Positions 1 to 64,000 of a stretch of 64,000 bases of DNA are shown here, one piece after another; the first letter of the stretch is position 1, and each line of letters opens with the position of its first letter. The stretch comes from Comamonas sp. B21-038 (GTDB lineage: Bacteria > Pseudomonadota > Gammaproteobacteria > Burkholderiales > Burkholderiaceae_C): positions 2,170,001 through 2,234,000 of the forward strand of contig NZ_CP092462.1 of NCBI RefSeq assembly GCF_022387135.1, read 5' to 3'. The position numbers and the translations under genes are program-made. The notes beneath the pieces are model-generated. The model saw nothing but the letters and a program-made list of their open reading frames with translations, was not told the origin of the DNA and made no database searches.

Positions 1-60
1 GGGCTGCAAAAGCACTAGCATGCTAGCCACCTCATCAACATTAGGATCCGAGGATTCACT

Positions 61-822
61 ATGCGTAAAACCTTGATCGCACTGGCAGTGGCCGCTATCG
101 CAGCCCCCGCATTTGCTGCAGACCTGAAAGTAGCTGTCGACCCGACCTACGAACCGTTCACCTTCAAGACGCCCCAAGGCGACGTCACCGGCTTCGATGT
201 CGACATCGCCAAGGCGGTGTGCGAGCAGATCAAGCGCAAATGCGTGTTTGTCGAACAGGTCTGGGACAGCATGATTCCCGGCCTGCAAGCCAAGAAATAT
301 GACGTGATCGTCAGCTCCATGTCGATGACCGATGAGCGCCGCCGCGTCGTGGATTTCAGCGACCGCTACTACAAGACCCCCAGCGCGGTGGTGCTAAAGA
401 AAAGCGTGGAATACAAGGGCCCGGCATCGGCCAAGGGTCTGAAGATCGGCGTGCTCAAGGGCTCCACCCAGGAAAAGTGGGCCAACGGCGAGCTCAAGCC
501 TGCAGGTGCGACCATCGTGCCTTATGAAGCACAGGACCAGGTTTACCTGGACATCAAGTCCGGCCGCTTGGATGGCACCGTGGCCGACAAGGTCGAGGTC
601 AATGGCGGCTTCCTGCGCAAGCCCGAAGGCGCCGACTACGGCTACAAGGGCCCGGACCAGTACGAGACCAAGTACTACGGCGACGGCATCGGCATCGCGA
701 TGCGCAAGAACCAGGGCGATCTGAAAAAGCAGATCAACGAGGCGATCAAGACCATCCGCAGCAATGGCACCTATGCCACGATTGCGAAGAAGTACTTCGA
801 TTTCGACCCCTACGGCAACTGA
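61..822 (+). CDS. Basic amino-acid ABC transporter substrate-binding protein (ArgT/HisJ type)
   Basis: Periplasmic solute-binding protein of family 3 (SBP_bac_3), most like lysine/arginine/ornithine/histidine binding proteins. A Sec signal peptide spans residues 1-20 and ends in the cleavage motif AFA-A. The mature protein begins with the ligand-lobe pattern YEPFTF and carries GFDVDIAKAVC and SSMSMTDERR, both typical of the family. At 253 aa it is of normal length. A purine-rich ribosome site (GAGGA) precedes the ATG. It is followed on the same strand by two permeases and an ATPase, so it is the specificity subunit of one importer. The exact amino acid cannot be fixed from sequence. Confidence 0.93.
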   Translation: MRKTLIALAVAAIAAPAFAADLKVAVDPTYEPFTFKTPQGDVTGFDVDIAKAVCEQIKRKCVFVEQVWDSMIPGLQAKKYDVIVSSMSMTDERRRVVDFSDRYYKTPSAVVLKKSVEYKGPASAKGLKIGVLKGSTQEKWANGELKPAGATIVPYEAQDQVYLDIKSGRLDGTVADKVEVNGGFLRKPEGADYGYKGPDQYETKYYGDGIGIAMRKNQGDLKKQINEAIKTIRSNGTYATIAKKYFDFDPYGN

Positions 823-1030
823 TCCGTGCAGAGCCTTGCTGCACTCCCGGTGCGGTCAGGCTTTGGATCAGGGCTAACACCAAGCGGCGCGGTGCTCCAG
901 AGTCTTCATACTGGAACGCGCCGCAATTCCATGGTGCCCTGCCCCTTTTGCAAGCGCCTTCAGAGGCAACCACCAGGCCATTCACCAGCGCTATTGCACA
1001 CCGCAATACCGCCGCCTAAGGCCAGAAACT

Positions 1031-1717
1031 ATGAGTGATTACTTTCAATCGATCCTGATGGGCTCGCTGCTCACCGTGGCGGTCTCGCTGGCGTCGGCTG
1101 CCATCGCCACCGTGCTGGGGCTGCTGGGCGCCAGTGCCAAGCTCTCAGGCCGCCGCCCGCTGGTGGTGCTGGCCACGTTCTACACCTCCATCGTGCGCGG
1201 CATCCCCGAGCTGGTGATGATGCTGCTGATCTTCTACGGCGGCGCCATCGGCCTCAATACCTTGCTCGAGAAGATGGGCAGCGAAAGCTCCGTCGACCTC
1301 AACCCCTTTGTCGCCGGCGCGTTCACGATCGGCTTCATCTACGGCGCCTACATGACTGAAACCTTCCGGGGCGCGATCCTGGCCATCCCCAAAGGCCAGA
1401 TGGAGGCGGCCTGGGCCTTCGGCATGAGCCCGGTCAAGACCTTCTTCCGCATCACCTTGCCGCAGATGGTGCGATACGCACTGCCCGGCTTTACCAACAA
1501 CTGGCTGGTGCTGATCAAGGCCACCGCGCTGGTCAGCCTGATCGGCCTGCAAGACATGACCTACCTGGCCAAGCAGGCCAGCGCCGCTGCGCGCGAGCCC
1601 TTCATCTTCTTCCTGTTCACTGCTGCGCTGTACCTGATCTACACCTCGGTATCGCTGTGGGCGCTGGGCCGCCTCAATGCGCGCTACAGCCTGGGAACCG
1701 AAAAGGTGCAGCTATGA
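1031..1717 (+). CDS. Amino-acid ABC transporter permease, HisQ type
   Basis: Inner-membrane permease of the polar amino-acid ABC family (228 aa, about five membrane segments). The EAA cytoplasmic loop that docks the ATPase is visible as MEAAWAFGMSP near residue 124. The family motif RGIPELVMMLLIFYG lies near residue 56. Its stop codon overlaps the ATG of the second permease by 4 bases (ATGA), which implies translational coupling. A 208-bp gap separates it from the binding-protein gene; that spacing is common where the binding protein is made in excess. Confidence 0.93.
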   Translation: MSDYFQSILMGSLLTVAVSLASAAIATVLGLLGASAKLSGRRPLVVLATFYTSIVRGIPELVMMLLIFYGGAIGLNTLLEKMGSESSVDLNPFVAGAFTIGFIYGAYMTETFRGAILAIPKGQMEAAWAFGMSPVKTFFRITLPQMVRYALPGFTNNWLVLIKATALVSLIGLQDMTYLAKQASAAAREPFIFFLFTAALYLIYTSVSLWALGRLNARYSLGTEKVQL

Positions 1718-2427
1718 ACTGGGAAGTCATTTTTCAGCCGGACACCCTTGCGCTGTATGGCGAGGGCCTGGTCACCACGCTCAAGCTGCTGCTCTCCAGC
1801 CTGGCGATTGGTGCGGTGCTGGCGTTATTGGGCGCGCTCGCCCTGGTCAGCCGTTCCTGGCTGCTGCGCAAGACCGTGGGCGCCTTTACCTACTTCATGC
1901 GCGGCACGCCGCTGCTGATCCAGGTCTACCTGATCTACTACGGCTTCTCGCAGCTCGAATGGGTGCAGGCACGCTGGGATGCGGTCTGGCCCTGGACCTA
2001 TTTCAAGGAGCCGTTCTTCTGCGCCTTCCTGGCCTTCACCTTGAACACGGCCGCCTACACGGCCGAGATGCTGGCCGGCTCGATCCGCGAAACCTACAAG
2101 GGCGAAGTGGAAGCGGCCCGGGCGATGGGCATGGGCCGCTGGCAGCTGATGCGCCGCATCGTGCTGCCCAGCGCCATCCGCCGCACCCTGCCCGCCTACA
2201 GCAACGAGGTGGTGATGATGCTGCACTCGACCAGCCTGGCCTCGACCGTGCCGTCGCTGGTGGACCTGACCGGCGCCGCCAGCCGGGTGTATTCGGATTA
2301 CTACCTGCCGTTTGAAGCCTATATCGCCGCAGCGGTGATCTACCTGTGCATCACCTTCATCCTGATTGGCATCTTCCGCGTGGCGGAGCGCCGCTTCCTG
2401 GGCTACCTGGCTCCGCGCAAGGCCTAA
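1714..2427 (+). CDS. Amino-acid ABC transporter permease, HisM type
   Basis: Second permease of the importer (237 aa). I chose the ATG at 1714, which overlaps the previous stop; a longer reading frame from 1657 would overlap the first permease by 60 bases. The [15 protein letters not shown] motif and the EAA loop ([17 protein letters not shown]) are both present, with about five hydrophobic segments. It should pair with the 1031-1717 product as a heterodimer in the inner membrane. Confidence 0.93.
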
Positions 2428-2446
2428 GATATTCGAGCATCGAGAT

Positions 2447-3223
2447 ATGAACGCATCCAACTACAAACTGCAGGCGCTGGACATCCACAAGAGCTATGGC
2501 AGCAACCAGGTGCTCAAGGGCGTCTCGCTCAATGCCTGTGCTGGCGACGTGATCAGCATCATCGGCAGCTCCGGCTCGGGCAAGAGCACCTTTTTGCGCT
2601 GCATCAACCTGCTGGAGCAACCGCAGCAGGGCCAGATCATCGTCGCCGGCGAAGCACTGCAGCTGCGCACCGGCCGCAATGGCGCGCTGGACGCCGTCGA
2701 CCCCAAGCAGCTCCAGCGCCTGCGCAGCAAGCTGGCCATGGTGTTCCAGCACTTCAACCTCTGGGCCCATATGACGGTGCTGCAGAACATCATCGAAGTG
2801 CCGGTGCATGTGCTGGGCATCAGCAAGGACGAGGCCGTGGCCCGTGCCCGCAAGTACCTCCAGCTCGTGGGCCTGGAGAACAAGGAAGACAGCTACCCCA
2901 ACCACATGAGCGGCGGCCAGCAGCAGCGCGTGGCCATTGCCCGCGCGCTGGCGGTGGAGCCCGAGGTGATGCTGTTTGACGAGCCCACCTCTGCCCTCGA
3001 CCCCGAGCTGGTCGGTGAAGTGCTGCGGGTCATGCAGGTGCTGGCCCAGGAAGGCCGCACCATGCTGGTCGTCACCCATGAAATGGGCTTTGCCCGCGAG
3101 GTCTCCAACCATGTGATCTTCCTGCACCAGGGCCTGATCGAGGAACAAGGCCCGCCGCGCGAGGTGCTGGCCAACCCCAAGAGTGAGCGCCTGGCGCGCT
3201 TCCTCTCGGGCAGCCTGAAGTAA
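2447..3223 (+). CDS. Amino-acid ABC transporter ATP-binding protein, HisP type
   Basis: ATPase of the importer (258 aa from the ATG at 2447). Walker A is GSSGSGKST, the Q-loop is VFQHFNLW, the signature is MSGGQQQR, Walker B is [12 protein letters not shown], and the switch histidine is in VVTHEMGF, so all catalytic elements are intact. It starts 20 bp after the second permease, which completes a four-gene unit. An in-frame start at 2366 exists but lies inside the permease gene and adds no recognisable domain. Confidence 0.95.
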
Positions 3224-3382
3224 ACCGCGCAGGCCAAGTTCTGCCCGCGACAGGACCTGCGCCATCCGAGCGCCGGGCAGGCGCAAAATAGCGCCCGGTG
3301 CTGCCGAGAACCTTGAGGAGGTTTTCAGCAGCACCCATCACTCCCGGCCCTTCAGCGCAGATCCGATACCCCATCACCCAAC

Positions 3383-4612
3383 ATGGGCACGCCCAGCTCC
3401 CCGCCTCCCCCAACCGATCCGGTCGCAGACAGCGGCGCAGAGTTTTCGCTGCGCCGCATCGCGGTGGCCGCCTTTGGCCCCTCGCTGCTGTTTGGCATTG
3501 GCGAGGGTGCGGTGCTGCCGGTCATCGTGCTGATGGCGCGCGATCTGGGCGCCTCGGTTCCCATCGCAGCGCTGGTGGTGGGGCTGGTCAGCATTGGCTC
3601 CTTGCTCAGCAATATCCCGGCCTCGCTGATCACAGCCCGCTGGGGCGAGCGCTGGGCGATTGTGGCCGCAGGCCTGTGGAGCGCGCTGGGCATGGCCCTG
3701 TGCCTGGCCACCCAGCAGCTCTGGCTGTTTGCGCTGGGCTGCTTGATGGTGGGCATGTCGCAGGCGGTCTACAACCTGGCGCGGCAAAGCTATCTGACTG
3801 AGGCGGTGCCGGTGTCGTTCCGCGCCCGTGCGCTGTCCACCCTGGGCGGCGTAATGCGCATCGGCATGTTCATCGGGCCTTTCATCGGCGCCTGGGCCAT
3901 GCATGCCTGGGGGCTGCATGCCGCCTTTGCGGTGGGTATTGTGGGTGTGCTCTGCGCCGCAGCCATTGGTCTGCGTGTACCCGATCTGGCGGCCCCCAGC
4001 GCGCTGCCAGGCCAGCCGCTGCCCACCGAGGCGCCGTCCATCGCCGGCATTCTGCGCGATCACCACCGGCTTTTTCTCACCTTGGGCATGGGCGTGCTGC
4101 TGGTCAGCGCCGTGCGCGCCTCGCGCCAGGTGGTCATTCCGCTGTGGGCCGACCATCTGGCCCTGGCGCCTGCAGCCGCATCGCTGGTGTACGGGCTGGC
4201 GGGCGCCATCGACATGCTGGTCTTCTACCCCGCCGGCAAGTTGATGGACCTGAAAGGCCGGCGCTGGGTGGCCGTGCCATCGATGCTGGTGATGGGCACC
4301 GCCATGCTGCTGATGCCGCTGACCGGCACCGTGACGACCTTGCTGCTGGCCGCGATGGCGCTGGGCTTTGGCAACGGCATTGGCTCAGGCCTGATCATGA
4401 CCTTGGGCGCCGACCACGCACCGCGCCATGCCCGGGCGCATTTTCTGGGGATATGGCGCCTGGCGGCCGATCTGGGCTCATCGCTCGGGCCAGCGCTGCT
4501 GTCGTTTCTGGCCGGCAGCCTGTCGCTGGCCAGCGGCATTGCCTGCATTGGCCTGCTGGCCTGGGGTGCGGCCGCTGCACTGGCGCGCTGGATACCGCCT
4601 GCCAAGCGCTGA
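3383..4612 (+). CDS. MFS transporter
   Basis: Major facilitator superfamily permease, 409 aa with about 12 hydrophobic segments. The cytoplasmic loop 2-3 motif is degenerate (ITARWGERWAIV). The second half contains a DLKGRRWVAVPS loop, the equivalent motif after segment 8. Substrate is unknown; the fold fits small-molecule efflux. It stands alone between the ABC importer and murB, and no strong ribosome site is visible at the chosen ATG. Confidence 0.82.
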   Translation: MGTPSSPPPPTDPVADSGAEFSLRRIAVAAFGPSLLFGIGEGAVLPVIVLMARDLGASVPIAALVVGLVSIGSLLSNIPASLITARWGERWAIVAAGLWSALGMALCLATQQLWLFALGCLMVGMSQAVYNLARQSYLTEAVPVSFRARALSTLGGVMRIGMFIGPFIGAWAMHAWGLHAAFAVGIVGVLCAAAIGLRVPDLAAPSALPGQPLPTEAPSIAGILRDHHRLFLTLGMGVLLVSAVRASRQVVIPLWADHLALAPAAASLVYGLAGAIDMLVFYPAGKLMDLKGRRWVAVPSMLVMGTAMLLMPLTGTVTTLLLAAMALGFGNGIGSGLIMTLGADHAPRHARAHFLGIWRLAADLGSSLGPALLSFLAGSLSLASGIACIGLLAWGAAAALARWIPPAKR

Positions 4613-4649
4613 TCTGCGCCCACCAGTGGGTGCAAAGGGGCGTTAGCGC

Positions 4650-5750
4650 CTACCAGACGACCGGTTCCGGCTCCAGCTGGATACCAAAGCGCTCATAGAC
4701 GCTGGTCTGGATCGCGCGCGCCAAGGTGACCACCTCACCGCCGGTAACGCTGCCCTCCCCTGCGCCCAGGTTGACGAGCACCAGCGCCTGGCGGTCATAC
4801 ACACCGGCCTTGCCAATGCTTTTGCCGCGCCAGCCGCAGGCATCGATCATCCAGCCCGCAGCCAGCTTGATGCTGCCATCGAGCATCGGGTAGTGCACGA
4901 TTTTGGGCTCGCGCGCGATGATGTCCTCGCACTGGTCGGCCGTTACCTGGGGGTTCTTGAAAAAGCTGCCGGCATTGCCGATCTGCGCCGGATCGGGCAG
5001 CTTGGCGCGGCGGATCTCCACCACCCAGTCAAAAATATCCTGGGCCGTGGGCTGCGCAATGCCTTTTTCGGCCTGCTTGCGGGCCAGGTCCAGGTAGCCC
5101 AGCTCGGGCTTCCAATCTTTGGCCAGGCGCAGGCGCACGTGGGTGATCACCGCGCGGCCCGCCAGCCCCATGCCCCGGGGCTCGGCGACGCCGGTGGCGC
5201 GGGCGATCATCGTCAGCGGCATGGTTTCAGCCGGCGCATGCTTGAACACCGAATCCCGGTAGCCAAACGCGCACTGCGCCGCCTGCAGGCTGAAGTGTTC
5301 GCCATTGCTCAGGTCGATCGCATCGAGCGAGTCAAAACGGTCTTGCAGCTCCACGCCATAGGCGCCAATGTTCTGCACCGGCGCCGCACCCGCGGTGCCG
5401 GGGATCAGCGCCAGGTTCTCCAGCCCAGGGTAGCCCTGGGCCAGGCTCCAGGCAACCACCTCGTGCCAGACTTCACCGGCACCGACCTCGATGATGTAGT
5501 GCTTGTCGGTCTCTTCGACCAGACGCTTGCCCATGATTTCCATCTTGAAGACGGTGGGCTCGACATCGCCGGTGATAACGATATTGCTGCCGCCCCCCAG
5601 CACCACCACCTGGCGGCTGGCGCCCAACGGGGGCTGGGCCAGAAAATCACGGATATCCTGCGGGGTCTGCACGCGCACCAGGTTCATGGCCCGCGCCATG
5701 ATGCCAAAGGTGTTGTATTGCTGCAGCGGGGCATTTTTCTCGACTAACAT
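4650..5750 (-). CDS. murB: UDP-N-acetylenolpyruvoylglucosamine reductase
   Basis: FAD enzyme that reduces UDP-GlcNAc-enolpyruvate to UDP-MurNAc in peptidoglycan synthesis. The 366-aa product begins [16 protein letters not shown]. It has the FAD-binding [10 protein letters not shown] motif near residue 55, the catalytic Ser in [10 protein letters not shown], and the C-terminal Glu region (QLEPEPVVW) of the long E. coli-type MurB. I took the start at 5750 because a frame 10 codons longer adds residues not seen in the family. It is divergent from the YajQ gene. Confidence 0.95.
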
Positions 5751-5815
5751 CGGTAGATTGTCGCACTTGTCGCGACCCACTCAGGCGCTCAGCCTGGCCT
5801 GCAAGGAGAGTATTT

Positions 5816-6301
5816 ATGCCATCGTTTGACACGGTTTGCGAAGCCGACTTCGTCGAGGTGAAGAACGCTGTTGAGAATTCCGCCAAGGAAATTGGCACCC
5901 GTTTCGACTTCAAGGGAACGTCGGCCGGTATCGAGCTCAAGGACAAAGAGATCATCATGTACGGCGATGCCGACTTCCAGCTCGTGCAGGTCGAAGACAT
6001 CCTGCGCAACAAGCTGACCAAGCGCAATGTCGATGTGCGCTTTCTGGACAAGGGCGATGTGCAAAAGGTCGGCGGCGACAAGGTCAAGCAAGTGATCAAG
6101 GTGCGCAACGGCATCGAGCAGGAGCTGGCCAAGAAGATCCAGAAGCTCATCAAGGACAGCAAGATGAAGGTGCAGGCTGCCATCCAGGGCGATGCCGTGC
6201 GCATCACCGGCGCCAAGCGCGACGATCTGCAAGCGGCAATGGCGCTGCTGAAGAAAGACGTGACCGACGTGCCGCTGTCGTTCAACAACTTCCGCGACTG
6301 A
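5816..6301 (+). CDS. YajQ family nucleotide-binding protein
   Basis: 161-aa cytosolic protein of the YajQ (UPF0234) family; members have been reported to bind cyclic di-GMP or tRNA/GTP. It begins [20 protein letters not shown], contains the conserved RFDFKGT segment and ends PLSFNNFRD, as full-length family members do. A good ribosome site (AAGGAG) precedes the ATG. It converges on the TonB receptor gene, with a long perfect hairpin between the two stops. Confidence 0.93.
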
Positions 6302-6316
6302 TCCGCCATCGGTCAA

Positions 6317-6363
6317 ATACCAACAGGCCGCGCTGCATGGTTTGCAGCGCGGCCTGTTGGTAT
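6317..6363. terminator. Bidirectional hairpin between convergent genes
   Basis: A perfect 20-bp inverted repeat (6317-6336 and 6344-6363) with a 7-nt loop lies between the stops of the YajQ gene and the TonB receptor gene. Its position argues for a bidirectional terminator. There is no T-run on either side, so it would be atypical as an intrinsic terminator. Confidence 0.7.
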
Positions 6364-6375
6364 GGCGCCTACCTT

Positions 6376-8517
6376 TTAGAACTGGTAGTTCGCGCTCAGC
6401 AAAGCACCACGCGGCGTGCCGGGCATGCTGCTGCTGCGCCAGTATTCCTTGTTGGTCAGGTTGGACACCGCCAGGGTGACGGTCCAGGGCGCGGCGCGCC
6501 AGCCTACCAGGCCATCCCATCGGGTGTAGCCGGGCACGCGGCTGGTGTTGGCGTCGTTGGTGTAGCGCGCGCTGGTGTGGGTCACGCCCAGCTCGGCGTA
6601 CCAGTTGCCGGCAGGCGCATAGCGCAGAAAGACATTGCCATTGCGGCGCGCGGTGTTGGCCAGGTAGTTGCCCTCCAGCGCCGGGTTGGCCTTGTTCTCG
6701 GTGACCTTGGCCGCCATGATGCCGACGCCGCCACGCACATACCAGAACGGTGCCACACGGCCGGCCGCGCTGAACTCGATACCGCGCGAGCGCTCCTTGC
6801 CACGCACCGCCCAGGTGAAGGGGTCGTTGTCCGGATCGGGGCGGTAGCGGATGTTGTAGTGCTCCAGCTGGTAGACGGCCAGCTGTGTGGACAGCGCGCC
6901 ATCGAGCCAATCGCTCTTCACCCCCACCTCGAACTGCTGCGAATGCTGGGGCTCATCGTCCAGCACCGCGCCGGCGCCGGTATCGACCGACAAGATGCCG
7001 CGGCCGCCATAGGGTGAGAAGCTGCGGCTCCAGGACGCATACAGGCTGTGCTCGCGCACCGGCTGCCAGACCAGGCCGGCGCGGGGGCTGACCGAGTGGC
7101 CGTCGGTACTGCGGCTGGCGTTGTTCAGCTGGTTGGTGCTGTTGAAATCAAAGTTGTCATAGCGCGCACCCAGCAGCAGCTTCCACTGGTCGCTCAGGCT
7201 GATCAGATCCTGCACATACAGCGCGCGGGCCGTGCCTTTGTGCAGGTTGTGCTGCGAAGGCGCACCTTGGGGCGGGCGCACGGCATCGAACACCGGGTTG
7301 TTCGGGTCGATATAGCCATTGCTGCTGGCGGTGCTGAAGAGGCGCGGCGCGCGCTCTTCCTCGCTGTGCTCCACGCCCAGCAACAGCTCATGGCGCATGC
7401 CGGCCAGGTCCAGCTTGCCGGTCACATCGACGGTGTGGGTGGTGGTGCGGTTCTCGGTTTGCTGCCAGGCATAGCTTTGGCGCAGCAGGCCGGGGTTGGC
7501 GCACTTGGCGCCCGCCGGGGTCAGGCCCTGGGGGTTGCAGTAGGTGCCGGCAAAGTAGTGGTCAAAGTCCTGGCTGGCTTCACGCTTGCTGGCCACCCAG
7601 CGCACGCTCCAGGCGTTGTTGAACTCATAGGACAGGTCCGAGCGCAGCACGCGCAGGCGGTCTTCGACAAAGTCGCCTGGCTGGGCAAAGCCCTGGCGCA
7701 GCGACATGCCCGGCGGCATCTGGTCGTAGGCAGGGCCCCGGTCCGGCACGCGCCAGACGTTGTCATAGGTGTACTGGCCGGTCCAGCGCAGGCCCGTGCG
7801 CGTATCGACCAGGATGCTGGGCGAGACCATCTCGTTGCGGTTGCGGATGCCGCTGCGAAAGCTGTGCGCCTGCTCGCGGTCGGCCGTCAGGCGCATGACC
7901 ACATTGGGGCTTATCACCCGGTTGATGTCGATGGTGCCGCCCACGTTCTCCCAGGAGCCACCGCGCAGCGTGACGCTGCTGACGCCATCAAAGCGCGCCT
8001 GCTTGCTGACCATGTTGACGACGCCGCCGCCAGCGCCACGGCCGTACAGCACCGAGGCGGGGCCTTTCAGAATCTCGATGCGCTCCACATTGGCGGTGCT
8101 GCGGCGCACCTGGCCGGATTCGCGCACGCCATCGCGGTATATGTCGCCGCTGTCGGCATTGAAGCCGCGGATCATCACCCCCTCGCCGCGCATGTCGTAG
8201 CTGGTATTGACCCCCGGCACGCCATCAAGCATGACCGACAGGTCATTGATGCCGTAGCTCTTGAACTTGTTGACTTCCAAGGTGTCGATGGTCTGCGGGA
8301 TGTCCTTGGGCGCCATATAGGTCTTGGTCGCCGTGGTCACGCCTTCGGGCCGCACATCGTCGGGATCGAACTGGTCGGCCGACACCTGGACCGTTGGCAA
8401 GGTGTGCTCTTGCGCCATGGCCGGCAGCGCTGCCAGCATCAACAGCGCGGCGACCGACAGGCCGGCGCGCTCGCCTCTTGTACGCGCGAGCGTCTCGCTG
8501 CGAAGGGCTTGGATCAT
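6376..8517 (-). CDS. TonB-dependent siderophore receptor
   Basis: Outer-membrane receptor for a ferric siderophore (713 aa from the ATG at 8517). The start is set by an AGGAG site on the minus strand; an upstream extension would run through the promoter. A signal peptide ends near ALPAMAQ. The plug domain has the usual PQTIDTLEV and GRGAGGGVVNMV patterns, and the barrel ends in an aromatic residue (ANYQF), as outer-membrane proteins do. A Fur box lies about 60 bp upstream, so the gene should be induced by iron starvation. No siderophore synthesis genes are nearby. Confidence 0.93.
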   Translation of the reverse strand: MIQALRSETLARTRGERAGLSVAALLMLAALPAMAQEHTLPTVQVSADQFDPDDVRPEGVTTATKTYMAPKDIPQTIDTLEVNKFKSYGINDLSVMLDGVPGVNTSYDMRGEGVMIRGFNADSGDIYRDGVRESGQVRRSTANVERIEILKGPASVLYGRGAGGGVVNMVSKQARFDGVSSVTLRGGSWENVGGTIDINRVISPNVVMRLTADREQAHSFRSGIRNRNEMVSPSILVDTRTGLRWTGQYTYDNVWRVPDRGPAYDQMPPGMSLRQGFAQPGDFVEDRLRVLRSDLSYEFNNAWSVRWVASKREASQDFDHYFAGTYCNPQGLTPAGAKCANPGLLRQSYAWQQTENRTTTHTVDVTGKLDLAGMRHELLLGVEHSEEERAPRLFSTASSNGYIDPNNPVFDAVRPPQGAPSQHNLHKGTARALYVQDLISLSDQWKLLLGARYDNFDFNSTNQLNNASRSTDGHSVSPRAGLVWQPVREHSLYASWSRSFSPYGGRGILSVDTGAGAVLDDEPQHSQQFEVGVKSDWLDGALSTQLAVYQLEHYNIRYRPDPDNDPFTWAVRGKERSRGIEFSAAGRVAPFWYVRGGVGIMAAKVTENKANPALEGNYLANTARRNGNVFLRYAPAGNWYAELGVTHTSARYTNDANTSRVPGYTRWDGLVGWRAAPWTVTLAVSNLTNKEYWRSSSMPGTPRGALLSANYQF

Positions 8518-8577
8518 TGAAAACTCCTGAAACAATAATTCCGCTTGGTTAACGGCTTGTAAATTTGAGTCAGGAAT

Positions 8578-8596
8578 GCTAATGATAACAATTATC
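8578..8596 (-). promoter_or_regulatory. Fur box upstream of the TonB receptor
   Basis: The 19-bp sequence GCTAATGATAACAATTATC matches the Fur consensus GATAATGATAATCATTATC at 16 of 19 positions. It sits 61 bp upstream of the receptor start, in a promoter-like AT-rich patch. Fe-Fur bound here would repress the receptor when iron is plentiful. Confidence 0.85.
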
Positions 8597-8790
8597 AATA
8601 GCAATGTATTAACCTTCAACTGGCAGTTACTTTTCCAAAAAACAACGGGCTAGCCCTTGGGTCAAACAATAAATCCCGGGTCCTGGCGCATGCCGCTTCG
8701 TTTACGATGTAAAGCGATCCGCCCACCGATGGCCGCCATGAAACTTGGCACTGCCCGAGCGCCTGCATCCATACCCCTGCCTCGCCACCT

Positions 8791-9501
8791 ATGAAGCCTT
8801 TGTTCTCCCCAGCCCGCCCCGCGCCCGCCCGCCTGCACCGCTGGCTGCTGGTATGGGCCCTGTGTGGCAGCGCGGGCTGGGCAGCCCATGCCCAAGATGC
8901 GGCCGAAGGCCCCCGCTCGGTGGCGCTCGCCGGCATTCTGGGCGACAAGGCCTTGCTCGTCATCGATGGCCGGGCACCCAAGGCCGTGGCTGCCGGCAGC
9001 AGCTACCAGCAGGTACAGGTCCTCAGTGTCAAGGATGGGCAGGCGCAGGTCAGGATTGCCGGCGTAGCGCACAGCCTGCGCATGGGCGAGTCGCCGGTCA
9101 GCGTGGCCGATGCCGCGCTGCCCGTCAGCAACACCGGCCGCATTGTGTTGGCGGCCGATGCCAGCGGCCATTTCATGACCGCCGGCATGATCAACGGCAA
9201 GGCCACGCGCTTTCTGGTCGATACCGGCGCCACGACGGTCAGCCTGGGGATGAGCGAAGCGCTCAAGCTGGGCATTGACTACCGCAAGGGCCGTGCGGTG
9301 CGCATGGGCACTGCCAATGGCGTCAGCAACGGCTGGTATCTGCAGCTGAGCAGCGTGCGCATCTCCGATGTGGAACTGCGCAATGTGGATGCCGTGGTGA
9401 CCTCCGCCAACATGCCCTATGTGCTGCTGGGCAACAGTTTTCTGAATGCCTTTGAGATGAAACGCGCCGGCCCGCAGATGACCTTGGACCGGATCAAATA
9501 G
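8791..9501 (+). CDS. Secreted retropepsin-like aspartic protease (clan AA)
   Basis: 236-aa protein with a signal peptide (residues 1-33, ending AAHAQ) and a C-terminal retropepsin-like domain. The catalytic Asp is D144 in FLVDTGATTVSLG; the second conserved element is VLLGNSFLNAF. This matches the TIGR02281 type of bacterial single-domain aspartic protease, which would act as a dimer in the periplasm. The N-terminal half has no motif I recognise. It is transcribed alone and converges on plsY. Confidence 0.85.
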   Translation: MKPLFSPARPAPARLHRWLLVWALCGSAGWAAHAQDAAEGPRSVALAGILGDKALLVIDGRAPKAVAAGSSYQQVQVLSVKDGQAQVRIAGVAHSLRMGESPVSVADAALPVSNTGRIVLAADASGHFMTAGMINGKATRFLVDTGATTVSLGMSEALKLGIDYRKGRAVRMGTANGVSNGWYLQLSSVRISDVELRNVDAVVTSANMPYVLLGNSFLNAFEMKRAGPQMTLDRIK

Positions 9502-9529
9502 CGCCCGGCCGCGGCGCTGAATCTCGGCA

Positions 9530-9566
9530 AAACAAAAGGGCTGAACCCGCGATGGTGTTCAGCCCT
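9530..9566 (-). terminator. Rho-independent terminator of plsY
   Basis: A 10-bp inverted repeat, AGGGCTGAAC (9537-9546) and GTTCAGCCCT (9557-9566), is followed on the minus strand by a T-rich run. It lies 30 bp past the plsY stop and could also act for the convergent protease gene. Confidence 0.8.
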
Positions 9567-9597
9567 ACTGCCGCCTGCCCGGGGGCAGCGCGTTGCA

Positions 9598-10230
9598 TCA
9601 CTTGGTTTTCTTCTGGCCCAGCTTGGATTCCTTGCCTTCCACCAGGCGCTGGATGTTGAGCTTGTGGCGGTAGACCAGCAAGGCCGACATCGCCAGAATC
9701 GCGACAAAGATCTCGGCATGAGAATCCCAGAGCTCGCCACCGATGAGGATGTAGAACACGGGCGCCAGCACCGCCGCCACCAGCGACGACAGCGACGAAT
9801 AACGCCAGATGGCGGCCACAGCCACCCAGGCCAGCAGGGTCAGCAAACCCAGCCAGCCACTGAAGCCCAGCAGCACGCCCAGCGCCGTTGCCACGCCCTT
9901 GCCGCCTTCAAACTTGAAGAACACCGGCCAGAGATGGCCCAAGAATGCCGCAATGCCCACCAGCGCGATGCTGCCCTCTTCCAGGCCATACGGCTTGCCA
10001 AACCAGGCCACCAGCGCCACCGGCAGCCAACCCTTGGCGGCATCCAGCAGCAAGGTCACGATGGCGGCCGCCTTGCTGCCCGAACGCAGCACATTGGTGG
10101 CGCCCGGGTTTTTGCTGCCATAGGTGCGCGGGTCACTCAGACCCATGCTGCGGCTGACGATCACCGCGAACGACAACGACCCGATGAGGTAGGCCAGGAT
10201 GGTGGCCAGGATGGAATAAACGGTACTCAA
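9598..10230 (-). CDS. plsY: Glycerol-3-phosphate acyltransferase PlsY
   Basis: Integral membrane enzyme that acylates glycerol-3-phosphate from acyl-phosphate, the first step of phospholipid synthesis. The 210-aa product has about five membrane segments and the three PlsY motifs: GSKNPGATNVLRSG, the KGWLPVAL region and EGGKGVATALGV. The C-terminus is longer and more basic (ESKLGQKKTK) than the core family. It begins MSTVYSILATILAYLIGS, with the conserved YLIGS near the start. Confidence 0.95.
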   Translation of the reverse strand: MSTVYSILATILAYLIGSLSFAVIVSRSMGLSDPRTYGSKNPGATNVLRSGSKAAAIVTLLLDAAKGWLPVALVAWFGKPYGLEEGSIALVGIAAFLGHLWPVFFKFEGGKGVATALGVLLGFSGWLGLLTLLAWVAVAAIWRYSSLSSLVAAVLAPVFYILIGGELWDSHAEIFVAILAMSALLVYRHKLNIQRLVEGKESKLGQKKTK

Positions 10231-10298
10231 ATTGCTCCCCTTGCTCGCGCGCGCCGGTGGCGGGCGCCAAGCTGGTTGATGTCACTGAAATGCAGGCG

Positions 10299-10790
10299 TC
10301 ATTCTGCCAGCGCGCATTGCACCGGCTGGGCGCCGAGCACTTCAACGCATGCTTTGGGGTCGATCTGCACCAAAAAACCACGCCGCCCGCCGTTGATGGC
10401 GATGCGCGGCAACTCCAGAATCGTCTCTTGAATGTATACCGGCATCGCCTTGCGCAGCCCGAACGGCGAGGTACCGCCCACCAGGTAGCCGCTGTGGCGG
10501 CTGGCCACTTCGGGTGTGCAGGGCTCAATGCTCTTGGCGCCAATCTGGCGCGCCAGGCTCTTGGTCGACACCTTGCAGTCGCCATGCATCAGCACGATGA
10601 GCGGCTTGGCATCCTGGTTCTGCATCACCAAGGTCTTGACGACGACATGCTCATCGAGCCCCAGCTGGCGGGCCGACTCGGACGTGCCGCCATGCTCCAC
10701 ATACTCGTAAGGATGCTCGGTAAACGCCACCTTGTGCGCCTTCAAAAACTGGGTGGCCGGCGTTTCGCTGATATGGTTTTTTTTGCTCAT
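10299..10790 (-). CDS. YbaK/EbsC family aminoacyl-tRNA deacylase
   Basis: 163-aa cytosolic editing enzyme, most like Cys-tRNA(Pro)/Cys-tRNA(Cys) deacylases of the YbaK family. It has the catalytic-lysine region (KSLARQIGAKSI) and the family loop YLVGGTSPFGLRKAMPV, and ends in a normal C-terminus. It is monocistronic, between plsY and an aldo/keto reductase on the same strand. Confidence 0.9.
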   Translation of the reverse strand: MSKKNHISETPATQFLKAHKVAFTEHPYEYVEHGGTSESARQLGLDEHVVVKTLVMQNQDAKPLIVLMHGDCKVSTKSLARQIGAKSIEPCTPEVASRHSGYLVGGTSPFGLRKAMPVYIQETILELPRIAINGGRRGFLVQIDPKACVEVLGAQPVQCALAE

Positions 10791-10967
10791 AACTCACTGG
10801 ATGGCGGCAGGCGCCATGCAAAATCTGCCCCTATTGTCTCGAAAAAAATGGGTGGGGCGCCGCCAAGCATAGCGGCCTTTGCAATGCCAAAGGCTCTGGT
10901 TTGCACCAGGGCCTGCGAGTCACTGCCGTCACCAGTCCGTCAATCGCCCGATGACGGACGGTGAAGC

Positions 10968-12029
10968 TTATTGCGCCGGATCGCCCAGCGCCCAGCGCAG
11001 CGCGTCGATTTCTTGCAGCAAGGCCTCGGACAGTTGCGTGCCCCAGACATTGAGGTCTTCGTCCAGCTGCTCCATCGTGCGTACGCCAATGATGGTGCTG
11101 GCCACCTGCCATTTGCTGTAGCAAAACGCCAGCGCCAACGCGGTGGGGGTCAGGCCATGGTCGCGCGCCAACTGGTTGTAGCGCCTGGCCGCGTCCAGCG
11201 CCTCAGGGCGGCCCCAGCGCTGCTTGCGCACCGATTCATAGCTGGCAATGCGTGCGCCCTGCGGCGCCTGCGGGCCGGTGATGCCGCTGTCGTCGTATTT
11301 GCCAGTCAGCAGGCCAAAGGCCAGCGGCGAATAGGCCAGCAGCGACACGCCCAGGCGGTCGCAGGTCTCATCCAGGCCGTTTTCCCAGCTGCGGTTGATC
11401 AGGCAGTACGGGTTTTGCACGCTGGCCACGCGCGGCAGGCCATGCTGCTCGGCCAGGCGCACAAACTCGTGCACGCCGTAAGGCGTCTCATTGGACAGGC
11501 CAATGTGGCGGATCTTGCCTGCCTTGACCAGCCCGGCCAGCGCCTGCAGCTGCTCGCCAATCGTCGTCTCGCTGGTTTCCTTTTTCGGGTCGTAGTACAG
11601 ATTGCCGAAGGCCGGCACATGGCGCTCGGGCCAGTGGATCTGGTAGAGGTCGATCACATCGGTCTGCAGGCGGCGCAGGCTGGCGTCGCACGAGGCCACG
11701 ATATCGGCCGCCGTCATGCCCTTGCCCTCACGCACCCAAGGCATGCCGCGCGACGGGCCGGCCACCTTGCTGGCCAGCACCACCTTGTCACGCAGGCCCG
11801 GGTTGGCCTTGAACCAGTTGCCGATGATGGTCTCGGTGGCGCCATAGGTTTCGGCGCGGGCGGGCACCGCGTACATCTCTGCGGTGTCCCAGAAATACAC
11901 GCCGCGCTCCAGCGAATGACTGAGCATCGCATGGGCATCGGCTTCGCTGACTTGCTCGCCAAACGTCATCGTGCCCAGGCAAATGGGCGAAACCTTCAAA
12001 TCACTGCGGCCAAGGAGGATGTCTTGCAT
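10968..12029 (-). CDS. Aldo/keto reductase (Tas-like)
   Basis: NADPH-dependent oxidoreductase of the aldo/keto reductase superfamily, 353 aa from the ATG at 12029. The catalytic tetrad can be read as Asp and Tyr in FWDTAEMY, Lys in VLASKVAG and His in YQIHWPER. C-terminal cofactor contacts appear in VASTIIGVRTMEQL. Length and the YAVPARAETYGATE segment match the Tas subgroup. A longer frame to 12224 has a poor, unconserved N-terminus, so I rejected it. Confidence 0.9.
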   Translation of the reverse strand: MQDILLGRSDLKVSPICLGTMTFGEQVSEADAHAMLSHSLERGVYFWDTAEMYAVPARAETYGATETIIGNWFKANPGLRDKVVLASKVAGPSRGMPWVREGKGMTAADIVASCDASLRRLQTDVIDLYQIHWPERHVPAFGNLYYDPKKETSETTIGEQLQALAGLVKAGKIRHIGLSNETPYGVHEFVRLAEQHGLPRVASVQNPYCLINRSWENGLDETCDRLGVSLLAYSPLAFGLLTGKYDDSGITGPQAPQGARIASYESVRKQRWGRPEALDAARRYNQLARDHGLTPTALALAFCYSKWQVASTIIGVRTMEQLDEDLNVWGTQLSEALLQEIDALRWALGDPAQ

Positions 12030-12318
12030 AAGAAAAATTCGGCGAAGTCGGTCAAAAAACCAAGTGTAAAAGCATTTTTTGACACCTTGCTGGCCATGGC
12101 CACCATCTGAGACTGCCCTTGGGCCCGCGACCGCTGACGACACCCACACCATGCAGCGCCTTGCAACCGCCCCTACGGCTGTCAAGTGCCATTCAGCCGT
12201 CTTTTGATCTACATCAGTCGCCAAACGCCCGTAAGTTCCATCGAAGCTTCATCTTTTACTATTTATAAAAAACTATCGAAACCATTGCTTCGTTCAATAC
12301 AGATACTGAGACAGCCCC

Positions 12319-12834
12319 ATGATGTTCCAGCCGCCCAATCACCACAGCCACCCTCCGCCATTCCCCCGCCCGGACAAGCCGCGCGAGCCTAGGCCCCAAA
12401 TCGGCAAGACCCTGCCCACGCGGTGCACCGAAGTCCACTGCTCGCAGTGCGCTGACCATGGCAGGCAAGCACGGGCCTTCAGCGGCATGGGGCCGGGGCA
12501 CCACGGCAAAGATCCACTCACTGCGCAACCTTCCCTTCAGGGCATCGTTCATTGCATGCTCTGCGATACCAGCGGACACGCCCATGGCACCGTCCGGCTC
12601 ATTTTCGAACCGCAAGGCCCCCTCCACTTCCGGCCAGGCCAGACACTGCGGGTGCTGCTGCCGGGGGGGTGTGGCCCCGAGATTCTGATTACCTCACTTC
12701 CCAGCAATGCCAGCGTCCTGCACGGCAAGCTACTGCTGGCAACGGGCGAACCGCTGCCGGCACAATTTGGCCCTGATGCAGCTTTTGGGTGGATGTTCCA
12801 GGTCTGCCTGCGTCACAAGAGCCGCTCCAATTGA
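12319..12834 (+). CDS. Hypothetical protein, uncertain
   Basis: An open frame of 171 codons that I do not recognise. The first 80 residues are rich in Pro and His and look non-coding. The stretch after residue 80 (HCMLCDTSGHAHGTVRLIFE onward) looks more protein-like, so translation may begin later, for example at the ATG near 12488. A frame on the opposite strand (12259-12627) covers the same DNA and looks no better. The AT-rich stretch just upstream (12240-12300) could be a promoter. Confidence 0.25.
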   Translation: MMFQPPNHHSHPPPFPRPDKPREPRPQIGKTLPTRCTEVHCSQCADHGRQARAFSGMGPGHHGKDPLTAQPSLQGIVHCMLCDTSGHAHGTVRLIFEPQGPLHFRPGQTLRVLLPGGCGPEILITSLPSNASVLHGKLLLATGEPLPAQFGPDAAFGWMFQVCLRHKSRSN

Positions 12835-12915
12835 TGCGGCCAAACCCGCCGCCACGGTCACTGTCTCGCCGGCGCCCACTGCCCGGCCGGGCCGCTTCTA
12901 CAATGCAGCAGCCCT

Positions 12916-13587
12916 ATGACCGACGCCATACCTCTGAGCGACGCACTGCGATCGCGCATCCACCACAGCCTGCAGCATTTTGAGGTGCAGCGCATGGGCG
13001 GTGGCGGCCAGGCGCAGGCAGCGGTCGCGCTGGTGCTGCTGGACGAAGGCCCAGGCGCCGGGCTCGAAGGTATGCAGCGGCCCGCCCAGTGGAGCAATGA
13101 GGCCGCGCTGCTGCTGACCCGCCGCGCCTTGCACTTGCGCAACCACCCCGGCCAATGGGCCCTGCCCGGTGGCCGCATCGAGGCAGGCGAGACGGCCGCG
13201 CAAGCCGCGTTGCGCGAGTTGCATGAAGAAGCAGGCCTGCTGCTGCCGCCCAGCCAGGTGCTTGGGTGCCTCGATGATTACGCAACGCGTTCGGGCTTTG
13301 TCATTACCCCGGTGGTGGTGTGGGCCGGCGCCACCGCCCAGCTGCAGCCCAACCCCGATGAAGTGGCCAGTGTGCACCGCATCCCGCTGGCCGAGCTGCT
13401 GCGCAGCGATGCGCCCATGCTGGAGCCTACCGATGCCTCGCCGCACCCGGTATTGCGCATGCCGATGGGCAAGAGCTGGGTGGCTGCGCCCACGGCCGCA
13501 TTCTTGTACCAGTTTCGCGAGGTGTGCCTGCGCGGCCAGCCCACCCGGGTGGCGCATTTTGACCAGCCCCGGTTTGCCTGGAAGTGA
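12916..13587 (+). CDS. NUDIX hydrolase (CoA pyrophosphatase-like)
   Basis: 223-aa hydrolase of nucleoside diphosphate derivatives. A complete Nudix box (GX5EX7REUXEEXGU) is read as GGRIEAGETAAQ continuing into ALRELHEEAGLL. The preceding NHPGQWALPGG segment and overall length resemble the NudL/CoA pyrophosphatase group. The CoA-specific motif is not clear enough to name the substrate. It stands alone upstream of prfB. Confidence 0.87.
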   Translation: MTDAIPLSDALRSRIHHSLQHFEVQRMGGGGQAQAAVALVLLDEGPGAGLEGMQRPAQWSNEAALLLTRRALHLRNHPGQWALPGGRIEAGETAAQAALRELHEEAGLLLPPSQVLGCLDDYATRSGFVITPVVVWAGATAQLQPNPDEVASVHRIPLAELLRSDAPMLEPTDASPHPVLRMPMGKSWVAAPTAAFLYQFREVCLRGQPTRVAHFDQPRFAWK

Positions 13588-13734
13588 GCCCCGCCACGAC
13601 CGCCGCCGCAAACGCCGCGCAGCGGGAGCAAAAACATTATTTATCAAGCATATGCCCTAAAGCACCACTGGCCGGCCAAGCCCTGCCAGCATGCGACAAT
13701 AGCAGGCTAGACCGCAATAATAGGACACAGTGAC

Positions 13735-14839
13735 ATGGAAGCAGAACGCATCAACCAAATCGGCAACACCCTCGAAGACCTGTCCAGCCGGACAGAAGAG
13801 CTTCGGAGGTATCTTTGACTACGATGCAAAGTACGAACGACTGCGCACGGTAAACGCCTCGCTGGAAGACCCCAGCGTCTGGAACGATCCCAAGAAGGCC
13901 CAGGAGCTGGGCAAGGAAAAGAAGGCCCTCGACTCCGTCGTGCTGACCTTGCAGAAGCTGACCAGCGAGCTGGCGGACAACACCGAGCTCTTCGAGATGA
14001 GCAAGGAAGAAGGCGATGACGCCGGGCTGGAAACCATCGAAGCCGAGGCTGCCAAGCTGCGCCCGCTGATCGAGGAGCTCGAGTTCCGCCGCATGTTCCG
14101 CAACGAGGCCGACCCACTCAACTGCTTTATCGACATCCAGGCCGGCGCCGGTGGCACCGAGGCTTGCGACTGGGCCAGCATGCTGCTGCGCCAGTACCTC
14201 AAGTACGCCGAGCGCAAGGGCTTCAAGGCCACCGTCGAAGAAGAAACCCCGGGCGATGTCGCCGGCATCAAGAGCGCCACGATCAAGGTCGAGGGCGAGT
14301 ACGCCTTTGGCCTGCTGCGCACCGAAACCGGTGTGCACCGCCTGGTGCGCAAGAGCCCGTTTGACTCGTCGGGCGGCCGCCACACCAGCTTCTCGTCGCT
14401 GTTTGTCTACCCCGAGATTGATGACTCCATCGAGATCAACATCAACCCCTCGGATGTGCGCACCGACACCTACCGTGCCTCCGGCGCGGGTGGCCAGCAC
14501 ATCAACAAGACCGACTCGGCCGTGCGCCTGACCCACATCCCGACCGGCATTGTCGTGCAGTGCCAGGATGGCCGTAGCCAGCACAGCAACCGCGATGTGG
14601 CCTGGCAGCGCCTGCGCTCCAAGCTCTATGACTTTGAAATGCGCAAGCGCATGGAAGAGCAGCAAAAGCTGGAAGACACCAAGACCGATGTGGGCTGGGG
14701 CCACCAGATCCGCAGCTACGTGCTGGACAACAGCCGTATCAAGGACCTGCGCACCAACGTCGAAGTCTCCGCCACCCAAAAGGTGCTGGACGGCGACCTG
14801 GACGTGTTCATCGAAGCCTCGCTCAAGCAAGGCGTTTAA
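13735..14839 (+). CDS. prfB: Peptide chain release factor 2 (programmed +1 frameshift)
   Basis: RF2 reads UGA and UAA stop codons and releases the nascent chain. Translation starts at 13735 ([11 protein letters not shown]). After 27 codons the frame meets TGA at 13816-13818 inside the classical slippery site CTT-TGA-C, 6 nt after an internal Shine-Dalgarno-like GGAGGT. A +1 slip skips T13816 and continues GACTACGATGCA in the long frame, giving about 367 aa. The SPF tripeptide that reads the stop codon (KSPFDSSGG) and the catalytic GGQ (AGGQHINK) are intact. RF2 shortage thus raises its own synthesis. Confidence 0.96.
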
Positions 14840-14954
14840 AAAACCTGTGGCCCACCCTATGCAGCGCGCCCTCCCTGCTGCGCATGCGGTGCGCCACAGC
14901 CCCTCTATCGATTGGCTGGGACTCCCAGCCGATACGGACCTGAAGACAAGCCCA

Positions 14955-15626
14955 ATGCCCGCGATCGAAGCGCTGATTTTTGACATGGACGGCACCATGG
15001 TCCACTCGATGCCCTGGCATACCCAGGCCTGGGTGGAGTACGCGCGCCGCCACGCCATGGATCTGGATGTGCCCGCCTTCATGGCGCAGACCACTGGCAA
15101 GAACGCCTTTGAATGCGCCTGCGCGCTGATGGGCCGCACGGTGAGCGCCGAAGAGAGCGAGCGCATCACCGCAGAGAAGGAAGGCATTTACCGCGAGCTG
15201 TTTGCCGCCCACTTCTGCGCGGTCGATGGCTTTGCGCGCTTTCATGCCCAGGCACGAGACATGGGCCTCAAAGTGGCCATTGGCACCGCAGGCGACCAGG
15301 ACAATGTACGCTTTGTGCTGGACAACCTGCAGATGCAGCCCCCGGCCCAGGCGATTGCGCGTGGCGACGAGGGCCTGCCCGGCAAGCCCCACCCCGATAT
15401 TTTTCTGAAGGCGGCCGAACGCCTGGCGATAGACCCGGCCGCCTGCATCGTGTTTGAAGATGCGCCGCACGGCATTGAAGCGGCGCGGCGCGCCGGCATG
15501 CGTGCGGTGGGCATTGGCACCACGCACGATGCACAGCAACTCAGCGGCCCCCATGTATTGGCATGGGCGCCCGATTTCTCGACCCTGCTCAACAACCAAT
15601 TTTTGGAGAAGCTCCATGATGCGTGA
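14955..15626 (+). CDS. HAD superfamily phosphatase (beta-phosphoglucomutase-like)
   Basis: 223-aa cytosolic phosphatase. The DxD nucleophile motif is FDMDGT (Asp10 and Asp12 from the ATG at 14955); a basic motif (KPHPDIFLKAA) and the acidic C-terminal motif (VFEDAPHGIEAA) follow. The cap between motifs places it with subfamily IA sugar-phosphate phosphatases or mutases. An ATG at 14859 in the same frame would add 32 unconserved residues. Its 3' end overlaps the pepN start by 11 bases. Confidence 0.88.
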   Translation: MPAIEALIFDMDGTMVHSMPWHTQAWVEYARRHAMDLDVPAFMAQTTGKNAFECACALMGRTVSAEESERITAEKEGIYRELFAAHFCAVDGFARFHAQARDMGLKVAIGTAGDQDNVRFVLDNLQMQPPAQAIARGDEGLPGKPHPDIFLKAAERLAIDPAACIVFEDAPHGIEAARRAGMRAVGIGTTHDAQQLSGPHVLAWAPDFSTLLNNQFLEKLHDA

Positions 15627-18342
15627 AGGACAAGCACACACCGTGTACCGCGCCGACTACCAGGCCCCGGCATGGTGGATTGATACGGTCGATCTGACTT
15701 TTGACCTGGACCCGGCCAAGACGCGCGTGCTCAACAAGATGCGCATTCGCCGCAACCCCGATGTGCCAGCGCAGCCGCTGCACCTCAATGGCGACGAGCT
15801 GAACCTGGCCCGCGTGATGGTCAATGGCGCCGCCTCCTCGTTCAAGATGGACGGCTCGGACCTGGTGCTGGAGAACCTGCCCGAGGGCAGCGACCCGGTG
15901 GACCTGGAGATCTTCACCACCTGCATGCCCGAGAAGAACACCAAGCTGATGGGCTTGTACACCAGCAATGGCTCGTTCTTCACGCAGTGCGAGGCCGAAG
16001 GCTTTCGCCGCATCACCTATTTTCTGGACCGTCCCGATGTGATGGCCATGTACACCGTGACCTTGCGCGCCAACAAGGCCCAGTTCCCGGTGCTGCTGTC
16101 CAACGGCAATCTGGTCGAGCAAGGCGATCTGCCCGACGGCCGCCACTTTGCCAAGTGGGTCGATCCGCACAAAAAGCCCTGCTACCTGTTTGCGCTGGTG
16201 GCCGGCAACCTGGTCGCCCGCGAGCAGAAGATCAAGAGCCGCGCCGGCAACGAACACCTGCTGCAGGTCTTTGTGCGCCCCGGCGACCTGGAGAAGACCG
16301 AGCACGCGATGAACTCGCTGATGGCCTCGATCGCCTGGGACGAAGCCCGCTTTGGCCTGAGCCTGGATCTGGACCGCTTCATGATCGTCGCCACCAGCGA
16401 CTTCAACATGGGCGCGATGGAGAACAAGGGCCTGAACATCTTCAACACCAAGTACGTGCTGGCCAGCCAGGCCACCGCGACCGATGCCGACTACGCCAAT
16501 ATCGAGTCGGTGGTGGGCCACGAGTACTTCCACAACTGGACGGGTGACCGCGTCACCTGCCGCGACTGGTTCCAGCTCTCGCTCAAGGAAGGCCTGACCG
16601 TCTTCCGCGACCAGGAATTCAGCATGGACATGGCCGGCAGCGCCTCGGCCCGCGCCGTCAAGCGCATTGACGATGTACGCGTGCTGCGCACCGTGCAGTT
16701 CCCCGAGGACGCCGGTCCCATGGCCCACCCCGTGCGCCCGGACAGCTACCTTGAAATCAACAACTTCTACACCGTCACCATTTACGAGAAGGGCTCGGAA
16801 GTGGTGCGCATGCAGTCCACCCTGGTGGGCCGCGAAGGCTTTGCCAAGGGCATGAAGCTCTACTTTGAGCGCCATGACGGCCAGGCCGTGACCTGCGACG
16901 ACTTCGCCCAGGCCATTGCCGATGCCAACCCCGGCTCGCCGCTGGCCCAGCACCTGCCGCAGTTCAAACGCTGGTACAGCCAGTCGGGCACGCCCCGCGT
17001 GGCCGCGCAAGGTGTGTACGACGCAGAAGCGCAGACCTACACCCTGACGCTGACCCAGTCCTGCCCGCCCACCCCGGGCCAGCCTGGCAAGGAGCCGTTC
17101 GTGATCCCCGTCACGCTGGGCCTGCTGGCAGCCGATGGCCGCAGCCTGCCGCTGAACATCCGCCCCAGCCAGGCGCTCAGCAGCATCGCCCACAGCGCCA
17201 CCAACCACACCGTGGTGCTGACCGAGGAATCGCACACCATCGTCTTTGACGGTGTCGAGCAAGCCCCTGCCCCATCGCTGCTGCGCAACTTCAGCGCCCC
17301 GGTGGTGCTGCAGATCGAAGAGAGCGATGACGCGCTCCTGCACCTGCTGGCCCACGACGAAGACGCCTTCAACCGCTGGGAAGCCGGCCAACGCCTGGGC
17401 CTGCGCTTTGCGCTGCAAGCCATTGCTGCGCGCAGCGCCGCTGGTGCCGATGCCGCTGCGCCGCAAGCCAAGCTGCTGCCCGCATCGTTTGTGCAGGCCA
17501 TGCGCGACGTGCTGCGCGATCCGCAGCTCGACGCCGCCTTCAAGGACCTGGCGCTGACCCTGCCATCCGAAGGCTATATCACCGAGCAGCTCGACCAGGT
17601 CGACCCGCAAACCGTGCACGCGGTGCGCGAAGCCATGCGCCAGCAACTGGCCACCGAGCTGGCTGCCGACTGGGCCTGGGCCTACGACGAATGCAGCCAC
17701 ACCGGCGCCTATGTGCCCGATGCAGTGAGCGCCGGCAAGCGCGCACTGGCCGGCCACGCGCTGCTGATGCTCTGCGTGGCCGCCCGCGAATCGGGCGACA
17801 AGGTCTGGCCTGGCAAGACCCTGCAGCGCTACAAGGACGCGGGCAACATGACCGACCGCTACAACGCCTTGAGCGCGCTGGTGGTGAGCGGCAGCCCGCT
17901 GGCTGAGTCGGCGATCCAGAGCTTCCACCAGATGTTCAAGAACGACGAGCTGGTGCTGGACAAGTGGTTTGCGCTGCAAGCGAGCGCACCGGACCTGAAC
18001 GGCAGCGCCCTGCCCGCCGTGCGCGCGCTGATGAAGCAGCCCGACTTCAACATCAAGAACCCCAACCGCGCCCGCAGCGTGATCTTCAGCTACTGCAATG
18101 GCAACCCCGGTGGCTTCCACCGCGCCGATGGTGCTGGCTACGCCTTCTGGGCCGAGCAGGTGGTGGCGCTGGACGCCTTCAACCCGCAAGTGGCTGCCCG
18201 CCTGGCCCGCGCGCTGGACCGCTGGAAGAAGCTGCCCGAGCCCTACCGCAGCGCAGCAGGCGACGCGATTGCCAAGGTCGCCGCCAAGCCCAAGCTCAGC
18301 AACGATGTGCGCGAAGTGATCACGCGCGCAATGGCGGACTGA
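15616..18342 (+). CDS. pepN: Aminopeptidase N
   Basis: Cytosolic zinc M1 aminopeptidase, 908 aa. The substrate-binding GAMEN motif is at residues 266-270. The zinc motif HEYFH has His302, Glu303 and His306, and the distal Glu ligand lies in LKEGLTVFRDQEF. The start (MMREGQAHTVYRADY) is preceded by GGAGA and lies within the end of the phosphatase gene. The length is that of the E. coli-type enzyme with its alpha-helical C-terminal domain. Confidence 0.96.
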   Translation: MMREGQAHTVYRADYQAPAWWIDTVDLTFDLDPAKTRVLNKMRIRRNPDVPAQPLHLNGDELNLARVMVNGAASSFKMDGSDLVLENLPEGSDPVDLEIFTTCMPEKNTKLMGLYTSNGSFFTQCEAEGFRRITYFLDRPDVMAMYTVTLRANKAQFPVLLSNGNLVEQGDLPDGRHFAKWVDPHKKPCYLFALVAGNLVAREQKIKSRAGNEHLLQVFVRPGDLEKTEHAMNSLMASIAWDEARFGLSLDLDRFMIVATSDFNMGAMENKGLNIFNTKYVLASQATATDADYANIESVVGHEYFHNWTGDRVTCRDWFQLSLKEGLTVFRDQEFSMDMAGSASARAVKRIDDVRVLRTVQFPEDAGPMAHPVRPDSYLEINNFYTVTIYEKGSEVVRMQSTLVGREGFAKGMKLYFERHDGQAVTCDDFAQAIADANPGSPLAQHLPQFKRWYSQSGTPRVAAQGVYDAEAQTYTLTLTQSCPPTPGQPGKEPFVIPVTLGLLAADGRSLPLNIRPSQALSSIAHSATNHTVVLTEESHTIVFDGVEQAPAPSLLRNFSAPVVLQIEESDDALLHLLAHDEDAFNRWEAGQRLGLRFALQAIAARSAAGADAAAPQAKLLPASFVQAMRDVLRDPQLDAAFKDLALTLPSEGYITEQLDQVDPQTVHAVREAMRQQLATELAADWAWAYDECSHTGAYVPDAVSAGKRALAGHALLMLCVAARESGDKVWPGKTLQRYKDAGNMTDRYNALSALVVSGSPLAESAIQSFHQMFKNDELVLDKWFALQASAPDLNGSALPAVRALMKQPDFNIKNPNRARSVIFSYCNGNPGGFHRADGAGYAFWAEQVVALDAFNPQVAARLARALDRWKKLPEPYRSAAGDAIAKVAAKPKLSNDVREVITRAMAD

Positions 18343-19442
18343 TGCGCCAAGGCATGCGCCAACAGCTGCTGGCCCAGGGCATCGCTGCCCTGGCCAGCCT
18401 GGCTGCAGCCATGCCCTTGCTGGCCACCGCACAAACCGGCGGCAACGCCAATGCGGTAGCCACATCCCCGGCCGAAGCTGCGCTGCCCACCACGGGCAAC
18501 AACAATTTTGAAAAGCGCTTTGCACCGCTCTATGCAGCGGTGTTTACCGAAGGCGGGCGCTTTAGCGGCAGTGCGATGAGCGCTGACCTGCAAGCGCTTG
18601 AACCCATACTCAAGCGCACCAAAGCGCCGGCGCTGGATTTTTTCCGGCTGTACTACACCCAGGCCACCCTCTTCAACCGCCGAGGCATGCCGTCTGAGGC
18701 GGGCCTGGCAGCGCAGAAGGCCATCACGGCCATGCCCAAGCCCAGCGATCCGCAATGGGCCTACCCGCATCTGGAGCTGAGCATTGCCAGCGTCCGCTGG
18801 TTGGCAGAAGGCGGGCACTACGAGGCGGCGCTGAAACAGGTGCAGACCCTGGCCGTGCGCTACCCGCTGCAACAGGTGGCCCAGCTGCCCACGCAGATGC
18901 GCTGGGACAACAGCACCCCCACCCCGCAGCCGGCCGACTTCCCCACGCAGCTGCAGGTGCTGGGCATCTACGAAGACCTGGGCTATGTGCTGCACGAGCA
19001 AGGCCAGTACCGCCAGGCGCTGCAAGCCAACCAGCGGTTGCTGCCCGTGGCGCGCGAGCGCCTGCAAGCGATGGGCGAGACCCCGCGCCTGCGCGGCCTG
19101 CTGGCCAACCTGGCGCAGAACAGCTACATGCTCGGCCAGGTGGATGCCGCCCGCAACTACCTGCAAGAGCGCCTGCAGATCGCCCTTGGCGCGGGCGACC
19201 ACGCCACCGTGTACGACAGCTACTTTCAGCTGATGGTGCTGGCCCACGAACAAAATGACCCGCAGCAAGCGCGGCAGTGGCTCAGCACCTATGAGCAATA
19301 TGCCCGCGCCCAGGGGCACAGCGACCAACTGGCCCGCGCCCAACAGCTGCGCGACGAGCTGAACGGCCGCGAAGCAGCGCCCCCGCCGCAACAGCCGGCC
19401 CAACCGCCAGCCCCACAGCCAGCGCGCCAGCCCAAGCGCTGA
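18342..19442 (+). CDS. Secreted protein with tetratricopeptide-like repeats
   Basis: 366-aa protein whose ATG shares one base with the pepN stop. A signal peptide (residues 1-31) leads into helical repeats, visible as pairs such as [20 protein letters not shown] and [20 protein letters not shown], which suggest a TPR-type scaffold. The tail is rich in Pro, Gln and Ala. Probably periplasmic; no enzymatic motif is seen. The overlap with pepN suggests co-transcription. Family name unknown to me. Confidence 0.75.
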
Positions 19443-19480
19443 GCCCACCCCGATTGACCAAGTTTGAAGGAGTTCCACCC

Positions 19481-20488
19481 ATGAAGAAAAACATCACCCT
19501 CAGCCGCTACCTTGTCGAGCAGCAACGCGTAGACGGCCTCATCCCCGCCCAGCTGCGCCTGCTGATCGAAGTGGTGGCCCGCGCCTGCAAGCGCATCAGC
19601 CACAGCGTCAACAAAGGCGCGCTGGGCGATGTGCTGGGCACCGCCGGCAGCGAGAACGTGCAAGGCGAAGTGCAGAAGAAGCTGGACATCATCGCCAACG
19701 AAGTGCTGATCGAAGCCAATGAATGGGGTGGCCACCTGGCCGCCATGGCCTCCGAAGAGATGGACAGCATCTACCTGGTGCCCAACCGCTACCCGCAAGG
19801 CGAATACCTGCTGATGTTTGACCCGCTCGACGGCTCGTCCAACATCGATGTGAACGTGTCCATCGGCACCATCTTCAGCGTGCTCAAAAAGCCCGAAGGC
19901 CACCCTGGCGTGACCGAAGACGACTTCCTGCAGGCAGGCGCCCAGCAAGTGGCCGCCGGCTACTGCGTCTATGGCCCGCAAACCACGCTGGTGCTGACCT
20001 TTGGTGACGGCGTCGCCATGTTCACGCTGGACCGCGAGCAAGGCAGCTTTGTGCTGACCCAGGAAAACGTGCGCATCCCCGAAGACACCAAGGAATTCGC
20101 GATCAACATGAGCAACATGCGCCACTGGGATGCCCCCGTCAAGCGCTATGTGGACGAATGCCTGGCCGGTGTGGAAGGACCCCGCAACAAGGACTTCAAC
20201 ATGCGCTGGATCGCCTCGATGGTCGCCGACGTACACCGCATCCTCACCCGTGGCGGCGTCTTCATGTACCCCTGGGACAAGCGCGAACCCAACAAGCCCG
20301 GCAAGCTGCGCCTGATGTACGAAGCCAACCCCATGAGCTGGCTGGTAGAACAAGCCGGCGGCGCCGCCACCAACGGCCGCGAACGCATCCTCGACATCAA
20401 GCCCACCAAGCTGCACGAGCGCGTCAGCGTGGTCCTGGGCTCGAAGAACGAGGTCGAGCGCATCACCCGCTACCACACGGAAGCATAA
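19481..20488 (+). CDS. fbp: Class 1 fructose-1,6-bisphosphatase
   Basis: Gluconeogenic enzyme hydrolysing fructose-1,6-bisphosphate, 335 aa. The metal-binding signature [12 protein letters not shown] and the upstream acidic cluster (ASEEMDSIY) are present, and the active-site region [21 protein letters not shown] is canonical. I chose the start [11 protein letters not shown] at 19481, which follows the ribosome site GAAGGAG. It is followed by tRNA-Thr, 53 bp away. Confidence 0.96.
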
Positions 20489-20524
20489 ATTCCGCAATTT
20501 GGTCTGAGAGCCAAAATTTCACGC

Positions 20525-20530
20525 TATAAT
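20525..20530 (+). promoter_or_regulatory. -10 box of the tRNA-Thr gene
   Basis: A perfect TATAAT hexamer ends 11 bp before the mature tRNA 5' end. The -35 element is not clear at ideal spacing. Confidence 0.6.
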
Positions 20531-20541
20531 TTCTCTCTAAC

Positions 20542-20617
20542 GCCGGTGTAGCTCAGTCGGTAGAGCAGCTCATTCGTAATGAGAAGGTCGGGTGTTCGAT
20601 TCATCTCTCCGGCACCA
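20542..20617 (+). tRNA. tRNA-Thr (anticodon CGT)
   Basis: A 76-nt cloverleaf with encoded CCA. The acceptor stem GCCGGTG pairs with CTCCGGC (one T-T mismatch). The D-arm is GCTC-AGTCGGTA-GAGC. The anticodon loop TTCGTAA gives CGT, which reads ACG. The T-loop is TTCGATT. It marks the left edge of the compositionally unusual 20.7-28.5 kb region, but I found no second copy of its 3' end that would prove a phage or island attachment site. Confidence 0.96.
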
Positions 20618-20632
20618 AAATTCCGAAATAAG

Positions 20633-20668
20633 AAACCGCCCTAGTCTTCACAGACTAGGGCGGTTTTT
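20633..20668 (+). terminator. Rho-independent terminator after tRNA-Thr
   Basis: A 15-bp perfect stem, AAACCGCCCTAGTCT paired with AGACTAGGGCGGTTT, has a 4-nt loop and continues into a T-run. It starts 15 bp after the tRNA. Confidence 0.92.
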
Positions 20669-20669
20669 C

Positions 20670-21323
20670 TATTGAATTCAATGCTTGTCAGAGAGCATAT
20701 GGGAAGCTTCATTCCAGCTTTATACCCGCCTCGGCAACTTCCCCAACGTCAGTCTCCCATTGTTAAGCGTCCAACTATCAACGTTTCTCAGGAAATTCTG
20801 CTACCCAAGGTATAACGCAGAGCACAGAGCCTAGCCAGTACAAGCACAGGTTGCACTTACACCGTACAACCAGCAACGTGAAACGCCAGTCCTTTTGAGT
20901 GGCTTTCTGAAAAGCCAGCAATGCGTGTAAAGTGCAAAGATGGCGCGCACCACATTGATTGACCAAGGCGAACCAGTAATACTGTTTTCTAGCGTCTGTC
21001 GGGAGATAGCGAAGCTGCAAGAACTGTAGCTGGATGTGGCTCTGGGCGAGGCACTACTGGCGCGAGGCATAGTCTGTGAAATCAATCGCACCGACAAAAT
21101 AACTACGGCTTTTGGATTACTAGCGAGCCTCCAGGATGGCAAGCTCAATCTTGGTGTTGGCTCTACTGCCAACGACGTCTAAGCGCGATCATCCGTCCCG
21201 CATGTGCGGCGCCGCATTAGTATGCAGCACGTGATCAATTCCGCGATTGCGAACCAACCACTGCCCATCCTAGACGTGTAACTCCTCTCTTTAAAAATAT
21301 GCGATACTTACACCCAGTTCTCC
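20670..21323. other. Gene-free, decayed stretch at the island's left end
   Basis: No intact gene is visible. On the plus strand around 21015-21181 a short open segment without a start reads like decayed coding sequence (for example EINRTDKITTAFGLLASL), ending TAA at 21179-21181. Two minus-strand frames (20778-21020, 20831-21172) have no recognisable features. Base composition is lower in GC than the flanking core genes. Confidence 0.5.
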
Positions 21324-21462
21324 CGCTAGTGTGTTCACGTGGCGGTTGCAGAACGACGAACCTCGGCGCGAATGTTCTCAACGCTGCGAAGCGGCGAGCA
21401 CATACACCGGACAAAGCACAGTGCAACTGCGTGTACGCGCAGAAGTGGTGCTCGGTGGCCTG
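21324..21462 (+). repeat. 139-bp direct repeat, copy 1
   Basis: Matches copy 2 (21693-21831) at 136 of 139 positions: two adjacent differences near base 47 and one near base 81. It can fold locally: CGCTGC-GAA-GCGGCG forms a triloop hairpin, and GAGCAC (21396-21401) pairs with GTGCTC (21448-21453) around an inner CTGCG/CGCAG hairpin (21427-21431, 21438-21442). The copies are exactly 369 bp (123 codons) apart, so one frame (21331-21837) reads through both. Confidence 0.93.
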
Positions 21463-21692
21463 ATCGAGGTGCAGCTCGTGGCCCCTGAAGCTACGCGGGC
21501 TGATAGAAGTCGTTATGCAACAGGCCGAGGCGTGGATGCGGTGGACGGAACTGACCCGTCAGAGGCGCGCGAAACGCCGCAGATGGGTGCCGTGGCGAAA
21601 TTTCGCGCCCGCATCCTGCATATTCAATACACTTGGAGTGTCGTGATGAAGGTACGAATGAGTTTGATTTGCATTTTCGCCGCATGCGTGAG

Positions 21693-21831
21693 CGCTAGTG
21701 TGTTCACGTGGCGGTTGCAGAACGACGAACCTCGGCGACAATGTTCTCAACGCTGCGAAGCGGCGAGCACATTCACCGGACAAAGCACAGTGCAACTGCG
21801 TGTACGCGCAGAAGTGGTGCTCGGTGGCCTG
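21693..21831 (+). repeat. 139-bp direct repeat, copy 2, just upstream of the reverse transcriptase
   Basis: Second copy of the structured 139-bp element; it ends 52 bp before the reverse-transcriptase start. In the plus frame it follows an ATG (21648) with a hydrophobic stretch (MSLICIFAACVSASVFTW). A short secreted peptide is therefore conceivable, but the near-perfect DNA conservation and the hairpins fit an RNA or recombination element at least as well. Confidence 0.93.
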
Positions 21832-21883
21832 TCTTAAATCTGGCAATCTCAGGGGCATTTTTTAGCCGATTGCGATCAGAGAA

Positions 21884-23089
21884 TTGACTTACTTATCCGA
21901 AATTTCCCACGTAGATGGCCTGCGGCAAGCTTTTAGCCATATTTCCAAAGGCCGACTTGGTCGCCCCTCTGGACTAGTTCAAGGCGTAGACGGAGTATCA
22001 ATAAATTCATTCGCAGAAAATATTGACTCCAAGCTTTTGTCTCTTTCCAAGAGATTGAAAAGCGATTCTTTTCAATTCTCTCAGCTAAAACCAATTATTC
22101 TTCACGACCCGATAAAAAATAAGAGACGAATTATCTGCGTCCCGACTATCGCCGATCGCATTGTTCAAAGAGCAATCTTGGATAGAATTGCCAAATCGCA
22201 AGCCTGGCTATTCAATGAGATTAGTTATGGTTTTATACCAAGAACAGATGAACAAAAAGGGGTAGTTTCCGCTGTAAAAAAAGCAAAAGAGCTTAGAGAA
22301 TCCTCCCCCTGGGTTTTCAAGACCGATATCCAAAAATTCTTTGACCGGGTAAAGCGTCCGCTCCTAGAAGAAGAGGTGCGAAAAAAAATAAGGCAGCGCT
22401 CAATTCACAACCTCTTGCAGCAGGCCATGCATTGCGAAATCAAGCTGGGCCCTAGATCGGAATCGATTCAAATAAAGCAAGCAGGCATTAAATTTGGAGA
22501 AGGTGTTAGGCAAGGGATGCCTCTCTCGCCATTTTTCGCTAATTTAATGCTATCCGACTTTGACAAATACTGCATAAAATCTCATATAAAAGCCATTCGC
22601 TATGCAGATGATTTAATATTTTTCTGTCAGAGCAAAGATCAAGCCATTGCCATTCACCAAGAATGCAAGGAGCGGCTAGCTAAGTTAGAGCTTAGCATTC
22701 CAGATATAGAAGAAAGCAGCAAGAGTGTAATTGCAGGCCCAGATGATTCGGTTTCTTTTCTAGGAGTCGAGCTTTCTCCAGATGGGAAAGGAAATTACTC
22801 TCTTCTGGTTGGGAAGAAGCAATTTCTAGACATCAAAGGAAGCTTCTATAATCTATGCGGCATTTCAGAGTTGAAATCAAAGAACCTTACGCTCGGAAAA
22901 TTACAAGCCGTATTAGATTCAAAAAAGAATGCTTATAGCGCCTGTTACGATTACTGCGATAATATTCAAGAATTAGAAAATCAGATGAGCCACTGGACAA
23001 ATGGGGTTATTAAAAAAGTTCTGAATAATGTTGGCATTTCTGCCGCTACTCTCAGTATAGACGCGCAATGGCTGCTAGGTCTTAGATAA
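21884..23089 (+). CDS. Stand-alone reverse transcriptase
   Basis: 401-aa RNA-directed DNA polymerase. Catalytic Asp148 lies in FKTDIQKFFD, the RT4 motif is QGMPLSPFFAN (Gln210), and the YADD box is Y240-D243, so the enzyme looks active. The N-terminal GVDGVSINSF and RIICVPTIADRIVQRA resemble group-II-intron-like RTs. There is no maturase X or endonuclease domain. It lacks the QG-to-LG and SP-to-SQ changes of diversity-generating RTs, and I see no retron VTG motif. The start is TTG, with an in-frame TAG 21 bp upstream. The gene is strikingly AT-rich against its neighbours, a sign of transfer. A defence-type RT is the leading guess. Confidence 0.85.
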   Translation: MTYLSEISHVDGLRQAFSHISKGRLGRPSGLVQGVDGVSINSFAENIDSKLLSLSKRLKSDSFQFSQLKPIILHDPIKNKRRIICVPTIADRIVQRAILDRIAKSQAWLFNEISYGFIPRTDEQKGVVSAVKKAKELRESSPWVFKTDIQKFFDRVKRPLLEEEVRKKIRQRSIHNLLQQAMHCEIKLGPRSESIQIKQAGIKFGEGVRQGMPLSPFFANLMLSDFDKYCIKSHIKAIRYADDLIFFCQSKDQAIAIHQECKERLAKLELSIPDIEESSKSVIAGPDDSVSFLGVELSPDGKGNYSLLVGKKQFLDIKGSFYNLCGISELKSKNLTLGKLQAVLDSKKNAYSACYDYCDNIQELENQMSHWTNGVIKKVLNNVGISAATLSIDAQWLLGLR

Positions 23090-23450
23090 ATCAGCATTGA
23101 GCAATGTATTGAGCCAATAGAAAAAGCGAGTTGACATGCACCTAGGCGTAGCGCAGGTATGACATTGAATATAAATCGGAAGTGTCAATGTCGCGACGAA
23201 AGCACGGTTAGCTTGATTGGACCGTTGGTGCAATATCTGCAGCCATGCCCATCAATAAAGCCGCATGAAGTTTACTCCTGAGCAACATATGAAGGCGCTT
23301 GAGGTGCGGATTAAGAGGGTCAGCAACAGGCGCAGCTGATTTAATCTGTGATCAACATGCTTCGCAGAGACTATTTAGCGCATGGCGCCAAACGCATTTT
23401 GACAAGTCTTGCAAGAGCAACTGTTCCAAGAACCATCAGTGAGAAGTCCC
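23090..23450. other. Spacer between the reverse transcriptase and the Cys-His-Asp protein
   Basis: About 360 bp without a supported gene. It contains a 7-bp inverted repeat, GACATTG (23161-23167) and CAATGTC (23186-23192), with an 18-nt loop. A 24-codon open frame starts at the ATG in GCATGAAGTTTACTCC near 23265; it is too short to judge. Confidence 0.4.
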
Positions 23451-23891
23451 ATGACCAACCAACAACTGAATGAAATATTTCTGCGTGCAATTCCATTTTT
23501 TGAAAGCTTAAAGGGTGTCCGGGGCATTCCCTTCATTAGCACTTACCCTGTAAACAGCTGTGAGTCAACCAGTGCAATGCTTGCGGCCATCCTTCAAAAA
23601 CTGGATCATCAATTAGATGTTTTAGTTGTTAAAGGGACACAAGCGTCTGGTTACGGAATGCATTTTTGGGTTGAAGCAAATGGCTGTGTTCTCGACCCTA
23701 CTGCACATCAGTTTCCCGAATACAATGCCCCTATTTTTGCAATGCACCCAAGTCCATTGGAAAAGGTTTTTTCACATACAGAGCTATTTACACCGGAACA
23801 AGCTTTGACACAGTGTGATGAAGAAATGGGTTTTCCGAGAGACTTAGCAAATCGTCTCGTCAGTAAATTCCTTACGCATGCTTATTCGTAA
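23451..23891 (+). CDS. Papain/transglutaminase-like protein with Cys-His-Asp triad
   Basis: 146-aa protein from the ATG at 23451. Cys37 heads a helix (NSCESTSAMLAAIL), His71 is in a strand (GMHFWVEANG) and Asp82 follows (VLDPTAHQF). This order and spacing fit the papain-like transglutaminase/cysteine-protease fold seen in many uncharacterised bacterial proteins with a (S/M)H-W-D-TA-QF pattern. No signal peptide, so cytosolic. Low GC, like the reverse transcriptase upstream. Substrate and family name unknown. Confidence 0.65.
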   Translation: MTNQQLNEIFLRAIPFFESLKGVRGIPFISTYPVNSCESTSAMLAAILQKLDHQLDVLVVKGTQASGYGMHFWVEANGCVLDPTAHQFPEYNAPIFAMHPSPLEKVFSHTELFTPEQALTQCDEEMGFPRDLANRLVSKFLTHAYS

Positions 23892-24124
23892 CAGCCGCAG
23901 GGTCGCCCAAGATTTCGAAGCTCAACTTAGCGGTTAAACATCGGATCAAACGCGTTATCTGCCCACTCGTTAGTGTCTGCTCGTTAAACCTAGGCGCACT
24001 ACATCAGCATCCATCGCCTCGGCCGGTCAATAGCAGATACAGCGGCGAGAGAGATGTTTATACGCGATGGCGTCCATCTCAAGTGAGGTCGACAATGCAG
24101 CCTATTAGCGCTCAGGGTCCTCAT

Positions 24125-24510
24125 AAGCAGGGAAAGTGTTGTAATCTCACCCTGCACGACCCTTCTGCCCCTCGGCAGCCTTCTCATTTGCCCGATGCAG
24201 CACCGCCTGTGCATCCTCGGTCAGCGCATACAAAGCACTGTGCAGACCGCCTTACAGCCACTTGCTCAGTTTATACGACCCATCGTCATCCGCACCAATC
24301 AGCAGCGCCTATATAGCACTTAAGCCATACAAGCGCGTGTTGATCGCTTGGGCTTCCCGCTCCGTCAGCGCCAGGTCGTCCCTAAAGCCGCAGGCCCTAC
24401 GTTGCCTGCAAATGTCGTGAATGTCTAAAGGTCGGTCGTCTTGGCCCACGATGGACTGGAAGGCATCAACATGCGCGGTATCCGGGCTGGATGCATCCAA
24501 GCTGGTGGGA
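24125..24510 (-). repeat. Diverged ~375-bp duplication, left copy
   Basis: Clearly similar, in the same orientation, to 27373-27750 over about 375 bp; many substitutions are visible by eye. The two copies bracket the MazG/helicase gene pair. This copy carries in-frame stops and is decayed. Confidence 0.8.
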
Positions 24511-24623
24511 TCGCGCCAGTAGATGGGTGGCCAGTTGGTGTAGGCCAGTGGGCCCGATAGATGGGTTGGCGCCAGTGCCATTCCACTCGTTGGCGATGCA
24601 GAAGGTCTGCGCTTGGACGTCAT
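24147..24623 (-). pseudogene. Broken paralogue of the 27393-27812 protein
   Basis: Reading on the minus strand, the segment DRPLDIHDICRQRRACGF and TEREAQAINTRLYGLSAI matches the intact 139-aa protein. The frame is then cut by TAG at 24309-24311 and TAA at 24252-24254, after which homology continues in the same frame (ALYALTEDAQAVLHRANEK) to a TGA at 24147. The N-terminal part before DRPLDIHD differs from the intact copy, so the 5' end is recombined. Inactive copy of an unknown satellite-type gene. Confidence 0.75.
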
Positions 24624-24933
24624 AGGAGATGTCCCGCGTTTCCAGGCATTCGGCAGCAGGCGGTTGCAAAGGCTGTGAAAAAAACTGCTGACAGTGCCAG
24701 TCCCCATTGCATGAACCGACGCGCTGCATCCACCAGCGAACAAAGGGAAGAAGGGCTGTGCAAAGGCCCTTCGAAAAACATCAGAACACAGATAAATAAC
24801 CTTATCATCTGTTCAAAACGAACATGTTGCCCTCTCACGCAGAAGAAGCACTTTAGTGCTGCAGGCAGCATCGTTCGGATGCCCGAATCCCGAGATCAGT
24901 TTGAACCCCAAGCTGAGACCAAAGGTATGACCC
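24624..24933. other. Intergenic stretch before the MazG/helicase pair
   Basis: About 310 bp with no gene I can support. It has an AT-rich patch at 24770-24830 (ATAAATAACCTTATCATC) that could hold the promoter for the downstream pair, and a small hairpin AGCACTTTAGTGCT near 24848. Confidence 0.35.
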
Positions 24934-25308
24934 GTGGAAAAAACTCTTGTTAACGTTGATGGCGCCGCTCAAGCATTGAGGCAATTTGCTGAAGAGCGAG
25001 ATTGGCATAAATTTCACTCGCCCAAAAATCTGGTCATGGCGCTCTCCGGAGAAGTGGGCGAACTCACCGAAATATTCCAGTGGATGTCGGAAGCGGATTC
25101 GCTCAGTGCTGCGACCTCACCAAAAACATCCCAAGCAGTGCGCGATGAGCTCGCGGACGTCGCGCTTTACCTTGTGCGACTTGCCGACGTGCTTGGGGTT
25201 GACCTGAATGCCGCAGTGAGCAGCAAACTCGCTTCCAACGCTGCCAAGTACCCCATCGAACTCTCCAAAGGAGTGAGTACCAAGTACGACCAGTTGCCAA
25301 AGCCATGA
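24934..25308 (+). CDS. MazG-like nucleotide pyrophosphohydrolase
   Basis: 124-aa all-alpha NTP pyrophosphatase of the MazG/iMazG type (dCTPase or RS21-C6-like). Metal ligands are visible in SGEVGELTEIFQW and in DELADVALYLVRLAD. The start is GTG at 24934; a nearby ATG at 24927 is out of frame. Its TGA overlaps the next gene's ATG (ATGA at 25305-25308), so the two proteins are translationally coupled. Such enzymes hydrolyse (d)NTPs to monophosphates; here the coupling suggests a role with the helicase product. Confidence 0.85.
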   Translation: MEKTLVNVDGAAQALRQFAEERDWHKFHSPKNLVMALSGEVGELTEIFQWMSEADSLSAATSPKTSQAVRDELADVALYLVRLADVLGVDLNAAVSSKLASNAAKYPIELSKGVSTKYDQLPKP

Positions 25309-27176
25309 TCGTCTATCAAGCTGACAAGAAGGAATTCTTGGTTGACTACAACGATCGTGACATCGAGGACGTCATTTACGAAAAGTACCGCGCTGCCACA
25401 GACCGAAGAGTCGCGCAGGCAGAGATCCGATCCTGGCGAGAGTCCCTGGGCTATGTGGCACGTGTCCTGAGTGACCCGGAAATTGCCGACGATGTTGGGG
25501 TGGCGGTGGAATTTATCCTTCCGCAATCTGCCAAACGCATCGACGTCATTCTTGCTGGACATGCTGACGATGGTTCGCGACGTCTGATTGTTGTGGAGCT
25601 AAAGCGGTGGTCCTCAGTAAACGCTACAGACCGCGATGCCATTGTGTTGCTACGCCATGGCGGTCGCTCAGACCAAATGCGTGTGCATCCCAGCTACCAA
25701 GCATGGTCCTACACCGCATTTTTGGAAGGCTTCAACGAGGCTGTCTACGATGGCGGTTTGCAAGTACGCCCTTGCGCCTACCTGCACAATTACGCAGCGG
25801 ATGGGATCATCGATGCGGCTCACTATCAACCCTATATTGATCGTGCGCCACTGTTCCTGAAAGGTGATGATGATCGCAAGCGACTCAGAGAATTCATAAA
25901 ACAGCATCTTCGCCATGGACGAGGTCGTCAGGTGCTGTTCGATCTGGACCAAGGCCGTCTTCGCCCTTCCAAAGCGCTTGCTGACGTCGTCGGGAAGCTT
26001 CTCAAAGGCAACGAAGAATTCGCGCTGATCGATGATCAGAAAGAGATTTTTGAAGCTGCAAAGTCTGCATGCCGTCAAGCGAGCGCTTCCAACCAACCTC
26101 GTGTGGTGATCATTGAAGGCGGTCCAGGAACCGGCAAATCGGTCGTAGCAGTAAACCTGCTGGCAGCCTTGCGAGAAGGGCTGACTGTTAAATACATCTC
26201 CAAGAATGCGGCACCGCGTGCGGTGTATAGCGAAAAGCTCATCCAGACCAGAGAGAACGCGCATCTGGTCAATCTGTTTGGTGGCTCGGGCTCGTTCACT
26301 GAAACAAGCAAGGATGCCTTTGACGTGCTGGTTGTTGACGAGGCGCACCGCCTGACCGAGAAAAGCGGCTTCTACGGGAACCTGGGTACGCACCAAGTAA
26401 AGGAGCTTATCAACTCAGCCAAGTGCAGCATTTTCTTTATTGATGAAGACCAGCGTGTAACGCTCAAGGATGTGGGCACCAAGGCAGCCATCCGTGCGTT
26501 TGCGGCCGCTCGCGGAGCGGTGGTTGAAGAATACGCTCTTACCTCGCAGTTTCGCTGTTCAGGTTCAGATGGTTACCTTGCCTGGGTGGATGATGTCTTG
26601 CAAATCAAAGCGACTGCGAACGGCAGCCTTGAGGACATTCCGTTTGACTTTCAAGTATTCGATGATCCCGAGGAAATGCACGCAGCAATCGAGGCAAAAA
26701 ACGGCGCCAATCGAGCGCGCGTGGTCGCCGGATATTGCTGGCCCTGGAACAGCAAGAAGGACTCCAAGCAGATGGATGTGGTGATCGGTGATTACCAGCG
26801 TCAATGGAATCTCGACCAAGACGGCAGTCTTTGGATTACGGCCCCCCATTCAGTGCAGCAAGTGGGCTGCATCCACACCTGCCAAGGCCTGGAAGTGGAC
26901 TACATCGGCGTGATCATCGGTCCGGATCTGGTGATGGACGGAGAGCAACTTGCCACTCGACCCAGAGCACGCGATCGGCACGATAAAACCATGAAAGGCT
27001 TCGTGAAGATGTCCAAGGAACAGCCTGCTGAAGCTGCACGGCAGGCGGACATGATCATCAAGAATACGTACCGCACGCTAATGACGCGTGGAATGAAGGG
27101 GTGCTATGTCTATGCGACTGACGCAAAGCTGGCCGCCTATCTCAGGTCCCGTGGCAAGCAAACGCAGTCCGCTTAG
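25305..27176 (+). CDS. PD-(D/E)XK nuclease fused to DUF2075/Schlafen-like helicase
   Basis: 623-aa protein. The N-terminal region has a restriction-nuclease-like core: Asp80 in RIDVIL and E98-L-K100 in IVVELKRW. A P-loop ATPase of the DUF2075 (Schlafen group 3) helicase type follows: Walker A GGPGTGKS at 272-279, Walker B VLVVDEAHR near 341-349, then SQFRCSGSDGYLAWVDD and IHTCQGLEVDYIGVIIG near the C-terminus. Domain order nuclease-helicase and the coupled MazG-like gene suggest nucleic-acid degradation in phage defence. GC content is below the core genes. Confidence 0.82.
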   Translation: MIVYQADKKEFLVDYNDRDIEDVIYEKYRAATDRRVAQAEIRSWRESLGYVARVLSDPEIADDVGVAVEFILPQSAKRIDVILAGHADDGSRRLIVVELKRWSSVNATDRDAIVLLRHGGRSDQMRVHPSYQAWSYTAFLEGFNEAVYDGGLQVRPCAYLHNYAADGIIDAAHYQPYIDRAPLFLKGDDDRKRLREFIKQHLRHGRGRQVLFDLDQGRLRPSKALADVVGKLLKGNEEFALIDDQKEIFEAAKSACRQASASNQPRVVIIEGGPGTGKSVVAVNLLAALREGLTVKYISKNAAPRAVYSEKLIQTRENAHLVNLFGGSGSFTETSKDAFDVLVVDEAHRLTEKSGFYGNLGTHQVKELINSAKCSIFFIDEDQRVTLKDVGTKAAIRAFAAARGAVVEEYALTSQFRCSGSDGYLAWVDDVLQIKATANGSLEDIPFDFQVFDDPEEMHAAIEAKNGANRARVVAGYCWPWNSKKDSKQMDVVIGDYQRQWNLDQDGSLWITAPHSVQQVGCIHTCQGLEVDYIGVIIGPDLVMDGEQLATRPRARDRHDKTMKGFVKMSKEQPAEAARQADMIIKNTYRTLMTRGMKGCYVYATDAKLAAYLRSRGKQTQSA

Positions 27177-27372
27177 CCTGCACACCGCATTGAGACTTCA
27201 GTTCTGGCAGCGCAAAAGAGTTCGTCGCTCCCATGGGTATGCGACAACCGAGCTCTTACTCCCCCTGCAAATTGATGAATTGTGAATGTGGCGCGCGCGG
27301 TTTGCAGTCCCACCCAACCCCACACGTGTCGGCATCCACGAATGCCGACTGTTGGCGCTCTGCTCGCTCTTA

Positions 27373-27750
27373 AGCAAGGCAAGCGCTGCGATTCACGCTG
27401 CGCCACCCTTCTGCCCCTCAGCAGCCTTCTCATTAGCCCGATGCAACACCGCCTGCGCATCCTCCGTCAGCGCATACAAAGCACTGTGCAAACCGCCTTG
27501 AAGCCACTTGCTCAGCTTGAACGACCCGCCATCATCCGCACCGATCAGCAGAGTCGATATAGCACTCAAGCCATACAAGCGCGTGTTGATCGCCTGGGCT
27601 TCCCACTCCGTCAGCGCCAGGTCGTCCGTAAAGCCGCCAGCCCTGCGGAGCCTGCAAATGTCATGAATGTCTAAAGGCTGATCGCCATGGCCAGCGAGGG
27701 CCTGGATGGCATCGGCATAAGCGGTATCTAGGCTGGACGATGTATCTGAG
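27373..27750 (-). repeat. Diverged ~375-bp duplication, right copy
   Basis: Right-hand partner of 24125-24510, in direct orientation. It covers most of the intact 139-aa hypothetical gene. Confidence 0.8.
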
Positions 27751-27812
27751 CTGGAATCCACAGATGCAGCGGTTTTTGCTGTCGCGCGGGCAGCTTGGGG
27801 CTTGCTGTTCAT
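27393..27812 (-). CDS. Hypothetical satellite-phage-type protein (139 aa)
   Basis: An intact 139-aa cytosolic protein that I do not recognise by name. It has an Ala/Ser/Thr-rich N-terminus (residues 1-40), then a helical region with HDICRLRRAGGF, a TEWEAQAINTRLYGL segment and a charged tail ending KAAEGQKGGAA. Its ATG overlaps the stop of the upstream Ash-like frame (ATGA), so they form one minus-strand unit. The paralogue at 24147-24623 is a pseudogene. Context suggests a P4-like satellite or prophage remnant. Confidence 0.6.
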   Translation of the reverse strand: MNSKPQAARATAKTAASVDSSSDTSSSLDTAYADAIQALAGHGDQPLDIHDICRLRRAGGFTDDLALTEWEAQAINTRLYGLSAISTLLIGADDGGSFKLSKWLQGGLHSALYALTEDAQAVLHRANEKAAEGQKGGAA

Positions 27813-28264
27813 GATGACGCCTCCTGACTCCGGGACAGGTTGCGGAGTAGAGGCCGTGCCTGTACGGCCATGTGCAGCGCGTTATGCGCGTCAGGATGCA
27901 GTTGGATAAGGGCGACTTCGCCCAGGCAGGAAGTGGGCGCAGAGATGCGCGCGAGGGAGGACTGAGCCATGGTGGACTCCAGGTGGTGCAGTTTGCTAAA
28001 ACCACCCCCTCCCACGCCAATAGAAGGCGGTAGCTCGAACAGGTTGGCGTACCGGGCACCTCCTGCGAGAACCGGCGGAGCTTTCGCTCCCCCATCCGAG
28101 CCACCATAAACCGGGGCACAGACAAGAGAGCCGCAGACTCTGCGAAATAGAGACCACGGCTTACGTCGTGGAGATGCTCCGGGACGCCAATCCCGACTGC
28201 GCTTTACTGGCGCAGCGGCGTAACTGTAGCACGGCAGGAATGGGAGTGTTGAGGTGTGGCGCAT
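27809..28264 (-). CDS. Ash/Icd-like satellite-phage frame
   Basis: A 151-codon frame beginning MRHTSTLPFLPCYSYAAAPV. This pattern, followed by GGSDGGAKAPPVLAGGARYANL, recalls the Ash / cell-division-inhibitor-like proteins of P4-type satellites, where the coding frame runs through the C4 antisense RNA. A shorter product starting at 27970 (MAQSSLARISAP, 53 aa) is equally possible and may be the real protein, since the middle part is constrained as RNA. It overlaps the 139-aa gene's start by 4 bases. Confidence 0.5.
   Translation of the reverse strand: MRHTSTLPFLPCYSYAAAPVKRSRDWRPGASPRRKPWSLFRRVCGSLVCAPVYGGSDGGAKAPPVLAGGARYANLFELPPSIGVGGGGFSKLHHLESTMAQSSLARISAPTSCLGEVALIQLHPDAHNALHMAVQARPLLRNLSRSQEASS
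28018..28125 (-). ncRNA. C4-like antisense RNA of P1/P4-type phages
   Basis: On the minus strand the segment contains GGGGGAGCGAAAGCTCCGCC (a GGAGC-GAAA-GCTCC tetraloop hairpin) followed by AGGAGGTGCCCGGTACGCCA and then ACCTG. This is the hallmark arrangement of C4 RNA, which in P1/P4 regulates an anti-repressor or the phage immunity region by antisense pairing. Ends are approximate. Its overlap with an Ash-like frame is the usual arrangement in satellites. Confidence 0.6.
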
Positions 28265-28370
28265 TATTTGCCCCCTCTTCTGCCCGAGCCTCTCGGTCCT
28301 CCTCAATGAAGCGGTACCGGCCCTGCCGGATCGGTAAGCCGTTACGGTCTATGGCATTGATGCGCTCCAA
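28161..28370 (-). CDS. Small hypothetical protein upstream of the Ash-like frame
   Basis: A 69-codon frame (TTG start) reading ERINAIDRNGLPIRQGRYRF, then an acidic helix and a Ser/Arg-rich end. Open codons extend about 21 further without a good start. The first 35 residues look protein-like; the end overlaps the Ash-like frame. Unknown function; probably part of the satellite remnant. Confidence 0.3.
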   Translation of the reverse strand: MERINAIDRNGLPIRQGRYRFIEEDREARAEEGANNAPHLNTPIPAVLQLRRCASKAQSGLASRSISTT

Positions 28371-28498
28371 CCCACTGGCGATGCTTAGGGTGAGCGCTTG
28401 GGCGTTAAAGGAAATAACCTCAGCGCACCCAGGCTGGCGTTAGAGGATTTTTTCGAGCTTGGTATTGCTTCGTAACGTGCAGACGCTTCAACAAGTAC

Positions 28499-29020
28499 TC
28501 ACAAACGCATTCCCAACCAGATGACGGTTTGTGTCGATGCAGTCACCACCGGAGTCAACACTTTGGGCCAGAACTGGCCAGGCGCCAGATGCATCACCGA
28601 CTGCTCCAGATGCTGCTCTTCATCGGCCACGATTTTTGCAATGGCCGCGACCGCAGCATCATCCTGACCGTCCAGCAAGTGGATCTGATGCTTCAAGTGG
28701 CCCAGCACTCCGCGCTCTACAGCAGCGGTCGTTGCAGCAATCGCCTGCAATCCAAAAAGTGCCGTTATCAAGCCCAGTGCAAATCCACCCAGTCCGCACA
28801 ACCAATAGCTGCGGCAACGGCTGGTACCTCTGCGCAGAAGGTCGTCCCAGAAGATGGTGCGATGCGATTCTTCATGCGCCTTGAATGCCTGGAGCGTTGG
28901 AACGATAGATGGCGCAGTCCATCGCGCGACCAGGATCTGAGCGGCATAGATATTGACAGCGCCATGCTCCCCTGCATGGTTCACCTTAAGTACACGCCCG
29001 GCAAAGTTTTTCGCCTTCAT
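28499..29020 (-). CDS. Coq7-family demethoxyubiquinone hydroxylase-like protein
   Basis: 173-aa ferritin-like diiron protein of the COQ7 family, which hydroxylates the quinone ring in ubiquinone synthesis. Ligand motifs are NHAGEHGAVNIY, HEESHRTIFWDDLL and DEEQHLEQ. Two hydrophobic helices (GLGGFALGLITALFG and the C-terminal end) fit interfacial membrane binding. It begins MKAKNFAGRVLKVNH and sits just outside the island on the minus strand. Whether this is the main housekeeping Coq7 cannot be told from the window. Confidence 0.82.
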   Translation of the reverse strand: MKAKNFAGRVLKVNHAGEHGAVNIYAAQILVARWTAPSIVPTLQAFKAHEESHRTIFWDDLLRRGTSRCRSYWLCGLGGFALGLITALFGLQAIAATTAAVERGVLGHLKHQIHLLDGQDDAAVAAIAKIVADEEQHLEQSVMHLAPGQFWPKVLTPVVTASTQTVIWLGMRL

Positions 29021-29109
29021 AGATCAATCAGTTGCGTCATACCCGGTGTGACATTTGAGATTCGTGAGGTCCAGCGCCTTCCGGCCACTCCCAAATGGTT
29101 AGGCAAATC

Positions 29110-29409
29110 CTAGGGATTGATCGGCTGCGCAACCAGGCGAACACCGAGCGCTGCACACACACGCCAAATGGTTTCAAAGCGCGGATGGCTACCCGGACGC
29201 AGCGCCTTGTACAGCGCCTCTCGGGTCAGGCCGCTGGCACTTGCTATGTCGCCCATGCCACGCGCGCGCGCAATCACACCCAGGGCATGCGCAAGCTCGG
29301 AAGGATCTTCTTCCTCCATCACCAAGGTCAAATAGGCGGCCACCTCTTCATCCGTTTTCAAATGCTCTGCCATGTCAAAGTTGGGCAGGTCTGCAATCTT
29401 GACCATCAT
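29110..29409 (-). CDS. HigA-type antitoxin (addiction module antidote)
   Basis: 99-aa DNA-binding antitoxin. It shows the family pattern of an N-terminal D-x-x-EHLKTDEEVAAYL segment, then a helix-turn-helix with ARARGMGDIASASGLTRE, ALYKALRPGSHPRF and a C-terminal ALGVRLV. It directly follows the toxin gene on the minus strand, starting at the base next to the toxin stop. It should neutralise the RelE-like toxin and repress the pair. Confidence 0.88.
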   Translation of the reverse strand: MMVKIADLPNFDMAEHLKTDEEVAAYLTLVMEEEDPSELAHALGVIARARGMGDIASASGLTREALYKALRPGSHPRFETIWRVCAALGVRLVAQPINP

Positions 29410-29724
29410 CTACTCCTTCTCGCCCTCTTCCGGCTCCAAAGTGGCAGCCAGCGCCTGGGCAGCAGCGATATCCGCTTGTTGGCTGGACTTGTCACCACCG
29501 CCCAGCATGACTACCACCACATCTCCACGCTGCACGTAGTACATACGCCAGCCTGGGCCAAAGTCTTCTCGCATTTCGTAAACGCCTGCGCCAACGGATT
29601 TACAGTCGCCCATCAAACCACGTGTGACCTTGTCCAAACGCTTGGCCAGGCGAATACGCGTCATCGTGTCACGCAGACCATGGAGCCAGGCATCGAATTC
29701 AACAGTGCGCTTGACGGTGAACAT
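29410..29724 (-). CDS. RelE/ParE-family toxin (HigB-like)
   Basis: 104-aa toxin of the type II RelE/ParE superfamily (TIGR02683-like). It has FDAWLHGLRDTMTRIRLAKR, the core EMREDFGPGWRMYYVQ and VVVMLGGGDKSSQQADI; GGGDKSSQ is diagnostic of this subgroup. The toxin comes first and the antitoxin second, the HigBA order. Likely a ribosome-dependent mRNA interferase. It lies 90 bp past the Coq7-like gene, near the island edge. Confidence 0.9.
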   Translation of the reverse strand: MFTVKRTVEFDAWLHGLRDTMTRIRLAKRLDKVTRGLMGDCKSVGAGVYEMREDFGPGWRMYYVQRGDVVVVMLGGGDKSSQQADIAAAQALAATLEPEEGEKE

Positions 29725-29841
29725 TTCAGGATTGTAATCGTTCGTTCACACCAACGCCAGTTTTTTCATTAGCGGCAGCACACACTCCAGACACCATGCC
29801 ATCGCTCACAAGGCATGACGCGATGCGCTTGAACAAAGACT

Positions 29842-29864
29842 TTTGTATAGTTTTGTACACTGCC
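29842..29864 (+). promoter_or_regulatory. Candidate response-regulator site upstream of ohr
   Basis: TTTGTATAGTTTTGTACAC holds two TTGTA half-sites (29843-29847, 29853-29857) with a 10-bp period, the tandem arrangement bound by OmpR/PhoB-type regulators. Nearly the same sequence occurs at 32734-32755, on the other side of the two-component genes. Alternatively TATAGT may serve as a -10 hexamer. Confidence 0.5.
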
Positions 29865-29970
29865 TCTCCCAGCGCTACATTCGGTCAGAAAACCCCTTTG
29901 CCAAAGCGCCGTGGGCTTGAACAATCGCTCCGTCAGTTTGACAAAACAACACCTCCCAAAGGATTTGACC

Positions 29971-30390
29971 ATGAGCGCTGCACAAGACAAGGTTCTCTAC
30001 ACCGGCCGCACAACCACCACCGGCGGCCGCTCCGGCGCATCGCGCAGCGATGACGGGCATCTGGATATTCGCCTGACCCAGTTTGGCACGGCAGGCACGG
30101 GTACCAACCCCGAGCAGCTGTTTGCGGCGGGCTGGTCGGCCTGCTTTATGGGGGCGATGGTGCGGGCCGCGCAGCCGCTGGGCGTGAAGCTGCCGGCGGA
30201 CCTGGCGGTCGATGCCGAGGTGGACCTGGTGCAAAACGCCGAGGGCTTTGCGCTGGCGGCGCGGCTCAACGTCAAAGTGCCGGGCGTGGCACAGGACCAG
30301 GCGCTGGCCGTGGTGCAGGCGGCGCACCAGATCTGCCCGTACTCCAAGGCGACACGCGGCAATATCCAGGTCGATCTTTCCGTGGCCTGA
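29971..30390 (+). CDS. Organic hydroperoxide resistance protein (Ohr)
   Basis: 139-aa thiol peroxidase of the OsmC/Ohr family that reduces organic hydroperoxides in the cytosol. Both redox cysteines are present: the peroxidatic Cys in WSACFMGAM and the resolving Cys in HQICPYSKATRGN. The ATG at 29971 follows AAAGGA. It lies just before a two-component system and shares with the downstream hydrolase a candidate tandem operator, which suggests common control. No OhrR-like gene is adjacent. Confidence 0.93.
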   Translation: MSAAQDKVLYTGRTTTTGGRSGASRSDDGHLDIRLTQFGTAGTGTNPEQLFAAGWSACFMGAMVRAAQPLGVKLPADLAVDAEVDLVQNAEGFALAARLNVKVPGVAQDQALAVVQAAHQICPYSKATRGNIQVDLSVA

Positions 30391-30425
30391 TCGGCCCATT
30401 GGCTTCCCACCCGGCCTGACCTCCC

Positions 30426-31739
30426 ATGCGCAGCATTCTTCAACGGCTTGTCCCTTCCACCCTGCTGGCGCGCGTCGCCTTGCTGGTGGTGCTGGGCATG
30501 GGGGTGGCGCAGCTGCTTACCTATATGGCCATTCGCCATGAGCGTGAGCAGGCGCTGATGCGGCTGATGATCAGCGGGGTTGAGCGCGATATCGCCAGCT
30601 CGGTCGCGCTGATCGACCGGCTGCCGGCCAATGAGCGCCAGGACTGGTTCCCCAAGCTTGAGCGGCCCAACTACAGCTTTTCTCTGGAGGGCGCAGTCAG
30701 CAATGCCGCGCCCTCCGACCCGGCCCTGGCCCGCTTTGCGCAGGTGGTAACCGATGCCTTGCAGCCTTTTCCGGTGCTGGCGATGGGCCAGCTGGGCGAC
30801 CGCGCCGATGCCGTGCGCATGCAGCTGCGGCTGAGCGACGGCGCACCGCTGTACATCGTGGCGCGCCGTGTGCCGATGCCGGTATCGGGCTGGGTTACCT
30901 GGTTGCTGCTGGGCCAGCTGCTGGTGCTGGCCGGCCTGGCCTGGCTGGCGGTGCGCCTGGTCACCCGGCCTTTGGAGAGGCTGGCCACAGCGGCCGACCA
31001 ACTGGGCCCGGACCTGCAGCCCACCGTGGTGGCCGAGGCCGGCCCCGCCGAGGTGGTGCGCGCCGCACGCGCCTTCAACGCCATGCAGCGGCGCATTGCG
31101 GGCTACCTGAACGAGCGCATGCAAATCCTCGCCGCCATCTCGCACGATCTGCAGACCCCCATCACGCGCATGCGTCTGCGGGTGGACCTGATGGACGATA
31201 TGCCTGATGCCGACAAGTTTCGCCAGGACCTGGAGGCCATGCGCAGCCTGGTGCACGAAGGCCTGAACTATGCCAAGACCCTGCAAGGCTCCGACGAGAA
31301 AGTGCGGCGCCTGGACATGGATGCGCTGCTGCGCAGCATCGTCAACGACTATGCCGACACCGGCAGCCCGGTGACGATGGACGGCGCTGCGGGCCAGCCC
31401 ATCCGCACCCGCCCCAATGCGATGCGCCGCATTCTGGGCAACCTGATCGACAACGCCTTGAAATACGGCCAGCGCGCCGATGTGCATCTGCGCCTAGAAG
31501 CCGGCCATCTGACCATCGACGTCTGCGATGCCGGCCCGGGCATCCCCGAGGAGCAGCTCGCAGCCGTGCTGCAGCCCTTTTACCGGGTTGAGGCCTCCCG
31601 CAACCGCGACACCGGCGGCTCCGGCCTGGGCCTGGCCATTGCCCACCAGCTGAGCCTGTCGCTGGGCGGAACCTTGAGCCTGCACAACCGCCCCGAAGGC
31701 GGCCTGCGCGCCAGCCTGCAGCTGCCGGCCACCCACTGA
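30426..31739 (+). CDS. Sensor histidine kinase (EnvZ-like)
   Basis: 437-aa inner-membrane kinase with TM1 at about 12-35, a periplasmic domain at about 36-155, TM2 at about 157-178 and then HAMP. The H-box has phosphoacceptor His240 (ISHDLQTPITRMR). The ATPase domain shows the N-box NLIDNALKYG, G1 DAGPGIPEEQ and G2 GGSGLGLAIAHQLS. The response-regulator gene follows after 30 bp. The periplasmic domain is short and unrecognised, so the signal is unknown. Confidence 0.92.
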   Translation: MRSILQRLVPSTLLARVALLVVLGMGVAQLLTYMAIRHEREQALMRLMISGVERDIASSVALIDRLPANERQDWFPKLERPNYSFSLEGAVSNAAPSDPALARFAQVVTDALQPFPVLAMGQLGDRADAVRMQLRLSDGAPLYIVARRVPMPVSGWVTWLLLGQLLVLAGLAWLAVRLVTRPLERLATAADQLGPDLQPTVVAEAGPAEVVRAARAFNAMQRRIAGYLNERMQILAAISHDLQTPITRMRLRVDLMDDMPDADKFRQDLEAMRSLVHEGLNYAKTLQGSDEKVRRLDMDALLRSIVNDYADTGSPVTMDGAAGQPIRTRPNAMRRILGNLIDNALKYGQRADVHLRLEAGHLTIDVCDAGPGIPEEQLAAVLQPFYRVEASRNRDTGGSGLGLAIAHQLSLSLGGTLSLHNRPEGGLRASLQLPATH

Positions 31740-31769
31740 CACCCACTGACACCACCCCAACCTTCTGCC

Positions 31770-32519
31770 ATGACAAGCACCTCCGCTGCCAGCGACCACA
31801 TCCTTTTGGTGGATGACGACCGGGATATCCGCGACCTGGTCAGCGCCTACCTGCAAAAAAATGGCCTTCGTGTGACCACCGCACCCACAGGCCGGCATAT
31901 GCGGCAGCTGCTGGAGACGGCCGGCTCGTTTGACCTGGTCGTCCTGGATCTGATGCTGCCCGGCGAAGACGGGCTGACCCTGTGCCGCGACCTGCGCGCC
32001 GGCAAGTTCAAGACCACGCCCATCATCATGCTGACGGCACGCGGCGATGAGACCGACCGGGTGCTGGGCCTGGAGATGGGCGCCGATGACTACATGCCCA
32101 AGCCTTTTGCCGCGCGCGAGCTGCTGGCACGCATCAAGTCGGTACTGCGGCGCACGCGCATGCTGCCGCCCAATATGCGCAGCAGTGAAGAAGCGCGCTT
32201 TCTGGCCTTTGGCGACTGGCGGCTCGATACCGTCGAGCGCGTACTGCTGGACCACGATGGCGTGATGGTGTCGCTGAGCGGCGCCGAATACCGGCTGCTG
32301 CGCGTGCTGGTGGACCACCCGCAAAAGGTGCTCAGCCGCGACCAGATCCTGTCCATCACCCAGGGGCGCGAGGCCGAGCTGTTTGAGCGCTCGATCGACC
32401 TGATGATCAGCCGCCTGCGCAAATGCCTGAACGATGATGCCCGCGAGCCGCGCTATATCAAGACGGTGCGCAGCGAAGGTTATGTGTTTGCCAGCCAGGT
32501 GGAGGCCCAGGATGTTTAG
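31770..32519 (+). CDS. OmpR-family response regulator
   Basis: 249-aa regulator. The receiver domain has the acidic pocket LLVDDDRDIRD, phosphoacceptor Asp60 in VVLDLMLPGEDG, and Lys in YMPKPF. The C-terminal winged helix shows SLSGAEYRLLRVLVDHPQK and the transactivation loop to IKTVRSEGYVF. It is partner to the kinase upstream. Predicted targets are the tandem TTGTA sites at 29842 and 32734, upstream of ohr and of the Tat hydrolase. Confidence 0.93.
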   Translation: MTSTSAASDHILLVDDDRDIRDLVSAYLQKNGLRVTTAPTGRHMRQLLETAGSFDLVVLDLMLPGEDGLTLCRDLRAGKFKTTPIIMLTARGDETDRVLGLEMGADDYMPKPFAARELLARIKSVLRRTRMLPPNMRSSEEARFLAFGDWRLDTVERVLLDHDGVMVSLSGAEYRLLRVLVDHPQKVLSRDQILSITQGREAELFERSIDLMISRLRKCLNDDAREPRYIKTVRSEGYVFASQVEAQDV

Positions 32520-32652
32520 TGTTCGCAAATGGCTGTATGCCTGCATGTTCTTGCTGGGTTGTGCGGCCGCTGAGATCGCCTCGCCCGCAGGCCGGCCCTG
32601 CCCCTTGGCCAGCAGCTCGACCCCGCTGCGCAAACGCGGGCCTCGTGCTTAG
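32512..32652 (+). CDS. Tiny putative lipoprotein
   Basis: A 46-codon frame whose ATG lies inside the last codons of the response regulator (8-bp overlap). MFSVRKWLYACMFLLGC gives a hydrophobic stretch ending in an LLGC lipobox; the rest is short, Pro/Ser/Arg-rich and unrecognised. Either a small lipoprotein translated by coupling, or chance. Confidence 0.3.
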   Translation: MFSVRKWLYACMFLLGCAAAEIASPAGRPCPLASSSTPLRKRGPRA

Positions 32653-32733
32653 GACCGCCAAGTAGGCCCTATCACACCCCACACCGCCACCTTTCAGGTG
32701 GCGGTGGCGTTTCCGGGGTCGGCCATAACCGGC

Positions 32734-32755
32734 TTTGTATAGCTGTGTATCTGCC
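32734..32755 (+). promoter_or_regulatory. Candidate response-regulator site upstream of the Tat hydrolase
   Basis: TTTGTATAGCTGTGTATC, followed by TGCC, aligns with the ohr site at 29842-29864 with a single one-base gap and three substitutions. The half-sites TTGTA (32735-32739) and GTGTA (32745-32749) are again 10 bp apart. It lies about 145 bp before the hydrolase start. Confidence 0.5.
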
Positions 32756-32899
32756 CGCGCCACTTGCTACACGGCCATGCATTTGGGGGGTACGCATGAC
32801 ACATGCCACATACATGGCGGCGGTCTACTAGCTAACAGCCAAGACAAACGAGTTTCGGCACCGAGCACCCCAACCACCTTCACCCAGCAAAGGCCCTCC

Positions 32900-33922
32900 A
32901 TGAACCCGATCACCACCTCCTCCCGCCGCAGCTTCTTGGGCCATGCCGCCCTGGGCCTGGCCCTGGCGCCCATCGGCAGCTTGCTGGCCAGCAGCGCGCG
33001 CGCCGCCAGCCCGGCAGGCGCCACCAGCTTTGGCCCGCTCAAGCAGATCGATGCCGGCGACCTGCGGGTCGAATACGCCGAAGCGGGCCCCGCCAACGGC
33101 CCCGTCGCCATCCTGCTGCACGGCTGGCCTTATGACATCCATGCCTTTGTCGATGTGGCGCCGCGCCTGGCGGCAGCGGGTTACCGCGTCATCGTGCCCT
33201 ACCTGCGCGGCTACGGCGGCACGCGTTTTCTGTCGGCCAGCACAGTACGCAATGGCCAGCAAGGCGCAGTTGCGCAGGACATCATTGCGCTGATGGATGC
33301 GCTGGGCGTGCGCCAGGCGGTGCTGGGCGCCTTTGACTGGGGCGCGCGCACCGCCTGCATTATCGCGGCGATCTGGCCCGAGCGGGTCAGCGGCCTGGTG
33401 TCGGTGAGCGGCTACCTGATCGGCAACCCCCAGGCCAATGCCAAGCCCCAGGCGCCTGCTGCCGAATACGCCTGGTGGTACCAGTCCTACCTGGCCACCG
33501 ACCGGGGCCGCGACGGCTATGCTGCCAACCCCGCCGCGTTCAACCGTTTTATCTGGCAGCAGGCCTCGCCCCAATGGCAGTTTGACGATGCCACCTACCA
33601 GCGCAGCGCCCAGGCCTTTGACAACCCCGACCATGCCGCCATCGTGGTGCACAACTACCGCTGGCGCATTGCGCTGGCACAGGGCGAATCGCGCTTTGAT
33701 GCGCTGGAGGCCCGGCTGGCCAGCGCGCCGCGCATTGCCGTGCCCAGCATCACGATGGAGGGGGATGCCAACGGCGCGCCGCACCCCGCGCCTGCTGCCT
33801 ATGCCGCCAAGTTCAGCGGCCCCTACCAGCACCGCAACCTGGAGGGCGGCATTGGCCACAACCTGCCCCAAGAGGCGCCTGCCGCCTTTGCCCAGGCGGT
33901 GATTGACGTCACCCGCATATAA
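32900..33922 (+). CDS. Tat-exported alpha/beta hydrolase (epoxide-hydrolase/dehalogenase-like)
   Basis: 340-aa hydrolase. The N-terminus SSRRSFLGHAALGLALAPIG is a twin-arginine signal, with cleavage probably after SARA-A. The fold begins with the oxyanion motif HGWPYD. The nucleophile is Asp146 in GAFDWGAR, as in epoxide hydrolases and haloalkane dehalogenases, and the catalytic His is H320 in GIGHNLP. Export as a folded enzyme points to a periplasmic detoxification role. It is followed 29 bp later by the DipZ-like gene, likely one unit. Confidence 0.87.
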   Translation: MNPITTSSRRSFLGHAALGLALAPIGSLLASSARAASPAGATSFGPLKQIDAGDLRVEYAEAGPANGPVAILLHGWPYDIHAFVDVAPRLAAAGYRVIVPYLRGYGGTRFLSASTVRNGQQGAVAQDIIALMDALGVRQAVLGAFDWGARTACIIAAIWPERVSGLVSVSGYLIGNPQANAKPQAPAAEYAWWYQSYLATDRGRDGYAANPAAFNRFIWQQASPQWQFDDATYQRSAQAFDNPDHAAIVVHNYRWRIALAQGESRFDALEARLASAPRIAVPSITMEGDANGAPHPAPAAYAAKFSGPYQHRNLEGGIGHNLPQEAPAAFAQAVIDVTRI

Positions 33923-33951
33923 GCCCTTAACTAGCCACAAAAGGAGCTGCC

Positions 33952-35721
33952 ATGGCCCTGTACCTTGTTGCCTTTGCCGCCGGGGTGCTCAGCGTGCTGA
34001 GCCCCTGCATCCTGCCCGTTCTGCCCTTTGTCTTTGCACGCCAGGGCCAACCCAGCCGCCACGGCAGCCTGCCGCTCTTGATCGGCATGGCGCTGGCCTT
34101 TGCGGCCGCCGCATCGCTGGCCGCTGCCGCCGGCGCCTGGGCGGTGCAGCTGAGCCAGTGGGGCCGAGGCCTGGCACTGCTGGGCCTGGGCGTTTTCGCA
34201 GCCTCCCTGCTGTTCCCTGGGCTGGCCGTCTGGTGGAGCCGGCCACTGGTGCAGATCGGAGAAAAGCTGGCCGCCCAGAACCCCAAGCAGCGCTGGCTGC
34301 ATTCCGCGCTGCTGGGCGTTGCCACCGGCCTGATCTGGTCGCCCTGCGCCGGCCCGGTACTGGGCCTGCTGCTGTCGGGTGCCGCATTGGCGGGGCCCGG
34401 CACCGCCACCAGCCTGCTGCTGCTGAGCTATGCGGCCGGCGCCAGCCTGGCCCTGTGGGCCGCGTTGCGCATCAGCGCCGGCACCATGGCACGCCTGCGG
34501 GCCCATTGGCTACCGGGCGAGCGCGGCCGGCGAGCAGCTGGCGCCGCGATGCTGGCCGCCGTGCTGGCCGTGGCCACCGGGCTGGACAGCCGCCTGCTCG
34601 CACAATCGGGCGCATTGAACGGTTTGGGCAGCAATGGGCTGGAGAGCAGCCTGCTGCAAGCAGCGATGCCCTCGGCCCAAGCGGCGGAGCGGGCAGGCAA
34701 TACCGCAGCACAGTTGGGCAACGGCGCCCTTTACACCAGCTCCCTGCCGGGGGAATCGACCCGCCCCAGCCTGGACGGCGGCACGCAATGGCTGAATGCC
34801 GAGCCGCAGTCCATCCCCGCGCTGCGCGGCAAGGTGGTGCTGGTCAATTTCTGGACCTACTCCTGCGTCAATTGCCTGCGCACCCTGCCCTATGTCAATG
34901 CCTGGGCGCAAAAGTATGCCGATCGCGGCCTGGTGGTGGTGGGGGTGCATGCGCCTGAGTTCGCCTTCGAGAAGGACCGCAGCAATGTCGAGAAGGCCTT
35001 GCAGCAGCTCAAGATCAGCTACCCCGTCGTGCAGGACAACGGGTTTCGCATCTGGCGCGCCTTCAACAACCAATACTGGCCGGCTCTCTACCTGGTCGAC
35101 GCGCAAGGGCGGGTGCGCCACCACCAGTTTGGCGAAGGCGGCTACGCGGCCACCGAGCGCGCGCTGAACGAGCTGCTGCGCGAAGCCCAGGCGCCATCAG
35201 CGGCAACGGCGCCTGCGTCTACTGCGAACACGGTCCCCGACACCCAGGGCCTGGGCATGGCCGCCGACACCGCCAGCCTGCGCAGCCCGGAGCTGTACCT
35301 GGGCTACGACAAAGGCGGCAGCCTGCGCCTGGCAGGCCGCCCTGCCCCCGACAAGCCAGCCGACTACCAGCCAGCGGCGCTGCGGCTCAACACCTGGACC
35401 TTGCAGGGCAATTGGACCTTGACGCCCGAGTGGGTACAAGCCAACAACGCGGGCAGCCGCCTGGCGCTGCGCTTTGAGGCCCGCGATGCCAACGTGGTGC
35501 TGGGCGCTGCAGGCTCAGGCCCGCTGCGCTTTCGCCTGACCATCGACGGCCAGCCCCCAGGCATTCACCACGGCAGCGATGTCGATGCCCAGGGCTACGG
35601 CCAGGTCGATGCCACGCGGCTGTACCAGCTGGTACGCCAGCAGGGCCCGGTGAAGGAGCGCACGGTGGAGATCGAGTTTCTGGATACGGGGGCGCAGGGC
35701 TACGCGTTTACGTTTGGCTAA
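33952..35721 (+). CDS. DipZ-like CcdA-thioredoxin fusion protein
   Basis: 589-aa membrane thiol-disulphide protein. Residues 1-230 form a CcdA/DsbD-like membrane domain with redox Cys19 (LSPCILPVLPF) and another in IWSPCAGPVLG. A periplasmic thioredoxin-like domain follows, with C305-V-N-C308 in WTYSCVNCLRTLP, and then the C-terminal beta domain typical of DipZ (YLGYDKGG and onward). It should pass electrons from the cytosol to periplasmic targets, fitting the neighbouring exported hydrolase and peroxide-defence gene. Confidence 0.9.
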   Translation: MALYLVAFAAGVLSVLSPCILPVLPFVFARQGQPSRHGSLPLLIGMALAFAAAASLAAAAGAWAVQLSQWGRGLALLGLGVFAASLLFPGLAVWWSRPLVQIGEKLAAQNPKQRWLHSALLGVATGLIWSPCAGPVLGLLLSGAALAGPGTATSLLLLSYAAGASLALWAALRISAGTMARLRAHWLPGERGRRAAGAAMLAAVLAVATGLDSRLLAQSGALNGLGSNGLESSLLQAAMPSAQAAERAGNTAAQLGNGALYTSSLPGESTRPSLDGGTQWLNAEPQSIPALRGKVVLVNFWTYSCVNCLRTLPYVNAWAQKYADRGLVVVGVHAPEFAFEKDRSNVEKALQQLKISYPVVQDNGFRIWRAFNNQYWPALYLVDAQGRVRHHQFGEGGYAATERALNELLREAQAPSAATAPASTANTVPDTQGLGMAADTASLRSPELYLGYDKGGSLRLAGRPAPDKPADYQPAALRLNTWTLQGNWTLTPEWVQANNAGSRLALRFEARDANVVLGAAGSGPLRFRLTIDGQPPGIHHGSDVDAQGYGQVDATRLYQLVRQQGPVKERTVEIEFLDTGAQGYAFTFG

Positions 35722-35795
35722 TAGGTCGTGCACCGAGCGGCTGCTAGGATGCCTGCTTCCTCTTGCGGGCATCCCGCACCAGCCACACCACAAGC

Positions 35796-36173
35796 ATGGA
35801 CCCCACCCTGACCCAGCAGCTTTCCCAACTGGAAGCCCAGCTCCACCTTCCGGATATCCGCCACCAGCCCGAGCGCGTGTCGCAACTGCTGCACCCGGCC
35901 TTTGAGGAGACGGGCCGATCCGGCCAGCGCTATACGCGAGACGTGGTGGTGGAAGCGCTGCGCGCCGAATCGAATGCCGCTGAGATCGTGGCGGACGGCT
36001 ATGCCGCCACCGCGCTGGCGCCCGGCGTGGTGCTGCTGACCTACCGCAGCGCCCTGCGCGATGTGCAAGGCGCTCGCAGCAAACACACTTTGCGCTCGTC
36101 GATCTGGTTGCTGACAGATGGCCGTTGGCAGCTGCGCTACCACCAGGGCACACCGGCACTCGATAGCTGGTAA
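35796..36173 (+). CDS. DUF4440 (NTF2-like fold) protein
   Basis: 125-aa protein starting at the ATG at 35796. It has the order LEAQLHLPDIRHQPERVSQLLHP, a GRSGQRYTRDVVVEAL segment, and a strand-rich second half with LRSSIWLLTDGRWQLRYHQGT. This is the DUF4440/SnoaL-like cone fold, often a small-molecule-binding or uncharacterised enzyme. No catalytic pair can be assigned. It stands between the DipZ-like gene and a LysE exporter. Confidence 0.75.
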   Translation: MDPTLTQQLSQLEAQLHLPDIRHQPERVSQLLHPAFEETGRSGQRYTRDVVVEALRAESNAAEIVADGYAATALAPGVVLLTYRSALRDVQGARSKHTLRSSIWLLTDGRWQLRYHQGTPALDSW

Positions 36174-36302
36174 CGGATGGCGGGTCCGGTCCGCTCAGGC
36201 GCGCTACCGGCAGCGGCCAGCTGCGATCCGCCTTACCATGCACCGTGGCCGTGCCAGCTAGGCAGCGCCACCGCCTCTGATACCCCGCCAACAGGAGCCC
36301 CC

Positions 36303-36929
36303 ATGCCCATCGAACTCTGGTTAGCCTTTGTCGCCGCATCCGCCGTGCTGCTCATCATCCCGGGGCCAACGATTCTCACGGTGATCAGCTATTCGATGGC
36401 GCAAGGGCGGCGCGCCAATGTGCCGCTGGTCGCAGCGGTGGCGCTGGGCGATTCGACGGCGCTGGTCGTGTCTTTGCTGGGGCTGGGTGCGTTGCTGGCC
36501 GCATCGGCCTTCTGGTTCAGCGCCGTCAAATGGGCAGGCGGCCTGTACCTCATCTATCTGGGCATCAAGCTGCTGCGCGCGGGTATTTCGCCATCCGCGC
36601 TGGCTGCCGCGCCTGTCTCCAGCTCGCGCTGGAAACTGTTTGCCAATACCTACCTGGTCACCGCACTCAACCCCAAGGGCATCGTCTTTTTTGTGGCCTT
36701 CCTGCCGCAGTTCATCAGCGCAGGCGCGCCCGCTCACCAGCAGCTCTGGATTCTGACCCTCACCTTTGTCGCGATGGCCACCCTGAATGCCACGCTGTAT
36801 GCCGTCTTTGCGTCGTCTGCGCGCAAGCTGCTGTCCTCGCCAACAGCTTTGCGCCGGTTCCATATTGCCGGTGGCAGTTTGCTGTCGGCAGCAGGAGTGT
36901 GGGCACTGTTGGCCCGGCGGCCGGGGTAA
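36303..36929 (+). CDS. LysE/RhtB family amino-acid exporter
   Basis: 208-aa inner-membrane exporter with about five or six helices. The family signature near the N-terminus reads LLIIPGPTILTVISYSMAQG, and GGLYLIYLGIKLLR follows near residue 75. The start at 36303 is preceded by AGGAG; a longer frame from 36177 lacks homology. Likely exports amino acids or homoserine-lactone-like compounds; substrate unknown. Confidence 0.87.
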   Translation: MPIELWLAFVAASAVLLIIPGPTILTVISYSMAQGRRANVPLVAAVALGDSTALVVSLLGLGALLAASAFWFSAVKWAGGLYLIYLGIKLLRAGISPSALAAAPVSSSRWKLFANTYLVTALNPKGIVFFVAFLPQFISAGAPAHQQLWILTLTFVAMATLNATLYAVFASSARKLLSSPTALRRFHIAGGSLLSAAGVWALLARRPG

Positions 36930-36978
36930 GCGAAGGCGCCAGGTTGGGGACTGGAATCCGCACCAAGGCCCAGGCCCC

Positions 36979-37902
36979 CTAAGCGGCTGAAAACACCCCC
37001 ACCATATGCCGCAGCAGTTGCGACGCCACCGGCGACAACGGCCGGCCGCTGCGGGTGACCACATGCAGCTGGCTGTGGTTGAGCACCGGGCTGGCCAGCG
37101 GCAGCGACACCAAGGTATCCAGCGCCACGCCCTGCAGCGGGATGGAGCGCGGCGTCATGATGTAGCCCAGCCCCATCACCGCAAAATCCCACAGCACCTT
37201 GAAGGAGTTGGTGGTCAGCATGGGTTGCAGGCGGATGTTCTCCTCCAGCTCGGCGGCCTGGATGTGCTTGCGCACGCCAAAGGATTCCTCGAGCGCCGCC
37301 CCCGGGTAAGGCGCCAGATCGGCCAGGCTCAACGGCCCGCTGTGGCTGGCCAGAGGATGGCCCTTGCGCACATGCACCCGCACGGACGCCAGCCGGGCAT
37401 GGTGGGAGCGCAGGCGCGCATCGGCCGGCGGCTGGAACACGATGCCGATATGGGCACGGTCCTCCAGAATGCACTGCACGGCCTCCTCGGTGCCGGCGAC
37501 CTTGACGTGGTAGCGCACATCGCCATGGGCTTTGACAAAATCCTGCAGCACCGGCGCCATCACCATGTCCAGGGTGCCCTCGCCCAGCACCAGGTCCAGA
37601 TGGCCTGATTGCGCGTTCTTGAGGCTGTTGACCTCGGCGACAAAGGTGTCGTGCAGGTCCTGCTGGCGGCGGGCAAACAGCGCCAGCATGCGGCCGGCAT
37701 CGGTGACCACCACGCCCCGGCCACGGCGCTCCAGCAGCACCAGGCCGGTGTCCTGCTCCAGCCGGGCCACCGTGCGGCTGACCATCGACGGGTCCACCTC
37801 CAGCACGTCAGCGGCGCCGCGCACCGAGCCGGTTTCCATGATCTGCAGCAGGCACAGCGCCCGCTTGCGGTCCAGCACATCGTCCATACCCAGGTTCAAC
37901 AT
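36979..37902 (-). CDS. LysR-family transcriptional regulator
   Basis: 307-aa regulator. The N-terminal winged helix reads ALCLLQIMETGSVRGAADVL, then DPSMVSRTVARLEQDTG. The effector domain shows the usual IGIVFQPPAD and AALEESFGVRKH segments. It is divergent from an M20 amidohydrolase and a Bug binding protein, which it probably controls in response to their substrate. The intergenic region holds a perfect GTTGC-N7-GCAAC inverted repeat. The start could also be 15 bp downstream (MDDVLDRK). Confidence 0.9.
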   Translation of the reverse strand: MLNLGMDDVLDRKRALCLLQIMETGSVRGAADVLEVDPSMVSRTVARLEQDTGLVLLERRGRGVVVTDAGRMLALFARRQQDLHDTFVAEVNSLKNAQSGHLDLVLGEGTLDMVMAPVLQDFVKAHGDVRYHVKVAGTEEAVQCILEDRAHIGIVFQPPADARLRSHHARLASVRVHVRKGHPLASHSGPLSLADLAPYPGAALEESFGVRKHIQAAELEENIRLQPMLTTNSFKVLWDFAVMGLGYIMTPRSIPLQGVALDTLVSLPLASPVLNHSQLHVVTRSGRPLSPVASQLLRHMVGVFSAA

Positions 37903-37920
37903 TGCTCGCCTCCGCCCATT

Positions 37921-37937
37921 GTTGCGATTCTTGCAAC
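37921..37937. promoter_or_regulatory. LysR-type operator (GTTGC-N7-GCAAC)
   Basis: Perfect 5-bp inverted repeat spaced by 7, containing the T-N11-A core of LysR boxes. It is centred in the 113-bp gap between the divergent regulator and amidohydrolase, and could control both. Confidence 0.65.
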
Positions 37938-38015
37938 GTTTGATTGCTTGCGTTGTCATGGACGCGACGGATAGCGCTTTCGATAATGGTTTGACTTTTT
38001 TGTGACGGCCCCACC

Positions 38016-39197
38016 ATGAACGCACCTCTCAACCCTGCCTTGCTATCTGCCGTACAGGCCCTTGCGCCTGAGTTTGTCGGCATCCGCCACCAGATCCATG
38101 CTTTCCCGGAGCTGGCTTTTGAAGAGCTGCGCACCAGCGACCTGGTGGCCGAGCGCCTGCAGTCCTGGGGCTACGAAGTGCACCGGGGCCTGGGCAGCAC
38201 CGGCGTCGTGGGCCGCCTCAAAAAAGGCCAGGGCAGCCGCAGCATCGGCATTCGCGCCGACATGGATGCGCTGCCGATCCAGGAGAAAACCGGCCTGCCC
38301 TATGCCAGCACCCTGAGCGGCAAGATGCACGCCTGCGGCCACGATGGCCACACCGCCATCCTGCTGTGCGCGGCGCGCTACCTGGCCGAATCGGTGGACT
38401 ACAACGGCACCTTGAACCTGATTTTTCAGCCAGCGGAAGAGAACGAAGGGGGCGCCTTGCGCATGGTCGATGACGGCCTGTTCGAGCAGTTTCCCTGCGA
38501 TGAAATCTATGCGCTGCACAACACACCGGGCCTGCCGGTGGGCCAAATCGGCATGATCACCGGGCCCGCAATGGCCTCGTTCGACCGTGCTACCGTCACC
38601 TTGACCGGCCGCTCCGCCCATGGCGCCATGCCCCACCACGGCATCGATGTGATGCAGGCCGCCGCCAGCATCGTGCTGGGCCTGCAGTCGCTGGTCAGCC
38701 GCGAGGTCGATGCGCTCAAGTCGGCCGTCATCACCGTCGGCTCCATCCAGGCCGGTGCCACCTACAACATCGTGCCCGAAAGCGCGACGATCAAGATCGG
38801 TATCCGCGCGCTCAACCCCGAGGTGCGCAACCAGATCGAAACCCGGCTGCGCGACTTTGTCGGCGCCCAGGCCCAGAGCTACCAGCTCCAGGCCGATCTG
38901 CTGTACGAGCGCAAGTACCCGGTGCTGGTCAACCACGCCGCGCAAACCGAGCGCGCCCGCGCCGTGGCTGCGCAGCTGCTGGGCGCCGACAACGTGGTGA
39001 CCCGGGGCCCGGTGATGGGCAGCGAAGACTTTGCCTACATGCTGGAGCACCGCCCCGGGGCCTATGTGCGGCTGGGCAATGGCCTGGGGCAGGACGGCGG
39101 CTGCATGGTGCACAACCCGCTGTATGACTTCAACGACAAGGCCCTGCCCATTGGCGCGGCCTTCTGGGCCAGCCTGGCACAGAGCTATCTGCAATAA
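38016..39197 (+). CDS. M20-family amidohydrolase (hippurate hydrolase-like)
   Basis: 393-aa dinuclear metallopeptidase of the M20D group, which cleaves N-acyl amino acids such as hippurate. Metal and catalytic residues appear in MHACGHDGHTAILL, the general-base region is QPAEENEGGALRM, and LHNTPGLPVGQIG follows. The dimerisation domain contains AHGAMPHHGIDVMQAAASIV. Cytosolic. It is followed after 20 bp by a Bug solute-binding protein, so substrate uptake and hydrolysis are probably linked. Confidence 0.92.
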   Translation: MNAPLNPALLSAVQALAPEFVGIRHQIHAFPELAFEELRTSDLVAERLQSWGYEVHRGLGSTGVVGRLKKGQGSRSIGIRADMDALPIQEKTGLPYASTLSGKMHACGHDGHTAILLCAARYLAESVDYNGTLNLIFQPAEENEGGALRMVDDGLFEQFPCDEIYALHNTPGLPVGQIGMITGPAMASFDRATVTLTGRSAHGAMPHHGIDVMQAAASIVLGLQSLVSREVDALKSAVITVGSIQAGATYNIVPESATIKIGIRALNPEVRNQIETRLRDFVGAQAQSYQLQADLLYERKYPVLVNHAAQTERARAVAAQLLGADNVVTRGPVMGSEDFAYMLEHRPGAYVRLGNGLGQDGGCMVHNPLYDFNDKALPIGAAFWASLAQSYLQ

Positions 39198-39217
39198 ACC
39201 CACCGAGCGAGAGCACC

Positions 39218-40225
39218 ATGACCGCCACCCATCGCCGCCAGTTTCTCCAATACGCCAGCCTGCTGGCGGGTGCCCCGTGGCTTGCCACGCCACAGGCCTG
39301 GGCCGCCGACACCTACCCAGCCAAGCCGCTATCGCTGGTCGTGCCCTACCCCGCCGGCGGCGCCAGCGATACTGCCGCCCGCATCTTTGGTGAATCGATC
39401 GGCAAGAGCCTCAAGCAGCAAGTCGTGGTGGAGAACTACGGCGGCGGCACCGGCCTGATTGGCGCCAACAAGGTGCTGAGCGCGCAGGCCGATGGCTATA
39501 CCTTCTTCCATGGTTCGATCAACGAGGTGTTTCTGGCGCCGATGCTCAACCCCTCGGCCCGCTATACGCCTAAGGATTTCAGCCTGGTCGCACCGATCAG
39601 CGAAGCGCATATCGTGCTGCTGGCCCGCAATGGCCTGCAGGCCGATTCGCTGGACAAGGTGATTGCGCTGGCCAAGCAAAGCAGCGCCAAGCCCCTCACC
39701 TATGCCACCGTGGGCATTGATTCCATCTACCACCTGATGGGCGAGGCGCTGGCCGCACGCGTGGGTGCAAGCTTGCTGCATGTGCCCTACAAGGGTGGTG
39801 CTCCGGCGCTGCAGGGCGTCGCCGGGGGCGAGGTGGACCTGGCCATCCTCCCCTACCAGACCAGCTTTGATGCGATGCAGGCGCAGGGCCGGCTCAAGAT
39901 CGTGACCAGCTTTTCCAAAGAGCTGCCCGCCCCGCTGGCCCATATCCCACTGATCAGCCAAAGCCAGCAGCTGCCTGACTTTGCCTACACCATCAGCGGC
40001 GGCTACTTCGTCAAGCAAGGCTGCCCGGCCGAGCGCGTCACCTTGTTGCGCAACGCCATTGGTGCGGCCCTGCTCAACCCCGAGATCCGCGCCCGCCTGG
40101 AGGCCGAAGGCCGCACCGTGGCCCAGCCCACCAGCAACCAGGCGGCGGCCAACCAGGCTTTTGACCAATACCTGCTGCGCGTGGGCGAGCTGATCCGCAC
40201 GGTAGGCCGCAAACCGGTCGCCTGA
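39218..40225 (+). CDS. Bug-family tripartite tricarboxylate transporter binding protein
   Basis: 335-aa periplasmic binding protein. The N-terminal HRRQFLQYASLLAGAPWLA looks like a Tat-type signal with cleavage after AWA. The mature sequence has the Bug patterns PAKPLSLVVPYPAGGASDTAAR, split by short variable parts, and HVPYKGGAPALQGVAGGEVDL. No TctA/TctB membrane subunits are nearby, as is common for Bug genes in this family of bacteria. Linked to the amidohydrolase; ligand unknown. Confidence 0.9.
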   Translation: MTATHRRQFLQYASLLAGAPWLATPQAWAADTYPAKPLSLVVPYPAGGASDTAARIFGESIGKSLKQQVVVENYGGGTGLIGANKVLSAQADGYTFFHGSINEVFLAPMLNPSARYTPKDFSLVAPISEAHIVLLARNGLQADSLDKVIALAKQSSAKPLTYATVGIDSIYHLMGEALAARVGASLLHVPYKGGAPALQGVAGGEVDLAILPYQTSFDAMQAQGRLKIVTSFSKELPAPLAHIPLISQSQQLPDFAYTISGGYFVKQGCPAERVTLLRNAIGAALLNPEIRARLEAEGRTVAQPTSNQAAANQAFDQYLLRVGELIRTVGRKPVA

Positions 40226-40304
40226 ACCCATGCTGCAGCGTCCTGGCCCGTTGGGCTGGGCGCGGATTGGGATGACCGGCAGGATTGCCGGGATGGACCA
40301 CCCG

Positions 40305-40353
40305 GCGGATCGCCCAAGACCCCTTCAGGCCATCGCAGGGAGTTGTGCGGAGG
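40305..40353. repeat. 49-bp intergenic motif, copy 1
   Basis: Starts GCGGATCGCCCAAGACC and ends GGAGTTGTGCGGAGG. About 41 of 50 aligned positions agree with 47762-47811. It lies 80 bp after the Bug gene stop. Confidence 0.6.
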
Positions 40354-40861
40354 CCTAAAAGCACAAAACCGGCCCAGCGCCCCGTCTTGATCGCCAGCCC
40401 TTACACAGAGGTCTGGCCTTCTCCCAAGCCTCACGCTTTTCATGGCCGAATCCCCAAGCACTATCGCTTACCCTGAGTCGCTTATACGCCCGGCCGTGTG
40501 CCCGTGAGCACCGTCAAAATTAGTACATAATATTGCACTGCCAACAATCAGTTGCGCAGTGTGCGTGCTAGCAATCTCCACACCCAGTAACTATTGACAC
40601 GAATGACCTGGCTGCCTTCTTGATGTGCGCAGCGGCAACGGGTGTATTCAAACCAGGTACCTCAAGGAATATTGAAATACTCGCGTCATGTATAGGCTGA
40701 TAGCATTTTGCATAATGCGATGGGATTTCTTCTAGAAATCCATAAGCTTTCGAAAAGCTGACATTTGTTGAATTTATGACAAACAAGCCATCATAGTTTC
40801 GGCATATGATCTCGGTTCCTCTGGAGGGAGGTAGAAGTACAAGAAAAGGAAAACAACCTTG

Positions 40862-40889
40862 GAGCCCGCACCATGCGGGCTCTTTTTTT
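40862..40889 (+). terminator. Rho-independent terminator
   Basis: A 9-bp perfect stem GAGCCCGCA / TGCGGGCTC with a CCA loop, followed by seven T on the plus strand. No annotated gene ends nearby. Confidence 0.9.
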
Positions 40890-41047
40890 GTCAATTGCTG
40901 ACTATTGCGCATCGCGTTTAACAGGCAAATACCGGTGGCCGCCCTAGAATTTGAGCATCGGTTTCGCCGAGTTCATGCGTACCCTCCCTCCCTCTCTTGA
41001 CTTGCATGAACATCCTGATTTTCAGGATCGGCTTTCTTCTTGAATGC

Positions 41048-41078
41048 AATGCCGCCCCAACAGGGGCGGCATTTTTTT
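41048..41078 (+). terminator. Rho-independent terminator
   Basis: An 11-bp perfect stem AATGCCGCCCC / GGGGCGGCATT with a 4-nt loop and a T-run on the plus strand. It is preceded by another small hairpin at 41012-41028, which suggests a short non-coding transcript. Confidence 0.9.
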
Positions 41079-41275
41079 GGTTGAGTGCAGACGCTGCGTA
41101 AATCACAAAGCTCTGTGCCCTATCAAGCAAGCAGTCGTCCCTGGAGACGCGACTCGTAACTGCTGGTAGCACTCAGCGCAGGGACTGAACACTGAGGCTT
41201 GGGGGCATGGAAACCAGCCCACAACGCCCTGCCACCGTGCAAACCCAGGCCCGCACTGCAGCTTTCACTCACCTA

Positions 41276-42985
41276 TCAGTGCTGACCATGCTTGCGGCGC
41301 ACCACCACCAAGCCCAGCGCTACCAGCAGACCGCTCAGCAGCCATTGGCCCCATTGCGACAGCGATGGCACGGGGATGGCGGCGCCAGGTTCTGGGACGG
41401 GTTCGGGCTCAGGAACCGGCTGTGGCGCTGGCTCAGGTACAGGTGTCGGAACAGGGTCTGGCGTTGGCGCGGCGATGGTCACATCGGCAGCCGCCGTGCT
41501 GCTGCCACCGGTGCCCTGTACCGGGAAAACGCTCTCCTGCGTGGCGGTACCGCTGACCTGGCAGACAACAGTCTGACCTTCAGGAATCGTAGCGGGAGAC
41601 GTCCAGGCGGCACCGTTGCTCGAACATGCGGCGATCTGCACACCCGCAGGCAGGCCGGTGACGGTGCAGACGGCATTGGCCATCGCTGCTGTGCCGCTGT
41701 TTGTGCATTGGAAACTGCCGCTGTAGGCATCACCCTGCTTGCCGGAAGCAGGCAGGCCAGCCAGGTCGATGCGCACATCGGCAGCGGTGGTGAACAGCAA
41801 CGTGGACGTGTTGTTCGCCGTCACCGTCTCGCCGTTCACGACAGGGTTGACAAACGCCGTGCCCGTGGCCGGCGCAGCACCGGTGGCACGTACCACATCG
41901 ATGCTGTAGCTGATCTGCCCTGTCAATGCCGCCAGTGGCGGGACCGTGCATGCAAACCCATTTTGCGGCGCCGCCAGGCTGGTGCAGCCGTTTGGCAATG
42001 GCTGGGCGGTGTAGCCCACGGGTAGCGTCACGGTGGCCATCGCCTGCGCGGTGCTGGCGGTGTTGCCCAAGTTCTTCACTTGCAACGTATAGGTCTGGGG
42101 CGTGGCGGCCAGCGCAGCAGGGCCGGTGAAGCTGACAGCCAGATCCACATCGGGCACCGCCTGATTGCAAGCACCATCTTCATCCAATGCCGCCTTGGCG
42201 AACGCACTGATGATCTCGTTGGAGCGGGCCTGGGTGGTGTTGCTATCGGTACCAAAAGGCGAGGCATCTGCAGTCAGGAAGGTGCAGCTCCCCCCGTTCA
42301 TCGCCGATTTCGGCACAAAGAAACCATAGGCGGAGGTACGCGCTGCAGCCACCGGAACGGCAGTGCCTTGCGGCAGGTACAGCGCGTTAGGGGTCGGCAC
42401 ATTGCTGATGGTCAGATACGCCGCGCCCTGCAAGGGGTTCAGGCTGCTGAAGCTGGCCTGGTACGGAGAGGCAGTATTGAGGGGTGCCGCGACCTTGCCG
42501 CCCACCTGTGTCGCAGGGAGGCTGATACCCCATTGGGTGGCATCGTTGAGGATTTTCACGATCGGCGTCAGATTGCCACTGACCGCGCAGCACCCATCGG
42601 AGAAGATGACAAACGCGGTTTCGGGGCGTGTTGTCATCGCCGTTTTCAGCACTTCAATCTGGTTGACGTTCAGCGGCTCAAATACCGTCGTTACCACCAC
42701 CAGCTTCTTGCCGTCAAAGATAGTGGGATTCAACGGGGCCTCCTGTGACAGCCAACCCCGGCCATCCACCCAACCTTCGCCAGGCTCGCCGAAGCGGTTG
42801 GTCAAACCTCCAGCGGTAAAGGTCAGGATGTTGAAGTTATCCGGAGTGGCTTTATCCGGTGTCAGGTAAAGCACCTCTTGCGCCAATGCGATGCCCGGTA
42901 ACGCCGCAAGCAGTGCGAACATGGCTGCCGCGATAGCGCGTTTGGCAGCAGCCCATCGCTTAAACAACTCTTCAAATAAGTTCAT
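41276..42985 (-). CDS. IPTL-CTERM sorted surface protein
   Basis: 569-aa exported protein. The signal peptide spans residues 1-35 (hydrophobic core then ALAQ). The C-terminus is a sorting signal: VPSLSQWGQWLL, a hydrophobic helix (VALGLVVV) and a basic end RRKHGQH, which match the IPTL-CTERM class processed by an exosortase-like system. The middle holds DUF11-like beta modules, for example NTASTAQAMATVTLPVGY. Residues 40-250 are unrecognised; the region around FVIFSDGCCAVSGNLTP could be a binding domain. Single gene. Confidence 0.88.
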   Translation of the reverse strand: MNLFEELFKRWAAAKRAIAAAMFALLAALPGIALAQEVLYLTPDKATPDNFNILTFTAGGLTNRFGEPGEGWVDGRGWLSQEAPLNPTIFDGKKLVVVTTVFEPLNVNQIEVLKTAMTTRPETAFVIFSDGCCAVSGNLTPIVKILNDATQWGISLPATQVGGKVAAPLNTASPYQASFSSLNPLQGAAYLTISNVPTPNALYLPQGTAVPVAAARTSAYGFFVPKSAMNGGSCTFLTADASPFGTDSNTTQARSNEIISAFAKAALDEDGACNQAVPDVDLAVSFTGPAALAATPQTYTLQVKNLGNTASTAQAMATVTLPVGYTAQPLPNGCTSLAAPQNGFACTVPPLAALTGQISYSIDVVRATGAAPATGTAFVNPVVNGETVTANNTSTLLFTTAADVRIDLAGLPASGKQGDAYSGSFQCTNSGTAAMANAVCTVTGLPAGVQIAACSSNGAAWTSPATIPEGQTVVCQVSGTATQESVFPVQGTGGSSTAAADVTIAAPTPDPVPTPVPEPAPQPVPEPEPVPEPGAAIPVPSLSQWGQWLLSGLLVALGLVVVRRKHGQH

Positions 42986-43316
42986 GGATTTCCAAAGGGT
43001 AAGATTTGCGCAAGAATTGTCACAGAATTAACAATTCACTTACCCTTGGATACCTAAAATGTGTCTCCTATGTCGATGGGAGTTGTTTATTTCATACAAA
43101 TGGGTGACCAGACTCGCGCCATCCGGAGCAAAAACGCTTGTGAGCGCGTGGAACCTGGACGCCCAGTGTTGAAATTCGCTCCCTTTTTGATGCTGACTGG
43201 CGCTCAGGCCCTACTGCGTGAAGTAGCCGCTGTCAATGAGCCTCGGCTTACATATCAACACGCACGGGCCCGCAGTGGGCTTGAGCACCGACTGAGTGGC
43301 GCGTGTCTGCAAGGCA
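42986..43316. other. Intergenic region between the IPTL-CTERM and transglutaminase genes
   Basis: About 330 bp with no supported gene. The AT-rich patch at 43005-43060 probably holds the promoter of the IPTL-CTERM gene (minus strand). Nothing else stands out. Confidence 0.4.
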
Positions 43317-44180
43317 TCACACCTGCGCAGTCGACAAACCCTGAGTGGTATGCACCGGCATCTGCCACTGCGCGCCGTCCTGCTCGGCCACCACCTCGAT
43401 GCGCGGCGGCTCGCTGGTGACGCCGCCAAAGATCGTTGCAAACGCAGCGTCGGCTGCGTCGCGCCCGGTGGCCAGCCGCATCATGCCCATCGGGATGGCC
43501 GTGCCCGAGGGGTCAAACAGGTACCAGCGGCCACCCAGGTAGACCTCGACATAGGCATGAAAATCCGGAGGCCCCAGCTTCGGATCGGCGCCATAGTCGG
43601 TACCGGTCACAAAACGGGCTGGCAGGTTGATGGCACGGCACAGCGCGATCATCAGGTGGGCAAAATCGCGGCAGACGCCCACACAATCGACCAGTGTGTC
43701 CATCGCCGAGGTCGTGCCGCATGAGCTGTTGGAGCGGAACTTCACATGCCGCTGCACCCAGTCACACACGGCTTGGGCCCGCGCATAGCCGGGAGCCAGA
43801 TTCCCGAACAGGTCGTAGGCAAAGCCCGCAAGCCGGTCAGATTGGCAGTATCGGCTGGGGTAGATGTAGTGCAACACCTCCAGCGGCAACTGGTAGACAG
43901 GGACCTCGGCAATCTGCGCAGGGTCATCGCTGTAGTGGCGCATCTCCACCGTTGCTTCGTAGTTGACTTGAAGCGGACCGGTCTGGGCCTGCAGCCGCAT
44001 GCTGCGCTGGCCGGCGGCGTCCTGCTGCAGCGCCCAGGTGGCACCGCTTTGGTTGACGGTCAGCCGTTCATGCGCCACGGTCTGGTGCGCGGTGAAGGCG
44101 GGATGAAAGTTGAAGAAGAAGTCGGCGCTCGGAGTCAGTACCGTGTAGGCAAGCTCCAAAGAGAACTGCAATCGGATCAT
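43317..44180 (-). CDS. Transglutaminase-like cysteine protease family protein
   Basis: 287-aa cytosolic protein of the transglutaminase-like superfamily with an N-terminal beta domain (residues 1-120). Catalytic Cys170 lies in DCVGVCRDFAHLM, His in PPDFHAYVEVYL, and Asp in YLFDPSGTA. The length and ITYPSRY-like YIYPSRYCQSDRL segment match the widespread bacterial family. I chose the ATG at 44180 because the upstream extension (37 codons) lacks homology. Substrate unknown. Confidence 0.88.
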   Translation of the reverse strand: MIRLQFSLELAYTVLTPSADFFFNFHPAFTAHQTVAHERLTVNQSGATWALQQDAAGQRSMRLQAQTGPLQVNYEATVEMRHYSDDPAQIAEVPVYQLPLEVLHYIYPSRYCQSDRLAGFAYDLFGNLAPGYARAQAVCDWVQRHVKFRSNSSCGTTSAMDTLVDCVGVCRDFAHLMIALCRAINLPARFVTGTDYGADPKLGPPDFHAYVEVYLGGRWYLFDPSGTAIPMGMMRLATGRDAADAAFATIFGGVTSEPPRIEVVAEQDGAQWQMPVHTTQGLSTAQV

Positions 44181-44509
44181 GGCATCGGTTTCTGGGTCAT
44201 CATTGAGGAAGATTTGTGGCAGTGCGTGCATGCCGGTGCGCATGCAAAGTGCACGCCGCTGCGCTAACTCCAGTGTGCGCAGCGCCGCCATTTCCGTCTG
44301 TCAGGCAAACGCCCTGCGCTGCTGTGGTCCCAGGCGACAGCCTGCAAGGCAGCGTTGACAGGGCTGCGCAGGTCCGTCGTACTGGTGCTGCTGCGCTTGT
44401 CCTACGGTGTGCGCCAGGGCTGCGTTGCACCATGGAGTGGCGAGGACGGACACCAGCCGAACATGCGGGATCCGCCCAATCAATCGGAATATCCACTCAG
44501 GAGCACGAC
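44181..44509. other. Divergent intergenic region
   Basis: 329 bp between the divergent transglutaminase and glycine-zipper genes. No gene or clear regulatory motif apart from the AGGAG ribosome site near 44499 for the downstream gene. Confidence 0.4.
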
Positions 44510-45004
44510 ATGACCCATCCCCAGGACCCCAACAACAACCTCAACCCGGACCCAATCACCGATGAGCCAGGTGCGCATCCGATTGGCACGGGCATCGGTG
44601 CCGCTGGTGGCGCCGTTACCGGCGCAGCAGCCGGCTCGGTCGCAGGGCCAATTGGCACCGCTGTCGGCGGTGTGGTCGGCGCCGTGATTGGCGGCTTGGC
44701 GGGCAAGGGTGCTGCAGAAGCGGTGAACCCTACCGCAGAAGACGCCTACTGGGCCGATGCCTATCAGCGCGAGCCCTATTTTGCGCAGGGCTATACCTAC
44801 GATGACTATGCCCCCGCCTACCGCGCGGGCTACCAATCGGTGCGCGACGGCATTGTCGATTGGAACGATGCTCGCAGCGATTGGGAACGCCGCTGGGAAG
44901 CCGAGCGCGCGGAGAGCCGCCTGGGTTGGACTCAGGCAGAGCCTGCCGTGAAGGCAGCCTGGGAGCGTGCCAACCGGTCTTACAAACAGACCAATCAGGG
45001 CTGA
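44510..45004 (+). CDS. Glycine-zipper protein
   Basis: 164-aa protein. After a hydrophilic N-terminus (residues 1-24), residues 25-70 form a glycine-zipper membrane segment (GTGIGAAGGAVTGAAAGSVA, then GVVGAVIGGLAGKG). The C-terminal half is acidic and aromatic with AYWADAYQREPYFAQGYTYD and a helix rich in Trp and Glu. No signal peptide. Such proteins are often stress-induced membrane-associated proteins; the function here is unknown. Confidence 0.75.
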   Translation: MTHPQDPNNNLNPDPITDEPGAHPIGTGIGAAGGAVTGAAAGSVAGPIGTAVGGVVGAVIGGLAGKGAAEAVNPTAEDAYWADAYQREPYFAQGYTYDDYAPAYRAGYQSVRDGIVDWNDARSDWERRWEAERAESRLGWTQAEPAVKAAWERANRSYKQTNQG

Positions 45005-45207
45005 AGCGCTACGCGCTGATGCATACGCCGCGTCAGGCATGCCTGGCGCGGCGTTGCTGCGTGGAAAATCAGACCATTGCAGGGGCCTGCAGACCAAAGC
45101 TGTCTGCGGTGATCATGAGGACTTGGCATGTTTTGGCACAGAAGCCGAGGTGCAACCTGGTTCTACCAGCCCGGCCCGCGCCCTGCGCGCACCGGTTTAG
45201 AAGTGCA

Positions 45208-46437
45208 TCAAGCCCGAGCGCGCCGGCGTTGCAGCAGCAAGCCCAGCGCTGCCAGCAGTGCAAAACCTGCACCACAGACAAAGGTGCCCCGGTAGCCGAG
45301 GGTATCCCAGAGAAGGCCGGCGATCACGCTGGCCAGCAGCAGCGCCACACCGGTGAGCAAATGGAAAATGCCAAAGGCGGTGCCCCGCAGTTCAGCGGGC
45401 GCGCTGTCGGCCACCATCGCGTTGAGCAAGCCCTGGCTGAACCCCATATGCAGGCCCCACAGCGCCACGCCCAGCCCCAGACCCAAAAGTCCCGGTACAA
45501 AAGCCAGCACCAGATCGGCAGCCATCAACAGCCCCAGGCCCGCGAGCAGCACATCCTGCCGGGGACGGCGGTCCGACAACACCCCCGCTGGATACGCGGA
45601 CAGCGCATAGGCGATGCCCATCACGACGAGCACCGCAGGCGCCCACATCGGCGGCAGACCTGCCGACTGTGCACGCAAGATCAGAAATGCCTCGCTGAAG
45701 CGTGCCAGCGTGAACACCAGACCCAGTCCCACCACCATCCAATAGGCACTGGGCAGGCGCAGCAGTTCGCGCTTGCACAGCGGCCACTGGCGGGGTCTGG
45801 GAGCGACCGGCGCGGCAGGCTCCTTCACAAAAAATACGAGCACGGCCACCGCCGCAAATGCGGGTAACACTGCCAGCCAGAACACCTGCTGGTAGTTGTC
45901 AGCCGTCCACCACATCAGGCCAATGGCCAGCAAGGGACCGGTGAAGGCGCCGATGGTGTCCAGGGTCTGGCGCAGACCGTAAGCGGTGCCACGCAGATGC
46001 GGCGGCGTCACATCGGCCACCAGCGCATCGCGTGGCGCGCCGCGTATGCCTTTGCCCACGCGATCCACAAAGCGCGCGCCCACCAGCCATTCCAGGCCGC
46101 CGGCCAGCGGAAACACCGGCTTGGTCAGCGCGCCCAGGCCATAGCCCAGCACGGCCAGCAGCTTGCGCTTGCCAAAGCGGTCACTGATGGCGCCGGAGAA
46201 CACCTTGACGATCGAGGCCGTCGCCTCGGCGATGCCTTCAATCAGCCCCACCGCCAGCACCGAGGTGCCCAGCACGGCCACCATGTAGATGGGCAGCAGC
46301 GCGTGGACCATTTCCGACGAGATATCCATCAGCATCGAGACAAAGCCCAGCGCCCAGACGCTGCGCGGCACCGCTCGCGCCCCGCGCGGCAATGCGCTGC
46401 CGTCTGCGGGCTTGGGGGTTTCAACGGTTTTCGTCAT
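45208..46437 (-). CDS. MFS transporter paired with a ChrB-like protein
   Basis: 409-aa major facilitator with 12 predicted helices. Typical loops are FSGAISDRFGKRKLLAVLGY (A-motif) and GKGIRGAPRDALVAD. The chosen ATG (46437) lies within the end of the ChrB-like gene, so expression is coupled. The pair ChrB_N domain plus MFS recurs in bacteria and suggests metal or oxyanion stress, but the true chromate transporter ChrA (CHR family) is absent. Substrate unknown. Confidence 0.83.
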   Translation of the reverse strand: MTKTVETPKPADGSALPRGARAVPRSVWALGFVSMLMDISSEMVHALLPIYMVAVLGTSVLAVGLIEGIAEATASIVKVFSGAISDRFGKRKLLAVLGYGLGALTKPVFPLAGGLEWLVGARFVDRVGKGIRGAPRDALVADVTPPHLRGTAYGLRQTLDTIGAFTGPLLAIGLMWWTADNYQQVFWLAVLPAFAAVAVLVFFVKEPAAPVAPRPRQWPLCKRELLRLPSAYWMVVGLGLVFTLARFSEAFLILRAQSAGLPPMWAPAVLVVMGIAYALSAYPAGVLSDRRPRQDVLLAGLGLLMAADLVLAFVPGLLGLGLGVALWGLHMGFSQGLLNAMVADSAPAELRGTAFGIFHLLTGVALLLASVIAGLLWDTLGYRGTFVCGAGFALLAALGLLLQRRRARA

Positions 46438-46963
46438 GCGCGTCATACACCCGTTGGGCGTAGGCCTCCAGCAAGGCTTCACAGTGCTGCAGCCGCTCGG
46501 CCGCTGTCACGGCCAACGGTGCATCGTAGAAATCCAGCTTGCGGATCTTCTCGTACCAGGCCTGCAGTTTCTTCAGATCGGTCTCTTCTTCGTCCAGCTC
46601 GGCATAGGTGAACTTCTCGATCGCGATTTCCTTGGCGATCTCGGCCTCGAAATCCTGGCAACGGCCCAGCAGCTCGCGGTACTGGTCATCCCGGTCGGCC
46701 TTGAAGCGGGTGATGACCTTGTCCTCCTGCAAGCGGTCCAGCGCCACCGTTTCCAGCAGCACACAGTCCCCATCCATGGCCGCAATGTCATTCTCCAGCA
46801 CCTTGAGGCGGCGCACATGGTCGTCGGTCTTGGGCAACAGACATACGCCGTTTTGCAGGTATACCGCGCCGAGCGCCTTGAGGCGCCGCCATAGCGCCAT
46901 CCGCTTGGCGGTGGGTTCGGCCGGGACTTTATAAGTCAGCAGCAACCATTTGATGGAATCCAT
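46421..46963 (-). CDS. ChrB N-terminal-domain protein
   Basis: 180-aa cytosolic protein. The start KWLLLTYKVPAEPTAKRMA, then LWRRLKALGAVYLQNGVCLLP, is the ChrB N-terminal signature. The C-terminal ChrB/rhodanese-like domain is missing, so this is the short form. ChrB proteins act as chromate-responsive regulators; the short form's role is unproven. Overlaps the MFS gene downstream. Confidence 0.85.
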   Translation of the reverse strand: MDSIKWLLLTYKVPAEPTAKRMALWRRLKALGAVYLQNGVCLLPKTDDHVRRLKVLENDIAAMDGDCVLLETVALDRLQEDKVITRFKADRDDQYRELLGRCQDFEAEIAKEIAIEKFTYAELDEEETDLKKLQAWYEKIRKLDFYDAPLAVTAAERLQHCEALLEAYAQRVYDAHDENR

Positions 46964-47077
46964 TGCGCATCAAAATTTGTGACGACCGTTTCATTGTATG
47001 TTTATCAACAGATACTCTCCACGGTGCCTGATAAAGGTATAGGGCTGTTGCAGTGCGCGCGTAGCTGCGAAAGCGTT

Positions 47078-47106
47078 AAAAAAAGCCCCGCATGTGGTGC
47101 GGGGCT
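47078..47106 (-). terminator. Rho-independent terminator
   Basis: A 9-bp stem AGCCCCGCA / TGCGGGGCT with a 5-nt loop; on the minus strand it ends in seven T. It terminates the small gene at 47127-47381. Confidence 0.85.
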
Positions 47107-47126
47107 GGCAGGGCATCGGAGGCTAG

Positions 47127-47381
47127 TCAGGTATCGGATTCCGGCGCCAGATGGCCGGGCCCGACCGAGAGGCAGTCTTCTTCGAATGCGGCGACCGCGT
47201 CATCGAGCGCCTGCGTAATCCGGGCTGCCGCCTCGTCGCTGGCTGCCAGCGCGCTGTCTACGTTGAAGATGGCCGCAGCATCGGTGATGCCCGCCAGATA
47301 CGCCATCCTGAACAGCTTGCTCTGGTCAGGTGTGACGACGGTGATCTGCAGTTCCGACAAAGACTTTGCACGGGATCTCAT
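47127..47381 (-). CDS. Small hypothetical protein (84 aa)
   Basis: 84-aa protein from the ATG at 47381, preceded by a strong GGAGG site and followed by an intrinsic terminator, so it is very likely expressed. It begins MRSRAKSLSELQITVVTPD and has an Ala/Asp-rich helix (AASDEAAARITQALDDAVAA) and an acidic end. Cytosolic. I do not recognise the family. Confidence 0.6.
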   Translation of the reverse strand: MRSRAKSLSELQITVVTPDQSKLFRMAYLAGITDAAAIFNVDSALAASDEAAARITQALDDAVAAFEEDCLSVGPGHLAPESDT

Positions 47382-47595
47382 ACAGCCTCCTCTTCGGGCG
47401 CATCGCCATGACAATCAGGTCTGTGCCTCCGGCCCTCCGTCCGGCCGTTTGCAGTCATCCTGAAACTAGTGGAAACATAACATAGCTAGAGCAGCTTGTT
47501 TCACATGGCACGGCTGGGGACAGTCACTCGCGGCAACCGCCGACATTTTTTGCCCTGCGGGCCACGCAACATCAAGGCCATCGACGGAGATAACC

Positions 47596-47760
47596 ATGCC
47601 ATCCCCCACCACCCCACCGATGCTGACGATGCCCACGCGCCCCCTGGTCGCACTGGGAGGCGCCAAACCCAAACGCTATGTGCCTGCAGCATCCACCGAC
47701 GTCAGCAGGACCTTCGATAAATACCGCAGGCTGATCGCGCTGCAGAACGCCAGGAAGTAG
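47596..47760 (+). CDS. Small hypothetical protein (54 aa)
   Basis: A 54-codon frame at 47596 with a GGAGA ribosome site. The N-terminus is rich in Pro and Thr; the rest, from VALGGAKPKRYVPAASTDV to a basic helix ending ALQNARK, looks protein-like. No known family. It is followed at once by the repeated 50-bp motif. Confidence 0.45.
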   Translation: MPSPTTPPMLTMPTRPLVALGGAKPKRYVPAASTDVSRTFDKYRRLIALQNARK

Positions 47761-47761
47761 C

Positions 47762-47811
47762 GCGGATCGCCCGAGGCCGCGTTCAGCCCACGGCAGGGAG
47801 TTTTGCAGAGG
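47762..47811. repeat. 50-bp intergenic motif, copy 2
   Basis: GCGGATCGCCCGAGGCC to GGAGTTTTGCAGAGG; partner of 40305-40353. It lies directly after the 54-aa gene and before the Bug pseudogene. Confidence 0.6.
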
Positions 47812-47925
47812 GTCCCTAGGGAGCAACTAGCACGACAGTGACTAACGGGTGGTTGCTGAAGACCAGTGCCACGCCGCTGATCACATCAGCCTAAGTACGC
47901 CCCCTGGCCATGGCCAGCGTCGAGC

Positions 47926-48094
47926 GCCCGCCAAAACCAGCCCCGGGGTCCTCGCCCAACTGAATCGGGCTCTGCAAGAAGCGCTCAACGATGCCGATGC
48001 CAAGGGGCGCCTGACCACGCTAGGCGTGCGCAGCAAGGACGAGCTGGACCGCTATGGCGCGATGTTCAGCGCGATTGGTTTGAAGATTGATTGA
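47926..48094 (+). pseudogene. C-terminal remnant of a Bug binding protein
   Basis: In frame with TGA at 48092-48094, the segment APAKTSPGVLAQLNRALQEA, then DAKGRLTTLGV and a tail ending FSAIGLKID, matches the last 55 or so residues of Bug (TctC) proteins. The upstream 270 residues, signal peptide and start are missing, so this is a deletion remnant. Confidence 0.75.
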
Positions 48095-48272
48095 TTTTTT
48101 GAGGGGTCTTGCACGGAGCCAGTCGTGATGACCCCATGCAAATGCTGAGCGGCGCGCAGGATGCGGCTCGGCAGCTCCGCATTCTGGGTCCACAGCACTT
48201 CAGGACAGAACTACAATGCCAGGCCGTCCGACCTCTCCCCCAGAGAGCACGGTGTGCATCTGGAGCCCCTGT

Positions 48273-48797
48273 ATGTTGATCCGCCCTGCCCGCCTCAGAG
48301 ACGCTGCAGATTTGCCAGCCATTGAAAAGTCTGCCGCACAGCTGTATGACAATGCCGCCGGCCTGGCCTGGCTGGCAGATGGCCCCCTGATCGCGCAGGC
48401 TGAGCATGAAAGCCGCATCCTCCAGCAATCGGTATGGGTGGCCGAGGCCGATAACGGCATTCTGACCGGCTTCATCAGCACCGAGATCTTCGGCACCGAG
48501 CTTCACCTCTGGGAGCTATCCGTCCACGCGGACTGGCAGCGCAAAGGCATTGCCACCCTGCTCATCGACAGTGCTTACCGGCATGCGATCACGCAGGGTT
48601 TGAGCGCGCTGACGTTGACGACCTTCTCAGACCTCGCGTGGTGTGCGCCTGCCTATGCCAAACGGGGCTTTGAGCAGCTGCCGCAGCCGGGGCCACGCCT
48701 GCAAGACACGCTGGACGCGGAGGCCTTGCATGGGCTGCCGCCGGAGCGGCGCATCGCGATGCGGCTTCCGGTAGCCAGGGTCACTGCGCCGCGCTGA
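48273..48797 (+). CDS. GNAT-family N-acetyltransferase
   Basis: 174-aa acetyltransferase. It starts MLIRPARLRDAADLPAIEKS; the acetyl-CoA binding loop is LSVHADWQRKGIATLLIDSA and the C-terminal motif is YAKRGFEQLP. The ATG at 48273 fits the family; a frame 19 codons longer does not. Acceptor substrate unknown. It converges on the photolyase gene. Confidence 0.88.
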   Translation: MLIRPARLRDAADLPAIEKSAAQLYDNAAGLAWLADGPLIAQAEHESRILQQSVWVAEADNGILTGFISTEIFGTELHLWELSVHADWQRKGIATLLIDSAYRHAITQGLSALTLTTFSDLAWCAPAYAKRGFEQLPQPGPRLQDTLDAEALHGLPPERRIAMRLPVARVTAPR

Positions 48798-48850
48798 TCA
48801 AGAGACGGCGCGGGCCTGCGCGTTAGCGCAGTTGCAGCCAGGCTGCTCCG

Positions 48851-50308
48851 TCAATCCGGATTCTTCATGAAGTGAAACCGCATCAAGGTCCGCTCGCGTG
48901 CCCGGCCGTGGTCCACCACCGGTTGCGGGTAGTCGCGCCCCAGTTGCAGACCGCAGGCCTGCTGCTCCAGCGGCTTCATCGCCGCAGGGAAGTGGATGTA
49001 CCGGTCCGGCACCTTAGCCAGCTCGGGCAGGTAGCGGCGGATGAACTTGCCATCCGGGTCGAAGCGCTCCGACTGGGTGATGGGATTGAAGATGCGGAAC
49101 CAGGGCTGGGCATCGCAGCCGGTCGAGGCCGCCCACTGCCAGCCGCCGTTGTTCGATGCCAGGTCATAGTCATTGAGGTGCTGGGCAAAAAAGCGCTCGC
49201 CCGCGCGCCAGTCAATGCCCAGGTCCTTGGTCAAAAAGCTGGCCACCACCATGCGCAGGCGGTTGTGCATGTAGCCGGTCTGCAGCAGCTGGCGCATCGC
49301 GGCGTCCACCAGCGGGTAGCCGGTGCGCGCCTCGCACCAGGCCTGCCACAGCTCGGGTGCATCGTCCCACTGCACCTTGTCATAGATGGGACGAAACGAC
49401 TGGGTCACCACCTGCGGGTGGTGCCAAAGAATCATCGCGTAGAAGTCACGCCAGGCCAGCTCCGACAGCCAGGTCTGCGCGCCCTCGCAGCCCGTACGCG
49501 CCTGCGCCACGGCCAGCGCGGCCAGTTGGCGAATCGACACGGTGCCAAAGCGCAGATGCACCGACAGGTAGGACACGCCCTTGACCGCCGGAAAATCCCG
49601 GGCCTCCTGGTAGGCCGCCATGCGCGGCAAAAAATCCTGCAGCAGCTGCTGCGCGCCCCGGCTGCCGGTAGGTATCTTGAGCGATGCCAGATTGCTGGGC
49701 GCAAAACCCAGATCGGCGAGCGACGGTATCCCTTCGCCCTGGGGCAGCGCCGCCAGATGCCCGGCATAGCGCGCAACCGGGTAGGCCTGGCACTGGAAGG
49801 CATCGAGCTTATGCAGCCAGGCGCGCTTATAGGGGGTGAACACGCTGTAGGGATGGCCTTGCTGGGTCAGCACCTCATCGCGGTCCAGCAGCACCTGGTC
49901 CTTGTAATCGCTGAACGCAATGCCGGCGGCCTGCAGATCACCGGCCACGCGCGCATCGCGGGCGATGGCCTCGGGTTCGTAGTCGCGGTTGGTCAGCACC
50001 TCTTGCACGCCCAGGGCCTGCGCCAGCTGCACCACCTCTTGCGCAGCCGAGCCATGCCGCACCAGCAAGCCCGCGCCAGGCGTACCGCTGCCCGCTGCCA
50101 GCTGGCGCAGGTCCTCATCCAGCGCCAGCACGCTGGCATGGATAAAGTCCACCCGCCTGTCCTCGCGCGTCGGCAGCAGGTCCAGGATGTCGGTGTCAAA
50201 GACGAAGACGCAATACACCTGCTCGAAGCGGCGCAAGGCATGGTAGAGAGCGGCATGGTCGTCGCAGCGCAAATCGCGGCGCATCCATACCAGGGCGCGG
50301 CTGGCCAT
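48851..50308 (-). CDS. phrB: Deoxyribodipyrimidine photo-lyase (CPD photolyase)
   Basis: 485-aa light-driven DNA repair flavoprotein of the cryptochrome/photolyase class I family. The N-terminal antenna-binding domain starts ASRALVWMRRDLRCDDH. The FAD domain has GYPLVDAAMRQLLQTGYMHN, the CPD-type DLASNNGGWQWAASTGCDAQ, and WFRIFNP. The start at 50308 is the first ATG in good context. The protein repairs cyclobutane pyrimidine dimers. Confidence 0.93.
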   Translation of the reverse strand: MASRALVWMRRDLRCDDHAALYHALRRFEQVYCVFVFDTDILDLLPTREDRRVDFIHASVLALDEDLRQLAAGSGTPGAGLLVRHGSAAQEVVQLAQALGVQEVLTNRDYEPEAIARDARVAGDLQAAGIAFSDYKDQVLLDRDEVLTQQGHPYSVFTPYKRAWLHKLDAFQCQAYPVARYAGHLAALPQGEGIPSLADLGFAPSNLASLKIPTGSRGAQQLLQDFLPRMAAYQEARDFPAVKGVSYLSVHLRFGTVSIRQLAALAVAQARTGCEGAQTWLSELAWRDFYAMILWHHPQVVTQSFRPIYDKVQWDDAPELWQAWCEARTGYPLVDAAMRQLLQTGYMHNRLRMVVASFLTKDLGIDWRAGERFFAQHLNDYDLASNNGGWQWAASTGCDAQPWFRIFNPITQSERFDPDGKFIRRYLPELAKVPDRYIHFPAAMKPLEQQACGLQLGRDYPQPVVDHGRARERTLMRFHFMKNPD

Positions 50309-50382
50309 GGTGATCGGTTTCCTGTTCTGGCTATCTATCCGGTGATGGGGATACGGCAGCCTGCTGCTTGCCCTGCGGCTGC

Positions 50383-51135
50383 TCAGGCATGTGCATGGTA
50401 GTAAGCCAGGCAATCGTCCACCGTGCCCCGGTACTCTATTGTGCCCTGCCGCAGCACCAGCGCATGCGAGCAAAAGGACTTGAGCAGCTGCTCGTTATGG
50501 CTGGCCACCACGAGAATGCTCACCCGCGACATCAGTGCATGCAGGCGCTTTTGCGCCCGCTCCTGGAACTTGGCATCCCCGGCACCCACGACCTCGTCCA
50601 TCAGCAAAATATCGGGCGTGATCGCCGTGGCCACCGCAAAGGCGAGTTTGAGCAGCATGCCTGCAGAATAGGTACGCACGGGCATGTGCAGCCGCTCGCT
50701 CAGCTCGGTAAAGGCGCCAATCTCTTCTACCCAGTCAGCCGCCTGCCGTTTCGACAGTCCCATCACAATGCCGCGGGTAATGATGAAATCGAGGCCCGAG
50801 GCCTCCGGGTCCATGCCCAGCATGATGTCAGTCAGTGCCGAGACGCTGCCGTGCTGGCACACCTCACCCCGGACCGGCTCATACACCCCGGATAGCACCC
50901 GCAGCAACGTGGACTTGCCCGCTCCGTTGTGGCCGATGAGGCCAATGCGGTCGCCCGACTGCAGAGACAGGTTGATGCCATGCAGGGCCTGCACGGAGCG
51001 CATCGGCGCCGGCCCCGCAACACGCCTGCCACGCAGGCCGCCGAACCGCACCAGCGTATTGATGAGGCCCAGGCTTTGCGCATCAAACACAGGGAACGCA
51101 ATGTCGACATCGCGGAGCTGGATGAAGGGTTGCAT
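50383..51135 (-). CDS. Polysaccharide-export ABC transporter ATP-binding protein (Wzt/KpsT-like)
   Basis: 250-aa ATPase. Walker A is GHNGAGKSTLLRVLSG; Walker B is ILLMDEVVGAGD. The signature is the divergent RTYSAGMLLKLAFA seen in O-antigen and capsule exporters, rather than LSGGQ. No C-terminal carbohydrate-binding domain, so it resembles the short KpsT type. It pairs with the permease 28 bp upstream to export a lipid-linked polysaccharide. Confidence 0.92.
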   Translation of the reverse strand: MQPFIQLRDVDIAFPVFDAQSLGLINTLVRFGGLRGRRVAGPAPMRSVQALHGINLSLQSGDRIGLIGHNGAGKSTLLRVLSGVYEPVRGEVCQHGSVSALTDIMLGMDPEASGLDFIITRGIVMGLSKRQAADWVEEIGAFTELSERLHMPVRTYSAGMLLKLAFAVATAITPDILLMDEVVGAGDAKFQERAQKRLHALMSRVSILVVASHNEQLLKSFCSHALVLRQGTIEYRGTVDDCLAYYHAHA

Positions 51136-51163
51136 ACTGCCTCCTCGGGGTGTCTTGCAGGGC

Positions 51164-52012
51164 TTAGAGCCAGTAATTGATACGCCGGCGCGCAATTAGA
51201 TAGGTGAAGCTGCACACCACCAGCAGAAGTCCCAACACCAGCCCGGACGCCAGCCAAGTACTGGTCGGGGGCGCAGCTCCCAGCAGCGGTTGGCGCATCA
51301 GATCCAGCCAAACGGCCAGCGGATTGAGGGCGGTCAGCAACTGCGCGCGTTCGCTGCTCAGTTGGCTGGCATGCCACATCACTGGGGTCACAAAAAAGGC
51401 GATTTGCAGCACGCTGGCCACCACCATGGGCACATCACGGTAGCGCGTGGCCAGTGCCGCCAACACGGCTAACACCAATGTGGCGCTGAGCACGGTCAGG
51501 GCCAGCCCTGCCAACCAAAGCAGCCACAGCGCGCCACCCAGGTTACCGCCATACCAGAGCACCACCACGATCAGCGGCAGCTGATGCAGCAACATCAGCA
51601 GGCTGCGCCACATCACTCGGAACACAAAGCTGAACTTGGGGTAAGCGGCCTGCTTGAGGAAGGCCGCTGCATCGACATAGGTGCGACAGCCCTCATTGAA
51701 CATCGTCGTCAGAAAGCCGAAAAACACATTGCCCAGGCAGAAGTAAGGCACATAGGTCTTGGGGTTTTGGTTGAAGAGCTGTGAGCCGATCCAGCCAAAG
51801 GCAGCGGTAAATATCGCCATATTGATGGCAATCCAGGCTGGTCCGAATACAGACCGACGGTACTGCCGCAGCAAATCTTGCCAGCCCAGATGTGTCCACA
51901 GCGACCACTGCCGCAGCGACTGCGACAGGTCCTGCAGCAGCAACTGAGCCTGGTGCTGCCAGCGGCTTTCCGGAGCCTGTCGCTCTGTGGGGGGAATGCT
52001 ACGTGGGGCCAT
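51164..52012 (-). CDS. Polysaccharide-export ABC transporter permease (Wzm/KpsM-like)
   Basis: 282-aa ABC-2-type permease with about six helices. The N-terminal WTHLGWQDLLRQYRRSVFGP segment is typical for this family, and AALATRYRDVPMVVASVLQI lies in the second half. Its ATG shares a base with the stop of the upstream fusion gene (TGATG), so it is translationally coupled. Together with the ATPase it exports the polymer made by the neighbouring transferases. Confidence 0.92.
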   Translation of the reverse strand: MAPRSIPPTERQAPESRWQHQAQLLLQDLSQSLRQWSLWTHLGWQDLLRQYRRSVFGPAWIAINMAIFTAAFGWIGSQLFNQNPKTYVPYFCLGNVFFGFLTTMFNEGCRTYVDAAAFLKQAAYPKFSFVFRVMWRSLLMLLHQLPLIVVVLWYGGNLGGALWLLWLAGLALTVLSATLVLAVLAALATRYRDVPMVVASVLQIAFFVTPVMWHASQLSSERAQLLTALNPLAVWLDLMRQPLLGAAPPTSTWLASGLVLGLLLVVCSFTYLIARRRINYWL

Positions 52013-54588
52013 CAGCGTTTCGTGCGCAGCACCAGGAGCTCATACAAGTGGCGCAGTGGCGCGGTGATGCGCCATGAAGCCGATTGGTGCAGCGCCTCGA
52101 CGCTCGCATGCAAATCGACCACCTGCTGGCGCAAGCGCGCCATTTCGTGCCCGTCTCCAACGCCCTGCTCATACGCGGTTTTGAGGGCATGGTTCAATTC
52201 CAGAATCTCGTCACGCATCTGCGCCACCGCAGCGCTGGCACGCCGTACGTCTTGCGCAGCGTTGCCACCTTGCTGACAACGCGCCAGCTCGGCCTCGAGG
52301 CTGCGCGCATATTGCGTGGCCTCATCGATCATCGCTTGGCGCTCGTCATTGGTCGCCAGCAGGTCCTGGGCATAGCGCTCTGCATTGTCGAATCGCTCAG
52401 TCTGCGCGGCCAAGTCCGCCTGCAGCTGTTGCACGTAGGCATCGGGCGCACTGACTTGCGAGCCATACACCACCGGAAAATGCGTCCCGGTCAGCAGGTT
52501 GCGCGTGCGCGCATCCATGCAGCACATCGTGAAGGCGCGCCGGGGCGTGCGCGACGTATTGAGGCCCGAGCGGTGGATCAGCCAGTTGTGCATCAGCAGC
52601 GCATGCCCGGCTTTCACCTCCAGCGGCACTGTCAATTCGGGTGGGCAATGCGCGCGCACCGCGTCTTCGGTCAAGGTGCTGCCCTGCGTGCTGAGCAAGC
52701 CCAGCCGGTGCGATCCCCGGACCGCATCCATGCAACCATTGGAGGTATTGGCATCGTCCAGCGCGACCCAGATGGTGACCAAGGGGTCACGGTCCAGCTG
52801 CCAGACGGCGCCGCCATCCTGGTGCCAGGGCAGCAATGTGCCATGGCCGGCAGGCTTGTTCATCACCATCGCCCGGAAGATCGATACCGCCGCATGCGCG
52901 CCATACATGCCTGCGCAGATGGTCCTGAAGACCGGCTGCTCGATCAGCTTTGCGTACAGCGGGTCATGCTCCAGCCCCTGGATCTTGCGGTAACGAAGTG
53001 TGCCTTCGTCAAAGCGTTCGACGGCCCCGGGCAGCTCCTCGTAGGCCCCACCGGTATCGAGCTGCATCTGCACCCCCGGGTTGTACACCTCTCCCAGCGC
53101 CAGCGCATCGGCACGCTGCCGCAATGCCTCCAGCGCCTCGGGCGCAAGCACCTGGCCCAGGTGCAGATAACCGTCTTGGGCGAATTGTTGCCAGTCTGCC
53201 TCGGTAAGCATCGGAGACCTCCTGTGGAAAGCGTCGGGAGAAAGAGGCGGTGCGCTGGCCGGCGTGTCATCCACCGCAGCGGTGGACTTGCCGACAGCGA
53301 TGGAAGGAATGGGCGTTTCTAGCCTCTGGCCGGTCACCAGCAAGGTCGCCAGCGCCTGTTGCCTGCGCGCTTCGTCTTCGGCCAGCAACCGGCCTTGCGC
53401 GGCCAGGTGGGCCTGCCAGGCTTGGCGGCCCTGCCACAACGCGGCAAGGCGGCGGATCAGCAAGCCTTCATCCAGCTCTTGCACATTGCAGGCGGCATGG
53501 GCGCTGCCGTGATGCTCCAAGGCGCCTCGCAGTTTGGTGCGGGTGTACTGGTCGCTCCAGACACCCAGACAAGGCTTGGCAGCCGCCAGGCCAAACACCA
53601 GCGGGTGGTAGCGCGAGCTGATCACCAGATGGGCCTGTGCGGTGAGCCATGCCACCTGCTCCGGCAACATCACAGGCAGCAGAAGCATGGGGGTATGACG
53701 CATGCGCTCCGCCAGCGCCCGACCCATATCCTCATCGGACCAGGGCGCGCCATGGGCTGCATCTGCCCTTGCATGGGGGATGAACACCGGGCTACAGCCG
53801 GTCAACCGCGCCGCCTGCTCCAGCTGCTGGGCGAGGCTGTCGAGTAAGCGATCGTTGCGGCTCAGATCGCAAAGTGGATGAAAACTCAGCGCCATCCAGG
53901 GCCGGTCCAACGCAAAGGGCTGCGGCAGATAGCCATCGCGAATGGGCTGCTGCCAAAGTCCATGGGCATCATCCAGCTGCAGAGACAGCCGGCTGGCATC
54001 CACGCCCAGCGCCAGCGCCAATTGGTAGCTGGGCTGCTCTCGCACCCCGACCCACGTAGCCATCGCCAGCAGCTCGGCCAGCATGGCGCGGTGGCGGTCG
54101 GTCAGCTCCGGGCCGAGGGTCTGGCCCAGGACCACGACGGGCGCACCAAGGCGCTGTGCATGGCGCGCCAAGGCCAGGCGTTCGTACAAAAAAGCCGGCC
54201 AGGTGCTGCGCAGGTTGCCACCACCGGAGATGAGCAGGCCATCCTGCGCATTACGCAAAGCTTCCATCGCGGCGGGCCTGCGCTGCGTCCAATGGGCATG
54301 CGAAGCTGCGCAGAGCTGCGCCAGCAAGGCTTCGCGCTCGGCCTCATCCGCGCAATCGGCAAAGCCCAGGCGCGGCACGGCAGCGATGCCATAGGTGGCC
54401 GCCGTGAATGCCGGATCCCGGGAGACGGCTATGCGCTGCGCTTGCGGGCACAGGCGCTGCAGGAGTTGCAGATTGGCTGCAAACATGGCCTCGTCACCAA
54501 CATGGAACTGCGCCGCGCCGCCGATATCACCAACGACGAGCCAGCGCCGCATCATGGTCGCTGCTGGGGTGCTGGCCGGTTTGGTCAT
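52012..54588 (-). CDS. Polysaccharide pyruvyltransferase / PhyH dioxygenase fusion
   Basis: 858-aa cytosolic protein. Residues 12-410 form a polysaccharide pyruvyltransferase domain (LVVGDIGGAAQFHVGDEAMF, LISGGGNLRS, VISSRYHPLVFGLAAAKP). Residues 460-720 form a phytanoyl-CoA dioxygenase-like Fe(II)/2-oxoglutarate domain with WHQDGGAVWQ (metal H-x-D) and NWLIHRSGLNTSR (distal His and Arg). Residues 735-858 are coiled coil. It overlaps both neighbours by a few bases. Fusion of these activities in one chain is unusual; it may modify the exported glycan twice. Confidence 0.85.
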   Translation of the reverse strand: MTKPASTPAATMMRRWLVVGDIGGAAQFHVGDEAMFAANLQLLQRLCPQAQRIAVSRDPAFTAATYGIAAVPRLGFADCADEAEREALLAQLCAASHAHWTQRRPAAMEALRNAQDGLLISGGGNLRSTWPAFLYERLALARHAQRLGAPVVVLGQTLGPELTDRHRAMLAELLAMATWVGVREQPSYQLALALGVDASRLSLQLDDAHGLWQQPIRDGYLPQPFALDRPWMALSFHPLCDLSRNDRLLDSLAQQLEQAARLTGCSPVFIPHARADAAHGAPWSDEDMGRALAERMRHTPMLLLPVMLPEQVAWLTAQAHLVISSRYHPLVFGLAAAKPCLGVWSDQYTRTKLRGALEHHGSAHAACNVQELDEGLLIRRLAALWQGRQAWQAHLAAQGRLLAEDEARRQQALATLLVTGQRLETPIPSIAVGKSTAAVDDTPASAPPLSPDAFHRRSPMLTEADWQQFAQDGYLHLGQVLAPEALEALRQRADALALGEVYNPGVQMQLDTGGAYEELPGAVERFDEGTLRYRKIQGLEHDPLYAKLIEQPVFRTICAGMYGAHAAVSIFRAMVMNKPAGHGTLLPWHQDGGAVWQLDRDPLVTIWVALDDANTSNGCMDAVRGSHRLGLLSTQGSTLTEDAVRAHCPPELTVPLEVKAGHALLMHNWLIHRSGLNTSRTPRRAFTMCCMDARTRNLLTGTHFPVVYGSQVSAPDAYVQQLQADLAAQTERFDNAERYAQDLLATNDERQAMIDEATQYARSLEAELARCQQGGNAAQDVRRASAAVAQMRDEILELNHALKTAYEQGVGDGHEMARLRQQVVDLHASVEALHQSASWRITAPLRHLYELLVLRTKR

Positions 54589-56987
54589 GCCGCATCTCCC
54601 AAGCGCTCGCCACCGGCCAGCAACGCTGCAAGCCGGCGGCGCAGCCGCTGTGCAGTGGCATCGGCGCCAAATTCCGCCTCCAGCCGCGCACGCGCATGGC
54701 TGGCACGGCGCGCGGCCTCGGCCCGGTGCAGGTAGACCTGCCGCATTTGCCAGGCAGCATGCTCCACATCCGGCTCGGCCCACACCTGCCCTTCGTGGTA
54801 GGGATAAGCACCTTCCGGCACAGGGCACAGCTTGCAGGCCACCGGCCATCCGGTGGAGGGAGAAACAAGCTCGGTAGTGGCCGAATAGTCAGTCGCCACC
54901 ACAGGCAGCCCCAGCTGCATGGCCTCAGCCACCAGCAAGCCCAGCCCCTCACTGCGATGCAGCGATACTACGGCGTCGCAGCAGGCCATCAACTGCAGGC
55001 TCTGCGCACGGCTTAGCAGTTGGTCGACCAATACCACGCCGGGATCGCGCTGCAGCGTCTCCAACAAGGCCTGGCTGTGCGCGCCGGCCTGGTGGCCGTT
55101 CAGCGTCTTGATGACCAGGCAAACCTCTGCGGCTCCCTGGGACGGAAAGGCATCGCGGAACGCACGCAACAAGGCCTGTGGATTTTTGCGTTCGACATAA
55201 GACAGAAAATCAAATGCAAAGAAGAACACAAAGGCCTGCTCAGGCACGCCCCACTGCGCTCGCGGTGCCGGCGGCGGCGGCACAAAGCTCAGTTGCGGCG
55301 GCATATACAGCACCGGCTTGTTCAAGCGGTTGACCAGCATTTTCTGCACATAGCGTGTCGGGGCCCACACCTCATCCACCAGGTCGAAGGCTGGCATCCA
55401 GTCATCCGGAAAATGCTCCAGCTCCCAAAATGGCACCACCGACCGCCAGCTGTTGCGCGGCAAGCGGTCCGCCAGGTCGCGGATGACCGTGGGCAACTGG
55501 TCGGCATTCACATTGAAGATCTGCACTTGGGCGGCTTGGGCCTCGGTGATCCAGGGCGCCTGCTCCACGTCGACTGCCTCAGGCAAGGAAGGTGGCCGGA
55601 TCGCCAGGCCCTGCGCGCGAAAACCCGCATGCATCGCGGCCCTCAGCGTCTGCCGCCCAGCCTCCCCAACGCCCGATGCCACCTGCAGGTAGCCCACCAC
55701 AGTCAACTGTGCCTCGCCAAGCGAGGCCGGCACTGGCATGCGCACTGGCGGCAGCGCAACGGACACGCGCGCCGCTCGCAGCTGCACCGGCTCCACCAAG
55801 CGTGCATCGCCCAGTTGGGTGCGGGCATGCAGACAGAACCAGTCAATATAGGCAGCGACCCCTTGCGTGGAACGCAGGTCAAAGGTCTGCTGCAACCAGG
55901 CCTCGCGCGCATGCAACCCTGCCATCATCCGCGTAACATAACCTTTGCCACACAGGGGACTGTGGGGGCTGGGCAGTTGCAGGTAGGCCTCATAGGTCTC
56001 AAAAGGATCGCCGCCCGACCAGCAGCGGTGCCCATCCCGGAACATGCGGCGCACGGCATCGGGAATCAGCGTGCCCGAGGCAAACCGTCCATAAACATAG
56101 CTGGCCGCTGGCACGCGGCCATGGCCATTCGCCAGCACCTGCCGAGCATAGCGCTGCATCAGGGCCGCCAATGCAGGGGAGATGGCGCCGGGGCCAAAGG
56201 CCGTGGTGTATTTGGAGAGCTGCCGCAGGTCTGCAGGGTCAATGCCGCTGAAATGGAAAAACCGCAGCGGCTCACCATCGACCGTCCAGCCATTGCCGTG
56301 CTTTTGAAGGTTGCGCTGGTGCAGGTTCCAGTACGCCAGGTTGTAGCCTGGCTCGCGCAGAATGCGAGCATCCGCGGCAAAGCCCGGTACCAGGTCCATG
56401 AACTTCTGGTCGACAAAGAGGCCGCGCTCGGGCTCGTTAACACATTGGTACTGCAGCCGTCCGCCCCACCAGGCCATGATGCGTTCGGCCTCCGGGCATG
56501 CACTCACCGCCAGAAAACCCAGGTTGAAAACCCCCGCGCGCATGATGCCCACATCGTCCGGAAACGCGTCCCGCTCCGCGGGCCGGGTCAGGTGCGGGGT
56601 CAGCACCAGGGAAGCGCCATCGTCCAGCAAGGCAAAGACATGGACCAGCGGCGCCATCACCTCAATATCCGGGTCGAGGTAGACCATCTGGTTATAGCCC
56701 TGCGCCATCAGGTAGCGGAACATGAACGGCTTCACCGCCGTGTTGAATTCCATGATCCCGTAGCGAAACGCAAACTCCCTGAAATCCGGAATGCCCAGCG
56801 CCTCGGCGGTGACCACCTCAAAGTCGCCCGCATAGAAGTCCGGCTCTTCCAACAGCGCATCGGCTAGGCAAAGATAGATATCTGCTTCGGGATGCTGCTG
56901 GCCCGCACTTTGGAGCAACACCCTGGCCATGGGCAGGTAGTTGTTCGAGCAGATGGTAAAAATAGTGCGCCGGCTGTTCGGAATCAT
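54585..56987 (-). CDS. Two-domain glycosyltransferase
   Basis: 800-aa cytosolic enzyme. The N-terminal half (1-300) is GT-A-like with the DxD motif in QMVYLDPDIEVM and NLGFLAVSACPEAERIMAWW. The C-terminal half (420-790) is a GT-B (GT4) domain with APTRYVQKMLV and the nucleotide-sugar loop SEGLGLLVAEAMQLGLPVVA. The start at 56987 is 45 bp inside a longer frame and is preferred because MIPNSRRTIFTICSNNYLP resembles family starts. Two transferases on one chain suggest consecutive sugar additions. Confidence 0.87.
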   Translation of the reverse strand: MIPNSRRTIFTICSNNYLPMARVLLQSAGQQHPEADIYLCLADALLEEPDFYAGDFEVVTAEALGIPDFREFAFRYGIMEFNTAVKPFMFRYLMAQGYNQMVYLDPDIEVMAPLVHVFALLDDGASLVLTPHLTRPAERDAFPDDVGIMRAGVFNLGFLAVSACPEAERIMAWWGGRLQYQCVNEPERGLFVDQKFMDLVPGFAADARILREPGYNLAYWNLHQRNLQKHGNGWTVDGEPLRFFHFSGIDPADLRQLSKYTTAFGPGAISPALAALMQRYARQVLANGHGRVPAASYVYGRFASGTLIPDAVRRMFRDGHRCWSGGDPFETYEAYLQLPSPHSPLCGKGYVTRMMAGLHAREAWLQQTFDLRSTQGVAAYIDWFCLHARTQLGDARLVEPVQLRAARVSVALPPVRMPVPASLGEAQLTVVGYLQVASGVGEAGRQTLRAAMHAGFRAQGLAIRPPSLPEAVDVEQAPWITEAQAAQVQIFNVNADQLPTVIRDLADRLPRNSWRSVVPFWELEHFPDDWMPAFDLVDEVWAPTRYVQKMLVNRLNKPVLYMPPQLSFVPPPPAPRAQWGVPEQAFVFFFAFDFLSYVERKNPQALLRAFRDAFPSQGAAEVCLVIKTLNGHQAGAHSQALLETLQRDPGVVLVDQLLSRAQSLQLMACCDAVVSLHRSEGLGLLVAEAMQLGLPVVATDYSATTELVSPSTGWPVACKLCPVPEGAYPYHEGQVWAEPDVEHAAWQMRQVYLHRAEAARRASHARARLEAEFGADATAQRLRRRLAALLAGGERLGDAA

Positions 56988-57398
56988 GGATATGCCAGGG
57001 GATGCCTTGGCAAACACACCCCAGACCTGCACTGGAGCGTCTGTAGGGAAATCAGATGTTTACCAGATTCACTTTGTGAAACATCGTGAATTATCGTATA
57101 GGACGGCTCGATCGTGGGGCGGCGACGGCCATTAGACAGTGCTAACGAACAACAGTGAGCGTCCCCAATCTAGACAAGTGGTTCGGCCTCACTTGGCCGT
57201 TCCTCCGTGTTGCTCAGCTTAGTAAATCAAGGCTCGGCGTTAGAGAAAGGCTGGAGGTCACACAGATCACGCTGCTGGGACCGAGGGTCAGAGCCCCGGC
57301 CGTTGCTAGCCCCCACGTATCCATCTATTGCTTTAATCATATTATTCAATTCACTTCTCTCCTTCGAATAAGATCGAAAGAAAAGCAGGTGAGAAGTA
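56988..57398. other. Intergenic region before the MrcB-like gene
   Basis: About 410 bp without a gene. The AT-rich end (57320-57395, containing CTTTAATCATATTATTCAAT) probably carries the promoter of the defence-type gene. The other end must hold the promoter of the minus-strand polysaccharide genes; no sequence motif is decisive. Confidence 0.4.
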
Positions 57399-58505
57399 AT
57401 GCATAGCGTTGCGTTAAAAGTGATGGGCTTACAGCCCTTTTGGACCCATAAAAACTCTGCAGAAATGCAAGAGCGAGGCGCGCTGATCAGGTCAGAGATC
57501 CCTCTATGGCTGCGCAGACACCGTGCCGAGCTGGTGCAAGCCTTAGGCAGGCCTGAACCAGATTTTGTCGTTGAAGGCAGGGATGGCACGGGGAGAAAGA
57601 CTGAAATTCCTTGGGTTCGATTTTGCTCAAAATCGCACTCTCCCAGCGCCACAGAGGGCTGGTACTGCGTGTATCTCTTCGAAGCCAAAGGCAATGCTCT
57701 TTACCTCTGTTTGATGCATGCAGCCACCCGCTTCCGAGATGGAGAGTTCAAACCCAGAAGTGCTGAAGAACTGGAGGGTCTGGTATCCTGGGCTCGGGGG
57801 TTATTGCAGAAATCTGCGCTCGACCATCCTCGAATCATCAGTTCAATCTCCCTCAATGGGCGTACCAAACTAGGACCGTCATACGAGAGAAGTACAGCTC
57901 TCGCGATCCGGTACAGCCTCGATGCACTTCCGTTGGCAGACCAACTGCTGGACGATGCCAAGTTATTTTCTCAATTGCTCGCAACGGTTTATGACGCCCA
58001 GGACACCGGGAATGCTCCCGAGGCGCCCGCCCCGGATATCGCTGCAGCGATACAGTCCATCGACAAAATTGCCAACCCACTTCAAACTCAAAAAAGAACT
58101 GGCCAAGGATTTGGTCTGACTGCCCCAGAGCGCCGCGCCGTTGAGCAGCGGGCTATGTCCCAAGCCACCTGTTACTTGGAACAGCTCGGCTACACCACTA
58201 AAGACGTATCCGCTTCGGAGTCCTATGACATTTTGGCTACCGACGCGGCAGGCCAGGAATACACCGTTGAAGTAAAGGGCACGACGTCCGGACCGGCGGA
58301 AGTCTTCCTTACCACCAATGAAGTCCAGCTCAGTCAGGCGCGGTACCCTTACACCTTTTTGATTGTTGTCCATGGCGTGCACCTGAACCGTTGCCATCAC
58401 CAACCCACCGCCACTGGAGGAGAGCTATTGGCCGTACACCCATGGAGGGTGGAGAGCGAACGCCTTACGGCGTTATCGTTCCGCTATCAAGTGCCGGTTG
58501 ATTAG
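57399..58505 (+). CDS. MrcB_N (DUF3578)-DUF3883 restriction-type protein
   Basis: 368-aa cytosolic protein. The N-terminal part (residues 12-170) has the DUF3578 pattern with TEIPWVRFCSKSHSPSATEG and YCVYLFEAKG, as in the DNA-reading domain next to McrB-type ATPases. The C-terminal part (250-345) is DUF3883, a PD-(D/E)XK-like domain, with Asp in ESYDILATD and E-V-K in YTVEVKGTTSG. No ATPase is present. A modified-DNA restriction or phage-defence role is inferred. It sits on the opposite strand, alone inside the polysaccharide locus, which suggests insertion. Confidence 0.82.
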   Translation: MHSVALKVMGLQPFWTHKNSAEMQERGALIRSEIPLWLRRHRAELVQALGRPEPDFVVEGRDGTGRKTEIPWVRFCSKSHSPSATEGWYCVYLFEAKGNALYLCLMHAATRFRDGEFKPRSAEELEGLVSWARGLLQKSALDHPRIISSISLNGRTKLGPSYERSTALAIRYSLDALPLADQLLDDAKLFSQLLATVYDAQDTGNAPEAPAPDIAAAIQSIDKIANPLQTQKRTGQGFGLTAPERRAVEQRAMSQATCYLEQLGYTTKDVSASESYDILATDAAGQEYTVEVKGTTSGPAEVFLTTNEVQLSQARYPYTFLIVVHGVHLNRCHHQPTATGGELLAVHPWRVESERLTALSFRYQVPVD

Positions 58506-58506
58506 G

Positions 58507-59451
58507 CTACCAGCCCGCACCCAGCCCTCGCTCCCACAGTACCGCCCCCAGGATCAACATACCTGTCAGCGCATACATGGCTCGGTAGCACTTTTGCAGA
58601 CGCAGCAGGCTCAGGTAACTCAGTTGCTGCCGGTAGGCCTGCCAGGTCGCCCAGACATGCAGGGGGTAGAGGCAGACCGCCAGCAGCAGCGCGGTGGGCA
58701 GCAGTTGGCGCAGGCACAGCACGGCGAGCAGCAGGTAGGCGGCGCTGAACAGCACAAACGCGGCTACAAAACAGCGCTTGGCGCCAAAGCGAACGGCATT
58801 GGTCTGGATGCCATTGAGACAGTCACCCTGCACACCTCGGGCCTCATGCACCAGGTGGCCGGCCGCAAACACCAGACCAAAAAATGCGCTGATCGCAAGA
58901 CTGGGGCCATGGATGGGCGCAAATGCCACCCAGCCCAGCAGAAAGTGCAGGCTGCCTCCCAGCAAATGCATTAGCGAGCTCCACAGTGGCCGGCCCTTCA
59001 GTTGCCAAGGAGGCAGCGAATACAGCGCGCTGGCGGCGCAGAGCGCCAGCCCCAGGAGCAGCGCCTGGAAGCCCAGAGGCAGCAGCGCCAGAAGGGCGCC
59101 CACAAACAGCACCACGCCCAGCCAACCAAACAGGCGCCGCCCTACGCCCTGATTCACGAAAGTAAGGCCCTGGCGCTGGGGGTCGCGCAGATCCGCATCA
59201 ATGCCGGCCCAATCGTTGGCGACAAACACATGCGCCACAAACAAGAGGTTGGCAGTCACCAGCCACAGGCCTTGCCAGACTATGGTCCACCCATGCCATG
59301 GCGCAAGGTTGCCCAGTGCCAAGATGGCACCCATCAGCGGGGTGCCTTGCAACACCAGCACCTCGCCGAGCCGGATACTGGCCAACAGGCGAAGCCATTG
59401 CGGCTGGAGGAACTGGCGGGCGCCAGCAGTGGGCTGGCGGGCCTCAGCCAT
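58507..59451 (-). CDS. UbiA-superfamily prenyltransferase-like membrane protein
   Basis: 314-aa integral membrane protein with eight or nine helices. The first Asp-rich motif reads NDWAGIDADLRDPQRQG, a variant of NDxxDxxxD. The second motif is weak (GVQGDCLNGIQTNAVRFG), so metal-dependent prenyl transfer is likely but altered. The start at 59451 lies within the last codons of the upstream gene, which implies coupling. Context suggests transfer to, or processing of, a polyprenyl carrier or terpenoid tail in glycan synthesis. Confidence 0.75.
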   Translation of the reverse strand: MAEARQPTAGARQFLQPQWLRLLASIRLGEVLVLQGTPLMGAILALGNLAPWHGWTIVWQGLWLVTANLLFVAHVFVANDWAGIDADLRDPQRQGLTFVNQGVGRRLFGWLGVVLFVGALLALLPLGFQALLLGLALCAASALYSLPPWQLKGRPLWSSLMHLLGGSLHFLLGWVAFAPIHGPSLAISAFFGLVFAAGHLVHEARGVQGDCLNGIQTNAVRFGAKRCFVAAFVLFSAAYLLLAVLCLRQLLPTALLLAVCLYPLHVWATWQAYRQQLSYLSLLRLQKCYRAMYALTGMLILGAVLWERGLGAGW

Positions 59452-62400
59452 GGCGTCCACCCGGGTCTTGTCGGCCAGAAGGCGGTGCATCTCCCTGCGC
59501 CTGGCCCAGATGCTCGTAATAAAGCCGTAGCCACAGCGCATAGGCCATCTCTTGCGACCAGTAATAGCGGCTAACCGTGGCAGTCAGGTCGTTGTGGTAG
59601 AAGAGCAGCGGCTCCTGCCGCAGTGCCGCAAAGCCGTCGGCTGCCAGGCTCGCCAGCATCTCCGCGTCGGCGGCTCGCTCCGCTGGCGTGGGTTGCGAGC
59701 GCTGTGGTGCGCCCAGGCGGTGGATGCGGTCAATAAGATCCAGCCAGCGCTGCTGGCCAGGCACCGAGGTGCTCAGCAGTCCCTCAGGCAACGACAGCGT
59801 GCAGCCAGCACGCTGCAAGCCATCACGCGACCAGCGCACCACCGCCGGTGCCCGTTGGTAGTAGACCCACAAGTTCGTATCTCCTGCCCGCTGCTGCAGT
59901 GCCTGGCACAAGGCTTGGGCGGCGGGCGGCTGCACTTCGTACAGCCAGCGCAACACATTGATCTGGATGCCGATATCGACCGGATTGGGGTCTCTGCCTG
60001 GATCTATGCATTCGTAATCTTCGCGCCGGGCCAACCAAGTCCGGTAAAGGCCATCGCTGTTGCGGAACCGCTGCAGTGTCGCCAGCGCTCTGTCCTGCAG
60101 CGCGGTATCGGCCAATGGCGCCAGACGCCAAACCAGGGCTGTGTCATCGGCATCCGGTGTGATCTTGCAGCTCAGGCTGCCGTGGGTCGGCAGCGCGGGG
60201 TTGCCGTGGTAGCGCACTAGGCCGGTGCTTTCGATCTGCTGCTGCAGAAATTGGCGCGTACGCGCCACCATCGGCTGCACCTCAGCAGCCGCCGCCACGG
60301 GAGTCAGAATGTCCACGATCTGCGCATTGGCAAAGATATTCAGCTCTGGCGCGGGCTGGCGGAACATGGCAGTCTGGGTGTGCTCGGTCAGCCAGTAACC
60401 GCCTTCTTGCTGCCGGTAGGCCAACATCTGGGCCGCGTAGCGCGCCGCTTCGGACAGCGGGCTGCCCTGGGATGGCATTACGGGTGCTGGCCGAGTGACC
60501 TCAAATTCGGCACTGGCCGCCAAGTAGACAGGCGCGCCCGACACCGGCGTCACCAGCACACGCAGCCGGTGCTTGCCAGCCGCCAAAGTGCCGACCGGAA
60601 AACGCAGCCGCCAGCCTGCTGCATTCGCGATGCCCAGCGACTGCACCACGTCCGGGCGCGTGAAAAACGCCTTGCTGCTGGCCAGCACCTGGCCGCCGTC
60701 CAGCAATACCGCGACCCCGGCAGGGGTCTGCCCATCGACCAGGGCCCAGCCGGCCACATCGACGGCGTCACCAGCGGTTACCTGGGCCGTGTCGATCGAT
60801 CCATGCGCTCCGGGCAAGCGGCCAGAGGCCTGCGGTGCAGCGGCTACGCGGTGCATGGTGACGGGCAGCAACCGGGGCTGGGTATCGGCACTTGCCCGCA
60901 CCAGAGCGCTGAACGCATGCTCACCCACGGCCAAATTGCCACGCGCAAAGGTCAGCGCCCAGCCGCTCGCTGGTGCCTGGCCTGCCCCCGCCCCTTGCCC
61001 CTTGCGGGGCGCAAACTGGGCCGTGGCGGCAGGCCATGGCTGGCCATCGACAAGCAGGTGCAAGTCATACGGTGTACGGCCCCCCGCCAGCGCCCAGCCC
61101 TCCACAACCACCTGGTCGTCATTGCTGAGACTGACCTGTTCCACCCCACCGTGCAGCAGCCAGCCCAGGTCATGCAGCCACCTCGGATGGCTGAGTAACG
61201 GCGAGTTCTGCAACTGCCAGGCCGCACGCTTTTGCGCGGCAAAACGCTCGGCCACTGTGGCTGCGCCCTGGCGCTCAATATAGGCCGCATGGGCTTGCCC
61301 AGTGTAGCCAAAGGCCCCAATGGCTTCTGCAACCACCGCCGCCAGCACAGCCAGCGTGAATGCCCCTCTACCCCAAGCAGACAGACCCAGCAACGCGGGC
61401 GGCAGCAACCAGACCAGAATGGGCAGCATGTCGGTCAAAAAACGGCTTCCCCAGCTGATGCCCTGGATCCAGTGCGCAGCCGCATAGAACAGAATCTGGA
61501 GCACCACCGCCGCCACCATCACCATGGCCAGTAAGCGCCAGCGGCTAAGGCGCCAGATGGCGGACCCACGCAGCGGCAGCAGCAGCAAGAATGGCGAGAA
61601 CACCAACAACCCATACACGGGGCTGAACAGCAAGGCGGCGACCCCTTCGGGCAGGCCCAGCCAGGAGGCATCGGTGCTGTGGTTCAGCACAAAAACGTAG
61701 TAGCCGCCCATGTATGAGCCCACCCACCACAGGTTGTAGGCCAGGGTCAGCAGCGCCGGTGGCAAGGCGCCGGCCAGAAACAGCCGGTAGTGCCCCCGTG
61801 CCCAGACCAGCGCGTAGGCGGCAAAGCCCAGTGCCAGCCACGTGTCGGGCTGGCGGTTACAGGCAATCAGACTGCATACCAGGCCATAGGCCCAGGCCCG
61901 CCTGGGAGTGCAGCGCTCACTGGTAGCAATCCATAGCGCGCAAGTCACCAGCAATTGGGCCACACCATGCATCCACAGCGCCTGGCTGCTGATCACCCAG
62001 GTGCTGGTGCCAAAGGCATAGGCCAGCGCCAGCCCCATTGCCATGCGGCCACTGCATTGGCGCAGCAGCAAGAGGTATATCAGCATCACCGAAGCCGATG
62101 CGACGAGCGAGGCCACGAGCTTTTCCATGATGCGGGCCACCGAATCCACATGCGCAGGGGCCCAGTCCCAGTACGACAGATACAGCGCAGCGGGAAGGTA
62201 CAGCGGCGCTACCAGCAAGGGGGTGACAATGGGATAGAGCGAGAACAGGCGTCCGTCCGTGCCGCGCACCACCCAGCCAGCTTTGCCAATCTCGCCAGGC
62301 TTGCTGGGCAGCCTGTGCCCTTGTGCCACCAGGTCAGCAACGGGGTCCAGGCTCAGGGTGGTGTATTTCCACAGCGACAGTGGCAGGTAGCGCGCTGGAT

Positions 62401-62584
62401 AGTTGTCGCCCGCGCCTATAGAGCGCATATTCGCGTTGTACACAGCAAAGCTGACCACGCCCAGCAGCAGACAGGCCGCGAGATGCCTTATACGGAAGGG
62501 CTGGGGTCGATGGCTCAGCACCGGTATCTGCGTCAGTGCTCTCAGAGCCTTCTCCCAAACCCTGCGAACCAAGTGAAAACGCAT
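59444..62584 (-). CDS. Membrane glycosyltransferase-like protein with terpene-cyclase-like C-domain
   Basis: 1046-aa protein. Residues 30-480 contain about 10-12 helices and resemble polyprenol-dependent (PMT/ArnT-like) transferases (DNYPARYLPLSLWKYTTLSL near the first loop). Residues 500-720 show two GWAL-type beta modules (VEGWALAGGRTPYDLHLLVD and VAGWALVDGQTPAGVAVLLD). Residues 740-1020 look like an alpha/alpha barrel with PDADDTALVW at 810-819, the DxDD(T) motif of class II terpene cyclases. It is the upstream partner of the UbiA-like gene. Function is unproven. Confidence 0.65.
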   Translation of the reverse strand: MRFHLVRRVWEKALRALTQIPVLSHRPQPFRIRHLAACLLLGVVSFAVYNANMRSIGAGDNYPARYLPLSLWKYTTLSLDPVADLVAQGHRLPSKPGEIGKAGWVVRGTDGRLFSLYPIVTPLLVAPLYLPAALYLSYWDWAPAHVDSVARIMEKLVASLVASASVMLIYLLLLRQCSGRMAMGLALAYAFGTSTWVISSQALWMHGVAQLLVTCALWIATSERCTPRRAWAYGLVCSLIACNRQPDTWLALGFAAYALVWARGHYRLFLAGALPPALLTLAYNLWWVGSYMGGYYVFVLNHSTDASWLGLPEGVAALLFSPVYGLLVFSPFLLLLPLRGSAIWRLSRWRLLAMVMVAAVVLQILFYAAAHWIQGISWGSRFLTDMLPILVWLLPPALLGLSAWGRGAFTLAVLAAVVAEAIGAFGYTGQAHAAYIERQGAATVAERFAAQKRAAWQLQNSPLLSHPRWLHDLGWLLHGGVEQVSLSNDDQVVVEGWALAGGRTPYDLHLLVDGQPWPAATAQFAPRKGQGAGAGQAPASGWALTFARGNLAVGEHAFSALVRASADTQPRLLPVTMHRVAAAPQASGRLPGAHGSIDTAQVTAGDAVDVAGWALVDGQTPAGVAVLLDGGQVLASSKAFFTRPDVVQSLGIANAAGWRLRFPVGTLAAGKHRLRVLVTPVSGAPVYLAASAEFEVTRPAPVMPSQGSPLSEAARYAAQMLAYRQQEGGYWLTEHTQTAMFRQPAPELNIFANAQIVDILTPVAAAAEVQPMVARTRQFLQQQIESTGLVRYHGNPALPTHGSLSCKITPDADDTALVWRLAPLADTALQDRALATLQRFRNSDGLYRTWLARREDYECIDPGRDPNPVDIGIQINVLRWLYEVQPPAAQALCQALQQRAGDTNLWVYYQRAPAVVRWSRDGLQRAGCTLSLPEGLLSTSVPGQQRWLDLIDRIHRLGAPQRSQPTPAERAADAEMLASLAADGFAALRQEPLLFYHNDLTATVSRYYWSQEMAYALWLRLYYEHLGQAQGDAPPSGRQDPGGRHG

Positions 62585-62798
62585 ACACGGCGGTTATTTA
62601 AATGTTGCTACACGTTACTTTTTGCAAGCATAATTCTACGTTTGTCGGGCAGTATGCGCCCACTGCCGCATGTAAATATCTGGGAAAGATAGCTTGATAC
62701 TGCACAATGCGATGCAAGCCATTGTGACAATTGAGATTAGTAATTTATTTACCAATTGATCGAATTTATTTTCTAATCCATCCGCTGCGCAGAGCCCT

Positions 62799-63857
62799 AT
62801 GACAGTCACACCATCTCCCAAGTGCATTCTGGTCACCGGAGGTGCGGGTTTTCTGGGCTCCCACCTGTGCGAACGCCTGCTGACCGAAGGCCACCAGGTG
62901 GTCTGCCTGGACAATTTCTCCAGCGGCTCGCCGGGCAACATCACCGCACTGCTCGACCACCCCGCGTTCAGTCTGCTGCAGCAGGATGTGGTGGATCCCA
63001 TTGGGCTGCTGCAAGTCGACCAGATCTACAACCTGGCCAGCATTGCCTCACCGCAGCTGTACCAGCGCAACCCGGTACAGACCCTCAAGACCAATGTGCT
63101 GGGCGCCATGCAGGTGCTCGATCTGGCCCTGCGCTGCGGAGCCAGGGTGCTCCAGGCGTCCACCAGCGAGGTCTATGGCGATCCGCTGGTGCACCCGCAG
63201 CCTGAGAGCTATCTTGGCAATGTGAACCCCATTGGCCCACGCGCCTGCTATGACGAGGGCAAGCGCTGCGCGGAAACCCTGTTTGCCGACTACCAGCGCC
63301 AGCACGGCCTGTCCATCAAGATCGTGCGCATCTTCAACACCTATGGGCCGCGTATGCTGCCCAGTGATGGCCGGGTCATCAGCAGCTTTTTCAGCCATGC
63401 ACTACAAGGCAGTGGCATGCCCATTCATGGTGATGGCCACCAGACCCGCAGTTTTTGCTATGTGAGCGACATGGTAGAGGGCCTGATGCGCATGATGAAC
63501 AGCGATGCCGCCATCACCGGCCCGCTGAACCTGGGCAACCCCGAAGAGATCGACGTGCTCGGCCTGGCCAGAAAGATTGCTGCACTGACAGGGAGCGCCG
63601 CTGCCCCGGTATTTCTCCCCGGCCAGCCGGACGATCCTCGGCAGCGCAAGCCCGATATTTCCCAGGCGCGGCAGATGCTGGGCTGGGCTCCCCAGGTTTC
63701 GCTTGACAATGGACTCTCCCACACCCATGCCCAGCTGCAACGTGCTGCCGCCTTTGCTACCGCCCACAGCCAAGACCCTGTTGCTGATGCCTTACTACGA
63801 GGACATCCAGGCCTGTCAGCTTTTGCTGCAAGCGCTGCACGCACAGCTCGGACCTGA
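62799..63857 (+). CDS. NAD-dependent sugar-nucleotide epimerase/decarboxylase (UXS-like)
   Basis: 352-aa short-chain dehydrogenase of the extended type. The Rossmann motif is [12 protein letters not shown]. The catalytic Ser/Thr is in [10 protein letters not shown] and the Tyr-Lys pair in [13 protein letters not shown]. The [10 protein letters not shown] and [17 protein letters not shown] segments match UDP-glucuronate decarboxylases. The last 40 residues (from about 310) are atypical; their DNA is shared with the start of the next gene. It supplies a sugar nucleotide to the polysaccharide locus, on the opposite strand. Confidence 0.9.
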
Positions 63858-64000
63858 CTGCTTTGTGCTCTTCGTCGACGACTGCTCGCCCCAGCAGTCC
63901 CTGACGGCGAGCGCACTCTCCAACGCAGGACTGCCCGGGCGCATTCTGCGCTTGCGCCGCAATGCCGGCCACCAGCAGGCGCTGGCCCTGGGCCTGCAGT
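63709..64000 (+). CDS. Glycosyltransferase (GT2-like), truncated by the window end
   Basis: Partial product. From the ATG at 63709 the first residues are low-complexity; the conserved part begins near the ATG at 63787 ([18 protein letters not shown]), followed by [14 protein letters not shown] and [19 protein letters not shown], the GT-A core of family 2 transferases. It overlaps the epimerase gene by up to 149 bp, an unusually long overlap; the later start reduces this to 71 bp. The rest is outside the window. Confidence 0.75.

Follow-up and report, generated by a model that had tools for sequence, protein, structure and literature searches.

A reverse transcriptase clade with an upstream repeat-spacer-repeat and a reading frame that stays open when its unit is joined to itself

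The locus described here lies in a window of 64,000 nucleotides taken from the single-contig, 5.18-Mb genome of Comamonas sp. B21-038, and all features given below are on the + strand. A tRNA-Thr (CGT) gene (20542..20617) stands at the left edge of an island of low G+C and ends 706 bp before the first of two direct repeats. This repeat, R1, spans 139 nt (21324..21462) and is followed by a spacer S of 230 nt (21463..21692) and by the second repeat R2, also of 139 nt (21693..21831), which starts 369 nt after the start of R1 and is identical to it at 136 of 139 positions. From R1 to R2, the three mismatches are C>A, G>C, and A>T, and two of them share one patch (21369-21370 in R1, 21738-21739 in R2). 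A hairpin, GCAATC...GATTGC (21843..21873), then precedes the gene of a reverse transcriptase (RT) of 401 amino acids (21884..23089), which begins with a TTG codon 52 nt past R2 and encodes its YADD motif at about 22601-22612. These results confirm the pair of near-identical 139-bp repeats upstream of a RT that an earlier note on this DNA had reported. A search of the genome found the R repeats confined to their own locus. The G+C content is 40% in the kilobase of the RT, 40-59% per kilobase across the island (20-30 kb), and 59-70% in most other kilobases of the window. At gathering thresholds, Rfam returned no RNA family at the repeats or the RT and no intron in the window.

The RT is indeed a stand-alone enzyme with an intact YADD and no intron-specific domains, as had been noted earlier: RVT_1 was the only Pfam match (E 2.4e-29), and neither a maturase nor a Cas1 domain was reported. 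The protein also carries the motif RQGMPLSP. Among the PADLOC matches listed, the generic RT model scored 173.5 bits, UG17 137.3 bits, and RT-Cas1 112 bits, and the nearest solved structures by sequence are the GsI-IIC RT, other group II intron RTs, and G2L4 RTs. All NCBIfam matches were sub-threshold. The best of them, group_II_RT_mat, reached 166.8 bits (cut-off 300), and Rfam at its gathering threshold found intron RNA missing at the locus; we therefore rejected a group II intron ORF. A retron was rejected as well (St85 family, 73 bits vs a cut-off of 235; Ec67 and TIR models far below cut-off; no Rfam match), as were a DRT2 RT (NCBIfam Drt2, 42.2 bits vs a cut-off of 390) and a UG17/DRT10 RT, for which the window scored 137 bits vs 450 for locus L077 and which falls into a separate clade in our tree.

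This tree comprised 62 rows, and 33 RTs related to that of the window formed one clade with an SH-aLRT support of 99 (quick method), leaving UG17-type and other RTs outside. The tree omits L014 (25% identity, between two IS copies), L013 and L084 (short RT frame), the near-duplicates L010, L039, L057, L058, and L063, and other partial or weak matches. The phylogenetic placement proposed in the earlier note yields a clade of its own within this tree. Within the clade, the repeat-spacer-repeat (R-S-R) was found for 25 RTs, five lack it, and three are cut by a contig end, such that a conserved upstream element precedes 25 of the 30 RTs with upstream DNA. The same architecture was found for none of the 16 RTs tested outside the clade, of which L066 and L067 have only ~450 nt of upstream sequence. 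The outside RTs L074 and L113 present other, more distant repeats. Among the clade members without R-S-R, a single R stands before the hairpin and the RT in L062, L052, and L054, and none was found in L011 and L047. The left flank of R1 also aligns in L052 and L054. A single R is what would remain if S and one R copy had been deleted, or if the assembly had collapsed at the repeat. A looser test covering 12 loci again found no repeat pair in L011, L014, L047, L052, L054, and L062.

The relatives of this RT were found with an alignment of five sequences, which recovered 76 genome loci and 21 viral loci; scans of genome and viral contigs with single sequences yielded no relatives. Plasmid relatives share 29-40% identity with the RT. 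The plasmid loci of Acinetobacter seifertii and A. pittii present a repeat of 126 nt with a spacing of 399, an A. baumannii record a repeat of 126 nt with a spacing of 378, and A. soli a repeat of 129 nt with a spacing of 387; the repeat pair was not found at an Acetobacter plasmid relative. The RT clade is rare: surveys at a strict threshold detected the family in one of 274 genomes of the class, one of 398 of the phylum, and one of 399 of the family, each time in the window's own genome. We met no description of the R-S-R architecture in our searches of the open-licence PMC literature.

Across the 63 loci examined, 32 present R-S-R upstream of the RT, reaching the alphaproteobacteria, which supports the earlier proposal of a new RT template RNA in a duplicated upstream element. 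The R copies are 63-150 nt long, are 96.6-100% identical, and end ~35-86 nt before the RT (the pair of L038/L039, interrupted by a 1-nt indel, was counted). The repeat sequences are often unrelated between loci, and the two copies within one locus match. Judging from these comparisons, the architecture and its reading frame are conserved more than the letters of the repeats. In 17 of the 32 loci, the two copies differ by a patch of 1-4 nt near R positions 36-61, where R2 is usually A-rich; in nine loci they are identical and in six they show scattered single differences (tally from mismatch tables). The trinucleotide ACA occurs at the patch in four of the 17 patch-bearing loci, and this patch may be a priming or jump site. 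Over 1358 columns from 11 chosen pairs of related loci, both copies changed in concert in 212 columns vs 38 columns with a difference between the copies within a locus. Such concerted evolution could result from RT activity, from gene conversion, or from selection that keeps the copies identical. Transfer of nascent cDNA, perhaps with cDNA-templated conversion, would lead to identical R copies within a locus and no shared repeat between distant loci.

R1 and R2 are spaced, from start to start, by a multiple of three nucleotides in 31 of 32 loci, or 32 of 34 when the later-found L133 and L136 are added. In the window, R1 and S together make 369 nt, or 123 codons, and one sense frame of this unit is free of stops when the unit is joined to itself. 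Exactly one stop-free sense frame was found in all 31 self-joined units with a length divisible by three, and the remaining sense frames contain 1 to 24 stops each. The same is true for L133 (R of 145 nt, spacing of 453 nt), found after this count, whose other two frames contain 14 and 9 stops. An antisense frame is stop-free in eight of the same 31 units. Two loci depart from the length rule: L057 (spacing of 395) has one base deleted in S relative to L045, and L136 (spacing of 452), a relative of L133, has a RT frameshifted at many points and reads as a dead copy. The architecture and the open frame are very probably real. The layout of these 32 of 34 loci suggests that the RT copies the stretch round and round, building a gene that is absent from the genome.

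We estimated the chance of an open frame from dinucleotide shuffles of 22 representatives. The combined log10 is -30.8, a value that is overstated because related loci are not independent, and (1/3)^22 for the length comes on top. Probabilities for single loci range from <0.001 up to 0.45, with the open frames least likely to arise by chance in L012, L013, L086, and L009 (each at most 0.004). Finding one open frame by chance is no rarity in units rich in G+C, with a probability of up to 0.45 for a single locus, and this counts against reading the unit as the template of a concatemer. A positional control does not help the concatemer case and does not harm it much, since segments of the same length upstream of R1 are open in 535 of 1278 cases; in our opinion, this is because these segments cross ordinary genes.

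In the genome, the R1-S-R2 frame of the window is closed by a TAA (21835..21837) 6 nt past R2. Part of the result on the units is that R1 is open in frame in 31 of 31 loci, and R2 contains an in-frame stop in four of 31 from three lineages, namely L035, L036, and L038/L039 (stop behind the 1-nt indel). An ordinary gene with its end in R2 would present the opposite pattern; the one observed fits a product whose R, or at least its 3' part, comes from R1. The residues of the unit are weakly conserved (pN/pS of 0.42-0.94 for 18 pairs in protein-guided alignments), so that selection is visible in the absent stops and the length of the unit and not in its residues. The endless frame is absent from the gene annotation of three plasmid stretches with R-S-R, as far as that incomplete gene table goes.

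A second Comamonas species (G014), one of the 36 genomes of the genus searched, presents the same locus beside the same tRNA with repeats spaced 369 nt. The earlier note had taken the AT-rich RT gene as a mark of recent acquisition; this is only partly right, as the locus occupies the same position in two species. The RT of G014 is frameshifted, which counts against the concatemer reading. From 21291 to the end of the RT, the two sequences differ at 14 of 1798 positions (0.8%; 1.3% in S alone), and the flanks differ by 3.9% on each side, with indels uncounted. R-S-R and the gap after it accumulated 5 substitutions over 560 positions vs 36 over 934 in the flanks (Fisher P 0.0004). In the RT, eight differences are synonymous and one is non-synonymous, and the synonymous rate resembles that of the flanking DNA (P 0.71). 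Selection seems to act on the repeat region as well as on the RT.

In the window, an SD-like GGAG (21635-21638) precedes an ATG (21646-21648) that lies in the endless frame 47 nt before R2 (whole element 21635..21648) and opens the hydrophobic segment MKVRMSLICIFAACVSA. Two further GTG codons of S stand behind a weaker GAGG, at -215 and -152 from R2. Across 31 loci, SD-led starts are located mainly in S. They lie 44-47 nt before R2 in the window, L036, L038, L039, L041 (GTG), L043, and L112, and early in S in most alphaproteobacterial loci. Where starts are early, as for the GTG codons of the window and most alphaproteobacterial loci, the genome alone could encode S and R2. In L036, L038, L041, and L043, the sole SD-led start lies 44-46 nt before R2 and is preceded by ~70 open codons of S, which the genome is unable to translate from there. 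No SD-led start stands before S in 25 of 31 loci, although their frame is open all the way from R1 up to the start. SD-led codons were found before S as well in six of 31 loci (L035, L009/L010, L046, L056, and L064), and this counts against the concatemer reading; L040 and L042 have no SD-led start by the SD test applied. The units measure 291-453 nt, or 97-151 amino acids. A hydrophobic segment of 19 amino acids (KD of at least 1.6) was found in 20 of 28 units, with the other eight below this threshold, and in 17 of 28 units such a segment arises at a frequency below 0.05 when the residues of the unit are shuffled.

The earlier note had stated that each repeat can form several hairpins, a property that turned out to be nothing special: the folding energy of R1 in the window has a z-score of 0.3 relative to dinucleotide shuffles. 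The repeats of 26 loci average -0.98, and by these z-scores we found an excess of RNA structure within R and S unconvincing. The RNA element with real support from covariation is instead the hairpin after R2. The stem was assessed at the corresponding place in nine relatives, in an alignment that excludes the window: six of its seven base pairs changed on both sides (shuffled mean 3.4), and 95.2% of cells are paired vs 77.7% when shuffled and at most 49.2% when slid, although the hairpin was chosen from the same alignment used for its count. One of the five measures, which counts further pair types, lies within the ordinary range (117 of 500 shuffles as high). Single folds of many other loci place hairpins with other sequences at the same position, and their energies are modest, with z-scores below -2 in nine of 26 loci. 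Promoter-like sites just before R1 were detected in nine of 28 loci vs 4.3±1.8, a mild enrichment that is suggestive only.

We clustered the neighbouring ORFs of at least 100 amino acids within 3.5 kb of the RT at 35 loci and found no constant partner gene. The largest cluster, present at 11 of the 35 loci, is the R-S-R frame itself. A chosen sample of neighbours was scanned (20 proteins with PADLOC and 10 with Pfam); PADLOC matched three of the 19 neighbour proteins of other loci, and SLATT had no match among the sampled proteins. A DNA invertase-like gene lies near three of the 35 loci (L011, which is without R-S-R, L041, and L060). Scattered defence genes were observed as well, with a type IIG RM near L060, mads near L053, and TIR near L036, and phage genes comprise a portal near L111 and a terminase near L112.

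Taken together, the locus is likely a retroelement of two components, an RNA and a RT, that assembles a gene absent from the genome and encoding a hydrophobic repeat protein, itself a likely phage-induced effector. The element of this proposal by which the RT makes a concatemer is quite probable. A transcript would start near the 5' edge of R1 and run through R1, S, R2, and the hairpin into the RT message. The RT would grip this RNA by the hairpin after R2, for which we have covariation support, prime cDNA synthesis in or near R2, and copy S and then R1. The end of the cDNA, complementary to R1, could re-anneal to R2, and each round would add one R-S unit to yield (R-S)n; the transfer might occur either by run-off at the 5' end of the RNA near R1 or through a jump within the short patch. 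The sense frame without stops would lie on the second strand of this concatemer, and most loci present a ribosome-binding site and a start inside S from which it could be expressed. Translation would produce a long protein of repeated units, each with about one hydrophobic segment. This protein may be an effector that damages membranes, and phage infection would be its most likely trigger. We infer membrane toxicity and anti-phage action from the hydrophobic segments, the precedent of DRT systems, and the scattered phage, RM, and TIR neighbours. A function of the system in anti-phage defence is probable on these grounds.

Alternatively, the locus might contain an ordinary gene for a small membrane protein that starts in S and ends in or after R2, with its 3' half duplicated as R1 and a RT that copies something else or regulates the gene. 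Most loci do present an SD-led start in S and a genomic stop in or soon after R2, the hydrophobic segment comes after that start in alphaproteobacterial loci, and the S of the window offers two additional possible GTG starts. However, nothing would keep a duplicated R1 from decaying, and still its frame is open and in phase with that of S in 31 of 31 loci, whereas R2, the supposed coding copy, contains stops in four of 31. Nor would such a gene require an open frame in the part of S that precedes its start, and in L036, L038, and L043 (Burkholderiales) the sole SD-led start just before R2 would give a genomic peptide without the hydrophobic part coded by S. An ordinary gene is therefore unlikely. 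We consider a switch at the DNA level quite unlikely, in which the two repeats recombine, S is cut out as an R-S circle with the endless frame, and the RT is incidental or acts later. Direct repeats of the size of R recombine readily, the single-R loci L062, L052, and L054 are the expected deletion product, and the invertase-like genes near three of 35 loci would fit; but the neighbouring genes include no constant recombinase, R2 is followed by a covarying RNA hairpin and a RT, R-S-R was met in one RT clade only, and the single-R loci come from draft genomes or MAGs, where repeats may collapse.

It is also conceivable, if very doubtful, that R-S-R serves as a structural or template RNA and its cDNA acts directly as the effector, as for DRT9, DRT10, and retrons, and that the open frame is incidental. 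The weak constraint on the unit at the protein level agrees with this possibility, as do other RT systems that work via DNA products (PMC12483538, PMC12632851, PMC13213688). Nevertheless, incidental openness leaves the length rule, the 31 stop-free frames of 31 units, and the asymmetry of stops between R1 and R2 unexplained. Finally, a RT adjoining two near-identical repeats of ~140 nt recalls a diversity-generating retroelement with template and variable repeats. This last reading is extremely improbable, since the mismatches (C>A, G>C, A>T) are not adenine-specific and all but refute it; both copies also lie upstream of the RT, and a DGR-named model is absent among the PADLOC matches listed (25 of 78).

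Returning to the RT-made concatemer, the locus would represent, with somewhat better than even odds, a second, separately evolved route by which bacterial RTs write genes absent from the genome, one that combines long identical RNA termini and a retrovirus-like strand transfer with a sense-strand, endless, multi-segment membrane toxin in an inducible abortive response to phage. Should this hold, never-ending genes would not be peculiar to DRT2 but a strategy known at least twice, and genomes would hide more genes that ordinary annotation may miss. The system would also offer a simple natural case of long-range strand transfer by a group II-like RT and would tie telomerase-like repeat addition to R-mediated transfer of the retroviral kind. 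R-S-R, a length divisible by three, and an open circular frame constitute a rule usable for direct scans.

The idea of a never-ending gene is already known from DRT2; what differs here is the RT clade, the strand, the jump homology, and the predicted product. Passages of PMC11100668 and PMC12039810 describe for DRT2 a stop-free unit of 120 nt, divisible by three, with template jumping at ACA motifs, a frame on the cDNA strand, and a Neo protein predicted to be an alpha-solenoid. Like DRT2/neo of Klebsiella pneumoniae, our system presents a RT with an upstream RNA and no partner gene was found; the unit is divisible by three and stop-free across its junctions (31 of 31 multiple-of-three units and L133, on the other strand), a ribosome-binding site and a start lie within the unit, the genomic copy lacks the whole frame, and jumping would occur between matching template ends. 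The differences are substantial: the jump homology is 63-150 nt here and ACA trinucleotides in DRT2, the unit is 291-453 nt and not 120, the frame is on the sense strand and not on the cDNA strand, the predicted product has hydrophobic membrane-type segments where an alpha-solenoid is predicted for Neo, and the RT does not belong to the DRT2 family. DRT10 (UG17) combines, according to passages of PMC12632851, a RT and a ncRNA with telomerase-like synthesis of tandem-repeat cDNA in 9-nt units and a SLATT partner. A RT and an RNA with tandem-repeat cDNA would be common to both systems, but the RT clade differs, no constant partner gene was found here, and the unit is hundreds of nucleotides long rather than 9. 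The G2L and CRISPR-associated RTs provide the best generic profile matches (group_II_RT_mat, PADLOC RT, RT-Cas1) and the nearest structures, whereas our RTs form their own clade, with the RQGMPLSP motif in the window, no intron RNA found, and no maturase or Cas1 domain reported. As in retroviruses and LTR retroelements, an identical R at both ends of the template RNA would allow the nascent cDNA to pass from the 5' copy to the 3' one. Here, in contrast, the two repeats are on the same side of the RT gene, an integrase or RNase H gene is not constant, and the purpose of the transfer would be the formation of a concatemer and not integration.

Several further features were noted at or near loci related to the window's, in which two near-identical repeats (R1 and R2) typically surround a spacer (R-S-R) upstream of a stand-alone reverse transcriptase (RT) gene. 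Among the nine sources scanned, a C4 antisense RNA (RF01695), an immunity RNA of a phage or satellite, was identified at most a few kb from R-S-R in two unrelated carriers: the window (28023-28111, minus strand) and the related locus L012 (3737-3821, minus strand). At L056, a locus from an alphaproteobacterial MAG, a group I intron (RF00028; 3037-3232, plus strand) precedes R1 by about 200 nt. On the Acetobacter plasmid L011, whose related RT has no R-S-R, the ORF downstream of the RT (6092-7687, minus strand) includes an extended tract made up of a short repeated peptide.

The available sequence of three loci (L037, L050 and L111) starts 100-250 nt upstream of the RT match. Where this start is a contig end, the repeat may break assemblies, in which case the R-S-R/RT system may be under-counted among draft genomes. 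One further contig (L058) is assigned to a Heimdallarchaeota MAG, a label that probably reflects contamination; its locus is almost identical to one from Acinetobacter higginsii (L060).

The low-G+C island of the window carries an HI1419/HI1420-type toxin-antitoxin pair on its far side (29110-29724, minus strand). It also contains a MazG-like gene (24934-25308, plus strand) overlapping the start of a downstream Schlafen group 3 helicase gene (25305-27176, plus strand; PF09848, E 1e-102). Two short ORFs, one on each side of this pair (24309-24743 and 27393-27812, both minus strand), contain stretches that resemble each other as judged by eye, and are perhaps copies left by island rearrangement. 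The MazG-like and helicase genes are both retained in G014, a genome of another Comamonas species. It is possible that they constitute a defence pair residing on the same island as R-S-R/RT; the helicase gene has weak PADLOC matches to PDC-S41, Nhi and AbiO.
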